Below are positions 1 through 45,909 of a DNA stretch of 45,909 nucleotides, in pieces. Below the pieces are notes generated by a model. That model did no database searches. It saw only the letters and a program-made list of their open reading frames with translations, and was not told the origin of the DNA. This DNA is from Planctomycetaceae bacterium. GTDB lineage: Bacteria; Planctomycetota; Planctomycetia; Planctomycetales; Planctomycetaceae. Position numbers and translations under genes: made by a program. Each line of letters begins with the position of its first letter. Position 1 is the stretch's first letter. The stretch is taken from assembly GCA_028284885.1 (NCBI GenBank), contig JANQQW010000265.1:1-45909 (forward strand), in the 5' to 3' direction.

Positions 1-179
1 CCCAGTCCCCCGCCCGCGCCGGCGAGCCCGCCTCCCAGCCCACCGCCGAGCCCACCACCACCGAAACCGCCGCCGCCGACACCACCGAGACCGGCGATCT
101 GTGCCGAGGACGGCGTGGTCCATGCGAGCAACGGAACGAGCGCTGCGGTCAGCAGGAGAGAGTGACGGAGTCGAGCCAT
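1..179 (-). CDS. Secreted glycine-rich protein, 5' part only
   Basis: The frame opens with ATG at 179-177 and stays open to the window edge, giving 59 residues. The start reads MARLRHSLLLTAALVPLLAW, then a short polar stretch ending S-A-Q, a good signal peptidase I site. What follows is almost pure Gly with Phe/Leu/Ala (repeats of type GGGGFGGGG, GGGLGGGLGG). GAGGA lies 8 nt before the ATG, which supports this start. The protein is exported; such Gly-rich tracts occur in surface, adhesive or linker regions, but no domain is visible in this fragment and I assign no function. Most of the gene lies outside the window. Confidence 0.7.
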   Translation of the reverse strand, partial: MARLRHSLLLTAALVPLLAWTTPSSAQIAGLGGVGGGGFGGGGLGGGLGGGLAGAGGGL

Positions 180-287
180 GAGAGCGTCCTCAGCCGAGAA
201 AGAGAGCTCGGGGGGAGCGAATGCGGATGTCGAGTGGCCCGCCGTCCGGTCACGTCGGCGGCACGTGGTGTCCGCGTGACGGCGCTC

Positions 288-293
288 ATCATA
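288..293 (-). promoter_or_regulatory. Possible -10 element (TATGAT) before the Gly-rich secreted protein
   Basis: On the minus strand TATGAT (5 of 6 matches to TATAAT) lies about 110 nt upstream of the ATG at 179. No convincing -35 hexamer sits 16-18 nt further upstream, so this is weak. Confidence 0.22.
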
Positions 294-342
294 TCAACGC
301 CAACCGCCCGGTCCACGGGATTCGCGGGATTCGGAGCGGACG

Positions 343-3300
343 TCAGTCGGGCACGCCGGTGATGGTGAACGACGCCCAGTAGATCGGGTGCGACGCCTTG
401 TAGCGTCGGCGGCGAATCTTGATGACGGCCCGCTGGGCCTCCTGGAGGGCAGACGTTCGCGTGCGGCCTTCCGAGAGGTAGGTGAAGAACCGTGACATGA
501 AGAACACCGTCTCGCGGTCGGGGATCGACCACAACGTCGACATCACCGACTCCGCGCCGGCCAGTCGAAACCCCTGCTGCAACCCGGAGACCCCCTGCCC
601 TGCCTCGATCTTGCCCAGCCCGGTCTCGCAGGCGCTCAGCACGACGAGCCCGGTTCCGCGGAGGTCGAGGCCTGCCACTTCCAGACCGGTCAGCAGGCCG
701 TCCTCGCCGGGCTTCGCAGCCGATCCGGGCAGCATCACGCCGTTCGCCCCGGCGAGCGCGAGTCCACAGTCGAGCAGCGGGTTCGGACTCCCCCCCCGCG
801 GGGCGAAGTAACCGTGCGTGCTGAGCACGAGCAACGGCGGACTGTCGAGTTCCTTCACCCGCTTCTCGTTCGCGTCGTCCCCCTTCCACAGGTCGGGCTC
901 GCTGCCGACGAGATCGCGGATGCGGGGCACGATGATGTTCGCCTCCTTCGCCGTCCCAGGGAGCTCGGAGAACATCGGCTTCGGGATCTCGGTCTCGAGG
1001 CCGACGTTGTAGTCCGGCTCCGCGACGACCACCGGCTTCGCCTTCGAGAGCGGCTGCTTCTCGCGGAGCAGCGTCCGCGACGTGACGAGCGTGCCGAGTT
1101 CCCACTTCTCGCAGACGTACTTGCCGTCCCCCGCGAGCAACGCCGACCACGGGAGCACCCACAGCGACGAGTCCGGCGCGATCAGCCAGCGGTCATAGTC
1201 GGCGATGCGGGACTCGAGCGGCCCGACGATCTTCCGGAACCCGTCCGCCGCGATGCGGTCGTACTCGGTGATCGCGTCCTGTTCGGAGATCCGTTCGCTG
1301 GCGAACAACCCGTACGTCCCGCGAAGGGCGCTCCGCACCAACGAAACCTGCCGGTGCAAGCCCGAGGACGCGCCCAGATCGACGAGTTGTACCTCCCCCT
1401 GCCCGGCCGGCGGGATGACCCAGGCGAGGAAGTGCGGCTCGAGCGGCCGGCGGCGGGCGAGGTCGAACTGCGAGGCGTCCCAGAGTTCGACGAGCACGCT
1501 CTTCTCGTCCAGCTTCGAGCGGATCTCGTCGAGCGAGACCCACCGCTCGGCCGGATCGACGTCCGGCAGCCGCTCGACGAGTTGGGAGACGAGTTCCCGC
1601 TCGCGACGCAGCAGCTTCGCCTTCTCCAGCGACGTCGAGGAGACGGTGATCGTCCGCGGGCTGAACGACGTGGAGAGACGGGCCAGGCGGTTGCGGACGT
1701 CGACGAGCTCGTCGCCGAGTCTTCTCGTCGTGGGGTCGGCCGACTCGCGGACGAGGCGGGTCTGTTCCGTCATCGCCTCGACGGCGAGCCCCTTCATGTT
1801 GACGACCCACTCCGCCGACCGGTCGATCCACTTCTGGTCGCCGGCGTTCAGCCGGGCGGCCGTGAACGGGAAGCCGAGCAGCAAGTCCTGCACGCGAGTG
1901 AACGCGTACTTCGCGTCGTCCGGCATCTTGGGCAACGTGCGGAGCAACGTCGCGTGGAAGAAGCGGACGGTGTCGTCGAAGTCCTGCAGTGCGCCGGCCC
2001 GGTCGCTCTCGTAGATGGTGTTCGCCTTCCGCATGAAGACGAGGAAGTCCGACGGACCGGGCCGGGACTTCGACTGCAACAGCTTGGCCGCTCGTTCGAG
2101 GTGCTCGACCGCGTCGTCGGACTTCTTCTGCTGTGCGAAGTGGTCGGCGAGCGTAACGTGGAAGTCGACGAGCCGCGGGTCGTCCGACGAGGTGCGGGCC
2201 TCGGCCATGGCGAGGGCGTTCCTCAGCTCGGTCTCGGCCGCCGCGTGCTGTCCCTGGTCGCCGAGGCTGTCGCCGATCTCCCGGTGCAGTTGGGCGGCCC
2301 GCAGGCTCTTCGGCCCGTGCAGCCGCTCGGCGATGGCGAGTGCCTCGCGGTAGTCCTTCTCGGCTCCCGCGTCGTCGTCGTCGCGGGACTTCGCCTCGGC
2401 GAACGCCGTCAACACGTCGATGGCCGCCTCGTCGTTCCGGTCCCGGCACGAGGCGAACGTCCGCTCGGCCTGGCTCCGGAGACGCTTCCCGTCCTGCTCC
2501 CGGCCGACGCCGCTGTAGGCCGCGGAGAGCATCCACTCGACGTGCGCGGCGAGGGCGTGGTTCCGGAACGGAGCCAGCCCGCGCTGGGCCTGCTCCAGCA
2601 CCTCCTTCGCCGTGTGGAAGTCGAACTCCTCGGAGACGACCTTGGCGAGAGCGGCCTGCGTCCGCAGTCGGTCGAGGTTCGTGAGAGGCAACGTCGACCG
2701 AACGACGGCCGCCTGCTCGAAGTGCGCCCGAGCCACGTCTGGCTCGCCCGCCGAGACCGCGATTCGGCCGAGCACGTGCTCGGCCGACCCCACGCTCGGG
2801 TGACGGTCGCCGTACTTCTCCGAACGGCTCGCGATCGCCTCCGTCAGCGTGCTGCGAGCGCCGGCGGTGTCCCCGGCGACGTGTTTCGTCCACGCGAGCT
2901 GCTCGGCATCGGAGTTCGGCTTGCGGTCGGGGCCCTGCCCCGCGTGCTCGATGCACAGCTCGTACGTCGCGATCGCCTCGTCGTACCGACCCGCCAACCG
3001 GTAGGTCAGGGCCAGCCCGCGTCGCGGCTTGAGGAGTTCCGGCTCGTGCACACGATGGCGGAGCTTCTCGTCGTCGATGACGGCCTCGTACGCCGCGATC
3101 GCCTCGTCGAACTTCAACGACCGCCGCAGGGCGTCCGCCTCGGCCAACGTCGTCCCGCCGGCGAGCCTCTCCGCGGGCTCCCCTGCTCCGCCACGGCCGG
3201 GGGCGTCGCGACGCGGTCGCGGGTCGTTCGGGACGTTGCGACCAGGTTGCGGTCGGTTCGGCCGGACGCCGGCGAGCGGAATCGAAGCGCCGCCCTCGTC

Positions 3301-3621
3301 CCGCTCCTCCTCGCCGCCGTCTCCGGAGAAGACGAATGCGAGCGTCACCGCGAGAACGACTGCCGCGGCCACGCCGACGCCGACGGTGATGAGCGCCCAC
3401 GGCGGCGGACCTGGCTCGTCCTCGAAGAAGTCCTCCACGACCTCGACTTCGACAGGCTCCGCCCCCCGCCGCCGACGGGCCCCCTGGCGAGCCCGCTTCC
3501 GCTGTTTGCTCGGAACCGTGACCGGCTCGCCACACTGCTTGCAGGCAAACGTTCGCCCATCGGCGGAGTCGGCAAGCTTGTGCGTCTTGCCACACTCTGG
3601 ACAGTCGACCTTGATGGGCAT
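343..3621 (-). CDS. Membrane-anchored zinc-ribbon/TPR/CHAT-domain protein
   Basis: A 1092-residue protein in four parts. Residues 1-38 form a zinc ribbon (CPEC at 7-10, CKQC at 27-30). Residues 39-53 are very basic, 74-99 form one membrane helix, and an acidic stretch follows. From about 150 to 560 there are TPR-type helix pairs (repeated A-x-x-x-Y/H-x-x-A-L patterns). The last ~370 residues are a CHAT domain, the caspase-like fold, with the expected dyad: His936 in LSTHGYF and Cys998 in LSACETG. CHAT proteins are known or presumed Cys peptidases with TPRs as the sensing part. The positive-inside rule puts the ribbon in the cytoplasm and TPR-CHAT outside, which is unusual. It ends 164 nt before the Gly-rich secreted gene on the same strand; a functional link is only a guess. 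Proteolytic activity and substrate are unknown. Confidence 0.88.
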   Translation of the reverse strand: MPIKVDCPECGKTHKLADSADGRTFACKQCGEPVTVPSKQRKRARQGARRRRGAEPVEVEVVEDFFEDEPGPPPWALITVGVGVAAAVVLAVTLAFVFSGDGGEEERDEGGASIPLAGVRPNRPQPGRNVPNDPRPRRDAPGRGGAGEPAERLAGGTTLAEADALRRSLKFDEAIAAYEAVIDDEKLRHRVHEPELLKPRRGLALTYRLAGRYDEAIATYELCIEHAGQGPDRKPNSDAEQLAWTKHVAGDTAGARSTLTEAIASRSEKYGDRHPSVGSAEHVLGRIAVSAGEPDVARAHFEQAAVVRSTLPLTNLDRLRTQAALAKVVSEEFDFHTAKEVLEQAQRGLAPFRNHALAAHVEWMLSAAYSGVGREQDGKRLRSQAERTFASCRDRNDEAAIDVLTAFAEAKSRDDDDAGAEKDYREALAIAERLHGPKSLRAAQLHREIGDSLGDQGQHAAAETELRNALAMAEARTSSDDPRLVDFHVTLADHFAQQKKSDDAVEHLERAAKLLQSKSRPGPSDFLVFMRKANTIYESDRAGALQDFDDTVRFFHATLLRTLPKMPDDAKYAFTRVQDLLLGFPFTAARLNAGDQKWIDRSAEWVVNMKGLAVEAMTEQTRLVRESADPTTRRLGDELVDVRNRLARLSTSFSPRTITVSSTSLEKAKLLRRERELVSQLVERLPDVDPAERWVSLDEIRSKLDEKSVLVELWDASQFDLARRRPLEPHFLAWVIPPAGQGEVQLVDLGASSGLHRQVSLVRSALRGTYGLFASERISEQDAITEYDRIAADGFRKIVGPLESRIADYDRWLIAPDSSLWVLPWSALLAGDGKYVCEKWELGTLVTSRTLLREKQPLSKAKPVVVAEPDYNVGLETEIPKPMFSELPGTAKEANIIVPRIRDLVGSEPDLWKGDDANEKRVKELDSPPLLVLSTHGYFAPRGGSPNPLLDCGLALAGANGVMLPGSAAKPGEDGLLTGLEVAGLDLRGTGLVVLSACETGLGKIEAGQGVSGLQQGFRLAGAESVMSTLWSIPDRETVFFMSRFFTYLSEGRTRTSALQEAQRAVIKIRRRRYKASHPIYWASFTITGVPD

Positions 3622-3816
3622 GGCTCAGAAGACCCGTCGATGACTTCGGGGAACAGTTGGTACGGATGATCCGTTGCGCGAGACACCATCCTAGCCGGGT
3701 CGTTCGGCACCGCGACCGAAATTCACATGAACGCGACGACTGGCCGACGTGCCTTTGCGGGATTCCCCTGAACCGACCAGACTGTTCGTTCCCCTGCCCT
3801 CTCGTGGACGCGCCCC

Positions 3817-5358
3817 ATGACCGAGGTCCGCACGAACGACGGCGACGAGCCGATCGTCCCGGACGACGTGATCCCGCACGGCACGCTGCCGCCGCTGCGA
3901 GAACGCGACCTTCCCGAACCCGTCTCGTGGCGTGCGATGGTCGGCCCCAGCATCATCCTCGCCGGCCTCGCGCTCGGGTCGGGCGAGTTCGTGTTGTGGC
4001 CCTACATCGTCCACCAGTCGGGGTTCGTGTTCATCTGGGCGTGCCTCCTCGGCGTCGTCACGCAGTTCTTCCTGAACATGGAGATCGAGCGCTGGACGCT
4101 CGCGACCGGTGAGTCGGCCATCACCGGGTTCTGCCGACTCTCGCGGCACTGGGCGTGGGTCTTCCTGCTGATGAACGTCGTGCCGTGGGCCTTCCCCGGC
4201 TGGGCGACGGGGGCCGCCACGCTCTTCGGCTGGCTCGTGTGGGGGCCCGTCGAGTCGGTCGCGGCCGACGGGACGGTGACGTTCACCGCTCACTACGCCA
4301 ACCTGCTCGGCGTGGTCGGACTGGTCGCGGCGGGACTCGTCCTGACGGCCGGACCGGTCGTCTACAACACCGTCGAGACGCTGCAGACGATCCTCGTCGG
4401 GTTCATCCTCGTGGCGATCGTCGTGATGGCGTGCCTGGTCGTCCGTTGGGACGCCGTCGTCGCCTTCGCCGAGGGAGCCCTGCAGGTCGGCCGGATGCCG
4501 CCCGAGTCGTCCGGTCTCGCCCTGATGACGCTGCTCGGCGCCCTCGCCTTCGCCGGAGCAGGTGGCACGCTCAACCTTGGGCAGAGCAACTACGTCAAGG
4601 ACAAGGGCTACGGCATGGGGGCATTCATCGGCCGCATCACCAGCCCCGTCACCGGGCAGGAGGAGGCGACCGCCGACGTCGGCTACCACTTCCCCCACAC
4701 CGAAGAGAACCTCCGCCGCTGGCGCGGCTGGTGGCGAGCCGCCAACCTCGAACACTTCCTCAGCTTCTTCCTCACCTGCCTCGTCTGCCTCGTGCTGATG
4801 ACGCTGATCGCGTACTCGCTGCTGTACGACGAGAACGGCGACCGCGTCCCCGCCGCCGAGAACCTCGGCTCCGGCCTCGCGTTCATCTGGGGCCAGGCCA
4901 CGCTGCTCGCCGACGGATGGGGAGGCAGGTGGCGGAACGCCTACCTGTGGGTCGGCATCGCCGTCCTGATGACGACCGAGATAGGCATCCTCGACGTGAT
5001 CACCCGCGTCTCGACCGACCTCGTGAAGGTCAACTTCCTCCGCGAAAGCACCTACTGGTCCCAGAGCCGCCTGTACTTCCTGTTTCTGTGGGGCCAGATC
5101 GGGCTCGGCACGTTCATCCTGCTGGGGACCGACACGACGGAGCCGCTGCTGCTGTTCAAGCTCTCGGCCAGCCTGAACGGCGTGGTGATGTTCGTTTACT
5201 CGCTGCTGCTGCTCTACACGAGTTCGCGGGTGCTGCCGAAGGTGCTGCGGGCGTCGTGGCCTCGCGTCGTCGCCCTCGTCTGGTCCAGCCTCTTCTTCGG
5301 CTACTTCAGCTGGCTCGCCATCCGACTGGACGTGTGGCCGAAGTTGTTCGGAGAATAG
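3817..5358 (+). CDS. Nramp-like (SLC11-related) membrane transporter
   Basis: A 513-residue polytopic protein with about 11 hydrophobic helices after a 35-residue polar N-terminus. The first helix reads GPSIILAGLALGSGEF (residues 43-58), placed like the Nramp TM1 segment that carries the metal-binding DPGN motif; here the equivalent is GSGE (54-57). The second unwound-helix region (about 246-268) has GAGGTLNLGQSNY where classical Nramp proteins have MPHN. It therefore looks like a divergent Nramp-fold carrier whose substrate may not be Mn/Fe. The family call comes from general layout and remembered similarity, not alignment. There is no clear ribosome-binding site; the ATG is the first in frame. 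It is followed 23 nt later by a lipoprotein gene and then larE-like, probably one transcript. Confidence 0.7.
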   Translation: MTEVRTNDGDEPIVPDDVIPHGTLPPLRERDLPEPVSWRAMVGPSIILAGLALGSGEFVLWPYIVHQSGFVFIWACLLGVVTQFFLNMEIERWTLATGESAITGFCRLSRHWAWVFLLMNVVPWAFPGWATGAATLFGWLVWGPVESVAADGTVTFTAHYANLLGVVGLVAAGLVLTAGPVVYNTVETLQTILVGFILVAIVVMACLVVRWDAVVAFAEGALQVGRMPPESSGLALMTLLGALAFAGAGGTLNLGQSNYVKDKGYGMGAFIGRITSPVTGQEEATADVGYHFPHTEENLRRWRGWWRAANLEHFLSFFLTCLVCLVLMTLIAYSLLYDENGDRVPAAENLGSGLAFIWGQATLLADGWGGRWRNAYLWVGIAVLMTTEIGILDVITRVSTDLVKVNFLRESTYWSQSRLYFLFLWGQIGLGTFILLGTDTTEPLLLFKLSASLNGVVMFVYSLLLLYTSSRVLPKVLRASWPRVVALVWSSLFFGYFSWLAIRLDVWPKLFGE

Positions 5359-5381
5359 GACGACTACGCAGGGACTCGTCG

Positions 5382-5804
5382 ATGAACAGACTTGCCACCA
5401 CCTTCCTCGTCGCCGCACTCGCAGGGTGCGGTGGCTCGGCCGAAAGTCCCGACGCGGTCTCCACTCCCGAACGAGCGACGGCACCGGCCTCGCCGACCGA
5501 CATCGAAGTGACCGACACCCTGCTCACCTTCGACCCGGCGACCGTGAAGGTGGAGGCTTGGAGAACGCTCCCTCTCGGCCTCGGCTCGGCGTCCGTCGAG
5601 ATCGTCGAACGTGAGAACGGCCTCTGCACGTTCACGTTCACGCACGAGATCGAGATGGGAGAGAAGCGTTGGAAGGTCCAGGTGCCCACGGACTCCGGGT
5701 CGGTCGAGATTCGGTCCCGACCGGACCCGGCCGAGGTCTCGACGAGCTTCGACCTCGAGTCCGCCGAGTTCCTCGGTGTCGGCGGCGGGCCTCCCGAGTC
5801 CTGA
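5382..5804 (+). CDS. Small predicted lipoprotein
   Basis: 140 residues. The N-terminus MNRLATTFLVAALAGC is a lipoprotein signal with lipobox LAGC (Cys16). AGGGA lies 7 nt before the ATG. The mature part is polar with alternating beta-type stretches and no motif I recognise. It sits 23 nt after the Nramp-like transporter and 16 nt before the LarE-like gene, so it is probably co-transcribed. Function unknown; a small periplasmic or outer-membrane-facing lipoprotein is all that can be said. Confidence 0.75.
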   Translation: MNRLATTFLVAALAGCGGSAESPDAVSTPERATAPASPTDIEVTDTLLTFDPATVKVEAWRTLPLGLGSASVEIVERENGLCTFTFTHEIEMGEKRWKVQVPTDSGSVEIRSRPDPAEVSTSFDLESAEFLGVGGGPPES

Positions 5805-5820
5805 ACCGCAGGAGTCACGC

Positions 5821-6660
5821 GTGAACGACGCACTCGCCGAACGGCAGGATCGACTGCTCGACTGGTTCCGCGACACGGGCCGTGTGGCGGTCGCGTTCTC
5901 TGCGGGCGTCGACAGCACTGTCGTCGCCAAGGCCGCCCGTCTCGCCCGCGGGAACGAGGCGGTCGCCGTCACGGCGTCGAGTCCGAGTCTCGCGTCGGGC
6001 GAACTCGACGAGGCCCGCTCACTCGCCGAGCAGATCGGCATCCAGCACGTCGTCGTCGAGACGGAGGAGTTCGACGACCCGAACTACGTCGCCAACCCCA
6101 CGAACCGCTGCTACTTCTGCAAGACCGAGCTCTACACCCGCGTCGCCGGCATGCGGGACGAGTTGGGCGTCGACGTGATCGTGAACGGGGCGAACCTCGA
6201 CGACCGCGGCGACCACCGGCCCGGCATGATCGCGGCCGACGAGCACGGCGTGCGGTCCCCGTTGATCGAGTGCGGCTTCACGAAGAACGACGTCCGCGAC
6301 CTCGCCCGGCACTGGGACCTGCCGGTGTGGGACAAGCCGGCCACCCCCTGCCTCTCCAGTCGCGTCGCCTACGGCTTGGAGGTGACCCCCGAACGCCTCC
6401 GCCGCATCGACGCCGCCGAGCGGTTCCTCCGCGAGACGTTCGGTCTCCGCGAACTCCGCGTCCGCCACGAACCGAACGACCTCGCCCGCATCGAGGTCCC
6501 CACCCCCGCCCTGCCCCGCCTCGTCGAGGCCCGCGAGCCGATCACCGAGCACCTCCAGTCCCTCGGCTTCCGCTACGTCACCCTCGACCTCGCCGGCTTC
6601 CGCTCGGGCAGCATGAACGAAGTGCTCACGATCTCCGACCTCGTCGATCTCACCGACTGA
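5821..6660 (+). CDS. larE: LarE-like ATP-dependent sacrificial sulfur transferase
   Basis: 279 residues from a GTG start preceded by CAGGAG 6 nt upstream. The PP-loop SAGVDS (27-32) marks the N-type ATP pyrophosphatase fold that adenylates a substrate carboxylate. Two conserved Cys sites follow: RCYFC (Cys97, Cys100) and TPCLSSR (Cys177). In LarE of the nickel-pincer cofactor pathway the Cys of the last motif is the sacrificial sulfur donor; homologues with three Cys can instead carry an iron-sulfur cluster, so this one may be the cluster type (inference). Cofactor partners LarB and LarC and a LarA racemase are not in the window. The 10-nt leader GGAGTCACGC is identical to that of the CCA-adding enzyme gene at 17323-17332. 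It ends 3 bp from the convergent gene at 6664. Confidence 0.85.
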   Translation: MNDALAERQDRLLDWFRDTGRVAVAFSAGVDSTVVAKAARLARGNEAVAVTASSPSLASGELDEARSLAEQIGIQHVVVETEEFDDPNYVANPTNRCYFCKTELYTRVAGMRDELGVDVIVNGANLDDRGDHRPGMIAADEHGVRSPLIECGFTKNDVRDLARHWDLPVWDKPATPCLSSRVAYGLEVTPERLRRIDAAERFLRETFGLRELRVRHEPNDLARIEVPTPALPRLVEAREPITEHLQSLGFRYVTLDLAGFRSGSMNEVLTISDLVDLTD

Positions 6661-6663
6661 CTT

Positions 6664-7671
6664 TCAGAGTTCGAGCGCGACCTGTCGTCTCTCGGAGCCG
6701 ATCGCGCAGCCGATGCCGAAGCCGATCGCCTGGAACAGGTTCAGAAACGCGTAGTCGCTGCCGAACTGGGCGAAGTTCGCCTTCAGGAACATGAAGGCGA
6801 GTTCGAAGGAGAAGACGCCGAAGTTCCACCACAGGGCGAACAGGAACATGGCGAGGTTCCCGCCCGCACCGACGGCGAGCGTGGCGACGACGGCGGTCGG
6901 CACCTGTCCCATCTTTGCGAGCCCCGTGCCACGGAGGTTCCGTCCGGCGACCCAGCCGATGCCACCGCCGGCAACCCCACCCAGTCCCCAGTCGACGAGC
7001 GGGTACAGGCTCGCGTAGACCAGCCGGACGTAGAGCAGCACGCCCCACGCGACCATGCAGCCCACCACGACGGCCGGGAACACGAGCCGATGCCCGGCGT
7101 GAGCGCGGTTCGCATGCTCCTCCGCAGCGACCCGATCCTCCACGACCAGTCTAATGCACGCGGGACAGAGACGGGCGACGCGGCCTTCCAGGTAGTGGAC
7201 CACCGCGTCCTCTTCGCCCTGCCCCGCCTCCACGTTGCACATCCGGCAACCGGGCCCGGTCGCCAGACCGGCCGCCCGCACCTGCTCGGCCGCGTGCGTC
7301 GCCAACGCACCGATCTGGTCGCCACTCCATCCGTCGAGGTCGTAGAACGAGAACCATGCCATCCCGTCGTCGACGTCGACGGTGGCTCGTTCCCCCATCT
7401 CCTCGAACGCGTCGGCGAGATCGTCCACGCTCTGCTCGCCCACGGCCTCCCGTTCCACGACGACCCCGAGCAGAATCGCCAACGGGTCCGCGTCGAGTAG
7501 CTTGAGTAGCGCCGGTGAGCCGTCAATCTCGCCGTAGAACGCATCGTCCTCCGCCGGCTCGAGGCCGAGAGTGAACACGGCCTCGACGAGAGGCAGGAGC
7601 AGCGGGTGAGGTTCGGTCACGATGTCGGGCCGGAGGGGACAACGAATCAGCCGCGTCCCCCAACAAGACAT
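6664..7671 (-). CDS. Membrane protein with cytoplasmic zinc-ribbon-like Cys pairs, unknown function
   Basis: 335 residues. The first ~190 are soluble and acidic, with two Cys pairs, CRMC (142-145) and CPAC (169-172), spaced like a zinc ribbon. The last ~140 residues form about four hydrophobic helices, rich in Gly and Trp, ending with a short basic tail. I recognise no family. ATG at 7671 has GGGGAG just upstream; a GTG at 7620 is an alternative that would remove the first 17 residues. The gene starts 32 nt after the glyA stop on the same strand, so it is probably transcribed from the glyA promoter. The soluble-then-membrane order suggests a metal-bound cytoplasmic domain tethered to the membrane. 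Confidence 0.72.
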   Translation of the reverse strand: MSCWGTRLIRCPLRPDIVTEPHPLLLPLVEAVFTLGLEPAEDDAFYGEIDGSPALLKLLDADPLAILLGVVVEREAVGEQSVDDLADAFEEMGERATVDVDDGMAWFSFYDLDGWSGDQIGALATHAAEQVRAAGLATGPGCRMCNVEAGQGEEDAVVHYLEGRVARLCPACIRLVVEDRVAAEEHANRAHAGHRLVFPAVVVGCMVAWGVLLYVRLVYASLYPLVDWGLGGVAGGGIGWVAGRNLRGTGLAKMGQVPTAVVATLAVGAGGNLAMFLFALWWNFGVFSFELAFMFLKANFAQFGSDYAFLNLFQAIGFGIGCAIGSERRQVALEL

Positions 7672-7703
7672 TCGTCTCCCCGACAGGTCAAGCGCGTCGT
7701 GTC

Positions 7704-8969
7704 CTATCCAATCCCCGGCACCGGGTAGTCCAGGCAGAATTCGGCGATCTCGCCGCGGACGCGGGTGATGGTGGCCTCGTCGTCGGCGTGCTTGAGGACC
7801 TCGAGGATCCAGCCGCCGACGTTCTGCATCTCGGCTTCCTTCATGCCGCGGGTGGTGAGGGCGGGCGTGCCGAGGCGGATGCCACTGGGGTCGAGGGGCT
7901 TGCGTTGGTCGTACGGGATCATGTTCTTGTTGACGGTGATCCCGGCCGCGTCGAGCGCCTTCTCGGCGATCTTGCCGGTGAGGTCGATCGACGTCATGTC
8001 GCAGAGCATCAAGTGGTTGTCGGTGCCGCCGGAGCTGATGCGGACGCCGCCGGCCGTGAGCGTCTCGGCGAGCGCCTTGGCGTTCGCGATCACCTGCAGC
8101 GCGTAGTCCTTGAAGCTGGGCTGCATCGCCTCGCGGAAACAGACCGCCTTGGCGGCCATCACGTGCACGAGAGGGCCGCCCTGCATGCCGGGGAAGACCG
8201 CCTTGTCGACGTCCTTCGCGAACGGCTCGCGGCTCATGATGATGCCGGAGCGGGGGCCGCGGAGCGTCTTGTGGGTGGTGGTCGTCACGAAGTCGGCGAC
8301 GGCGACCGGGTCGTCGTGCACCTTCGCGGCGACGAGGCCCGAGTAGTGCGCCATGTCCACCATGAAGAGCGCGCCGATCTCCTTGGCGATCTCGGCGAAC
8401 TTCCCGTGCTCGATCTCCCGCGGGTAGGCGGAGGCCCCCGCGAGGATCAGCTTCGGCTTGTGTTCCTTCGCGAGCGCGGCGACCTGGTCGAAGTCGATGC
8501 GGTGGTCGTCCTCGCGAACGCCGTAGTGGACGGCGTTGTACAGCTGGCCGCTGAAGTTGAGGTGCATCCCGTGCGTGAGGTGGCCGCCGTGGGCGAGGTC
8601 CATCGCGAGAAACGTGTCCCCCGGCTTCAGCACGGACGAGAAGACGGCCATGTTCGCCTGCGACCCGGCGTGCGGCTGGACGTTCGCGTGTTCCGCCCCG
8701 AAGAGTTCCTTCGCCCGGTCACGAGCGAGGTTCTCGACGACGTCCGTCACCTCGCAGCCGCCGTAGTACCGCCGTCCGGGGTAGCCCTCGGCGTACTTGT
8801 TGGTGAAGACGGTACCGGCGGCTTCCAGAACGGCCGCAGACGTGTAGTTCTCGCTGGCGATGAGCTCGAGGCCGTCCCGCTGCCGCTGCATCTCCTCGCG
8901 GACGGCAGTCGCGATCTCGGGGTCGGCTTCGGTGAGATGCGGGGCGTTCAGGGTGGGCAGTTCGGACAT
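7704..8969 (-). CDS. glyA: Serine hydroxymethyltransferase
   Basis: 421 residues, the usual length for bacterial GlyA. The PLP-dependent enzyme interconverts serine and glycine while making 5,10-methylene-tetrahydrofolate in the cytoplasm. Seen in sequence: LELIASENY near the start, the substrate loop [13 protein letters not shown], and the PLP Schiff-base lysine in [12 protein letters not shown] (Lys234). The end has the conserved [18 protein letters not shown] at 8969 is preferred over a GTG two codons upstream. A near-consensus promoter lies about 50 nt upstream. The zinc-ribbon membrane protein follows within 32 nt. Confidence 0.97.
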
Positions 8970-9019
8970 CGGCACTCGGGTGTACGGGACGGTCGCGGGC
9001 GGATCCTCGCCGCCGATGC

Positions 9020-9048
9020 CTTATAGTGGCCGTCGGTTCGCGAGGCAA
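9020..9048 (-). promoter_or_regulatory. Sigma-70-type promoter for glyA
   Basis: On the minus strand TTGCCT (9048-9043), a 17-nt spacer and TATAAG (9025-9020) match the -35/-10 consensus at 4/6 and 5/6 with optimal spacing. The predicted transcript would start about 40 nt before the glyA ATG. It is the best housekeeping-type promoter visible in the window. Confidence 0.55.
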
Positions 9049-9147
9049 ACGGTCGAATTCGCCCGGCCTCGGCCCTCGTCCGCCCGCTACCGCGACTCTC
9101 CCAAGATCGGGTATCCTCGACCGACCACCGTCTCGCCGACGACACCG

Positions 9148-10455
9148 ATGACCGACTCCGCGCCGTCCAGCACCACCGTCGAACCGCCGCTCGAGAGCTC
9201 GCCGCTGCTCGCCGGCGAACGGGTGACGTTCACCGGCACGCTCGCCTCGATGACGCACGACGCGGCCCGGCGGCTCGTCGAGGAGCACGGCGGGTCGACG
9301 ACGGACCACGCCAGCCGGCAGACGACGATGCTGGTCGTCGGAGAGGAGGGCTGGCCGCTCGAGGAGAACGGCGAACCGTCGCAGGCGTTCCAGCACGTCA
9401 CCGAGTGGATCGCCGAGGGGCTGACGATCGAGCTGGTCCGCGAGTCCGACTGGCTGCGGCTCCTCGGCCTCGACGAGCGTCGTGACGAGGTCCACCGGCT
9501 TTACACTCCGGCCATGCTGAATCAGTTGCTGGGCGTCTCCGTGTCCGACGTCCGCCGCTGGGCCCGGTTGGGACTGATCCGCCCGGTCCGCCGTGTGCAC
9601 CGGCTGCCGTACTTCGACTTCCAAGAGGTGACGAGCGCCCGCCGCATCGTCCAGTTGCTCGACTCCGGCACCAGTCGCGACCGGATCGAACAGGGTCTGC
9701 GAGAACTGCAGACCCGCTTCCCCGACGTCGAACGGCCGCTCGCCCAACTCGACCTGCTCGCCGACGAACGTCGCCTGCTGTACCGGGACGAACGGAGTCT
9801 CGTCGATCCCCACAGCCGGCAGCGGCACTTCGACTTCGACGAGTCGCACGGGGCGGCGGCTGACGACGTGGACGGGACGCACGGCGAGTCGGAGCCTACC
9901 GCGACGCTGCTGCTGCACGACCCGGAACGTTCCGAGACCGACGACCGGCTCGACTGGACAGCGGCCGACTGGTTCCAACAGGGATGCGTGCTGAGCAACG
10001 AGGGGAATTTCGCCGAGGCGGTCGAGGCCTTCCGCACCGCCCTGCTCCAGTTGCCGGACGAACCGGAGTTCCACCTTCACTTGGCCGAAGCGCTCTATCG
10101 AAACGGCATGGCCGAGGCCGCGCTCGAGCGATACCACGTCGCGGTCGAACTGGACCACGAGTACGTCGAGGCGTGGACACAGATCGGCTGCCTGCACGAG
10201 GAACGAGGCGAACTCGCCCCGGCGCTCGACGCGTACCGCGTCGCCCTCGAGGTCCACCCGGAGTACCCCGACGCCCACCTGTTTCTCGCCGACGCCCTGC
10301 ACAAACAGGGGCGTACGGAAGAGGCGATTCCGCACTGGCGAACGTACCTGCTCTACGACACCCGCGGCCCCTGGGCCGAGCGGGCCCGCACCCAGCTCGA
10401 GCGCGCCGGGGCCGCCGAGAGCGACGAGCCCTCCCACGATCCGGAGAACACGTGA
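9148..10455 (+). CDS. BRCT-MerR-type HTH-TPR fusion protein
   Basis: 435 residues. Residues 20-107 look like a BRCT domain (G-x-x-V-x-F-T-G-x-L then a conserved GG, Trp87 in VTEWIAEG), as in NAD-dependent ligases. Residues 117-190 resemble the MerR-type winged helix (YTPAMLNQLLGVSVSDVRRW, then the R-L-x-Y-F-D-F wing). Residues 190-275 are an acidic linker, and 280-415 hold at least three TPR motifs (A-E-A-x-x-x-Y/F-x-x-A-L/V). BRCT domains bind phospho-proteins or DNA ends and MerR-type domains bind operator DNA; no effector domain is seen. The ATG at 9148 is chosen because upstream sequence in frame has no domain character and overlaps the glyA promoter. The stop overlaps the next start (TGATG), implying translational coupling with the cupredoxin-like gene. 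Confidence 0.82.
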   Translation: MTDSAPSSTTVEPPLESSPLLAGERVTFTGTLASMTHDAARRLVEEHGGSTTDHASRQTTMLVVGEEGWPLEENGEPSQAFQHVTEWIAEGLTIELVRESDWLRLLGLDERRDEVHRLYTPAMLNQLLGVSVSDVRRWARLGLIRPVRRVHRLPYFDFQEVTSARRIVQLLDSGTSRDRIEQGLRELQTRFPDVERPLAQLDLLADERRLLYRDERSLVDPHSRQRHFDFDESHGAAADDVDGTHGESEPTATLLLHDPERSETDDRLDWTAADWFQQGCVLSNEGNFAEAVEAFRTALLQLPDEPEFHLHLAEALYRNGMAEAALERYHVAVELDHEYVEAWTQIGCLHEERGELAPALDAYRVALEVHPEYPDAHLFLADALHKQGRTEEAIPHWRTYLLYDTRGPWAERARTQLERAGAAESDEPSHDPENT

Positions 10456-11240
10456 TGCGTCCGACAGCCGGTTTCCTGCTCGCGGTCGCCCTCCTCTCCG
10501 GCGGTTCGGCCGCCGAGGCCCAGTGGGGCGAACTGCGGATGCGGTTCACCTACGACGGCACGCCACCGCAGCAGCCGTTGCTCGAGATCAACAAGGACCA
10601 GGCACTCTGCGTCCCGTTCAAGTTGCGGGACCGTGAACTGGACGTCGACCCGAAGTCCAAGGGGATCGCGAACGTGGTCGTCTGGCTCGACGAGAAGAAG
10701 TCGGGCAGGATGCCGAACGTCCACCCGAAGGCCGCCGCACGGGCGAAGCTGCCGGTCACGCTGACGAACGTGAACTGCTCGTTCGAGCCGCGGATCGTGA
10801 CGATGCAGGCCGGCGGCACGCTGCTCGTCGGCAACCAGGACCCCGTGGCGCATGCCGCGGCCGTCTTCTTCCGAAAGAACACGCCGATCAACGTGGCGCT
10901 CGTTCCGAAGGGGAAGGAGACGAAGACCGTCGACAAGGCCGAGTCGCTGCCGTCGCCCGTCAGCTGCCCGATCCACGCCTGGATGAAGGGCTTCGTCGTG
11001 GTCCGGGAGCATCCCTACGCGGCGGTCAGCGGTAAGGACGGCACGCTCGTGTTGCCGGACCTGCCCGCCGGCCAGTGGACCTTCCGTGTCTGGCACGAGG
11101 TGCCCGGCTACGTCTCCGACGTGTCCGTCGGCGGCGAGGCCACGCGTTGGACGCGCGGCTACCTGACCGTCGACGTCCCGGCCGACGGCAAGCTCGACCT
11201 CGGCGACGTCGTGGTCGATGCCGACGAGTTCGAGGACTGA
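10455..11240 (+). CDS. Exported cupredoxin-like protein (MauL-like) with carboxypeptidase-regulatory-type tail
   Basis: 261 residues with a signal peptide (hydrophobic 5-16, cleavage near AEA-Q23). Type-1 copper ligands can be proposed: His in PVAHAAAV, then Cys, His and Met in the compact CPIHAWMKG. This arrangement is known from plastocyanin-like proteins found with methylamine and PQQ dehydrogenases. The following segment HPYAAVSGKDGTLVLPDLP with GQWTFRVWHE is a beta-sandwich turn typical of carboxypeptidase regulatory-like domains. GGAG lies 8 nt before the ATG inside the upstream gene, and start and stop share one base. It is followed 39 nt later by a PQQ-type sugar dehydrogenase; a role as its periplasmic electron acceptor is inferred. 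Confidence 0.75.
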   Translation: MRPTAGFLLAVALLSGGSAAEAQWGELRMRFTYDGTPPQQPLLEINKDQALCVPFKLRDRELDVDPKSKGIANVVVWLDEKKSGRMPNVHPKAAARAKLPVTLTNVNCSFEPRIVTMQAGGTLLVGNQDPVAHAAAVFFRKNTPINVALVPKGKETKTVDKAESLPSPVSCPIHAWMKGFVVVREHPYAAVSGKDGTLVLPDLPAGQWTFRVWHEVPGYVSDVSVGGEATRWTRGYLTVDVPADGKLDLGDVVVDADEFED

Positions 11241-11279
11241 CTCACCCAGATTCGACTTTCCCCTCTTCGAGAGACCACC

Positions 11280-12461
11280 ATGCACCGACTGTTGCCCGCC
11301 CTCCTCCTCGCCCTGCCCTGCTCGGCGCTCGCCGAAGTGCCCGAGACCCCCGCGGCCGTGAAGGCCGTGCGAGTCTTCGAGGAGCTCCGTTTCGACCGGC
11401 CGATCGTCGTCACGCACGACGGCGTCCACGCCGACCGCATCTACGTCGCCGAGCAGAAGGGGCGGATCGTCTCCTTCGAGAAGAAGCCCGACGTCGAAGA
11501 GACCCACGAGGTGCTCGACATCCGCGCGAAGGTCGCCTACGCCGACAAGATGAACGAGGAAGGGCTACTCGGCTTCGCGTTCCACCCGAAGTTCGCCGAG
11601 AACGGCCTCGTCTTCCTGTACTACACGCTGAAGGACCCGAAGCACACGTCGGTCGTCTGCGAGTTCACCTCGCCGGACGGCGGCAAGACGATCGACCCGG
11701 CGTCCGAGAAGGAGATCCTGCGGATCGAGCAGCCGTTCTGGAACCACAACGGCGGCACGATCGCCTTCGGCCCCGACGGCCACCTCTACGTCGGCCTCGG
11801 CGACGGCGGCAGCGGCGGCGACCCCAAGGGGAACGGCCAGAACCTCGCCACGCTCCTCGGCAGCATCCTCCGGATCGACGTCGACCGACGAACCGAGGAC
11901 GCGAAATACAGCGTGCCGAAGGACAACCCGTTCGTCGGCCGCAAGGGGGCCCGCCCAGAGATCTGGGCGTACGGCCTCCGGAACGTCTGGCGGATGAGCT
12001 TCGACCGTGAGACGGGCCGACTCTGGGCGGCCGACGTCGGCCAGAACCTGTGGGAGGAGATCAACGTCATCGAGAAGGGCGGGAACTACGGCTGGAACGT
12101 CCGCGAGGCCCTGCATCCCTTCAACCCGAAGGCCCCCAAGGTCGAGCCGAAGAACACCCCCACCCCGAAGGGCCTGATCGACCCGGTCTTCGAGTACCAC
12201 CACGACGTCGGCAAGTCGATCACCGGCGGCTACGTCTACCGGGGCAAGGCGATGCCCTCGCTCGTCGGGCAGTACGTCTACGCCGACTACGTCACCGGCC
12301 TGATCTGGGCCCTCGAGTACGACGAGAAGTCCGGCAAGGCGGTTGCGAACCACCCGATCGAGGGGCCGAAGCTCCCGGTGATGTCCTTCGGCGAGGACGC
12401 CGCCGGCGAGCTCTACTTCACCACGACCTTCGGCCTGCTCTACGGCTTCGAGGAGAAGTGA
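11280..12461 (+). CDS. PQQ-dependent sugar dehydrogenase-like secreted beta-propeller
   Basis: 393 residues with a signal peptide (hydrophobic 4-16, cleavage after SALA). It carries the hallmarks of the glucose/sorbosone dehydrogenase family: EEGLLGFAFHPKF, NHNGGTIAFGPDGHLYVGLGDGG with the catalytic-type His, YGLRNVWR, and GGNYGWN. These six-bladed propellers oxidise aldoses in the periplasm with PQQ. PQQ synthesis genes are not in the window, and planctomycetes hold many paralogues of unproven activity, so the substrate is open. GAGAG sits 7 nt before the ATG. It is the last gene of the operon begun at 9148, with paired hairpins right after its stop. Confidence 0.88.
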   Translation: MHRLLPALLLALPCSALAEVPETPAAVKAVRVFEELRFDRPIVVTHDGVHADRIYVAEQKGRIVSFEKKPDVEETHEVLDIRAKVAYADKMNEEGLLGFAFHPKFAENGLVFLYYTLKDPKHTSVVCEFTSPDGGKTIDPASEKEILRIEQPFWNHNGGTIAFGPDGHLYVGLGDGGSGGDPKGNGQNLATLLGSILRIDVDRRTEDAKYSVPKDNPFVGRKGARPEIWAYGLRNVWRMSFDRETGRLWAADVGQNLWEEINVIEKGGNYGWNVREALHPFNPKAPKVEPKNTPTPKGLIDPVFEYHHDVGKSITGGYVYRGKAMPSLVGQYVYADYVTGLIWALEYDEKSGKAVANHPIEGPKLPVMSFGEDAAGELYFTTTFGLLYGFEEK

Positions 12462-12490
12462 CCGACGACAGGTCGGTTCGACGCGGTCGA
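12461..12490. terminator. Two adjacent hairpins between convergent genes
   Basis: ACCGAC/GTCGGT with a 5-nt loop (12461-12477) is followed directly by TCGAC/GTCGA with a 3-nt loop (12478-12490). They fill the 30-bp gap between the sugar dehydrogenase and accA stops and could end transcripts from both sides. There is no T-tract, so a bidirectional or Rho-assisted terminator is inferred from position and symmetry. Confidence 0.4.
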
Positions 12491-12491
12491 C

Positions 12492-13484
12492 TCACTCGGC
12501 CGCGTCGGGCTCGACGGTCTCCTCGGCCTCTTCGAGGAAGACGCCGATGCGGCGGAACTTCTCGTAGCGACGGTCGAGCAGTTCCTCGGTCGAGAGGCCT
12601 TGGAGTTCGCGGATCGCTCCGACGAGCGCCGTCTGCAGCCGCGTCGCCATCGCCCGGTGGTCCCGGTGTGCCCCGCCGGGCGGCTCCTCGACGATCTCGT
12701 CGACGATGCCCAGTTCCAGCAGGTCCTTGCTCGTGAACCGCAGGGCCTTGGCGGCCTCCTCGGCGTGGCGAACGTGCTTCCACAGTATGCCGGCGCATCC
12801 CTCGGGGCTGATGACCGAGTAGTAGGCGAACTCGAGGATGGCGACGTGGTCGCCGATGCCGATCCCCAACGCCCCGCCGCTGCCCCCCTCGCCGATCACC
12901 ACGCAGACGATCGGCGTCGGCAGCTGTGACATCTCGCGGAGGTTGTGGGCGATCGTGTAGGCCTGCCCCCGCTCCTCGGCCCCGATGCCCGGGTAGGCAC
13001 CGGGCGTGTCGATCAGACAGACGATCGGCAGCCCGAACTTCGCGGCGAGCTCCATCTTCTGCATCGCCTTGCGATAACCCTCCGGATGGGCACACCCGTA
13101 GAAGCACTCGGTGCGTTCCTCCAGGTTCCGCCCTTTCCGCTGGGCGACGAGTAGCACCTTCTGGCCGTCGAGCTTGGCGAACCCGGTGACGATGGCCCGG
13201 TCGTCGCCGAAGGCCCGGTCGCCGTGCAGTTCGACGAACTCGTCGAAGACCAGCTCGACGTAGTCGGCCGACTGAGGGCGTTGCTGGTGCCGGGCGACCT
13301 GCACGGTCTGCCAGGCGTCGAGGTTCGCGAACACCTCCCGCTTCTTGTGCTCGATCTCGATCCGCAGGTTGCGGATCGCCTCACGGAGCGCGGGGGTCGG
13401 CTCGTCCTGTTCCTCGAGCTTGGCGAGCTGTTCCTCGAGTTCGTAGACGGGCTTCTCGAACGGGAGCCGGTGGGAGATCGACAT
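12492..13484 (-). CDS. accA: Acetyl-CoA carboxylase carboxyltransferase, alpha subunit
   Basis: 330 residues, normal AccA length. With AccD it transfers the carboxyl group from biotin carrier protein to acetyl-CoA, the first step of fatty acid synthesis. Diagnostic stretches are LEFEKP-type start (LPFEKPVYELE), FVELHGDRAFGDD, RNFG-type GCAHPEGYRKA, DTPGAYPG, GEGGSGGALGI and SVISPEGCA. ATG at 13484 is preferred to an in-frame start 23 codons upstream because family homology begins at the former. It is downstream of the kinase gene with a perfect hairpin between, so probably a separate transcript. AccD is not in the window. Confidence 0.96.
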   Translation of the reverse strand: MSISHRLPFEKPVYELEEQLAKLEEQDEPTPALREAIRNLRIEIEHKKREVFANLDAWQTVQVARHQQRPQSADYVELVFDEFVELHGDRAFGDDRAIVTGFAKLDGQKVLLVAQRKGRNLEERTECFYGCAHPEGYRKAMQKMELAAKFGLPIVCLIDTPGAYPGIGAEERGQAYTIAHNLREMSQLPTPIVCVVIGEGGSGGALGIGIGDHVAILEFAYYSVISPEGCAGILWKHVRHAEEAAKALRFTSKDLLELGIVDEIVEEPPGGAHRDHRAMATRLQTALVGAIRELQGLSTEELLDRRYEKFRRIGVFLEEAEETVEPDAAE

Positions 13485-13544
13485 GGGACGGGGCCGGCGT
13501 TCCGGCGGGGTGCGAAGGGGGGATTCGGTTCGGTGCGACGAATG

Positions 13545-13562
13545 TTCGGGCAACCGCCCGAA
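13545..13562 (-). terminator. Perfect 7-bp hairpin after the kinase gene
   Basis: TTCGGGC-GGTT-GCCCGAA on the minus strand, 28 nt after the kinase stop and about 60 nt before the accA start. A tetraloop stem of this kind suits a terminator or a 3'-end stabiliser; a T-tract is lacking. Confidence 0.45.
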
Positions 13563-13590
13563 AGTTGCAATCGCCGTCGGACGCGCTGCG

Positions 13591-14898
13591 TCAGATGACG
13601 TCGGGCAGTTCCGTCATCGGCGGCAGCTCGTTCGGCGGTCGCCGGACGGGAGGAGCCTCGGACTCGGCCGGCGGCTGCGGCGGTTGTGCCTGCTGCGGCT
13701 GACCCTGCTGTGGGTACGGCTGCTGGGGATATGGCTGCGGCGGATACGGCTGCTGAGGGTACGGCTGCTGCGGATACGGATACGGCTGCTGTGGTTGCGG
13801 AGCCTGCTGCGGGTAAGGCTGCGGTGGATACGGCTGCTGCGGATACGGTTGCTGGGGTTGGGGCGGGGCTGGCGGACGACTCGGGGCGGCCTGCGGCGGT
13901 GGGGTGGGAGCCGCTGGCTTGGACGACTGCGCCGCCGGCTGAGCCGGAGCTCGCACGGTGCCGCGGGCGGCCGTTCGCTTCGCGTCGGCACGACTGTCGA
14001 GCTGTCGTCCGACGGACTCGAGATCCGCCTCCTCCTCCCGCTTGGCCGCCGCACCGGGAACGATCGCCTCGCGGAACATCGGGACGGTGCGAATCGCCTG
14101 GTAGAGCTCGTCCATCGACCCGGGCCGGTTCTCGGGCTTCTTCGCGAGCATCCAGGTGACCAGTTGGTCGAGTTCCGACGTGACGTTCGGATTGTAGACC
14201 GACGGCGGGTCCGGCTTCTCGGCCAGATGCCGCTTTAGCAGGTCGTTCGGCGACGACCCCTTGAACGGAGGCGTGCCGGCGACCAGTTCGTACAGCGTGA
14301 CCCCCAGACTGTAGACGTCCGTCGCCGGCGTCGCGTGCCGCTTGCGAATCGTCTCGGGGGCGATGTACGTCCGCGTGCCCTGGATGGACTTCACCTTGCC
14401 ACCGAACAGCTTGCCGAGCCCCGAGGGAACCCGGGTCGCGAGGGCGAAGTCGATCACCTTCACCTCGCCGGCCCGGTTCGAGAGGATGTTGTCCGGCTTC
14501 ACGTCCTTGTGCACCCAGCCGTGCCGGTGGAGTTCGGCGAGAGCCAGGCAGGCCCCCTCCATCACCCGTCGCAGCCGAGCCTGCAATCCCTCCGGGTCGG
14601 CCTTCAACGAGTTCTTCAGGTTCGGGCCACGGAAGTACTCCATCACGATGAACGCCTCAGAACCAGTCATCGAGAACTGGTGGAACTCGATGAGGTTCGG
14701 GTGTTCGAGGGACGTCCCGACTCGGGCCTCGTGTCGCAGGGAACGGACGGCCTCCTTGTCCTGGAAGACGTGAGGAAGCATCAGCTTCATCACGTACCGT
14801 TCCGGGCCGCCGGGGTGGCCGACCTCCCAAATCTGCGTCTGGCTGCCGGCCGCGATGCAGTTGAGGAGTTGGTAGTCGCCGACGACGTGCTCGGACAT
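13591..14898 (-). CDS. Serine/threonine protein kinase with Pro/Gln-rich repeat tail
   Basis: 435 residues. Residues 8-275 are a Hanks-type kinase domain: Lys38 (VMKLM), Glu57, catalytic loop HKDVKPDN (Asp132, Asn137), Asp150 in DFA instead of DFG, and APE at 180-182. The Gly-rich loop (IAAGSQTQIW) is degenerate. Lys, both Asp and Asn are kept, so activity is possible. Residues 340-410 are tandem PQQPYP-type repeats with no membrane helix, so the protein is predicted cytosolic, with the tail probably disordered or a docking region. It would phosphorylate Ser/Thr of unknown partners. A TACAAT -10 and a perfect palindrome lie upstream. Confidence 0.92.
   Translation of the reverse strand: MSEHVVGDYQLLNCIAAGSQTQIWEVGHPGGPERYVMKLMLPHVFQDKEAVRSLRHEARVGTSLEHPNLIEFHQFSMTGSEAFIVMEYFRGPNLKNSLKADPEGLQARLRRVMEGACLALAELHRHGWVHKDVKPDNILSNRAGEVKVIDFALATRVPSGLGKLFGGKVKSIQGTRTYIAPETIRKRHATPATDVYSLGVTLYELVAGTPPFKGSSPNDLLKRHLAEKPDPPSVYNPNVTSELDQLVTWMLAKKPENRPGSMDELYQAIRTVPMFREAIVPGAAAKREEEADLESVGRQLDSRADAKRTAARGTVRAPAQPAAQSSKPAAPTPPPQAAPSRPPAPPQPQQPYPQQPYPPQPYPQQAPQPQQPYPYPQQPYPQQPYPPQPYPQQPYPQQGQPQQAQPPQPPAESEAPPVRRPPNELPPMTELPDVI
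13687..13862 (-). repeat. In-gene tandem repeat encoding PQQPYP-type units
   Basis: Degenerate 12-18 nt units (CAGCCGTATCCGCAG and variants) run through the 3' part of the kinase gene. An 18-residue block (PQQPYPQQPYPPQPYPQQ) occurs twice. Length change by slippage would keep the frame if whole codons are gained or lost. Confidence 0.75.
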
Positions 14899-14933
14899 GG
14901 GGCTGCCGTGAGACGGGGAGGCTGAGGAACGGC

Positions 14934-14963
14934 CTGCGATCGCAGACGCCGTCCGTCATTGTA
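14934..14963 (-). promoter_or_regulatory. -10 element and 12-bp palindrome before the kinase gene
   Basis: TACAAT on the minus strand (14963-14958; 5/6 to consensus) lies 60 nt before the kinase ATG. Just downstream of it, at about +6 to +18, is the perfect palindrome CTGCGATCGCAG (14934-14945). The placement suits a repressor site, but its centre GCGATCGC is also a short word that can recur by chance in GC-rich genomes. No good -35 is seen. Confidence 0.35.
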
Positions 14964-15012
14964 GACGAACGGCTGTGCGAACCGGAACGCCCTGCCCCGT
15001 CGATCGGGCGAC

Positions 15013-16080
15013 TCAGGACGGGGCGTCGTCCGGGTCGAACCGCTTCTTCGGCGGTTGCCGCCCACCCGCCGGTGTGGCCGGCTTCGGAGCACCGGCGCGG
15101 CGAACCTGGATTCCGTCTTCGAGCGGGATCGAGGAACTCGTGATCAACTCGTCTTCCTCGGTCAGGGCACCGCTCACGTAGCTCGTCGACTCGCCGACAC
15201 CCGACATCACTTGGACGGGCACGTCCGTCACGACGTTCGATCGGATGACCTGGACCTTGCGTCCGCCGTTGCCCTCGAGGTTCCCGATCGCCGAGTTGGG
15301 GACGATGCACACGGGGTTCTCCGGGATCAACGGCGTGCGGACAGTCTGGCCGACGGCGAAGTCCCCCTTGGAGTTGTCGACCACGACGACGGCCGAGACC
15401 GCGTCCACCACGATGTCGCGGATAGCATCGTACTTCGACGAGAGCGGCTGGACCCGTTCGATTCGGGCCTTGACCGTCTTGTCGGCGACGTCGAGGTCGA
15501 TCTCGGTCCCCTCGGCGGCCGCGCTCCGCGCCATCGGCAGTTCGACGACGAGCTTGGTCGTGTCCCCCACGGTCGCGACGAGGTCGCCAGCCCGCAGAAA
15601 CCGGCCGGGCGAGGCACCGGTCTCGAAGACGATCCCCGCGATCGGGCTCCGCAGCGTGGTCCGCTCGAACTTCAGGTTGGCGAGCTGGGCGTTCGCCTCC
15701 GCGGCCGTCGCGTTCGCCTGGGCCAGCTCGACCCCTCGCGAGTCGCCCTTCTCCTTCGCGAGGTCGAGTTCGATCTCGGCCACTCGCTGCAGGGCCTTCG
15801 CCCGCTCCAACTCGAATTGAGCCTCCGCGTTCTCCATCCGGGCGACGGTCTCCTCCTGACGGACGGTCGCGCCGGCCTGGTGCTCCAGCGACCGCAAGTA
15901 GCCGTCGGCCGGGGCGACCAGGTCGATCATCGTCGAGGGCTCCAGCTGCAGGGTGACCCGGTACTGCTGCGGGTCGATCAACCGCAACCGCATCCGCTTC
16001 ACTTCAACACGCTGCTGGGCGGCGGCCAACGACGGGAAGGCCAGAACGGCCAGAAGGCACAGAACGGATCGACGCGACAT
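15013..16080 (-). CDS. HlyD/RND-type periplasmic adaptor (membrane fusion) protein
   Basis: 355 residues with a signal peptide (hydrophobic 5-20, cleavage near AAA-Q). The mature part has the adaptor order: a lipoyl-like half (LVAPADGYLRSLEHQAGATV), a helical hairpin rich in Ala/Glu/Leu (about 80-140), the second lipoyl half (TTLRSPIAGIVFETGASPG), a beta-barrel with PLSSKYDAI, and a C-terminal membrane-proximal part. The tail (about 325-355) is Pro/Lys-rich. Such proteins link inner-membrane pumps to outer-membrane channels, yet no pump or TolC-like gene is adjacent. It could also be one of the stand-alone HlyD-like proteins common in planctomycetes. It is transcribed towards the kinase gene with a 114-nt gap. 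Confidence 0.85.
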   Translation of the reverse strand: MSRRSVLCLLAVLAFPSLAAAQQRVEVKRMRLRLIDPQQYRVTLQLEPSTMIDLVAPADGYLRSLEHQAGATVRQEETVARMENAEAQFELERAKALQRVAEIELDLAKEKGDSRGVELAQANATAAEANAQLANLKFERTTLRSPIAGIVFETGASPGRFLRAGDLVATVGDTTKLVVELPMARSAAAEGTEIDLDVADKTVKARIERVQPLSSKYDAIRDIVVDAVSAVVVVDNSKGDFAVGQTVRTPLIPENPVCIVPNSAIGNLEGNGGRKVQVIRSNVVTDVPVQVMSGVGESTSYVSGALTEEDELITSSSIPLEDGIQVRRAGAPKPATPAGGRQPPKKRFDPDDAPS

Positions 16081-16369
16081 CTTCAGAACCCCGGCTGAAC
16101 GTGTGGACGCAATGGCCCGCGATCTTAGTCCGACGAGCCGTCAGTTTCCCACGACGAGCCTCGGCGTCGCGTGAGTTTTCGATGAATCCGACGGTCCGGT
16201 GGCTGGACCGGCTGCTCCCTCCGCGGCCACCGGGACCGCAGACGCTTGCAGCACTCGGCCGGACGGCTCTGTCGCTGTCGAACGAAGGAGTGACCGGATC
16301 GCGGGTCGGACTTCGAAGCCGCGGGCCGATGCGATACCACTGCCCTCTGGCAACGAACACAGGTGAACC

Positions 16370-17311
16370 ATGTCCGACGGCACGACGATCTTCCGCGGTT
16401 GCATTCCCGCCCTGATGACCCCCTGCGGCGAGGACGGGACGCCCGACTTCGACGCTTTGGTCCGCAAGGGGGCCGAACTCGTCGAGATCGGCATGAAGGG
16501 CGTCGTCTACTGCGGCTCCATGGGGGACTGGCCCCTGCTGACCGACGACCAGCGTCGCGAGGGCGTTCGGCGACTCGTCGAGGCGGGCGTCCCCGTCGTC
16601 GTCGGAACGGGGGCCACCAGTCCGCGGAGCGCCGTCGACCACGCCCGGCACGCTGCCGAGGTGGGTGCCGCCGGACTGATGGTCATCCCCCGTGTGCTCT
16701 CGCGAGGGACCTCGCCCGCCGCCCAGAAGACGCACTTCTCCCGTGTTCTCGAGTGCGGGCTGCCGTCCGTCATCTACAACAGTCCGTACTACGGGTTCGA
16801 GACGCGGGCCGACCTCTTTTTCGACCTTCGCAGCCAGCACGACAATCTCGTCGGCTTCAAGGAGTTCGGTGGGGCCGACTCGCTGACCTACGCCTGCGAG
16901 CACATCACCGGGACCGCCCCGAACCTCGTGCTGCTCGTCGGCGTCGATACTCAGGTCTTCCACGGGTACGTCCACTGCAACGCCGCGGGGACGATCACCG
17001 GTGTCGGCAACGCCCTGCCCCGCGAGGTGCTGCGGTTCGTCACCCTCTGCGAACGGGCCGCCGCCGGCGACGTGGAGGCCCGTCGGCTCGCGGCCGAACT
17101 GTCCGAGGCGATGACCGTGCTCGCCACCTTCGACGAGGGACCGGACCTCGTCCTGCACTACAAGCAGCTGATGGTGCTCGAGGGGAACGCCGAGTACGCC
17201 CACCAACTCGACCGCACGGACGCCCTGAGGGAACCGCAGCGACAGTTCCTGACGGCACAGTGGAAACTGTTCCGCACCTGGTGGGACAACTGGCCCGGCC
17301 GCGACGACTGA
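16370..17311 (+). CDS. Dihydrodipicolinate synthase / N-acetylneuraminate lyase family aldolase
   Basis: 313 residues. It has the (beta/alpha)8 class I aldolase features: Schiff-base Lys164 in GFKEFGG and the Tyr in VIYNSPYYG (Tyr136). The pyruvate-carboxylate loop normally GTTGE is GSMGD (49-53), with Trp next, unlike true DapA. The reaction is thus pyruvate condensation or cleavage with an unknown partner. AGGTGA lies just before the ATG. The CCA-adding enzyme gene follows after 21 nt, likely in one transcript, though no pathway link is evident. Confidence 0.87.
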   Translation: MSDGTTIFRGCIPALMTPCGEDGTPDFDALVRKGAELVEIGMKGVVYCGSMGDWPLLTDDQRREGVRRLVEAGVPVVVGTGATSPRSAVDHARHAAEVGAAGLMVIPRVLSRGTSPAAQKTHFSRVLECGLPSVIYNSPYYGFETRADLFFDLRSQHDNLVGFKEFGGADSLTYACEHITGTAPNLVLLVGVDTQVFHGYVHCNAAGTITGVGNALPREVLRFVTLCERAAAGDVEARRLAAELSEAMTVLATFDEGPDLVLHYKQLMVLEGNAEYAHQLDRTDALREPQRQFLTAQWKLFRTWWDNWPGRDD

Positions 17312-17332
17312 GACGGCCGGTCGGAGTCACGC

Positions 17333-18580
17333 ATGACCGCAGCCGACCCTCAACGCGAGTTCGCCGTCAAAGTCGTCCGTCGACTCGTCGAGGCCGGCCA
17401 CGAGGCCCTCTGGGCGGGCGGCTGCGTGCGGGACCTCCTCCTCGGACGCGAGCCGGGCGACTACGACGTCGCCACGTCCGCCACGCCGCAGCAGGTTCGC
17501 GAGCTCTTCGGCCGACGCCGCACCATCCCGGTCGGCGAGAGCTTCGGCGTGATCATCGTCCGCGAACCGCGAACCGACACCAACGTGGAGGTCGCGACGT
17601 TCCGGACCGACCTCGACTACGAGGACGGTCGTCGGCCCACCGGAGTCGTCTTCTCCTCCGCCGAGGAGGACGCCCAGCGGCGGGACTTCACCGTCAACGG
17701 CATGTTCTACGACCCGCTCGCCCACCGCGTGATCGACTACGTCGGTGGCGAGGCCGACCTCGGCCACGGCGTGGTCCGCGCCATCGGCGACCCGCACGAC
17801 CGCATCCGCGAGGACAAGTTGCGGATGCTGAGAGCCGTCAGGTTCGCGGCACGGTTCGAGTTCACGCTCGACGAGACGACCGCGGCCGCCGTCCGGGAGA
17901 TGGCGAAGGAGATCCACGTGGTCTCCGTCGAGCGGATTGCCGCCGAACTCCGCAAGATGCTCGTCGACCGGCACCGGCACGTCGCGGTCGCCATGTTGCA
18001 CGAGGCGGGGCTCGCCACCGAGGTGCTGCCCGAGGCAACCGCCGTTCACGCCGACGAGACCCGCCGCATTCGCGTTCTCGACCGCCTGCGACTGCTCGAC
18101 GCCCCCTCCTTCGAGTTGGCGTTGGCCGCCCTGCTCCTCGACTCGACCGACGGTCCGGCCACGATCCGGACGGCCAAGCGGCTGCGACTCTCCAACGACG
18201 AGTGCGACCGGACGGCGTGGCTCGTCGCGAACCGCCCGCTCGTCGATTCTGCGCGCGAACTCGCGCTTCACGAACTGAAGCCGCTGCTGGCCCACGCGGG
18301 AGCCGCTGAACTGCTCGCACTCGCTCGCTGCGACCTGCTCGCGGCGAATGCCGACCTCTCCTCCGTGCTGTTCGCCGAGGACTATCTGCGAGACACCCCA
18401 CGCGACGTGCTCGACCCGCCGCCTCTCGTCACCGGCCAAGATCTGATCGAACGGGGCCTACAGCCGGGGCCGCGGTTCAAGGAGGTTCTCGCGTTCGTCC
18501 GCCGCCTTCAGCTGGACGAACGAGTCGACGACCGAGAGGCCGCACTCGTCGAACTGGAGAGCCGGCTCCGCGACGGCTAG
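17333..18580 (+). CDS. cca: CCA tRNA nucleotidyltransferase / poly(A) polymerase family
   Basis: 415 residues. Class II nucleotidyltransferase: GGCVRDLLLG then GDYDVAT with the metal-binding Asp pair, the RRDFTVNGMFYDP motif, and RIREDKLRMLRAVRFAARF, followed by a helical body. It adds or repairs the 3' CCA of tRNAs in the cytoplasm. Class II sequences do not reliably separate CCA-adding enzymes from poly(A) polymerases or A-adding enzymes. The leader GGAGTCACGC ends directly at the ATG and matches that of the larE-like gene. The stop is 3 bp from the stop of the convergent ExbD-like gene, leaving no room for a separate terminator. Confidence 0.93.
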   Translation: MTAADPQREFAVKVVRRLVEAGHEALWAGGCVRDLLLGREPGDYDVATSATPQQVRELFGRRRTIPVGESFGVIIVREPRTDTNVEVATFRTDLDYEDGRRPTGVVFSSAEEDAQRRDFTVNGMFYDPLAHRVIDYVGGEADLGHGVVRAIGDPHDRIREDKLRMLRAVRFAARFEFTLDETTAAAVREMAKEIHVVSVERIAAELRKMLVDRHRHVAVAMLHEAGLATEVLPEATAVHADETRRIRVLDRLRLLDAPSFELALAALLLDSTDGPATIRTAKRLRLSNDECDRTAWLVANRPLVDSARELALHELKPLLAHAGAAELLALARCDLLAANADLSSVLFAEDYLRDTPRDVLDPPPLVTGQDLIERGLQPGPRFKEVLAFVRRLQLDERVDDREAALVELESRLRDG

Positions 18581-18583
18581 CGG

Positions 18584-19741
18584 CTACTGCCCCGAGGAAC
18601 GTGAGCCGTCGGGCGAGCCGGCGATCGGGACTCCGTCCGGCAGCGGACGACCGGCGACCAGGAAGTCGTTCTCGTGCGCGACCTTCTGCAGCCTCCGGTA
18701 GATCTCGAAGCTGTCCGGGTAGACCCAGAGCGTCAGCGTGGTGTCGTCGCCGGCGTAGCCGAGCGCTCGGCGGAACCGCGACCCGGAGGCGATCGCCTCG
18801 TCGTACGTCTCCGGCTCGAGCTCGTCGGTCGGGACGACCTCCCACCGCGAAAGGCCGATCCGGACGACGCCGACGTTCCCCCGGAGTCGGTCGATCGACG
18901 AGAGCTGCTGCCGCTGGACGACGTACTTCAACTCGAACCCGTCGACCGGGCCGACGACGCCCTGGTGGCTGCGGAACTTCACCAGCCAGTCCCGCTGACG
19001 CTCCACCTGGGACTTCAGCCGGTCGAGGAGTTCTTCGAGCGGGACCGGGGCGATCCGGTTGCCGGACAGCCGGAAGTGCAACTCGCGGTTCTGGACGAGT
19101 CGGCTGACCGGCGTCAGCTCGTGCTCGACCTTCTCCACGTTCCTCGTCGTCGTCTCGGCCTTTCGGGTCTCCTCTCGCAGCGAGACGACGAGGTTCCGGG
19201 ACCGGTCGAGGTCGGCCGACAGCGCGGCGACGTCGGCGGCCGTCGCCTGCACACTCCGCTCCTGGTCGGCGACTCGCTGTTCGGCGAGCCGGAGCTCACG
19301 CCGCGTGGCCGCGAGTTCCGCCTCCACCGTCCGCCCCTTCGCGAAGGACGAGTCGTTGGACTTCTCGAGCGTTGCGAGCCGACGCCGGAGTCGCTCGACC
19401 TCGCGGAGCAACTCGGGCGACGCCTCGGGGGCCGGCGCCTCGACGTAGATCGTCCGAGGACGTTCCGGCGCGTCCTGCGGGGGCTCGGGCAGCAGCTGGG
19501 GATCGACACCGCCGAGCGGCATCGCGGCCGGCTCGACCGTCTCCGGCATCACCGGTGGAACGGGCGCCGCCGCGGCGGCCTCCTCTTCCACCTGAACGAG
19601 GTCCTGCAGCGGCGCGTTCCCCACGCGGACGCCGGCCACCACGATCAGGATGATCAGAATCCCGACGATGTTCGCGATGATGTCGAGAAACGAGTCGGAG
19701 CCGAAGCCGATCTCGCCGTCGCGTTGCGTTCGTCTGCTCAT
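18584..19741 (-). CDS. ExbD-like protein with TM Asp and coiled coil (triad subunit 3)
   Basis: 385 residues. A short N-terminus leads to one membrane helix (about 18-37, SFLDIIANIVGILIILIVV) with Asp20 near its start, placed like the proton-carrying Asp of ExbD/TolR/MotB. Then come a Pro-rich linker (58-105), a predicted coiled coil (108-210), and a periplasmic domain. Within it, TLTLWVYPDSFEIYRRLQKV (334-353) recalls the ExbD pattern of a hydrophobic strand, Pro/Ala-Asp, Tyr and an amphipathic helix. It is the last gene of the triad, 52 nt after the 668-residue partner. Expected role: ion-coupled stator subunit with the ExbB-like protein at 21937. No OmpA/peptidoglycan-binding domain is evident. 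Confidence 0.75.
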   Translation of the reverse strand: MSRRTQRDGEIGFGSDSFLDIIANIVGILIILIVVAGVRVGNAPLQDLVQVEEEAAAAAPVPPVMPETVEPAAMPLGGVDPQLLPEPPQDAPERPRTIYVEAPAPEASPELLREVERLRRRLATLEKSNDSSFAKGRTVEAELAATRRELRLAEQRVADQERSVQATAADVAALSADLDRSRNLVVSLREETRKAETTTRNVEKVEHELTPVSRLVQNRELHFRLSGNRIAPVPLEELLDRLKSQVERQRDWLVKFRSHQGVVGPVDGFELKYVVQRQQLSSIDRLRGNVGVVRIGLSRWEVVPTDELEPETYDEAIASGSRFRRALGYAGDDTTLTLWVYPDSFEIYRRLQKVAHENDFLVAGRPLPDGVPIAGSPDGSRSSGQ

Positions 19742-19793
19742 GCTGAGTCGGGAGGCCAGAGTCGAGAGGCGGGAGTCCGAGCGGTCGTGCCCG

Positions 19794-21800
19794 TCATCCT
19801 CGTTTGGACGTGTCCCCGGTCGAGCCGAGTTCGTACTCGACCTGGGACTTCAAGCCGGTCTTCTCGATGCGAGTTCGGATGCGTTCGTAGTGGATGTTGC
19901 CGCCCGTGCTGACCCGGAACCGGACCCGGGGGACCCAGTGGAATCCGCGGGGCGGCGCGTCCCACCCGGCGACGACGCCGTCCACGCCCTGCAGCACGGC
20001 CGCGCTCAGTTCCCCGGCCGTCTGCCCGCGCTCGTACGGCAGGGTGAAGCGGTCGCCGACGACGATGCGGTCGGAGAGCACCTCGACGACCACGTCCTTC
20101 TCGTAGCCGATTCCGCCGCGACGCACGGCTGGGTGACCGCCACGCGACGACGCATGCCCGCGAGTGGCTCGCGTGAAGACATCGTCGGGCCGCGGGCCGT
20201 CGAAGGCCGTCCGTTCCTCGACCTTCGGGAACGCGTCGTCCGTGCTCTCGGGCTTCGTGTCGATCAGCCCGCCGTCCCACGGCCGGTCCTCACCGCCGGG
20301 CCGGGTTGCGACGTCGATCGGAGGCCCGGCCGCCCCACTCGACCCGTCGCCACTGCCCTCGTTGCCGGCCGGCCTGGGAGCCGGTGGAGCCGGTGCGCCG
20401 CCGGGGGACTTCGCGTCCCCGTTTCCCCGCCCACCCTGACGAGCGAGTTCGACCTCGGTGGCGCTTCTCTCCGTCGGGGAGAAGACCCTGACGAGATGCC
20501 CCCCCCGAGCCCCGCCTTCGCGTGGCTCGGTTCCGTCATGGCCGCGTTCCCCGGCCGAACCTCCGGGCTGCCCCGCGATGCCGACGCGCGGCGACGTTCC
20601 GATGCCCACGGGGCCGCGCGGTCGGCCGCCTTCAGTGCCGGTCGGCGTGCCGGACGCTCCAGCTCTCCCGTCACCGGCCGGAGCGCCCCGCGAGCCGCCG
20701 CCGAGCCCCTGTCCGAACGGACCCCCGCCCTGCCCCGCGTCGGTGAGCAGTCGGGCGTCCTTCACGATGAGATCCCGCTCGGCGATCAGCCGCCGCGTCT
20801 CCATCTGGACGATTCGCTGGGCCACCGGATCGGGCTCCGGCAGGGCCACCTCGAAGTCGTCCGGCACGAGCTCGTAGCCGTACGGCTGGCCGAGTCGGTC
20901 GAGCATCCGCCGCGCGGCGTAGTACGCGGCCGCCCCGTCCGGGCGAACCAGCAGCAGCACGTAGGGCTCGGGGGCACTCGGGTCGTCACGACGGTCGATG
21001 CCCCGCCAGTGGGCAATGAGGCCTCGCGTCCCGGCGAGCAGCGGGTTGAGTCGGTAGGTGAAGCCGATCAGGTCGGCCTCGGTCAGCAGCACGTCCTCCG
21101 GGACGAACCGCAGTCCCTCCTCCGTACACTCGATGTAGATCGGCCGGCGGGACGTGCCCGTCGTCCCGTCGTACGGGACGAAGGCGAACTCGCTGTCCTT
21201 CGACTCCGCCTGCTCGCGGGCCAGACGCAGCCGGAGCTCGAGGTCGCGAGTCTCCGAGTCCGCGGCCGCCCGCTGTCGCTGAAGCTCCGTCGCACGGGCG
21301 AGCAGTCGGTCCATCTCGGACTGCCGCGTCTTCAGCGAGGTGGCCGTCCGAGCGGCGAGAGCACGCGTCGCGTCCAGTTCGTCCTGAACCGTGGCGAGCG
21401 CTCCGGCGATCTCGGTCGACCGAATCGTCTGTTCGGCGAGGAGCGATTCGAGGCTCTCGACCGCTCGCCGGAGTTCGACGTTCGGATCGGGCTCCCTGCT
21501 CGGCACGACGACGACCTTCGGCTCCGGTGGCTCCACCGGCTCGGGCGGCGGTGCCGCGGTCGGGAGCGGCGGAACGGGAACGAAGACGTTCGTCGGGCCG
21601 ACCGCCGGCGGCGGCTCCTCTTCCGTGGGCGGGTTGGCGACCTCTTCCCGAGCCGCCACGAACTCGGCTCGCGCGTTCTCGCGAATGCGGCGAGTCGTCA
21701 CCAGCAGCAGGAAGATGAGCGCCCCCATCGCGCACACGAGCACCGCGAGGAACGGGAACAGCGAGACCGAGTTCTGCGTTCTGCTCGCGGATCGGCTCAT
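19794..21800 (-). CDS. Large ExbD-like protein without TM Asp, two ExbD-like folds (triad subunit 2)
   Basis: 668 residues. One membrane helix at 13-34 (LFPFLAVLVCAMGALIFLLL) contains no Asp or Glu, so the usual proton carrier is missing. A Pro-rich linker (57-105) and coiled coil (105-200) follow. The first ExbD-like domain (about 218-320) contains YVLLLVRPDGAAAYYAARRM. A Gly/Pro/Arg-rich low-complexity stretch spans 355-535. A second ExbD-like domain (about 568-658) has VRFRVSTGGNIHYERIRT. The two-domain layout is read from recurring patterns, not alignment. The gene lies 136 nt after the ExbB-like gene, with a REP-like palindrome between. Presumed partner of that channel; cargo or energy use unknown. 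Confidence 0.72.
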   Translation of the reverse strand: MSRSASRTQNSVSLFPFLAVLVCAMGALIFLLLVTTRRIRENARAEFVAAREEVANPPTEEEPPPAVGPTNVFVPVPPLPTAAPPPEPVEPPEPKVVVVPSREPDPNVELRRAVESLESLLAEQTIRSTEIAGALATVQDELDATRALAARTATSLKTRQSEMDRLLARATELQRQRAAADSETRDLELRLRLAREQAESKDSEFAFVPYDGTTGTSRRPIYIECTEEGLRFVPEDVLLTEADLIGFTYRLNPLLAGTRGLIAHWRGIDRRDDPSAPEPYVLLLVRPDGAAAYYAARRMLDRLGQPYGYELVPDDFEVALPEPDPVAQRIVQMETRRLIAERDLIVKDARLLTDAGQGGGPFGQGLGGGSRGAPAGDGRAGASGTPTGTEGGRPRGPVGIGTSPRVGIAGQPGGSAGERGHDGTEPREGGARGGHLVRVFSPTERSATEVELARQGGRGNGDAKSPGGAPAPPAPRPAGNEGSGDGSSGAAGPPIDVATRPGGEDRPWDGGLIDTKPESTDDAFPKVEERTAFDGPRPDDVFTRATRGHASSRGGHPAVRRGGIGYEKDVVVEVLSDRIVVGDRFTLPYERGQTAGELSAAVLQGVDGVVAGWDAPPRGFHWVPRVRFRVSTGGNIHYERIRTRIEKTGLKSQVEYELGSTGDTSKRG

Positions 21801-21890
21801 GATCTCGTGGTTCCGGGCGATACGGCGGCGACGGCTTCGTCAGTCTCGGGGGAGTTCGGTATGCCGAACGACGGCTGCCCTTGTCCCCTG

Positions 21891-21914
21891 CCCTGCCCCG
21901 CGAGGGGGAGAGGG
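21891..21914. repeat. REP-like imperfect palindrome in the triad operon
   Basis: CCCTGCCCC-GCGA-GGGGGAGAGGG folds as a GC-rich imperfect stem in the 136-bp gap between the ExbB-like and large ExbD-like genes. Similar CCCTCTCCCC/GGGGAGAGGG palindromes are known as dispersed repeats in many genomes; only one copy is seen here. It could tune expression of the downstream genes. Confidence 0.4.
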
Positions 21915-21936
21915 TGCACTCCAAGTGGCGTCGGAG

Positions 21937-23406
21937 TCAGGCGGCCTTCGGCTTGGCGCGGGCGGTCAGAAGGTGGACGGCGGCCGTCAGCTCGTGGAGG
22001 GCCTCCTCGAACGTCTCGGCACTGCGGACGGCGTCGAGGTTCTCGTTCAGCCGCAGTTGCAGGCGGGCGAGTTCCTCTTCCTCCTGCACGATCTTCAGCA
22101 GCACCTCGCCCTGCTTGCGAAGCTCGTCCCGTTGACCGGCTGCCGCCTCGTTCGTTTCCTCCAGCCGGGACAGCCAGCCGCCGAGCCGTTCGGCCATCGC
22201 CTCGGCCACGGCGTCCACGCGGGCCGCGTTCCGCTCCTGCATGTCGGCGAGCCCGTCCCGCAGTCGTGTCCAGGTCTGTTCGAGGTCGTCGGCGAACTTG
22301 TCGTGCATCAGCCGTTGGGCCTGCTGCGACATGCCGATCCCCTCCTGCATGGACGTGCTGATTCGCTCGAAGGCGGTCAGGAACTCCGTTCGCGTCTCGC
22401 TCAGCCGGCGGTCGTGCTCTTCGAGCGTACGGCCGATGCTGCTGCTGAGGGCGTCGTCGAGCTGCGACTGCTGGGCCGTCAGCGTCTCCTGCCAGCGCGA
22501 CCGCATCGTCTCCAGCGACTCGTTCCAGACGCGGACCTGGTCCTCGACCATAGACTCGGTCTGGGCGAGCAGTTGGGCGGCCGCCTCGCGTTCGGCGTCG
22601 GCGAGCGGGCTGCCGGTCGAGCCGTTCTCCGGGAACAGCGTCATCAACTCGCGAACGCCGAAGTCCTCGACGCGGGCGAGCACGTTCTGTTCCTGCCGTT
22701 CGACGAGGAACGACGCGAAGACCAGCACCAGCGACAGCGCGAGGGCGAGGGCCGTGGTGTCGAACGCGACCGCGAGTCCGCCGGTGACCTCGCCGAGCGA
22801 GCTGTCGAGCTGCTCGGGCGTGACGTTCGCGATCGCGATCGTGATGCCGATGACCGTTCCGAGGAACCCGAGGATCGGGACGGCCCAGGTGATCGTGCGG
22901 ACGAGGGCGTAGCTGGCGTGCAGCCGGTCGGCCGCGAGTTCGGCGAGGTACTTGAGGTGTTCCTCGAGTCCGCTGGTGCTGTGGCGGGCACGGACGTAGG
23001 AACAGACGTCGGTGACGCGGGTGCCGACGGCCGAGTTCCGCACCTCCTCGGACAGCCCCTGCATGCGGTCCTCGAGAGCGGTGGCGGTGGCCATCGCGTC
23101 CTTGCCGACGCCGATCTCGCGGACGTCGAGTTCCGGCCGGCGGAAGGCCGCGGACTGGGCGAGCGCTCCGACCGCCTTGCCGGTCAGGAGAGCGAGCCCT
23201 ATGAAGAACAGGGCCGTCGTCGCGTACTCCAGCGGGTGGCTGCAGAAGTACCGGACGAGGAGGTCGCGCTGCACCGGCGCGTGCGGCAACGCGGCGTAGA
23301 ACGCGAACGTCACCACGCCGCCCCACAACAGCGGGGAACTCAGGACCGCCCCGAGAGGATCGCGTCCGCCCGAGCGCTTCTTGTCCGCCGAGGTGGTCTT
23401 GGTCAT
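21937..23406 (-). CDS. ExbB/TolQ/MotA-type proton channel protein with long helical tail (triad subunit 1)
   Basis: 489 residues. Hydrophobic helices lie at about 25-42, 58-82, 172-195 and 208-234. The last two carry the family signatures PILGFLGTVIGITIAI and GGLAVAFDTTALALALSLVLV, with the conserved Thr expected in the ion pathway. Residues 100-165 are the cytoplasmic loop. From 265 to 480 the sequence is almost wholly charged helix (coiled coil), far longer than in ExbB or TolQ and reminiscent of ZorA's tail. ATG at 23406 is chosen because GGAAGGA lies 8 nt upstream; a TTG two codons earlier would be too close. First gene of a three-gene minus-strand unit. Confidence 0.85.
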   Translation of the reverse strand: MTKTTSADKKRSGGRDPLGAVLSSPLLWGGVVTFAFYAALPHAPVQRDLLVRYFCSHPLEYATTALFFIGLALLTGKAVGALAQSAAFRRPELDVREIGVGKDAMATATALEDRMQGLSEEVRNSAVGTRVTDVCSYVRARHSTSGLEEHLKYLAELAADRLHASYALVRTITWAVPILGFLGTVIGITIAIANVTPEQLDSSLGEVTGGLAVAFDTTALALALSLVLVFASFLVERQEQNVLARVEDFGVRELMTLFPENGSTGSPLADAEREAAAQLLAQTESMVEDQVRVWNESLETMRSRWQETLTAQQSQLDDALSSSIGRTLEEHDRRLSETRTEFLTAFERISTSMQEGIGMSQQAQRLMHDKFADDLEQTWTRLRDGLADMQERNAARVDAVAEAMAERLGGWLSRLEETNEAAAGQRDELRKQGEVLLKIVQEEEELARLQLRLNENLDAVRSAETFEEALHELTAAVHLLTARAKPKAA

Positions 23407-23792
23407 CGCCAACGTCCTTCCAGTCGGTTCCGGCCGAGCGACCTCCCGGTCGTGGCACGCGGGCGCACGTCGGAGGCCGTTTCAAGTGGAACGATCGACA
23501 CAATCGGAACAGCCGGACCACCAGAACGGCTCCCGATTGCCGAGTGAGCCGTCGGCCGAACGCGAGGTCACCGCAACCTGCCCCGCTTCACAGTGAAGCC
23601 GCGCGCGAACCATTCGGGGCCTGAGCGTTTCCGTTCCGTCGTGGTCCCGCTGCCGGCCGACATCGACGGGTCACGACCGGAGGGCGGGGGGCGAGTCTGG
23701 CCTTCGCCGTTCGTGTTCGACGCGGCGTCGCTCGGTGACCGAGCCGCGTTCGCGGCTTTCACCCGCTCCCGTCTGCGCGTCCTTCTCCGGAC
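23407..23792. other. 386-bp intergenic region upstream of the ExbB/ExbD triad
   Basis: No convincing gene in any frame. It holds the leader with GGAAGGA for the ExbB-like gene and, near its right end, two small hairpins. I see no clear -35/-10 pair for the triad, although its promoter should be here, since the upstream gene ends at 23793 on the same strand. Confidence 0.5.
23731..23757. terminator. Pair of small hairpins downstream of the gene at 23793
   Basis: CTCGG-TGA-CCGAG (23731-23743) abuts AGCCGC-GTTC-GCGGCT (23742-23757). They lie about 36 nt beyond the minus-strand stop at 23793. GC-rich stems at the expected place for a terminator, without a T-tract. Confidence 0.35.
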
Positions 23793-24488
23793 CTACCGGA
23801 TGCCGGGCAGGAGCGTCTTCGCGTCGGCCCCCATGTCGGTCAGCGAGAACTCCACCTTCGCCTTCTCGGTCGCCGACTCGAGTTCGACCACGGCCCCCGC
23901 GATGCCGAAGGGCACTGACTCGTGCTGCAGCAAGCGCTGGGAGCTCTTCACCTTGGCCAGCCCGAGGTCGATCTCGTTGCGACCGACCCAGACCTCGCAC
24001 TCGAGGTTCCCTCTCTGCCACCGCACGGTCGCGCTCTCCGCCTGCTTCTCGACGCTGTTCACCGGCCCGCGGAGGATCAGGGCCATGTATGGGTCCGTCT
24101 CCTCCACCCCCCGGATGCGACGGGGATTCCCGTCTCCCTGCCGGACCCAGAGTTCGCGCGCCTTCGCGAGCGGATCCCTGCCGGGGCCGAAGGCGGACTC
24201 CGGGATCAACCCCTTGTAGACGACGTACACACTTTCGTCGTTGCGAGCACTGAGCTCGAGCCAGCGGTGCGGCTCGCCGTCGACGTCCTTGCGCCCCACG
24301 CTTGCCGCCTTCCAACGTGGCTGCGTCTCGTCACCCCGAGCACGAATCGTCACGAAGTACTCGACCCAGGCTCCCTCCTTCGGCAGCCTCTGCAGCAGCG
24401 GCTGAGGTCCCGGCTCGGCTCGTTCGTCGGCGACCATCGTGTGGGCGAAGACGCAGAGCAGCGAGACGGCGATGAGCGAGCGGAGCAT
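23793..24488 (-). CDS. Exported protein of unknown function
   Basis: 231 residues from ATG 24488, with GGGAG 7 nt upstream; a start 13 codons earlier would bury the signal peptide. The N-terminus MLRSLIAVSLLCVFAHTMVADE is a signal sequence. The mature protein is mostly beta-type with several Trp and has no Cys pair or known motif. Short stretches (WVEYFVTIRARGDE, RWLELSARN) resemble periplasmic proteins that measure or bind hydrophobic cargo, but I make no assignment. An 87-nt gap separates it from the chalcone-isomerase-like gene on the same strand. Confidence 0.7.
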   Translation of the reverse strand: MLRSLIAVSLLCVFAHTMVADERAEPGPQPLLQRLPKEGAWVEYFVTIRARGDETQPRWKAASVGRKDVDGEPHRWLELSARNDESVYVVYKGLIPESAFGPGRDPLAKARELWVRQGDGNPRRIRGVEETDPYMALILRGPVNSVEKQAESATVRWQRGNLECEVWVGRNEIDLGLAKVKSSQRLLQHESVPFGIAGAVVELESATEKAKVEFSLTDMGADAKTLLPGIR

Positions 24489-24575
24489 CGGAATCTCCCG
24501 AGGCGCGAAGGAGACGGACCCACGCACATTAGCCCCGCTCGATGAGTACGGCCAGGAACTTCCGACACCGTCCGG

Positions 24576-25133
24576 TCAGGGCGTTGCCGGGGGCGGGACG
24601 AGTGACTCGGCGAGGTCGTCATCGACGGCGCTCTCGCCGATCCAGATGCCGAACAGGGCGCGGCGGAACTCCGTGCCCTCCACGGCCGCCTTGGACTTCC
24701 CGTTCACCCGGAGGGTCGTGCCGCTCGCCGGCGTGTAGGTGAACTCGACGACGTCCCCCTTCTCGATCTTCGCGTCGATCGAGTCGAACATCTGGTCGAT
24801 CCCGCGAGCGACCTCGGCTCCGGCGTCGCCGACGGCCGAAGAGACCATCCGCTTCAGCCGCGGCTTGGTGAACAGTCGGGACCGAACCTCGAGACGCACG
24901 GCGATCGGGTCGTCCGATGCGAGCAGGGCTTCCCCCGTCTTGGCGGCGGCGCCGGCCGTGTAGAGGGCTGCGTCATACAGCACCAAGCCGAACTTCCGTC
25001 GAGTCCCGGAGCCTCGCATGGGCAGCTCGGACTCGTCGATGCGGAGTCGCACGAGTTCCGCCCCGGTGCCGATCTCGTCGGCGTGGGCGTGTGGAACGAG
25101 GAGAGAGAGCAGCACTGCCGACAAGCGAACCAT
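24576..25133 (-). CDS. Exported chalcone-isomerase-like protein
   Basis: 185 residues with a signal peptide (hydrophobic 4-14, cleavage near HAHA-D). The mature part has the chalcone isomerase-like pattern: L-P-x-R-G-x-G-x-R-x-K-F-G-L-V-L-Y-D-A-A-L-Y (about 37-58), a central charged region, and near the end EFRRALFGIWIGESAVDDDLAESL. Bacterial members generally lack the plant catalytic residues and are thought to bind fatty-acid-like ligands; activity here is unproven. A palindrome overlapping a possible -10 lies about 61-78 nt upstream of its start. Confidence 0.82.
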   Translation of the reverse strand: MVRLSAVLLSLLVPHAHADEIGTGAELVRLRIDESELPMRGSGTRRKFGLVLYDAALYTAGAAAKTGEALLASDDPIAVRLEVRSRLFTKPRLKRMVSSAVGDAGAEVARGIDQMFDSIDAKIEKGDVVEFTYTPASGTTLRVNGKSKAAVEGTEFRRALFGIWIGESAVDDDLAESLVPPPATP

Positions 25134-25193
25134 CGATCAGTCCCGGACGTGATCCACTCGGACGACTCCGTTCGGCGCATCGCCATCCTGACA

Positions 25194-25211
25194 TCGAGAG
25201 TATTGTCTCGA
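25194..25211. promoter_or_regulatory. Dyad TCGAGA-N6-TCTCGA upstream of the chalcone-isomerase-like gene
   Basis: A perfect 6-bp inverted repeat with a 6-nt centre. The minus strand across it reads TACTCT, which could serve as a -10, so a regulator bound here could block the gene starting at 25133. No strong -35 is present. Confidence 0.35.
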
Positions 25212-25367
25212 CGGCGTCGCTTCACCCCGGAACACGAGGATTCCGTGGGAATTGCCCCGCGTGCCCGTGAGACTCGTCACGCGGCACCGGTTGAGCCGAT
25301 GCCGTCGATTCCTGAGACTCTCCGGTCCGTCGCGGAAGCCGTCGCCGCCCTGCTTGCCGCCCGTGCC

Positions 25368-26306
25368 TCAGGGTGCCTCGACCGACGCTCCGTCGTTTCG
25401 AGCGCAGTAGAACTCGAGGATCGAGTCCACCCCGTTGCCGTCGTTGAACTCGATGTTCTCGCTGAGGAAGTGGACGCTGCCGTCGGCGAACAGGAACTGG
25501 GCTCCGCCGGTGTGCAGACTGCTGAACGTGGCGATGTCGTAGTCCGGGTCGGTCGTGTCGTTGATGCTCCGCACGGCACCCGCCAGCACGGCCCCCATGT
25601 TCCAGGCCGCCGGGTCGGGCACGTCGTCCGTGTTCACGTCCCCCTGCTGACCGAAGACCACCGCGGCCCCCAGCCGGACGTTGTTCCTCTCCCAAGCCCG
25701 TTCGCCCACGGCAACCGTGTTGCTCAGGCCGTCGGTGACGTCGCGGAACGCCACGCCGTCGTTCCGTCGGAACAGCCCGTTCGACCGGTACCGGCGAGGC
25801 GTCTCGACCGGGATGCCGTCGAGCGCCGCGAAGAAGTCGCTGGCGTTGCAGGCCGGATAGTTCGAGGTGGCGAGGTTCTCGCCGTCGATCGGCCGTTGCG
25901 TGTTGAGATCCGGTGCCACGTCCGACGGGCAACGGTACACCGAGAGGCGTGTCTGCATCGCCGCGAGGTCGGTCGCGTCGCTGGTGGCCGACTGCAGCGA
26001 GTTCGGGCCGGGGTTCAGCTCCTCGTACAGCGTCGAGGCCTCGACCTGCGGCAAGACGAACGTCGACCAGCCCCAGTGCACGCCGCTCGCGTCCTGCACG
26101 TAGCCGGGCGGCAGCGTCGAGTGCGTGTCGTGGTAGTTGTGCAGGGCGACGCCGAGCTGCTTCAGGTTGCTCTTGCACGACGACCGCCGCGCGGCCTCCC
26201 GCGCCTGCTGGACGGCCGGCAACAGGAGCGCGATCAGGATCGCGATGATCGCGATGACCACCAGCAGTTCGATCAACGTGAAACCGCGACGAGGCGTGGA
26301 GCGCAT
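25368..26306 (-). CDS. DUF1559 prepilin-like protein (first copy)
   Basis: 312 residues. The N-terminus is a type IV prepilin signal: [25 protein letters not shown], with cleavage expected after the Gly and methylation of the Phe. Then come the phylum-typical [10 protein letters not shown] and [17 protein letters not shown]. Near the C-terminus is the DUF1559 H-x9-DG box ([18 protein letters not shown]) followed by SENIE. Planctomycetes carry dozens of these surface proteins, presumed to be pseudopilins assembled by type II secretion-like machinery. The ATG at 26306 is chosen since upstream frame is antisense to the sulfatase. It is divergent from the sulfatase gene with 105 bp between starts. 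Confidence 0.95.
26121..26285 (-). repeat. Inverted repeat copy A (DUF1559 5' region)
   Basis: 165 bp of the first DUF1559 gene closely resemble 30725-30889 of the second, in opposite orientation, with runs of over 20 identical bases. It could support recombination between the two genes. Confidence 0.7.
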
Positions 26307-26411
26307 GAGGGAGCCGTGGGGAACGTCGGGTGAAGATTGCTCGCTACTCTGGCAGGATAACCGAGAACTCCACTCGACGCGATCACGTCTCACTTGCTCT
26401 GCAGGCCCCCT

Positions 26412-27830
26412 ATGCGACTCACGTTCGCGCTGCTTCTGGTCGTTCTGCACGCACCCCTCGACGCCGCCGAGCGGCCGAACGTCGTCGTCGTGTTCGTCGA
26501 CGACATGGGCTGGGCGGACTTCTCGTGCTTCGGGAACGAGGACGTCGAGACGCAGCACGTCGACCGGCTCGCCCGGGAGGGGCTGCGGTTCGAGCAGTTC
26601 TACGTGAACTCGCCGATCTGCTCCCCCTCGCGGACGGCCCTGTCCACCGGGCAGTACCCCCAGCGTTGGCGGATCAACTCCTACCTTGCCCACCGCAAAC
26701 TGAACGAGGCCCGCGGCGTCGCCCAGTGGCTCGACCCGAAGGCCCCCATGCTGGCCCGGTTCCTCCGGGAGGCCGGCTACGCGACCGGGCACTTCGGCAA
26801 GTGGCACATGGGCGGACAGCGAGACGTCGGCGAGGCCCCGCTGATCACCGAGTACGGTTTCGACGAGTCGCTGACGAACTTCGAGGGGCTGGGGCCGCGG
26901 GTGCTGCCGCTGAAGGACGCGTACGACGGACGGCCGCCGCAGCCGCACGCCCTCGGGTCGGACAACCTCGGCCGCGGGCCGATCGTCTGGCAGGACCGCT
27001 CGGTCGTCACCCGGTCCTTCACCCGGGCAGCCGTCGCGTTCGTCAAGCACGCCGTCGACGAGAAGAAGCCGTTCTACGTCAACGTCTGGCCGGACGACGT
27101 CCACAGCCCCTTCTTCCCGCCGAAGGCCCGCAGCGGCGACGGCTCCAAACGGCAGCTCTACGAGGGCGTGCTCGACACGATGGACGAGCAACTCGGCGAG
27201 TTGTTCGACTTCGTCCGCGAGAACGAGACACTCCGCGACAGCACACTGATCCTCGTCTGCTCCGACAACGGCCCCGAACCGGGAGCCGGCTCGGCCGAGC
27301 CGTTCCGCGGCCACAAGACGATGCTGTACGAGGGCGGCGTTCGCTCCCCACTCGTCGTCTGGGGGCCGGGGCTGCTCGACGAGGACGCGGTCGGCACGGT
27401 CAACACGCAGTCGGTCTTCTCGGCCGTCGATCTGGTTCCCACCCTGCTCTCGGTGACCGGCACCCCTCTGCCGGACGACGTCGCTTTCGACGGCGAGCCG
27501 CTTCCCGACGTCCTGCTCGGCAAGAGCGACGCCTCGCGGGCGCAGCCGCTGTTCTTTCGCCGGCCGCCAGACCGGGACGCCTTCTACGGCGACCCCGACC
27601 TGCCGGATCTCGCCGCCCGCGACGGCAACTGGAAACTGCTCTGCGAGTACGACGGCACGGGCGCTGAGCTGTACGATCTCGCGAACGACCGCGGGGAGAC
27701 GAAGAACGTGGCCGCCGCGAACCCGGACGTCGTTGCCGACCTGACCAGGAAGGTCGTGAAGTGGCACGAGTCGCTGCCGCCGGACAACGGGGCGACGTTC
27801 AAGTTGCCACCACGTCGACGCAGGAACTGA
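26412..27830 (+). CDS. Formylglycine-dependent sulfatase, exported
   Basis: 472 residues from ATG 26412, which begins a clean signal peptide (hydrophobic 3-15, cleavage near DAA-E). The alkaline phosphatase-like sulfatase fold shows metal-binding Asp30/Asp31 (FVDDMGW), the modification motif [11 protein letters not shown] with Cys70 as the formylglycine site, HFGKWHMGG, and SDNGPEPG with [10 protein letters not shown]. The C-terminus has the usual [11 protein letters not shown]. It hydrolyses sulfate esters of polysaccharides in the periplasm or outside; the substrate is unknown. The maturation enzyme is not in the window. An ATG six codons upstream is possible but weaker. Stops 7 bp from the convergent GrpB gene. 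Confidence 0.95.
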
Positions 27831-27837
27831 GCCCAAC

Positions 27838-28359
27838 TCACGACTCGCGACCTCGCATCCACAAGAGTGCCCGGGTCTCGCGTTCCCGGACGAACGTGTC
27901 CTTCCCCTCCACGTACTCCTCGATGGTCGGCTGGTCGCGACCCAACTCTCGTTTCAGCGCGCAGTACGCGGCGGCCTCGTCCGGGTGGGCGATCATGTAG
28001 TCGCGAAACGCGAGGTGCCTCTCCACGCCGAGCGTTCCCGTGGCGAAGGCGTGAATCTGGTGTGTCCGCGTCCCGGTCGCGTCGTTCCGCCGAAAGTAGC
28101 GACGGCCGGGAATCCCCAGTTCCCCCATCGCCTCGTAGCCGAGTGCGACCACGGCGTCCTCGCGCTCGTCGAGTCGGTCGACTGTCGTGACCTCCAGCAG
28201 GACGTCGACGATCGGCTTCGCGTGGATGCCGGGGATCGCCGTACTGCCGACGTGGTGGACGTCGACCACCACGTCGTCCAGCGCGTCCCTCAACCGTTGG
28301 GCCTCCGCCGAGAACGCCGTTGGCCAACTCGGGTCGGGCGGGACGACGACCACTCGCAT
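27838..28359 (-). CDS. GrpB family protein (nucleotidyltransferase fold)
   Basis: 173 residues. GrpB (UPF0157) features are the opening [17 protein letters not shown], the [10 protein letters not shown] box with the GS motif of the nucleotidyltransferase fold, the acidic [16 protein letters not shown] and HQIHAF, and the ending [18 protein letters not shown]. The family's reaction is unknown; it is cytosolic. ATG at 28359 is supported by GGAG 7 nt upstream, while a GTG two codons earlier is too near. It follows the 70-residue protein gene by 18 nt. Confidence 0.9.
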
Positions 28360-28377
28360 CGGCACGCTCCAGCCGTG

Positions 28378-28590
28378 CTACTTCTCGTACACCACGACGA
28401 GCAGCACGTCCGACGGGTCGAACCGCGAGCCGCCGAGGCCCGCCTTCCCCCCATCCGGTTTGCTCTGCGGGGCGATGTTGCCGAACACGTTGACCACGTT
28501 CACGCCGGACTCCGCCAACCAGGCGTTGACCTCCGCCTCCAGCGTGGTGATCTCGGCCTCGACGGCCTTGAAGATCTTGATCTGCTGCAC
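28378..28590 (-). CDS. Small conserved-looking protein, 70 residues
   Basis: A GTG start with GAGGGG about 9 nt upstream. The sequence begins MQQIKIFKAVEAEITTLEAE, a soluble amphipathic helix, continues with VNAWLAESG, VVNVFGNIAPQ, a Gly-rich turn, and ends in a strand DVLLVVVYEK. There is no signal or membrane helix. It has the look of a small alpha/beta fold and I recall similar short planctomycete proteins, but I cannot name a family. It lies between GrpB and DUF1294 genes on the same strand with short gaps. Confidence 0.68.
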   Translation of the reverse strand: MQQIKIFKAVEAEITTLEAEVNAWLAESGVNVVNVFGNIAPQSKPDGGKAGLGGSRFDPSDVLLVVVYEK

Positions 28591-28662
28591 GAACCCGGCC
28601 CCTCTTCGGAACGATCTGGGCGAAGAATACGGAACGCCACGGCCCCGCGACAGCCCAGGTGG

Positions 28663-28944
28663 TCAGCCCCACTCGAACACGGCCAGCCCGATCGTCGCCG
28701 CAACGTGCAGGGCGACGGCAGCGAAGAACCGGACTTGGTACGAGAGCTTCCGCGTCTTGTGCCGGAATCGTCGCTGCCCGGCCCAACCACCCGGCCAGCC
28801 GCCCAGCAGGTCGAGCAGCAGCAGTCGGGACTCCGGCGTTCGCCGAGCGTCCCGAACCGCCTGCCGCTTGTCCCACCAGTAGCTCGCGAAGGAAGCGAGG
28901 CTGAGCAGCGGCACTCCGACGAGGAGATACGTGGCGAGAAGCAT
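28663..28944 (-). CDS. DUF1294 family small membrane protein
   Basis: 93 residues from ATG 28944. The family signature is clear: SYWWDKRQA, RRTPESRLLLLDLLGGWPGGWAG in broken form (RTPES, LLGGWPGG), then RRFRHKTRKLSYQ. There are two membrane helices, at about 3-20 and 72-90. The function of DUF1294 proteins is unknown, though in other bacteria they may be fused to a cold-shock domain; no such domain is here. An upstream in-frame start 19 codons earlier adds only a non-homologous stretch. Confidence 0.88.
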   Translation of the reverse strand: MLLATYLLVGVPLLSLASFASYWWDKRQAVRDARRTPESRLLLLDLLGGWPGGWAGQRRFRHKTRKLSYQVRFFAAVALHVAATIGLAVFEWG

Positions 28945-29014
28945 GGACGGAGTCTCGGGGCCCGGACGACGCGAGGGACGATACCGCGAACTCGTGTTCA
29001 ACGCGAGCTGCGCC

Positions 29015-29500
29015 TCACAGCTCTTCCGACTCCGCGTCGAACTCCCAGCTGAGGACGTCGCCCTCCGGAAGATCCTCGACCCCCGAGAGCCGCATCAGGT
29101 ACAGCAACTGAGCGCGGTGGTGCATCGAGTGCGTGATCAGATGGGCAATCGAGCCTCCCCACGTCCGCTCCACGCCGTCGCCGGGGTCGGTCCACGTCTC
29201 GTCCCATGCCCCGCGGTCGGCCACGCCCCGAGCGATCGTCGCAAACTCCTTCGCAGCCTGATCGAGTCGATCTGCCAGCTGTGCCGGCGATCGCCCTCCC
29301 CCGCGTTCGACCGGCCGACCAGCCATGCTGGCGGTCCACGCCTCCACGTTGAACACGACGTGCTCGAACGTCGCACGCAGGCTTCGATGCCCGACGTCGA
29401 ACTCGCGGTCGAGCGCCTCGTCGCCCAGCGGCTCGCACAGTCGCAGCAACTGCCTCGTCGTCCAGAGGTCGTGCCCGAGCAGTCGGTCCAAGAGGTCCAT
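29015..29500 (-). CDS. DinB-family four-helix metal protein
   Basis: 161 residues. It starts MDLLDRLLGHDLWTTRQLL, the DinB first helix. The metal-ligand His set is in FEHVVFN (helix 2) and THSMHHRAQLL (helix 4), spaced as in DinB/YfiT proteins. Such proteins bind a divalent metal and include bacillithiol- and mycothiol-dependent transferases, but most, like this one, are unassigned. AGGAAGG sits about 10 nt before the ATG. No partner is obvious nearby. Confidence 0.85.
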   Translation of the reverse strand: MDLLDRLLGHDLWTTRQLLRLCEPLGDEALDREFDVGHRSLRATFEHVVFNVEAWTASMAGRPVERGGGRSPAQLADRLDQAAKEFATIARGVADRGAWDETWTDPGDGVERTWGGSIAHLITHSMHHRAQLLYLMRLSGVEDLPEGDVLSWEFDAESEEL

Positions 29501-29673
29501 TCGTCGCTCGCCTTCCTCGAAAGCTGCCCGGAACGTCCCGGTCGGCCCGGCTCGGACACGTGACGAACCGCCGTCAGCGCATCGTCGCCGGAGTGCGTAC
29601 GCGGGTGCGTTCGGACGGATTCCGATAGACTACCGACATTCGTGGTGAGCAGACGGGCAATCGGGAGAGTTTC

Positions 29674-30282
29674 GTGTCCCAGGACAAAGACGTTCCGGGC
29701 TGGTTGTTGTGGTTCGTGGACCGACCGCTCCTCGGGCTGAGCGTGCTGCTGCTGTTGCTCGCCGCGGTGCCGATCGCCACGGTCGTCTACCTGGACCGCC
29801 GCATCGAGTCGATCAACGACTCCGAGGTGCTTCGACTGGAAGGCGAGCCGACGGCGGCCCGACCGGGGTCGGTTCCGCGAGTCGTGCGAGGGGGCGAAGT
29901 CGTCTACGTGCCGCTCTACTCCCACGTCTTCGCGGACGAGGGAAAGCGGGTCCCGTTGGCCGCAACGCTCAGTCTCCGCAACACGGACGAGGAGCACAGC
30001 CTGGTGATCTCGCGAGTGGACTACTTCGACACCGAGGGCGGTCTCGTCCGGAAGTACCTCGAAGCCCCCCTCGAGATCGGCCCGCTCGGCTCGCACGACT
30101 TCTTCGTCAAGCAGTCCGACAGCGCCGGCGGTGCCGGGGCGAACTTCCTCGTCGAGTGGGTCGCGGACGAGCCGGTCATGGCCCCGGTCGTCGAAGCCGT
30201 CATGGTCGGCCGCCAAGGCACCGGCATCACGTGCTTCGCCCGGTCGGGGGTCGTCGTCAAGCAGATCCCGCCGACCGAGTAG
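29674..30282 (+). CDS. DUF3124 membrane-anchored protein
   Basis: 202 residues from a GTG with GGGAGA 7 nt upstream. One N-terminal membrane helix (about 22-41) leads to a periplasmic domain with the DUF3124 run YVPLYSHVF, LAATLSLRNTD, VDYFDTEGGLVRKYL and GANFLVEWVADEPVMAPVVEA. The function of the family is unknown. Ends at GVVVKQIPPTE. It is followed by 412 bp without a gene, so it is probably monocistronic. Confidence 0.85.
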   Translation: MSQDKDVPGWLLWFVDRPLLGLSVLLLLLAAVPIATVVYLDRRIESINDSEVLRLEGEPTAARPGSVPRVVRGGEVVYVPLYSHVFADEGKRVPLAATLSLRNTDEEHSLVISRVDYFDTEGGLVRKYLEAPLEIGPLGSHDFFVKQSDSAGGAGANFLVEWVADEPVMAPVVEAVMVGRQGTGITCFARSGVVVKQIPPTE

Positions 30283-30694
30283 GCCCGGACACCGTCACGA
30301 CGCAGGACCAGCGGCCCCTCGCGGAGAACCGGGTTCGCAAGCCGCAGCGACCGCCGACGGCGCAGCCAACAAACCCGGCAGGACTGAGAGGATTCCCAGC
30401 AGGTTCCAGCGCTCGGTGGCGCCGAGCTGCCGCGACCGCGGCCGGAACTGCCGAATCGATCGTTGCAACTGCGCGCATTCGCCACGCGAAGCGACCCGTC
30501 GCGGCCGAGAGCCTCGGACTTCCGGGGAAAACCCGACAACTGGCCCCGAGTTTGCTCTCTCACGTCGCGGGCTTCTACCCAGTGACCGGTTCGCATTTCT
30601 GATCCCACTCTCTCGGCCGCGCGAATTCGTCGCTCGGCGTGGGGATCGGGCACGCGCGTTCGCCGAATCTGGTCAGACACTTCTGGAGGGACCG
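30283..30694. other. 412-bp intergenic region before the second DUF1559 gene
   Basis: No ORF with coding character on either strand. It should contain the DUF3124 terminator and the DUF1559 promoter. A short CGGG/CCCG stem occurs near 30533; I see no consensus promoter. A GG..GC pair near 30647 resembles a -24/-12 element but has the wrong spacing by one base. Confidence 0.5.
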
Positions 30695-31630
30695 ATGATG
30701 ACTCGTTCACAGAGTCGCCCAACCGGCTTCACGCTGATCGAACTTCTCGTCGTGATCGCGATCATCGCGATCCTGATCGCGCTCCTCCTGCCGGCCGTCC
30801 AGCAGGCGCGTGAGGCCGCTCGACGTTCGACGTGCAAGAGCAGCCTGAAGCAACTCGGCATCGCGCTCCACAACTACCACGACACCCACAGCGTCTTCCC
30901 GTACGGCAGTTTCGACAGCGGAGGGTACCACCGCCGCGACACTTGGATGCAGCAGACGCTGCCGTTCATCGAACAAGGCAACATGTACGAGCAGTACGCC
31001 GACTGGAACGGCCAGTGGGTCATGGACACGCCTCCGGCGATCAAGGATCTGCCAATCGCCCTGCTCCAGTGTGCGTCCGACCCGGCCGGCCCCGCCTTGG
31101 GCGGTGGCGGAGGCACGCGGTCCGGCGGTGACGGGTTCCAGGGCAACTACGTGACCTGTGTCGGCGACGGGGCCCACTCGTGGTCGTCGAACAACAGCGG
31201 CATGTTCTACGCCGACTCGGACACCCGGATACGAGACGTCGTCGACGGGACGTCCAACACGCTGATGGTCAGCGAGGTGATCATCCGCGGCGGCTCCGTC
31301 TCCGGCCCGAACGGCATCTCTTGGGGTGCGGGTGGCGGCTACTGGGGCGGCGGCCGGGGCGGCGGGTTCGGCTTCACGACGCTGGAAGTCCCCAACACGT
31401 CGCTCCCCGACGAGATCTACGCCTGCAAGGACGTGAACTTCCCGCGTTCCCCCTGCTCGCCGCAGACCAACTACACCGCCCCGCGAATCTACGCACGCAG
31501 CTACCACACGGGTGGCGTGCAGGCCGTCCTCGCCGACGGTTCGACGAAGTTCGTCAGCGAGAACATCGATCTCGTGACCTGGCGAGCGATGGGAACTCGC
31601 CAGGGCGGTGAAGTCGTCGAGATTCCCTGA
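30695..31630 (+). CDS. DUF1559 prepilin-like protein (second copy)
   Basis: 311 residues. It has the same prepilin signal as the first copy ([23 protein letters not shown]) followed by [10 protein letters not shown] and [17 protein letters not shown]. The middle region differs: a Gly-rich block (GGGYWGGGRGGGFGF) and a Cys pair (CKDVNFPRSPC). The C-terminal box is SYHTGGVQAVLADGSTKF then SENID. GGAGGG lies 4 nt before the first ATG and 7 nt before a second, so starting at 30698 is equally likely. A transthyretin-like lipoprotein gene follows after 20 nt, an arrangement typical of planctomycetes and suggesting joint surface function. Confidence 0.95.
   Translation: MMTRSQSRPTGFTLIELLVVIAIIAILIALLLPAVQQAREAARRSTCKSSLKQLGIALHNYHDTHSVFPYGSFDSGGYHRRDTWMQQTLPFIEQGNMYEQYADWNGQWVMDTPPAIKDLPIALLQCASDPAGPALGGGGGTRSGGDGFQGNYVTCVGDGAHSWSSNNSGMFYADSDTRIRDVVDGTSNTLMVSEVIIRGGSVSGPNGISWGAGGGYWGGGRGGGFGFTTLEVPNTSLPDEIYACKDVNFPRSPCSPQTNYTAPRIYARSYHTGGVQAVLADGSTKFVSENIDLVTWRAMGTRQGGEVVEIP
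30725..30889 (+). repeat. Inverted repeat copy B (DUF1559 5' region)
   Basis: Partner of 26121-26285 on the other strand; similarity covers the prepilin helix and the Gln-Leu-Gly-x-Ala-Leu-His-Asn region. Confidence 0.7.
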
Positions 31631-31650
31631 CCGGAGCCCCCGCCAATCCC

Positions 31651-32061
31651 ATGAGCACCCACGCCCTTCGCTGTCTCCTCGCCACGGCTTCGCTCTCCGC
31701 CTTGCTCGCCACCGGGTGTGGCGGGGACGGGCCGGAGGTCGTGCCGGTCAGCGGCAACGTGACTTGGAACGGCGATCCGATGCCGTCCGGGACGATCGTC
31801 TTCCGGCCCGCCGACGGCGTCGCACGCAGCGAGGCCGGCCAGATCGAAGAGGGCTACTACTCGCTCGACGTGCCTCCAGGAGCGAAGACCGTCGAGATCA
31901 CGGCCCGCCGCGTCGTGGAGGGAAAGTTCGACACGTCGAACCCCGGCGAGAAGGTCCCCCTGACGGAGCAGTACGTGCCGAAGGAGTACAACGCGGAGAC
32001 GACCCTCGAAGCCGACGTGGGAGACACGACCAGCTTCGACTTCTCCCTCGAAGGCTCCTGA
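31651..32061 (+). CDS. Transthyretin/carboxypeptidase-regulatory-like lipoprotein
   Basis: 136 residues. Lipoprotein signal with lipobox LATGC (Cys23). The mature part opens PVSGNVTWNGDPMPSGTIVFRP, the strand-turn-strand pattern of the small Ig-like lipoproteins found after DUF1559 genes. EGYYSLDVPPG and KTVEITARR continue the sandwich, and the last segment YVPKEYNAETTL is the common ending. It is predicted to sit on the outer-membrane inner leaflet or surface. Co-transcribed with the DUF1559 gene (20-nt gap). It ends 19 bp from the htpG stop. Confidence 0.85.
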   Translation: MSTHALRCLLATASLSALLATGCGGDGPEVVPVSGNVTWNGDPMPSGTIVFRPADGVARSEAGQIEEGYYSLDVPPGAKTVEITARRVVEGKFDTSNPGEKVPLTEQYVPKEYNAETTLEADVGDTTSFDFSLEGS

Positions 32062-32080
32062 GCCGTCGTTTGCGAACCCG

Positions 32081-34060
32081 TCACACGACGATCGACGACT
32101 TCCCTCCTGCCAACTCCTCCATGAACTTCTGCGTCCGCTCGATCGCCTCCTCGGGCTTCGGGGCGAGGCCGGCTTGCAGGAGGGCGTTCGTCAGCAACTG
32201 GCGGCTGCAGTCCTTCACGAAGGTCTCGTTGTCCGGGTTGACGACGAGTTCGCCCAGGCGACGGACGAAAGGGTGCTTCGGGTTCAGCTCGAAGGTGTGC
32301 TTGCCCATCTGGAAGTCGTCGTGCTGCGCGGCGAGCACCTTCTGAAGCTGGGTGCCGAAGCCGCCGTCGGCCGTGACGACGCAGCAGGGGCTGTCGGTCA
32401 GCCGCTTCGACACGCGGACCTCGGCCACGTCGTCACCGACGGCGTCGCGGACGACCACGAGCAGCTTCTCGAGGTTCGGGGCCGTGTCCCCCTGCTCCGT
32501 TTCGTCGCTCGACGAGTCGTCGTCCTCCGGCAGGTCGAGGTTGGCCGACTCGATGGAGACGAGGTCGTGGTCGCGGTAGCGGCCGAGGTGGTTGAAGACG
32601 AGTTCGTCGACCGGATCGACCAGGAACAGCACCTCGATCTCCTTCTTCTTGAAGATCTCGAGGTTCGGGTTCCGACGCAGGGCCGTGACGGAGGAACCGG
32701 TCGCGTAGTAGATCGGCTGTTTCTTCTCCGACGTCTCCGACGCATCACCGTCCGACTCGGCCTCCTCGGACTTCGCCTCGGCCCGGTCGACGTACTCGTC
32801 GAGCGAGACGAGCTCGTCGTCGTCAGCCGTCGACGAGTGGTAGCGAAGCAGCTTGGCGATCCGCTCGCGGTTCTCGAAGTCGCTGGCGATCCCCTCGCGG
32901 AGGACCGGGCCGAACTGCTCGACGAACGTGCGAAACGTCTCGGCGGCGTCGTCGGCCAGCTTGGCGAGGTGGTCGAGCACCTTCTTGACGAGAACCTTGC
33001 GAATCTTGCGGAAGACGGTGTCGTCCTGCAGCGCCTGCCGCGAGACGTTCAGCGGCAGGTCGTCGGAGTCGACTAGGCCGTACAGGAAGCGGAGGTACTC
33101 GGGCAGCAGTTCGCGGTTGTCGTCCTCGACGAGAATCCGCTTCGCACACAGGCTGATGCCGTGCTCGCTCTTGCCGAAGCCCATCAGCTCGAAGTTCGTC
33201 GGCGGGCAGTAGAGGATGGTGTGGAACTGCAGCGGCGAGTCGCTGGAGAGGTGCAGGTGCCACAGCGGCTTCTCGTCGCTGCCGCGGTGGGCGAGGTGCT
33301 GGTAGAAGCCGGCGTACTGCTCGTCGTCGAGCTGGCTCTTCGGCTCGACCCAGATGGGCCGCTGCTCGTTGAGCTGCTCCGGATCCGGGGCCGGCTTCCC
33401 TTCCTCTTCCGGCTCGGACTGAAGCTTGATCGGGTGCCGGACGAACGTGGAGTACTTGCGGACGATCGCCTTCAGTCGGTACGGATCGGTGAACTCGAGG
33501 AAGTCCTCCTTCAGGTGCAGCACGATGCTCGTCCCGCGGGTCTCGACGTCGGCCGGCTCGATCGTGAACGACCCGGTGCCGTCCGACTCCCACCGCAGCC
33601 CCTGCTCCGCCTGGTAGCTCTTGGTGAAGACCTCGACGCGGTCGGCCACCATGAAGGCGCTGTAGAAGCCGACGCCGAACTGGCCGATGAGCGAGAGGTC
33701 CTTGTCCGAGTCGCCGGAGAGCTTGTCGAGGAAGGCGAGTGAACCGGAGTGGGCAATGGTGCCGAGGTTCTCGACGAGTTCCTCCTCGGTCATGCCGATG
33801 CCGGTGTCGCGAACGGTGAGTGTCTTGGCCGACTTGTTGGGCGCCAGGACGATCTCGAGCGGCGTGTCGCTCTTGGCGGACTCGTCGGTGAGCTGCAGGA
33901 AGTGCATCTTGTCGAGCGCGTCGGAGGCGTTGGAGACGAGCTCGCGGAGGGTGATCTCGCGGTTCTGGTAGAGCGAGTGCGAGAGCAGGTGCAGCAGCTG
34001 CTTGATCTCGGTCTGGAACGTGAATTCCTTCCGATCGGCGGTCGCGGTCATCTTGGGCAT
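32081..34060 (-). CDS. htpG: Molecular chaperone HtpG (Hsp90)
   Basis: 659 residues. The N-terminal GHKL ATPase has FQTEIKQLLHLLSHSLY, the ATP-site Asn in ELVSNASDAL, DTGIGM and GQFGVGFYSAFMVADRV. The middle domain has FRHP-type VRHPIKL and the arginine loop RQALQDD. The C-terminal dimer domain includes KHTFELNPKHPFV. It folds client proteins in the cytoplasm. An acidic insertion (about 425-455) is somewhat long. ATG at 34060 is given; the ATG at 34051 has AGGA 8 nt upstream and may be the true start. A -24/-12 promoter lies just upstream, an uncommon control for htpG. Confidence 0.97.
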   Translation of the reverse strand: MPKMTATADRKEFTFQTEIKQLLHLLSHSLYQNREITLRELVSNASDALDKMHFLQLTDESAKSDTPLEIVLAPNKSAKTLTVRDTGIGMTEEELVENLGTIAHSGSLAFLDKLSGDSDKDLSLIGQFGVGFYSAFMVADRVEVFTKSYQAEQGLRWESDGTGSFTIEPADVETRGTSIVLHLKEDFLEFTDPYRLKAIVRKYSTFVRHPIKLQSEPEEEGKPAPDPEQLNEQRPIWVEPKSQLDDEQYAGFYQHLAHRGSDEKPLWHLHLSSDSPLQFHTILYCPPTNFELMGFGKSEHGISLCAKRILVEDDNRELLPEYLRFLYGLVDSDDLPLNVSRQALQDDTVFRKIRKVLVKKVLDHLAKLADDAAETFRTFVEQFGPVLREGIASDFENRERIAKLLRYHSSTADDDELVSLDEYVDRAEAKSEEAESDGDASETSEKKQPIYYATGSSVTALRRNPNLEIFKKKEIEVLFLVDPVDELVFNHLGRYRDHDLVSIESANLDLPEDDDSSSDETEQGDTAPNLEKLLVVVRDAVGDDVAEVRVSKRLTDSPCCVVTADGGFGTQLQKVLAAQHDDFQMGKHTFELNPKHPFVRRLGELVVNPDNETFVKDCSRQLLTNALLQAGLAPKPEEAIERTQKFMEELAGGKSSIVV

Positions 34061-34105
34061 CCTGGAGGCGGACTTCGGGCGCAGTCAGAGCTGCCTTTCC
34101 AACGA

Positions 34106-34121
34106 GGCAATCGGGGTGCCA
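34106..34121 (-). promoter_or_regulatory. Sigma-54 (RpoN) -24/-12 promoter for htpG
   Basis: The minus strand reads TGGCAC-CCCGA-TTGCC, with GG and GC separated by exactly 10 nt, matching the RpoN consensus TGGCAC-N5-TTGC. The expected start is about 35 nt before the htpG ATG, with no gene between. An enhancer-binding protein would be needed; none is in the window. Confidence 0.6.
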
Positions 34122-34209
34122 ATTCGGCTGTGGGTTCGCGTCGCGGCACAACCGGCTTTCAGAACGCCACTTGCGCGCTTCCGGGGAGGAGTCTTGAACC
34201 GCACTGGCC

Positions 34210-34224
34210 CTGCCGTTTTGGCAG
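34210..34224 (-). terminator. Small hairpin after the phosphatase gene
   Basis: CTGCC-AAAAC-GGCAG on the minus strand, 15 nt after the stop at 34239. A 5-bp stem only, without T-tract. Confidence 0.28.
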
Positions 34225-34238
34225 AAACCGTGATCGAC

Positions 34239-35888
34239 TCAGTCGCCGAACGTCCGCTTCACCACGACGACCGTGATGTCGTCCGTCGGCGTCGGGGACT
34301 CCCGGAACGCCTCGACGGCGACGAAGACCGCGTCGACGAGTTCTCTGGCCGACGCGTCGCTGCGATCCCGGACGACGTCGACCGTTCGGTCCCAGCCGAA
34401 CTGCTGCTCGTCGGCGTCCATCGCCTCGTTGACGCCGTCGCTCGTCACGAGGAGCACGTCGCCGACCTGGAGCGTGGGCTGGTCCACGGCCGTCCGGGGC
34501 CGCTCGTCCATCATGCCGAGCGGCGAGCTGGTCGACGGGAGTTCGACGACCTCACCGCTCGACCGGACGATGCGGGCCTCGTGCCCGGCCCCGACGTACA
34601 GCAGCCGTCCGATCTCGGGCTCGAGGCGGGCGTAGAACATGGTGACGAACCAGCGGTCGGGCACGTCGGCGTTCAGGAACCGGTTCAACTCCCCCAACAT
34701 CTCGGCCGGCTCGTCGTGGGCGGTCGCGAGTGCCCGGAGGTACGCCCGGGTCTGGGCCAGCACGATGGAGGCGGCGAGTTCGTGTCCACTGACGTCGCCG
34801 ACGACGAAGCCCGGGTGCCCGCTGCGGTCGACGACCCAGTCGAAGTAGTCCCCCCCCACGGCCTCGGTCGGTTCGGACCGGCCCGCCACGTCGTACCCCG
34901 GGATCGCCGGGGACTCTGCGGGGAGCAGCCGCACCTGCACGTCGCGGGCGAGCCGCAGCTTCTCCCGCGTGGTCTGCAGGGCGACGTCCGACTCGTGGGC
35001 TCGAACGTAGTCGAGGATCAGGCCACACAACGGCACGAGGTACGCGGCGACCTTCAGGAACTCGGCCGAGACCGAGTTGTGGTCGAACATGCTCCGCGAG
35101 GCGAAGGCCGCATGACACTGGGCGAGCACGTTCGGCACCATGCTGATGACGAGGCCGTGTGCGAACAGGCTGGGGTACAAGGTGTAGAACCTCGGCAGGA
35201 CGAATCCGATGGCCGCCATGTAGGCGATCAGCGGGACAACGTCCCACGGTCTGGAGACGGGGTAGCTCGGCAGAATCGACCGCGGCAGCGAGTAGATCGC
35301 ACAGACGTGGACGATCTCGTAGGAGAGCACCAGGAACACGACCGCCGCGACCACGAGGTACCGCCGCGTGACTCGGTGCAGGCGAGCCTCGGCGTTGCCG
35401 CGGTCGACGACGAACGGCAGCGTGCCGGCGAGCAGGATGCAGGCGTGGTACGTCCGGGCGAGGGCCCACGTGAACGGGACGAAGTTCGGCGTGTCGCGAA
35501 TCCGCTCGGTCAGTCCGAGCAGGGCCAGCACTCGGAACAGGTCGAGCAGCCCGGCGACGCAGAGCGCCGCCGCGATGATGGGCGTCGTCGCGTCGCGCCG
35601 GATCGAGTAGTGCGTGACGGCGAACACCACGCTGAACGCCGCGATGCAGATCGAGGTCCACTCGAGCAGCACGTGGACGGTCAGCCCGCGTCCGCGGAGG
35701 GCGATCAGGGCGTTCACCGCCTCGGCGTCGCCGACCCCCTCGAGGTTGCCTTTGACGACGTGGTCGATGCCGAAACCGACGCCCAGCATGCCTAGGAGCG
35801 CCGGCGCGAACGACACCGCCACGACGGACCACACGAGCCAGTCGGGGAGGCGGGCAGCGGAATCCGTCGGCGCCGGCGTCGGTGTCAT
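34239..35888 (-). CDS. Membrane sensor (MASE3-like) SpoIIE-type PP2C phosphatase
   Basis: 549 residues. Residues 15-310 have about eight membrane helices; the run VHVLLEWTSICIAAF with LLDLFRVLALLGL resembles the MASE3 sensor domain. A helical linker (315-345) leads to the PP2C-like phosphatase: LPAESPAIPGYDVAGRS, AVGGDYFDW and GDVSGHELAAS supply metal-binding Asp/Gly, then TSDGVNEAMD and a final DDITVVVV. These phosphatases dephosphorylate Ser/Thr of partner-switch (anti-sigma antagonist) proteins in response to a signal. No anti-sigma or STAS protein lies nearby. A 71-bp gap separates it from the DUF6263-like gene upstream. Confidence 0.9.
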   Translation of the reverse strand: MTPTPAPTDSAARLPDWLVWSVVAVSFAPALLGMLGVGFGIDHVVKGNLEGVGDAEAVNALIALRGRGLTVHVLLEWTSICIAAFSVVFAVTHYSIRRDATTPIIAAALCVAGLLDLFRVLALLGLTERIRDTPNFVPFTWALARTYHACILLAGTLPFVVDRGNAEARLHRVTRRYLVVAAVVFLVLSYEIVHVCAIYSLPRSILPSYPVSRPWDVVPLIAYMAAIGFVLPRFYTLYPSLFAHGLVISMVPNVLAQCHAAFASRSMFDHNSVSAEFLKVAAYLVPLCGLILDYVRAHESDVALQTTREKLRLARDVQVRLLPAESPAIPGYDVAGRSEPTEAVGGDYFDWVVDRSGHPGFVVGDVSGHELAASIVLAQTRAYLRALATAHDEPAEMLGELNRFLNADVPDRWFVTMFYARLEPEIGRLLYVGAGHEARIVRSSGEVVELPSTSSPLGMMDERPRTAVDQPTLQVGDVLLVTSDGVNEAMDADEQQFGWDRTVDVVRDRSDASARELVDAVFVAVEAFRESPTPTDDITVVVVKRTFGD

Positions 35889-35959
35889 CGTCGGCCGTTG
35901 GGAGCGAAGGCGAGATCGTAGACTCGCCCCGTGTGGCCGCCGCTGTCAATGCCCCCGAG

Positions 35960-36901
35960 TCACTCGGGAAGCGCTTCCAGCAGTTCGATCTTCACCGTCT
36001 GGACCTGTTCCATCGGGATGGTCAGGTTCATCCCGGCGACGGCGACGTTCATCGTGCCCGTGATCGTGTACGAGTCCTCCCGCGACAGGATCTTGCCGGC
36101 CGCCACGTCGAAGCGGAACTTGCCGTCGGACTTCGACGTCGACAGCCGCCCGGTGACCTTGGCACCGTTCTGCTCCAGGTCGAGGTCGAACCCGAGTTCC
36201 GTGCGGACGGAGACCTCTGCGATGGTGCGGCCGTTCTCCGTGACGACCTTCTCTAGTTTGGAGACGGTCTTGCCGTCGAACTTGCCGATCTTGGGGAGCG
36301 CCATCTCGAACTTCCCCTCCCACTCGTCGCCGACCTCGACCTTCGCCTCGGGCAGCCCCGGGTACAACTGGGCCACGGCGGACTTGTGGCCGTCGTCGGT
36401 TCCGCCGGCCGCGAACTGGGCCGCGAGCGGGTTGTCCTTCAGGGCGTCCTTGACGAGTTCGCCGTACCCACGCGTGGCGACGACCTCGCCCGTGGGGGTG
36501 ATCGTCGTCCACAGGTACGCGCCGGAGAGTCGCTCGTAGAGGGGCGTCAGCGTGCCGCCGAGCGTGCTGCCCTTCTCGTTGTCGGCCTTCGTCGAGTCGA
36601 ACTCGTACTTGCCGAGCGGTCCGATCTCGATGCCGATCGAGAGCCGCTTGTTCTCCGTCTGGACGTGCAGTTGTCCCTTCTCGTCCACCTTCTCCAGCGT
36701 GCGGACGTCCACGCTGGCGTTGTTCACCGTCGTCTTCACCTCCTGCTCGTTCACCGTCTGCTTCTGAACGAGCGACGTGGTCGTGCGGTAGATCCGGGAC
36801 TCGTCGGCACCGAACTTGTACCGCAGTTCGACGGCGTCCTCGGCCGGCAGCAAGGGAGTCGCGGTGAAGACCAAGAGGAACAGGGGAGCGAGACGTTTCA
36901 C
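35960..36901 (-). CDS. Exported DUF6263-like protein
   Basis: 313 residues from a GTG start, with GGAG 8 nt upstream. Signal peptide: hydrophobic 4-17, cleavage near PLLPA-E. The mature part is beta-rich with repeated Lys/Thr/Glu strands (LRYKFGADESRIYRTTTS at the start is typical of DUF6263), a central PTGEVVATRGYGEL and an end TIPMEQVQTVKIELLE. It is probably a periplasmic beta-barrel or lipocalin-like fold; function unknown. It is downstream of the DUF5060 gene with an inverted repeat between. The longer open frame upstream is antisense and lacks domain character. Confidence 0.75.
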   Translation of the reverse strand: MKRLAPLFLLVFTATPLLPAEDAVELRYKFGADESRIYRTTTSLVQKQTVNEQEVKTTVNNASVDVRTLEKVDEKGQLHVQTENKRLSIGIEIGPLGKYEFDSTKADNEKGSTLGGTLTPLYERLSGAYLWTTITPTGEVVATRGYGELVKDALKDNPLAAQFAAGGTDDGHKSAVAQLYPGLPEAKVEVGDEWEGKFEMALPKIGKFDGKTVSKLEKVVTENGRTIAEVSVRTELGFDLDLEQNGAKVTGRLSTSKSDGKFRFDVAAGKILSREDSYTITGTMNVAVAGMNLTIPMEQVQTVKIELLEALPE

Positions 36902-36943
36902 GGCAGAACTCCGGCAGAGTGACGGGAACCGAACGGCACCGGC

Positions 36944-36979
36944 ATTGTGGTCTCGAATCCCGAGCACGGAAACCACAAT
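36944..36979 (-). promoter_or_regulatory. 8-bp inverted repeat ATTGTGGT-N20-ACCACAAT
   Basis: A perfect 8-bp inverted repeat (36944-36951 and 36972-36979) with an inner CTCG/CGAG stem. It lies 71 nt past the DUF5060 stop and 42 nt before the DUF6263-like start. AT-rich arms stand out in this GC-rich sequence. It could be a terminator-like hairpin or an operator for the downstream gene. Confidence 0.42.
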
Positions 36980-37050
36980 CCTCGACGAACGCCCATTCGA
37001 CGGCGGCGCGGGATTCTTGGCGACAATCGCCGCACGGCGGCCGGATCGGA

Positions 37051-38829
37051 CTACTTGCGTCGCAGCAGCAGCACCCAGTCGCCCTGCTTCGGCGACTCCA
37101 ACCGCGTGCCGGGCCCCCCCTCGACCAGCTTGTCCGCCTCGTCGATCTCGCCCCCCTGCTTGGCGTCGAACCAGGCACGAGAGTACTGGCCGGGCACGAG
37201 GTCGATCGTCGTCTCCGCAGCCTCGGGCAGGTAGACGGCGTACACCTCGCCCGGCTTCGCGAGAACGAAGTCCTCCTTCGAGACGGTCAGCCCGTCGGCC
37301 GGCTGCATCTCCGTGAAAGGCAGGTGCTGGTGGAAGAAGTCGAGGGCGACCCGTGTCTGCTTCCACATCGCCTCGCGGGACCGCCAGTCCTCGCAGTTCA
37401 GGTCGTTGTGGGCGAAGCGGTAGCCGAAGTACCACTCGACGCCGGCCCCGCCCCCCATGAGGTTGCCCCACAGGTGCTTCTTGCGGACCTCGTCGTGGTC
37501 GGGATCGTCGGCGTCCGGCTTCACGCCTGTGTGAGCGGGGCCGATCTCGTCGAGGCAGACGAACCACGGGCGTCCCGCCTTCGCCGACTCGCGGACCCAC
37601 TTCACCGTGTTGCGGTGCGTGTCGTTCGTCTGCAGCGACGGCCCCTCGAAGTGCTCGAAGCCGAGCAGCGTCGGGTAGACCTCGTCGATCTTGTTCGGAA
37701 ACGTGTGGCAGACGATCGGGTGGTCGTACGGGTCGGTCTCGCGGATGAAACGGCACATCGCCCGCCGCTGCTCGGGCGTGTTCGTGTTCTCCTCGCCCAG
37801 GTTCCAGACGACGGCCGGGTGGTGGGCGAAGCGGGCGATCAACTCGCGAAGGTACAGCTTCCGTTCCGGGCCGAGTTCGCCGCCGTCGAGCAACTGGTCG
37901 TTCTCCTGCTCCTGCAGGATGACGTGCAGCATCAGGCCCTGCTTCGTCATGTGGTCGAACACGATCTCCCACTGGTCGAGCTTGGAGCAGTCGAAGCGGT
38001 CACGGACGTCGTGCTTCGTCCACGGCCAGACGTCCTTCCCGTCGCCGGTGACGTTCATCGTCAGGAAGTAGACGGAGTTCATCCCCTGCGACGAGAGGTA
38101 GTTCATCGCCCCGACCAGGCCCTTCCCCTTCCCGTCCCGCCAGGTCGGGTCGCCCGGCCTCCAGTCGCGGACGTGGGGCTCGTACCGGTGCAGTTTGTCC
38201 GTACTGGCCTTTCCCTCCTTCTTGTTGGTCGCGTGCCGGTAGGTGCCGTCGAAGTCGGCGTAGCCGAGCAGGTTCTCCGGGCTGTCCGCCCCGCCCTTCA
38301 GGAACGGTTCCCCCGTCCCCTTGAACCGCAGGTATCGCTCGCCGACGTACTCGAGCCGCCCGTGGGCCCGGAAGTCGCGACCGGTCGCGTTCGACTCCTC
38401 GACCTCGAACGAGCCCTCTTCGGCGTGAGGCTCCGGGGCGTCGGACAGGTCGATGGCCACGTCCTCGGCCATCCAGGCCTGCGTCCGCCAGTTCCACCGC
38501 CCCGGAGCGTCCGGCGCGAAGTGGACGCGCCACTTGCTCCCCTCGGTCGCGCCGGACTCGGCGGCGTCGCCGTCGGCCGCGTAGAACGCCGGGACGACGT
38601 ACTTCCGGCCGCTCTCGGTGTGGGTGAACGTCACGTCGATCCGCATGTCTCGAAACGGGTTCGGTTCGGCGTTCTCGCCCGTCTCGCCCCCTTGGAACGT
38701 CAGCGTGACGCGATGCCACGTCCGAAGTTCGCCCGAGACGTCGACGTCCGCGGCACACAACGCCGAAACGCCGCACAGGAGCAGTAGGAGACCTTGCAGA
38801 ACGGTTGTGGATCTCGCGAGCGTGAGCAT
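37051..38829 (-). CDS. Exported DUF5060 / collagenase-type collagen-binding glycosidase-like protein
   Basis: 592 residues with a signal peptide (hydrophobic 7-22, cleavage near LCA-A). Residues 30-130 match the DUF5060 beta-sandwich (WHRVTLTFQG, DVTFTH, FAPDAPGRWNWRT). Residues 140-500 are a TIM-barrel-like part: FLKGGADSPEN, MNYLSSQGMNSVYFL, and likely catalytic Glu in NLGEENT and CLDEIGP, spaced as in clan GH-A. The last ~90 residues (YAVYLPEAAETTIDL, WFDAKQGGE) resemble the putative collagen-binding domain of collagenase (PF12904). A secreted polysaccharide hydrolase is likely; the substrate is unknown. ATG at 38829 is chosen as it starts the signal peptide. Divergent from the Hyi-like gene. 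Confidence 0.85.
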   Translation of the reverse strand: MLTLARSTTVLQGLLLLLCGVSALCAADVDVSGELRTWHRVTLTFQGGETGENAEPNPFRDMRIDVTFTHTESGRKYVVPAFYAADGDAAESGATEGSKWRVHFAPDAPGRWNWRTQAWMAEDVAIDLSDAPEPHAEEGSFEVEESNATGRDFRAHGRLEYVGERYLRFKGTGEPFLKGGADSPENLLGYADFDGTYRHATNKKEGKASTDKLHRYEPHVRDWRPGDPTWRDGKGKGLVGAMNYLSSQGMNSVYFLTMNVTGDGKDVWPWTKHDVRDRFDCSKLDQWEIVFDHMTKQGLMLHVILQEQENDQLLDGGELGPERKLYLRELIARFAHHPAVVWNLGEENTNTPEQRRAMCRFIRETDPYDHPIVCHTFPNKIDEVYPTLLGFEHFEGPSLQTNDTHRNTVKWVRESAKAGRPWFVCLDEIGPAHTGVKPDADDPDHDEVRKKHLWGNLMGGGAGVEWYFGYRFAHNDLNCEDWRSREAMWKQTRVALDFFHQHLPFTEMQPADGLTVSKEDFVLAKPGEVYAVYLPEAAETTIDLVPGQYSRAWFDAKQGGEIDEADKLVEGGPGTRLESPKQGDWVLLLRRK

Positions 38830-38874
38830 GGCTGGGCCGAACGGGAGTGGTGAAGGGAGGACCGACGCCGGTCG

Positions 38875-38903
38875 TTGTGATTGGACCGCCCGCGAATTAT
38901 CGT
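38875..38903 (+). promoter_or_regulatory. Candidate sigma-70-type promoter for the Hyi-like gene
   Basis: TTGTGA, a 17-nt spacer and TATCGT (4/6 each) lie 48 nt before the ATG at 38951, in the 121-bp gap between divergent genes. Confidence 0.38.
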
Positions 38904-38950
38904 GATCTCGCGATGCGACCGCCAATGCACACTCGAAAAAGGTACCGACG

Positions 38951-39883
38951 ATGACGAGCCCCCTGGACCGCTCCGCCCTCGGTCGACGACAGGTTCTCGG
39001 CGCTGCCGCCGGCCTCGCCGCCGCCGCCTTCGTCGGCACGGACTCCCGGCCCGCCCACGCGGCCGAGCCGTACAAGGCGACGAACGGGAACGTCAACCAC
39101 TCGATCGTCCACTGGTGCTTCAGCGCGTTCGGCGAGAAGTGGTCGATCGACCAGACCGCCGCCGCCGCCGCCAAACTGGGCTGCAAGAGCGTCGAACTCG
39201 TCCCGGCCAGCACCTGGCCCACGCTCAAGAAGCACGGCCTGACGTGCGCGATCGCCTCCATCGACATGTCGCCCGACCAGTTCCCGTTCCTCAAGGGCTT
39301 CAACAACCCGGAGTACTGGCCGAAGGTGATGGCCGCGACGAAGAAGTCGATCGACGAGGCGGCCGACTTCGGCGTGCCCAACGTCATCGCCTTCACCGGC
39401 ATGGCCGAGGACCTCTCGCTCGAAGAAGGGGCCGACAACTGCGTGAAAGGGCTGAAGGAGGCGGCCGCCTACGCGGAGAAGAAGAAGGTCACCATCTGCC
39501 TCGAGATGCTCAACACCCGCGACGACAGCCACCCCATGAAGGGGCACCCCGGCTACCAGGGGAACCACACCGACTACTGCGTCGACGTCCTGAAGAAGGT
39601 CGGCAGCGACCGCGTGAAGCTGCTCTTCGACGTCTACCACGTGCAGATCATGGACGGCGACGTCATCCGCCGCATCCGCGAACACTCGGAGTGGATCGGC
39701 CACGTGCACACGGCCGGCAACCCCGGCCGCGGCGAGATCGGCGACGACCAGGAGATCAACTACCCGGCCGTCATGCAGGCCCTCGTCGACGCGAAGTACA
39801 CCGGCTACGTCGGCCACGAGTTCATTCCGACCCGCGACCCCATGGCCGGCCTCTCCGAGGCCGTCCGGCTCTGCGACGTGTGA
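38951..39883 (+). CDS. Tat-exported hydroxypyruvate isomerase-like TIM-barrel protein
   Basis: 310 residues. N-terminal twin-arginine signal GRRQVLGAAAG (Arg12, Arg13) with an Ala-rich core and cleavage near AHA-A. The rest is the AP-endonuclease-2/sugar isomerase barrel with Hyi-like residues: Glu in CLEMLN, Asp in LLFDVYHVQ, His in HVHTAGNPGRGE and Glu in GHEFIPT, forming the metal and substrate site. Hydroxypyruvate isomerase converts hydroxypyruvate and tartronate semialdehyde in the cytoplasm; the exported version must act on something periplasmic. AAGG lies 8 nt before the ATG. The next gene starts inside its stop (GTGA). Confidence 0.88.
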   Translation: MTSPLDRSALGRRQVLGAAAGLAAAAFVGTDSRPAHAAEPYKATNGNVNHSIVHWCFSAFGEKWSIDQTAAAAAKLGCKSVELVPASTWPTLKKHGLTCAIASIDMSPDQFPFLKGFNNPEYWPKVMAATKKSIDEAADFGVPNVIAFTGMAEDLSLEEGADNCVKGLKEAAAYAEKKKVTICLEMLNTRDDSHPMKGHPGYQGNHTDYCVDVLKKVGSDRVKLLFDVYHVQIMDGDVIRRIREHSEWIGHVHTAGNPGRGEIGDDQEINYPAVMQALVDAKYTGYVGHEFIPTRDPMAGLSEAVRLCDV

Positions 39884-40890
39884 CGGCGATCTCCGACACG
39901 CTGACGTTCACCGTCGAACCGTACCTGCACGGCTCGCGGATCGACCGCTTCCTCGCGAAACACCTGCGGAACTACTCGACGTTCCGGTTGCACCGCATGG
40001 TGGTCGCGGGGTGCGTCTCGTCGGAAGCTGGCGTCGTCGGCGACCGCTTCCGCGTGCAGCGCGGCGAGCGAATCACCGTCCGACTCGTCGATCCGCCGGA
40101 CAAACTGCTGCCGTCGGACGAACGGCCGTTGGAGATCCTCTTCGAGGACCCGTGGCTCGTCGTCGTCAACAAGGCGGCCGGCGTGATCGTGCACCAAGTG
40201 GGCGACTTCCAGGAACGGACGTTGGAGACGGCGCTCCAACACCACCTCGACGAGCAGGCGGTCGTGCGTGGGGCCGTGCGACCCGGCCTCGTTCACCGCC
40301 TCGACCGCTGGACGAGCGGAGCGATCGTCGTCGCGAAGGAACACCTCGCGCATCGCCGGCTGTCGATCGACTTCCAGGAGCGTCGGCCGCGAAAGGCGTA
40401 CCTCGCGCTCGTCGAGGGCGTCGTCGCACCCGACCGCGGTCTGATCGACGCCCCGCTCGGCATTCACCCGGCCTCCGACGGCGTGCTGACGACGACCGAT
40501 CCGACGGCACGCGGCCGCAAGCCGTCACGCACGCGTTTCGCCGTCGTCGCGAGGTACCACGCGCACTCACTCCTCGTCGCGTGGCCGCTGACCGGACGGC
40601 TGCACCAGATCCGCGTGCACCTCGCCCACCTCGGACACCCCGTCGTGAACGACGAGTTCTACACCGCTGGCGGTGCGATCAAGCCCTCTCGCTTCGACGA
40701 CTGCGAGATCGCCCCGAAACTCGAACAGGCCGGCTACCCGCCGGACGAGCGGACCGGCCTGCCCTACGGGCGGCACGCCCTGCACGCCATGCAGATCGAG
40801 GTGACACACCCGATCACCGAGGTCCCGATGACCTTCCGGGCTCCGTTGCCGAGCGACCTGCGATCCGCGATCGCGGCCGTCGCCAGCTGA
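39880..40890 (+). CDS. RluA/RluD-family RNA pseudouridine synthase
   Basis: 336 residues from GTG, whose last bases form the stop of the preceding gene. It has an S4-like N-terminal region (RIDRFLAKHL, about 20-75), then the catalytic domain with GLVHRLDRWTSG (nucleophile Asp142), RRPRKAYLALVEG, and the RluA-type LTGRLHQIRVHLAHLGHP. It turns uridine into pseudouridine in rRNA or tRNA; which site cannot be said. It is longer than RluA and close to RluD in length. No functional tie to the exported upstream protein; coupling is through translation only. It ends 3 bp from the convergent small gene. Confidence 0.93.
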   Translation: MTAISDTLTFTVEPYLHGSRIDRFLAKHLRNYSTFRLHRMVVAGCVSSEAGVVGDRFRVQRGERITVRLVDPPDKLLPSDERPLEILFEDPWLVVVNKAAGVIVHQVGDFQERTLETALQHHLDEQAVVRGAVRPGLVHRLDRWTSGAIVVAKEHLAHRRLSIDFQERRPRKAYLALVEGVVAPDRGLIDAPLGIHPASDGVLTTTDPTARGRKPSRTRFAVVARYHAHSLLVAWPLTGRLHQIRVHLAHLGHPVVNDEFYTAGGAIKPSRFDDCEIAPKLEQAGYPPDERTGLPYGRHALHAMQIEVTHPITEVPMTFRAPLPSDLRSAIAAVAS

Positions 40891-40893
40891 GCT

Positions 40894-41133
40894 TCATGCC
40901 ACGAGGAACCGGTCGGCCTCGAGTTCGACGGCGTCGTCGTACCGCTCGACGCGAATGCGATTCTCGTCGATCGACCGTCCCGCCCCACGGATCACGTCGA
41001 CGCGCGGCAGCGAGCCCGGCTCGATCGAGCGGCTGTCGTCGACGAGGGCGACGTAGCAACCGAGGCGAGCCGCCTCAAGGGCAGCCGCCCGGCTCTCGAA
41101 TCCGCTTCCGATGACAACCAAGTCGTACCGCAT
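40894..41133 (-). CDS. 79-residue stand-alone Rossmann (dinucleotide-binding) unit
   Basis: 79 residues from ATG 41133, with GGAAGGGCGG about 8 nt upstream, a strong signal. The sequence begins MRYDLVVIGSGFESRAAALE, the beta-alpha-beta start of FAD/NAD flavoproteins such as soluble transhydrogenase (G-x-G-x-x-x-x-A-A-x-x-A-x-x-G, then V-A-L-V-D-D). It stops after two more strands (RIRVERYDDAVELEADRFLVA). It could be a broken flavoprotein gene or a deliberate mini-protein; the good initiation site and intact frame favour a real gene. No rest of a flavoprotein is found next to it. Confidence 0.7.
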   Translation of the reverse strand: MRYDLVVIGSGFESRAAALEAARLGCYVALVDDSRSIEPGSLPRVDVIRGAGRSIDENRIRVERYDDAVELEADRFLVA

Positions 41134-41437
41134 CGTTCCGCCCTTCCTGTCTCGTCGTCGTGCGAGTCGTCTGGCTAGGTCGAGATCGGCCTCTTGGCAA
41201 ACGATGCGGGAGGCGAAGACGTGGAAGACTGCGAAGCCCGCGGCAACTGGGTCCGGGATGTCGATTCTGACGATTTCGTGGCCCTCGCAACCCTCGCGAC
41301 CTGCACAGCCCGAACGCACAATCGACGCCAACGGGGCCGTCCGCGTCCACCCAGACCGGTCTGACGTTGACGATTCGTGGTCGCGGACCGTACTCTCCGC
41401 CGCCTTTGGCGACTCTTCACGTCCCGAGCGGCCCGAG
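41134..41437. other. 304-bp divergent intergenic region
   Basis: Divergent starts of the mini-Rossmann gene and the BamE-like lipoprotein gene. Apart from the promoter at 41367 and the purine-rich leader of the minus gene I see no conserved element. The open minus frame upstream of 41133 carries no signal of coding. Confidence 0.5.
41367..41396 (+). promoter_or_regulatory. Candidate sigma-70-type promoter for the BamE-like lipoprotein gene
   Basis: TTGACG (5/6), an 18-nt spacer and TACTCT (4/6) lie 42 nt before the ATG at 41438. Confidence 0.42.
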
Positions 41438-41923
41438 ATGACCACATCGCATCGATCCCGACGTCGCGCGACGGTGCCCGTCGCAGCGTTCCTCGGGCTG
41501 GCGTTGTCGGGGTGCATGCTCGAGAGCACACCGATCCTGCCGGCACCGGTCTCGTCCGCGGAGCAACAGTACGAGGTGCTCCAGATCGTGAAGCCCGGGA
41601 CGACGCGGGAAGAGGCGGTCGCCCTACTGGACGAAGCCGGCATCCAAGGCAGCTTCGGGACGACCGGGGCGAGGTCCGTGTACTACTGCGACGTCTGGAA
41701 CCGCGAGGACGGCGAGCGGTGGCACCTCGACGTCGCCGTCTTGTTCGACGAGTCCGGTCGGGTCATCAACACCCGGTTGGGCGAGGCGACGACGACCGCC
41801 CGCGCGGAGCAGCCGAACGCCTTCGAGCAGCGACCCGTCCAGGGTGCCGCGCGTCCCGCGGCCGAACCGGTCGCCGCCGGGTCCCGGGCCACGTCGCGAC
41901 GAACGGCCTTCCGCGAGGACTGA
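41438..41923 (+). CDS. BamE/SmpA-like small lipoprotein
   Basis: 161 residues. Lipoprotein signal with lipobox LALSGC (Cys26). The mature part has IVKPGTTREEAVALLDEAGI, the BamE/OmlA-type helix that follows a first strand, then YYCDVWNREDGERWHLDVAVLFDESGRV as paired strands. The C-terminal 35 residues are Ala/Arg-rich and probably disordered. BamE helps outer-membrane protein assembly; here only the fold is proposed. Ends 13 bp from the convergent methyltransferase gene. Confidence 0.72.
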   Translation: MTTSHRSRRRATVPVAAFLGLALSGCMLESTPILPAPVSSAEQQYEVLQIVKPGTTREEAVALLDEAGIQGSFGTTGARSVYYCDVWNREDGERWHLDVAVLFDESGRVINTRLGEATTTARAEQPNAFEQRPVQGAARPAAEPVAAGSRATSRRTAFRED

Positions 41924-41936
41924 CCTGGTAGCGTCG

Positions 41937-43055
41937 TCAGTCCCGGCCGATGCCGGCGACGACGAAGTAGGACCGCACGGCCGCCACCTGCACCTCGTCG
42001 AATCGTTCCTCCATCCTCTCGACGAACCACTCCGGCTGCCGCGTGACGAACGCGACACACCCGCCCGGCCGCACCGCTCGCTCCGCACCGTCGAGGAAGA
42101 TGCCGGCAATCGCGAAGTTCGAGAAGTACGGCGGGTTCGCGACGACGAGGTCGAAGCTGTTCAACTCGTCGATCCCGGCGTCGGCCGTCAACAAGGTCCG
42201 GACGGTCGTCAGTTCGTTCAGAGCTGCAGCGCGTTCCACGCACTGCAGGGCGCGCGGGTTGGAGTCGACGGCGAGCACGCTGACGTCGGGGGCCCTGAGC
42301 GCGAGCGCGGTGCCGATCGCCCCGGCCCCGCTGCCGAGGTCCAACACGCGATCCCCCTGCTCCACCGCGACCGCCTCCAGCAACGCTCGAGCGCCGAGAT
42401 CCAGGCGGCGGTGGCTGAAGACACCCGGTCGCGTGAACGCCTTGACCAGCCGGTCGTCGTCGCGGAAGGCGAACTCGCAGTCGAAGGACCGAGTCCGCTT
42501 CAGCGGGCCCTTCTTCGTGGCGAGGTACACGACCCCACGTTTCTCGGGGCAGCGGGTGACCTTGTCGAACAGCGTCCGCATCTCGTCGTGCAGCCACTCG
42601 TCGTCGGCAACGTCCACGGCGACCACCATCCGCCCGCCGTCGACGAGTCGTTGGTGAGCCGTCTGCATCGTCTCGCGGGTGAGCTCCGCCTCGCCGTTCT
42701 TGGTGAACGGGAACGCGGCGAGGTCGAACTCGCCCTCCGGCAGGTCGGCCGTGCAGGCGACCGTCACGCTCTCCGGCAGTCGGCCCTCGTTCTCCGCCCG
42801 CTGGGAGAGGTGGACGTCGAGGAACTGACAGGTCACCGACGCGTCGGGGTTCGCGGCCGCGTACACCGCGGCGAACTGGGCCCGGCCGAGCGTCTTGCAC
42901 ACGACCCGCTCCCCCTTCAACTCCCCGATCGTCTCGACGAGCAGCGCCTCGGCCGTCCGCGTCACCAACTGGGGATCGACGTTGCGTTCGTCGCGTGCCG
43001 CACGCTCGCGGGCGTACTTCTTGCTGCGTCGCCCCTTCTCTCGCTTCTTCGCCAT
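41937..43055 (-). CDS. RsmC/RlmG-like class I methyltransferase
   Basis: 372 residues. A very basic N-terminus (MAKKREKGRRSKKYARERAA) likely binds RNA. Two Rossmann-type halves follow: a degenerate one (residues ~45-190), then an active one with LDLGSGAGAIGTALALR (SAM-binding), an acidic AVDSNPRAL, and NPPYFSN, the N6/N2-purine methyltransferase motif. This double layout is that of 16S rRNA RsmC and 23S RlmG (m2G). The substrate is inferred only. Its ATG shares one base with the stop of the RlmI-like gene (TGATG), so the two are co-translated. Confidence 0.87.
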   Translation of the reverse strand: MAKKREKGRRSKKYARERAARDERNVDPQLVTRTAEALLVETIGELKGERVVCKTLGRAQFAAVYAAANPDASVTCQFLDVHLSQRAENEGRLPESVTVACTADLPEGEFDLAAFPFTKNGEAELTRETMQTAHQRLVDGGRMVVAVDVADDEWLHDEMRTLFDKVTRCPEKRGVVYLATKKGPLKRTRSFDCEFAFRDDDRLVKAFTRPGVFSHRRLDLGARALLEAVAVEQGDRVLDLGSGAGAIGTALALRAPDVSVLAVDSNPRALQCVERAAALNELTTVRTLLTADAGIDELNSFDLVVANPPYFSNFAIAGIFLDGAERAVRPGGCVAFVTRQPEWFVERMEERFDEVQVAAVRSYFVVAGIGRD

Positions 43056-44260
43056 CAGCTCACCCGGCAGACGAGGCACTGCAGATAGTCCGTCTCGAGG
43101 CAGGCGACCGAGACCGGGTGGTCGAGGGCCGCTCCACGCGCCTCCAACACCTGGACTCGCCGGTCCGCGTGTTGGGCGACGCTCGAGAGCATGCCGAGGA
43201 AGTCCTCGCGCGGGACGAGTCCCGAGCAGGTGCACGTCACGAGGATGCCGCCCGGTTCGAGCAGGTCGAGGGCCGAGCGGTTGAGTCGAAAGTAGCCCTT
43301 GAGGGCCTTCTCGACGCCCTTCCGGTGTCGCGTCATCTTCGGCGGGTCGAGGACGACGGTCTCGAACCGCTCGCCGGCCTCGCCCAAGCCGGTCAGCGTG
43401 TCGAACACGTCCGCCTTCCGAAACTCGACGCGGTCGCGGACGCCGTTGAGTTCGGCGTTCGCGGCGGCCAGTTCGAGTGCGGCCTCGGACGAGTCGACGG
43501 CGACGACCTGCTTCGCCCCGCCGTTGACGAGGGCGTTCAGCCCGAACCCGCCCGAGTAGCAGAAGGCGTCGAGCACGCGGTGCCCGCCGACGTGTCTCGC
43601 GAGGGCGAGACGGTTGTCCCGCTGGTCGAGGTAGAAACCGGTCTTCTGTCCGGCCACGAGGTCGATCCCGAAGCGGACACCGTGTTCCTCGACCACCAGC
43701 GGTCGCGGGGGCTCCTCACCGAACAGAAGACCGTCCTCGATCTCCAGCCCTTCGAGGTCGCGAACGCCCTTCTCGGTCCGCAGCCAGATGCCCTTCGGCC
43801 GCAGCCGTCCGCTCAGGAGCTCGACGAGTTCGTCACGGCGCGTGGCGAGGGCCCGGCTGGTCATCTGGACGGTCAACCAGTCGCCATACCGGTCGACCGT
43901 CAGGCCCGAGAGCCCGTCCGACTCGCTGAACACGAGCCGGTGAGCGGACTGGGGCGTCGCCTCGCCGAACAGTCGTTCGCGGAGCCGGACCGCCTCGTCG
44001 ACGCGGCCCCGCCAGAAGTCGACGTCGAGAGACTCGGACTCGTTCCACGTGTAGAGCCGGACGCGGATGTTGCTGTCCGGGTTGAACAGTCCGCGGGCGA
44101 CGAACTCGCCTTGGTGGGTGACGAGATCGACGACGTCACCCGGTTCCGGCGCCCCGTCGATCTCGCGGATCGCTCCGGCGAACACCCAGGGGTGCCGGTG
44201 GAAGAAGGGGAGCGCCCGACGGGGCTTCAGCACCACGCGGGCCGTTGCGGCGGAGTTCAT
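43055..44260 (-). CDS. RlmI-like 23S rRNA m5C methyltransferase
   Basis: 401 residues. An N-terminal PUA domain (about 5-75, HPWVFAGAIREIDG, GEFVARGLFNP) is followed by the RlmI-type core: GQKTGFYLDQRDNR, the SAM loop VLDAFCYSGGFGL, VDSSEAALELA, VVLDPPKMTR and the catalytic Cys in TCTCSGLV. RlmI methylates C1962 of 23S rRNA. GAGG is 8 nt before the ATG. It overlaps the RsmC-like gene by one base and follows the response regulator with 29 nt between. Confidence 0.92.
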   Translation of the reverse strand: MNSAATARVVLKPRRALPFFHRHPWVFAGAIREIDGAPEPGDVVDLVTHQGEFVARGLFNPDSNIRVRLYTWNESESLDVDFWRGRVDEAVRLRERLFGEATPQSAHRLVFSESDGLSGLTVDRYGDWLTVQMTSRALATRRDELVELLSGRLRPKGIWLRTEKGVRDLEGLEIEDGLLFGEEPPRPLVVEEHGVRFGIDLVAGQKTGFYLDQRDNRLALARHVGGHRVLDAFCYSGGFGLNALVNGGAKQVVAVDSSEAALELAAANAELNGVRDRVEFRKADVFDTLTGLGEAGERFETVVLDPPKMTRHRKGVEKALKGYFRLNRSALDLLEPGGILVTCTCSGLVPREDFLGMLSSVAQHADRRVQVLEARGAALDHPVSVACLETDYLQCLVCRVS

Positions 44261-44289
44261 CGCGTTCGCCTCGCTCGGCGGTACGGCCG

Positions 44290-44778
44290 TCAGCCGTCCA
44301 CCTGGAACGAGCCCGACTCACCGGCACGCTCGACTTCGGAAAGGTACGCCAGCAGCCGGTCCCGCTCGCTCTGCAGGTGCCGGACCCGCAGCAGCGAACG
44401 GACTCGCGTGCGAAGTTCGAGGCTGTTGACGGGCTTCGACAGAAAGTCGTCGCAACCCGCGGCCACGGCCTTCTCGATGTCCCCCTGCTCGTCGAGGGCC
44501 GTCACCATCAGGATCGGCAGGTGCTTCGACGCCTCTCGGCTGCGGAGTTCCTGGCACACCTCGTACCCGCTCATCCGCGGCATCATGATGTCGAGAAGAA
44601 CGATGTCGGGCTGCCAAGACTCGACGCGTTCGAGCGTCTCCTGCCCGTCGTACGCCATCGCGACCTCGTACCCCTCGGTGGCGAGGTACGCCTCCAGCAG
44701 CTCGCAGTTCTGCTGATTGTCGTCCGCGATCAACACCTTCGAGGGCGTCGTCGGGGTGGCCGATTCGGAATTCGACAT
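44290..44778 (-). CDS. Single-domain response regulator with C-terminal helix
   Basis: 162 residues. Receiver domain 13-130 with VLIADDNQQN (acidic pair), phospho-acceptor Asp63 in LLDIMMP, Thr93 and Lys115 (LSKPVNS). The C-terminal ~35 residues (RVRHLQSERDRLLAYLSEVE) form an amphipathic helix rather than a DNA-binding or enzymatic output. No histidine kinase is adjacent, so it is orphan here. A perfect TATAAT overlaps the upstream gene's stop, 43 nt before the ATG. Confidence 0.92.
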   Translation of the reverse strand: MSNSESATPTTPSKVLIADDNQQNCELLEAYLATEGYEVAMAYDGQETLERVESWQPDIVLLDIMMPRMSGYEVCQELRSREASKHLPILMVTALDEQGDIEKAVAAGCDDFLSKPVNSLELRTRVRSLLRVRHLQSERDRLLAYLSEVERAGESGSFQVDG

Positions 44779-44820
44779 GCGTCGGCGGCTGGCTACGAGG
44801 ACCTTACGAGCGGAGCCCGG

Positions 44821-44826
44821 ATTATA
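44821..44826 (-). promoter_or_regulatory. Consensus -10 TATAAT before the response regulator
   Basis: TATAAT on the minus strand spans the TAA stop of the upstream glycosyltransferase-like gene and lies 43 nt before the response regulator ATG. No good -35 at 16-18 nt, so only a possible internal promoter. Confidence 0.38.
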
Positions 44827-45523
44827 GGGAGTCCCCGGCACGGATGGCAGCGAGGTCGATCTCCGCCAAGGCCGCCTCGGTCGCCGGCAGGTCCGGCGAC
44901 TCTCCGGCCGCTCGCATCGCCCGCAGATGGCCGACCAACCCACAGAGGTCGTCGAACGTGTCGACGTCGTACCACGGCGGCAACAACGACAGGGAGAGCC
45001 CAGACGACTCGACACGCTCGACCGTCTGCTCCAGCACCTGCGAACTGCTCCACTCGACACCCTCGAACACGGAGCGGTAAGGGGTGCGGAGCCCGACCAG
45101 GTAGTACCCCCCGTCCGTGGCGGGGCCGAGAACGCAGTCGCGGTCCTCGAGAGCGTCGAAGGCCGAGTCCACGATCGCCGTCGGCAGCGTCGGTCCGTCC
45201 GACCCGATCGCCACGACTCGGTCGCCCGCGTTCTGCAGGAGTGCCGAGAAGACGTCGTCGAGCCGCCCCCCGAGCGAGGTCTCCGGCTGGGGTCGCAAGG
45301 CGAACGCGTCGCCGCCGACGTCACGGAAGTGCACGCGGGCCGCGTCGTCGTCCGGCGCGTGGAACAGCACTCGCCGGTCGCCAACCGTCTGAAACCGGCG
45401 AACGAGGTCGCCGGTGAAGGCCACGTAGAGACGGGCGGCGGCCTTCGCACCGAGGTCCGCCGCCAGACGGGTTTTCACTCGGCCCGGAACCGGCTGCTTC
45501 ACGAAGACGACGAGTGTTCGCAC
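44822..45523 (-). CDS. TIGR04282/DUF2064 GT-A-type transferase
   Basis: 233 residues from GTG with GAGGGG 5 nt upstream. The N-terminus LVVFVKQPVPGRVKTRLA is the nucleotide-sugar-type loop of the family, GSDGPTLPTAIVDSAFDAL gives the DxD-like metal site region, and LGPATDGGYYLVGL with WSSSQVLEQT is diagnostic. The name 'arsenosugar biosynthesis' comes from clustered members; no arsenic gene is here, so the substrate is unknown. It starts 20 nt after the glutaredoxin-like gene. Confidence 0.88.
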   Translation of the reverse strand: MRTLVVFVKQPVPGRVKTRLAADLGAKAAARLYVAFTGDLVRRFQTVGDRRVLFHAPDDDAARVHFRDVGGDAFALRPQPETSLGGRLDDVFSALLQNAGDRVVAIGSDGPTLPTAIVDSAFDALEDRDCVLGPATDGGYYLVGLRTPYRSVFEGVEWSSSQVLEQTVERVESSGLSLSLLPPWYDVDTFDDLCGLVGHLRAMRAAGESPDLPATEAALAEIDLAAIRAGDSL

Positions 45524-45543
45524 GGAGTCCCCTCTTCCGTCCC

Positions 45544-45909
45544 TCAGGCGGGCGGTGCCCCCTCGATCAGGCGCCGGAGGGCGAACTCGTTCACCTTCCC
45601 CTTGAACCGAGGCACGCCGTCCACCTCGACGACCGGGACGGACTCCCCGTACCGCTTCACGAGGAGCGGATCCGTGTCGACGTCGACGACCTCCAGCGGC
45701 GGCAACCAGCGGCGGTACCGCGTCAGCACGTCGTACGCCTCGTCGCACAGTCCGCAATCGTTGCGGGTGAACAACACGACGGCCCCGAAACGCCGCCCGG
45801 ACCGGGACGGCGACCAGTCTGCCTCGCTCGTGCGACGCCCGAGGATCCAGCTGCCCCCGACCAGTGTCGCCAACGCCACGACGTACCAGGCGCCTCGACT
45901 GTGGTACCA
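45544..45909 (-). CDS. Membrane-anchored glutaredoxin/thioredoxin-like protein, 5' end off window
   Basis: The frame is open to the window edge, so a start upstream is likely; the only in-frame start inside is a GTG at 45879, which falls in the middle of a membrane helix (WYVVALATLVGGSWILG). After the helix and a basic stretch comes a DUF836/glutaredoxin-like domain: LFTRNDCGLCDEAYDVL with the CxxC pair, VVDVDTDPLLVKRYG, SVPVVEVDGVPRF with the cis-Pro. The orientation of the domain (cytoplasmic or outside) depends on the missing N-terminus. Precedes the GT-A gene by 20 nt. Confidence 0.75.
   Translation of the reverse strand, partial: WYHSRGAWYVVALATLVGGSWILGRRTSEADWSPSRSGRRFGAVVLFTRNDCGLCDEAYDVLTRYRRWLPPLEVVDVDTDPLLVKRYGESVPVVEVDGVPRFKGKVNEFALRRLIEGAPPA

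Follow-up and report, generated by a model that had tools for sequence, protein, structure and literature searches.

We found that three adjacent genes of a planctomycete, here called A, B and C, form a conserved unit that may encode a rotary motor of a variant 5:2 kind: its axle would be a B:C heterodimer, often with a single carboxylate, and the tail of its channel subunit would be read by an AAA+ protease. We give this reading a probability of about 0.55. According to it, A, B and C would assemble at 5:1:1 into one stator of the 5:2 type in the inner membrane, turned by ion flow, in which one B helix and one C helix, with their coiled coils paired, are ringed by five A subunits. In most species the ion in the axle would be bound by the Asp of C only. 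Rotation would be passed on through the coiled coils to ExbD-type domains that these keep extended into the periplasm. The second such domain of B, on a flexible tether of ~200 residues, might reach further and grip the wall or the outer membrane. In the cytoplasm the five A tails would come together as a rod, and a ClpX-type AAA+ protease could read their exposed Ala-Ala ends, setting the lifetime of the motor. Its job in Planctomycetia would probably be general envelope upkeep.

The window (the whole 45,909-nucleotide stretch analysed) lies on contig C347 of a high-GC, 6.5-Mb genome in 399 contigs with planctomycete features. Three ORFs of 489, 668 and 385 residues span 23406-18584 of the window, and they and the parts of them described below are all on the minus strand. 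Gene A (21937..23406) is the first of the unit and encodes a channel subunit of the MotA/TolQ/ExbB family (Pfam PF01618) that is conserved in relatives (23-sequence alignment A3). It is followed by gene B (19794..21800), which encodes an ExbD-type partner that lacks the Asp, and gene C (18584..19741), which encodes an ExbD-type partner that retains it. A preliminary description of this DNA had proposed a three-gene minus-strand unit and read it as a stator-like triad; the ORFs bear out the former, and as a real, conserved unit the triad was recovered in A-B-C order at 70 of 105 distinct loci. Three features escaped that description: the Asp asymmetry of the partners, the second ExbD-type domain in B and, in A, the conserved -AA end. 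Upstream of the window triad lie one hypothetical gene and one encoding a chalcone-isomerase-like protein (24576-25133; PF16036, 1.5e-29), whose position is not conserved among relatives. Downstream, on the opposite strand, is what we take by eye to be a gene for a CCA-adding-enzyme-like protein.

Homologue searches recovered A in 59/59 related genomes and both B and C in 52/59, the A matches in families f2 and f3 being weak, generic relatives. We saw complete A-B-C units throughout family f1 and, within the same class, in families f4-f7, and none in family f3. Besides the 70 A-B-C loci, the distinct loci included 25 with B-C (some truncated by contig ends, some from family f2), 8 with A after C (on the other strand in two cases) and 2 with C only. 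Across the distinct loci the median gap between B and C was -4 nt; the two genes thus usually overlap, which is consistent with a 1:1 pair of their products. When named genomes were searched in a single scan, C relatives were found at 400 loci, the best 80 of which bear planctomycete names (almost all of the related named records have the label Planctomycetes), with Gimesia, Schlesneria, Thalassoglobus, Fuerstiella and Planctomicrobium among the genera; several contigs with C relatives carry the recorded label Candidatus Kuenenia. In a sample of 294 genomes from across the phylum, strong C matches were confined to Planctomycetia, and in that sample we rejected a spread beyond the class, as the weak C matches there were mostly short or coiled-coil stretches. 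The A-B-C homologies are far above chance, and the unit is conserved across the class Planctomycetia and nearly universal in its family. The latter suggests that its role in these bacteria, whose envelope is unusual, is probably a basic one. One family f1 genome, G161, had no C match, though another species of its genus (G027) has one; this is possibly a recent loss.

The genes flanking the triad vary from locus to locus, and all-against-all clustering of the neighbours at 41 loci found no gene family conserved beside it. The preliminary description had seen no known cargo genes. It had also proposed a check for conserved synteny, naming constant placement beside tonB/tolA or flagellar genes as the pattern that would speak against it. 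Across about 40 neighbourhoods no partner gene was conserved and that pattern was not seen; nor did the clustering bring out a linked cargo gene.

A matched Pfam PF01618 (MotA_ExbB) over residues 140-246 with an E-value of 1.2e-12 and 48.1 bits, the curated cut-off being 22.9, and so belongs to the MotA/TolQ/ExbB proton channel family. Its hydropathy profile has four peaks (18-36, 65-83, 168-193 and 217-235), suggesting four transmembrane helices as in MotA and ZorA. From the peaks and the columns of alignment A3, the last two helices were placed at residues 168-235 (22702..22905). They contain FLGTV (Thr184) and FDTT (Asp216-Thr217-Thr218), in which FLGTV with its Thr184 and the Thr217-Thr218 pair are invariant among the 23 sequences. 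After the channel part comes a long helical cytoplasmic tail (residues 250-489, 21940..22659) with the conserved end motif FEETLHxLTAAVHLLTAR; the C-terminal helical tail of ~220 residues described earlier is thus present, from about 250 to 489. The closest solved relatives of A by profile were ZorA type II (8VVI, 7.1e-7) and type I (8VVN, 4.6e-6), which come from ZorAB 5:2 motors. This relationship, together with membership of PF01618 and the conserved pore Thr residues, argues for a motor.

The likeness to Zorya raises the question of whether the triad could be a Zorya-type defence motor that has been stripped down or has diverged. In ZorAB of types I and II, as in the triad, the channel subunit is of the MotA/ExbB type and its cytoplasmic tail is long, helical and of the pentamer type, and ZorA profiles matched A at 4e-11 to 5e-14; however, the A of the window fell below all NCBIfam ZorA cut-offs. 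Zorya has a ZorB homodimer with a peptidoglycan-binding domain and is accompanied by effector genes (PMC11890865), whereas the triad has two unlike B-type subunits in place of one ZorB and no effector neighbours, and its core-like genes occur in almost all genomes of the family. PADLOC, run on five proteins, detected neither a ZorB nor an effector, and there were no conserved neighbours. We consider a defence motor of this kind highly improbable.

We then compared predicted structures of B and C. Hydropathy gave each a single N-terminal transmembrane helix, and in single-chain AlphaFold2 models this corresponded to a helix at residues 15-54 in B (mean pLDDT of the model 70.5) and to residues 15-42 in C (mean pLDDT 82). 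In the model of B the helix is followed by a coiled coil at residues 108-200 (21201..21479; pLDDT about 95), a first ExbD-type domain at residues 220-311 with the order EE-H-E-H-E (20868..21143), a Gly/Pro-rich tether at residues 360-560 that is predicted to be disordered (20121..20723; pLDDT mostly below 50) and a second ExbD-type domain at residues 564-656 (19833..20111). Profile comparison indicated that the two ExbD-type domains of B are homologous to each other (about 80%). C is predicted to have a coiled coil at residues 109-197 (19151..19417; pLDDT about 97) and one periplasmic domain at residues 220-375 with the order EE-H-[insertion]-E-H-E (18617..19084), after which comes a conserved GSxxGSRSxxQ end. 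C thus has one ExbD-type domain and B two, with ~200 disordered residues between them. The GSxxGSRSxxQ end (18587-18640) has Gln as the last residue in 70 of 74 distinct C proteins, and the same end is found in family f2, in which the motor gene is lacking.

The profiles of B and C align over the transmembrane helix and coiled coil, at 98.5% for the whole profile and about 95% per segment; by this comparison B and C are paralogues. Their relation to ExbD was weaker. A Foldseek search with the B model matched ExbD 8vgd (TM-score 0.71 on the target, probability 0.99, E 0.07) alongside many matches to ribosomal protein S11, and the C model gave no match below E 0.001. In the family listings of 67 C and 55 B members the Pfam ExbD family PF02472 did not appear, and a search of the host genome found other ExbD genes only. 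B and C likewise had no profile match to classical planctomycete ExbD, and attempts to name them by Pfam, NCBIfam and PADLOC returned coiled-coil noise only. The description of both as ExbD-like partners is supported, on predicted models, by topology and context, and finds no counterpart in PF02472 or in the classical profiles; the models also bear out a coiled coil in each. The predicted ExbD-like fold of B counts for the heterodimeric motor; the weak match amid S11 hits and the missing profile relation to classical ExbD count against it. Compared with TolQR-TolA and ExbBD-TonB, the triad shares a PF01618 channel subunit and single-helix partners, whose periplasmic domains are predicted to have an ExbD-like topology; it differs in the long A tail, an apparently extra transmembrane segment in A and the lack of a Pfam ExbD match in B and C. 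We saw no TolA, TonB, TolB or Pal in the unit and no conserved neighbour of any kind on neighbour clustering, and B and C had no OmpA Pfam match of the flagellar MotAB kind.

The two partners differ at the ion-binding position of the transmembrane helix. C has Asp20 there (SFLDIIANIVGIL; codon 19682..19684), and this column is Asp in 98/98 distinct C proteins of window-type triads that could be aligned. On aligning the B and C profiles, Asp20 of C lies opposite Ala19 of B (SLFPFLAVL; codon 21744..21746). Among 86 distinct B proteins the column is Ala in 71, Thr in 4 and Asp in 11. The conserved transmembrane Asp of an ExbD/TolR/MotB-type axle is thus found in C and is not conserved in B. A second, paralogous triad had the same pattern, with Ser in 11 distinct B' proteins and Asp in 12/12 C' proteins, one of the 12 coming from the C114 locus. 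Since in most species only the Asp of C could bind an ion in the axle, the motor looks asymmetric. Paralogy over the helix and coiled coil, the alignment of Ala19 with Asp20, and an invariant C Asp with a mostly lost B Asp in two paralogous triads all favour a heterodimeric axle; Asp is still present in about 10% of B proteins, which argues against it.

Known 5:2 motors have an Asp on each axle helix, and in models of these motors the two axle carboxylates swap protons in turn (PMC9389320). The nearest precedent is the AglR-AglQ-AglS gliding motor of Myxococcus, which like the triad combines one channel subunit with two different MotB/TolR-type subunits. The transmembrane Asp is predicted in AglQ as well as in AglS (PMC9389320), whereas the triad usually has it on C only, with Ala19 in the B of the window and a residue other than Asp in 75 of the 86 distinct B proteins. 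Evolution seems to have removed one carboxylate and kept the other invariant; nature would thus have set up a test of how motors of this kind rotate, and of whether they need both axle carboxylates.

The Asp state of B changed several times on the family tree, so ready-made comparisons are at hand. Mapped onto the tree of C, it required 5 changes, and residue 216 of A, in the fourth transmembrane helix beside the conserved Thr pair (Asp216, codon 22759..22761), followed in 3 of 4 independent contrasts (p 0.25). Most Asp-bearing B proteins go with another type of A, which has FNTT instead of FDTT and whose gene often lies after C or is unlinked. Exceptions to this pairing of B Asp with A Asn216 are L209, the G033 clade, and L115 and L125 with Gly216. 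Co-variation between the B Asp and A 216 is therefore suggestive at the level of aligned residues; strict co-variation with Asp216 was rejected as not significant with four contrasts. A more specific form of the heterodimeric motor seems to us less likely than not: a stator with a single axle carboxylate, perhaps compensated by an Asp relocated to the surrounding wheel (A Asp216), whose lifetime would be set by five ssrA-like degrons at the tip of its cytoplasmic rod.

The main rival is that A5C2 is the motor, with the usual two Asp residues, and that B is docked outside the A ring as a force transducer, like TonB or TolA, with its tether and terminal domain conveying force to the outer envelope. 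Most B proteins lack the Asp, and in the predicted model a long disordered linker leads to a folded end domain as in TonB and TolA, as this arrangement would have it. However, B is paralogous to C along both the transmembrane helix and the coiled coil, and its helix in the window has no His of the SHLS type. Some B proteins keep the axle Asp, and one of these 11, at locus L231 (3711-6632), is a natural chimera with a C-type transmembrane helix. These cases suggest that the B helix is of the axle type. In addition, the B and C genes usually overlap, and in family f2 they persist jointly without A. We therefore regard a transducer outside the ring as doubtful.

Clusters of tolQ, two heterologous tolR, vWA and TPR genes have been described in Planctomycetes and the PVC group (PMC12204202, section 8). 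Like the triad, they combine one TolQ-like and two unlike TolR-like genes in Planctomycetes; the triad differs in having no adjacent vWA or TPR gene, a long A tail, coiled coils and a B that mostly lacks the Asp. Hence the earlier placement of the triad outside the known Exb, Tol, Mot and Zor systems stands insofar as the features of Ton, Tol-Pal, MotAB and Zorya were not found, and needs qualifying insofar as tolQ with two tolR is already published for planctomycetes (PMC12204202) and ZorA shares the long tail. Of the one-Asp pair, the -AA end and the planctomycete triads we found no direct description in the open-access literature.

These clusters raise a further reading, that the triad is the motor half of such a force-transduction system with its vWA partner encoded elsewhere. 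This reading concerns the cargo and is compatible with a B:C heterodimer. The host genome contains a cluster of this type (PMC12204202) on contig C6 (L277:1052-5452), with vWA, TPR-like, TolQ and two ExbD genes, the ExbD proteins being classical. Contig C114 (L134:6154-9560) has a TolQ-like piece, a vWA protein and two ExbD-type genes; there the TolQ-like gene appears split and both ExbD-type partners keep the Asp. In family f2 (L127-L132), B and C persist with no linked A and lack the transmembrane Asp, and at least 4 of 6 loci have a vWA gene oriented convergently to B-C. Against a vWA partner, no vWA or TPR family is conserved beside the triad at ~35 loci of families f1 and f4-f7, and the best vWA match in the host genome adjoins Tad-pilus genes. 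We consider such a partnership rather unlikely. A search for vWA as the hidden partner was given up, as each genome has many vWA paralogues and none could be assigned. The family f2 loci suggest that the periplasmic B-C module is separable from the motor and can apparently exist without it. In several family f2 B proteins a Glu lies close to where the helix begins.

Returning to the heterodimeric motor, we found that the A tail has a nearly fixed end. All 82 distinct tails end in Ala, 79 of them in -AA, as in the window (21940..21945), and 3 in -VA; the background of -AA ends among other proteins from the same loci was 3/369. The terminal pair is encoded by 17 different codon pairs and is followed by all three stop codons. 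Where the end motif could be located, the linker from the conserved helix to the end was 6 to 27 residues long. For ClpXP, no element of the ssrA degron matters more than its terminal Ala-Ala (PMC7652416), and the tmRNA tag of the host, AERNYALVA, ends in ALVA. We take an AAA+ protease to be the most probable reader of the A end, which could also serve another C-terminal reader. An -AA end this close to invariable would link a membrane motor of this kind with regulated proteolysis.

The paralogous triad is represented in the host genome by a second, stand-alone unit on contig C167 (L133:7574-11684), with Ser in B' and Asp in C'. The -AA end was absent from the eleven or so A' proteins listed. 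The A' of C167 has a zinc-ribbon-like N-terminus, and an additional ORF of 226 residues, which by eye we take to be Uma2-nuclease-like, lies between A' and B'.
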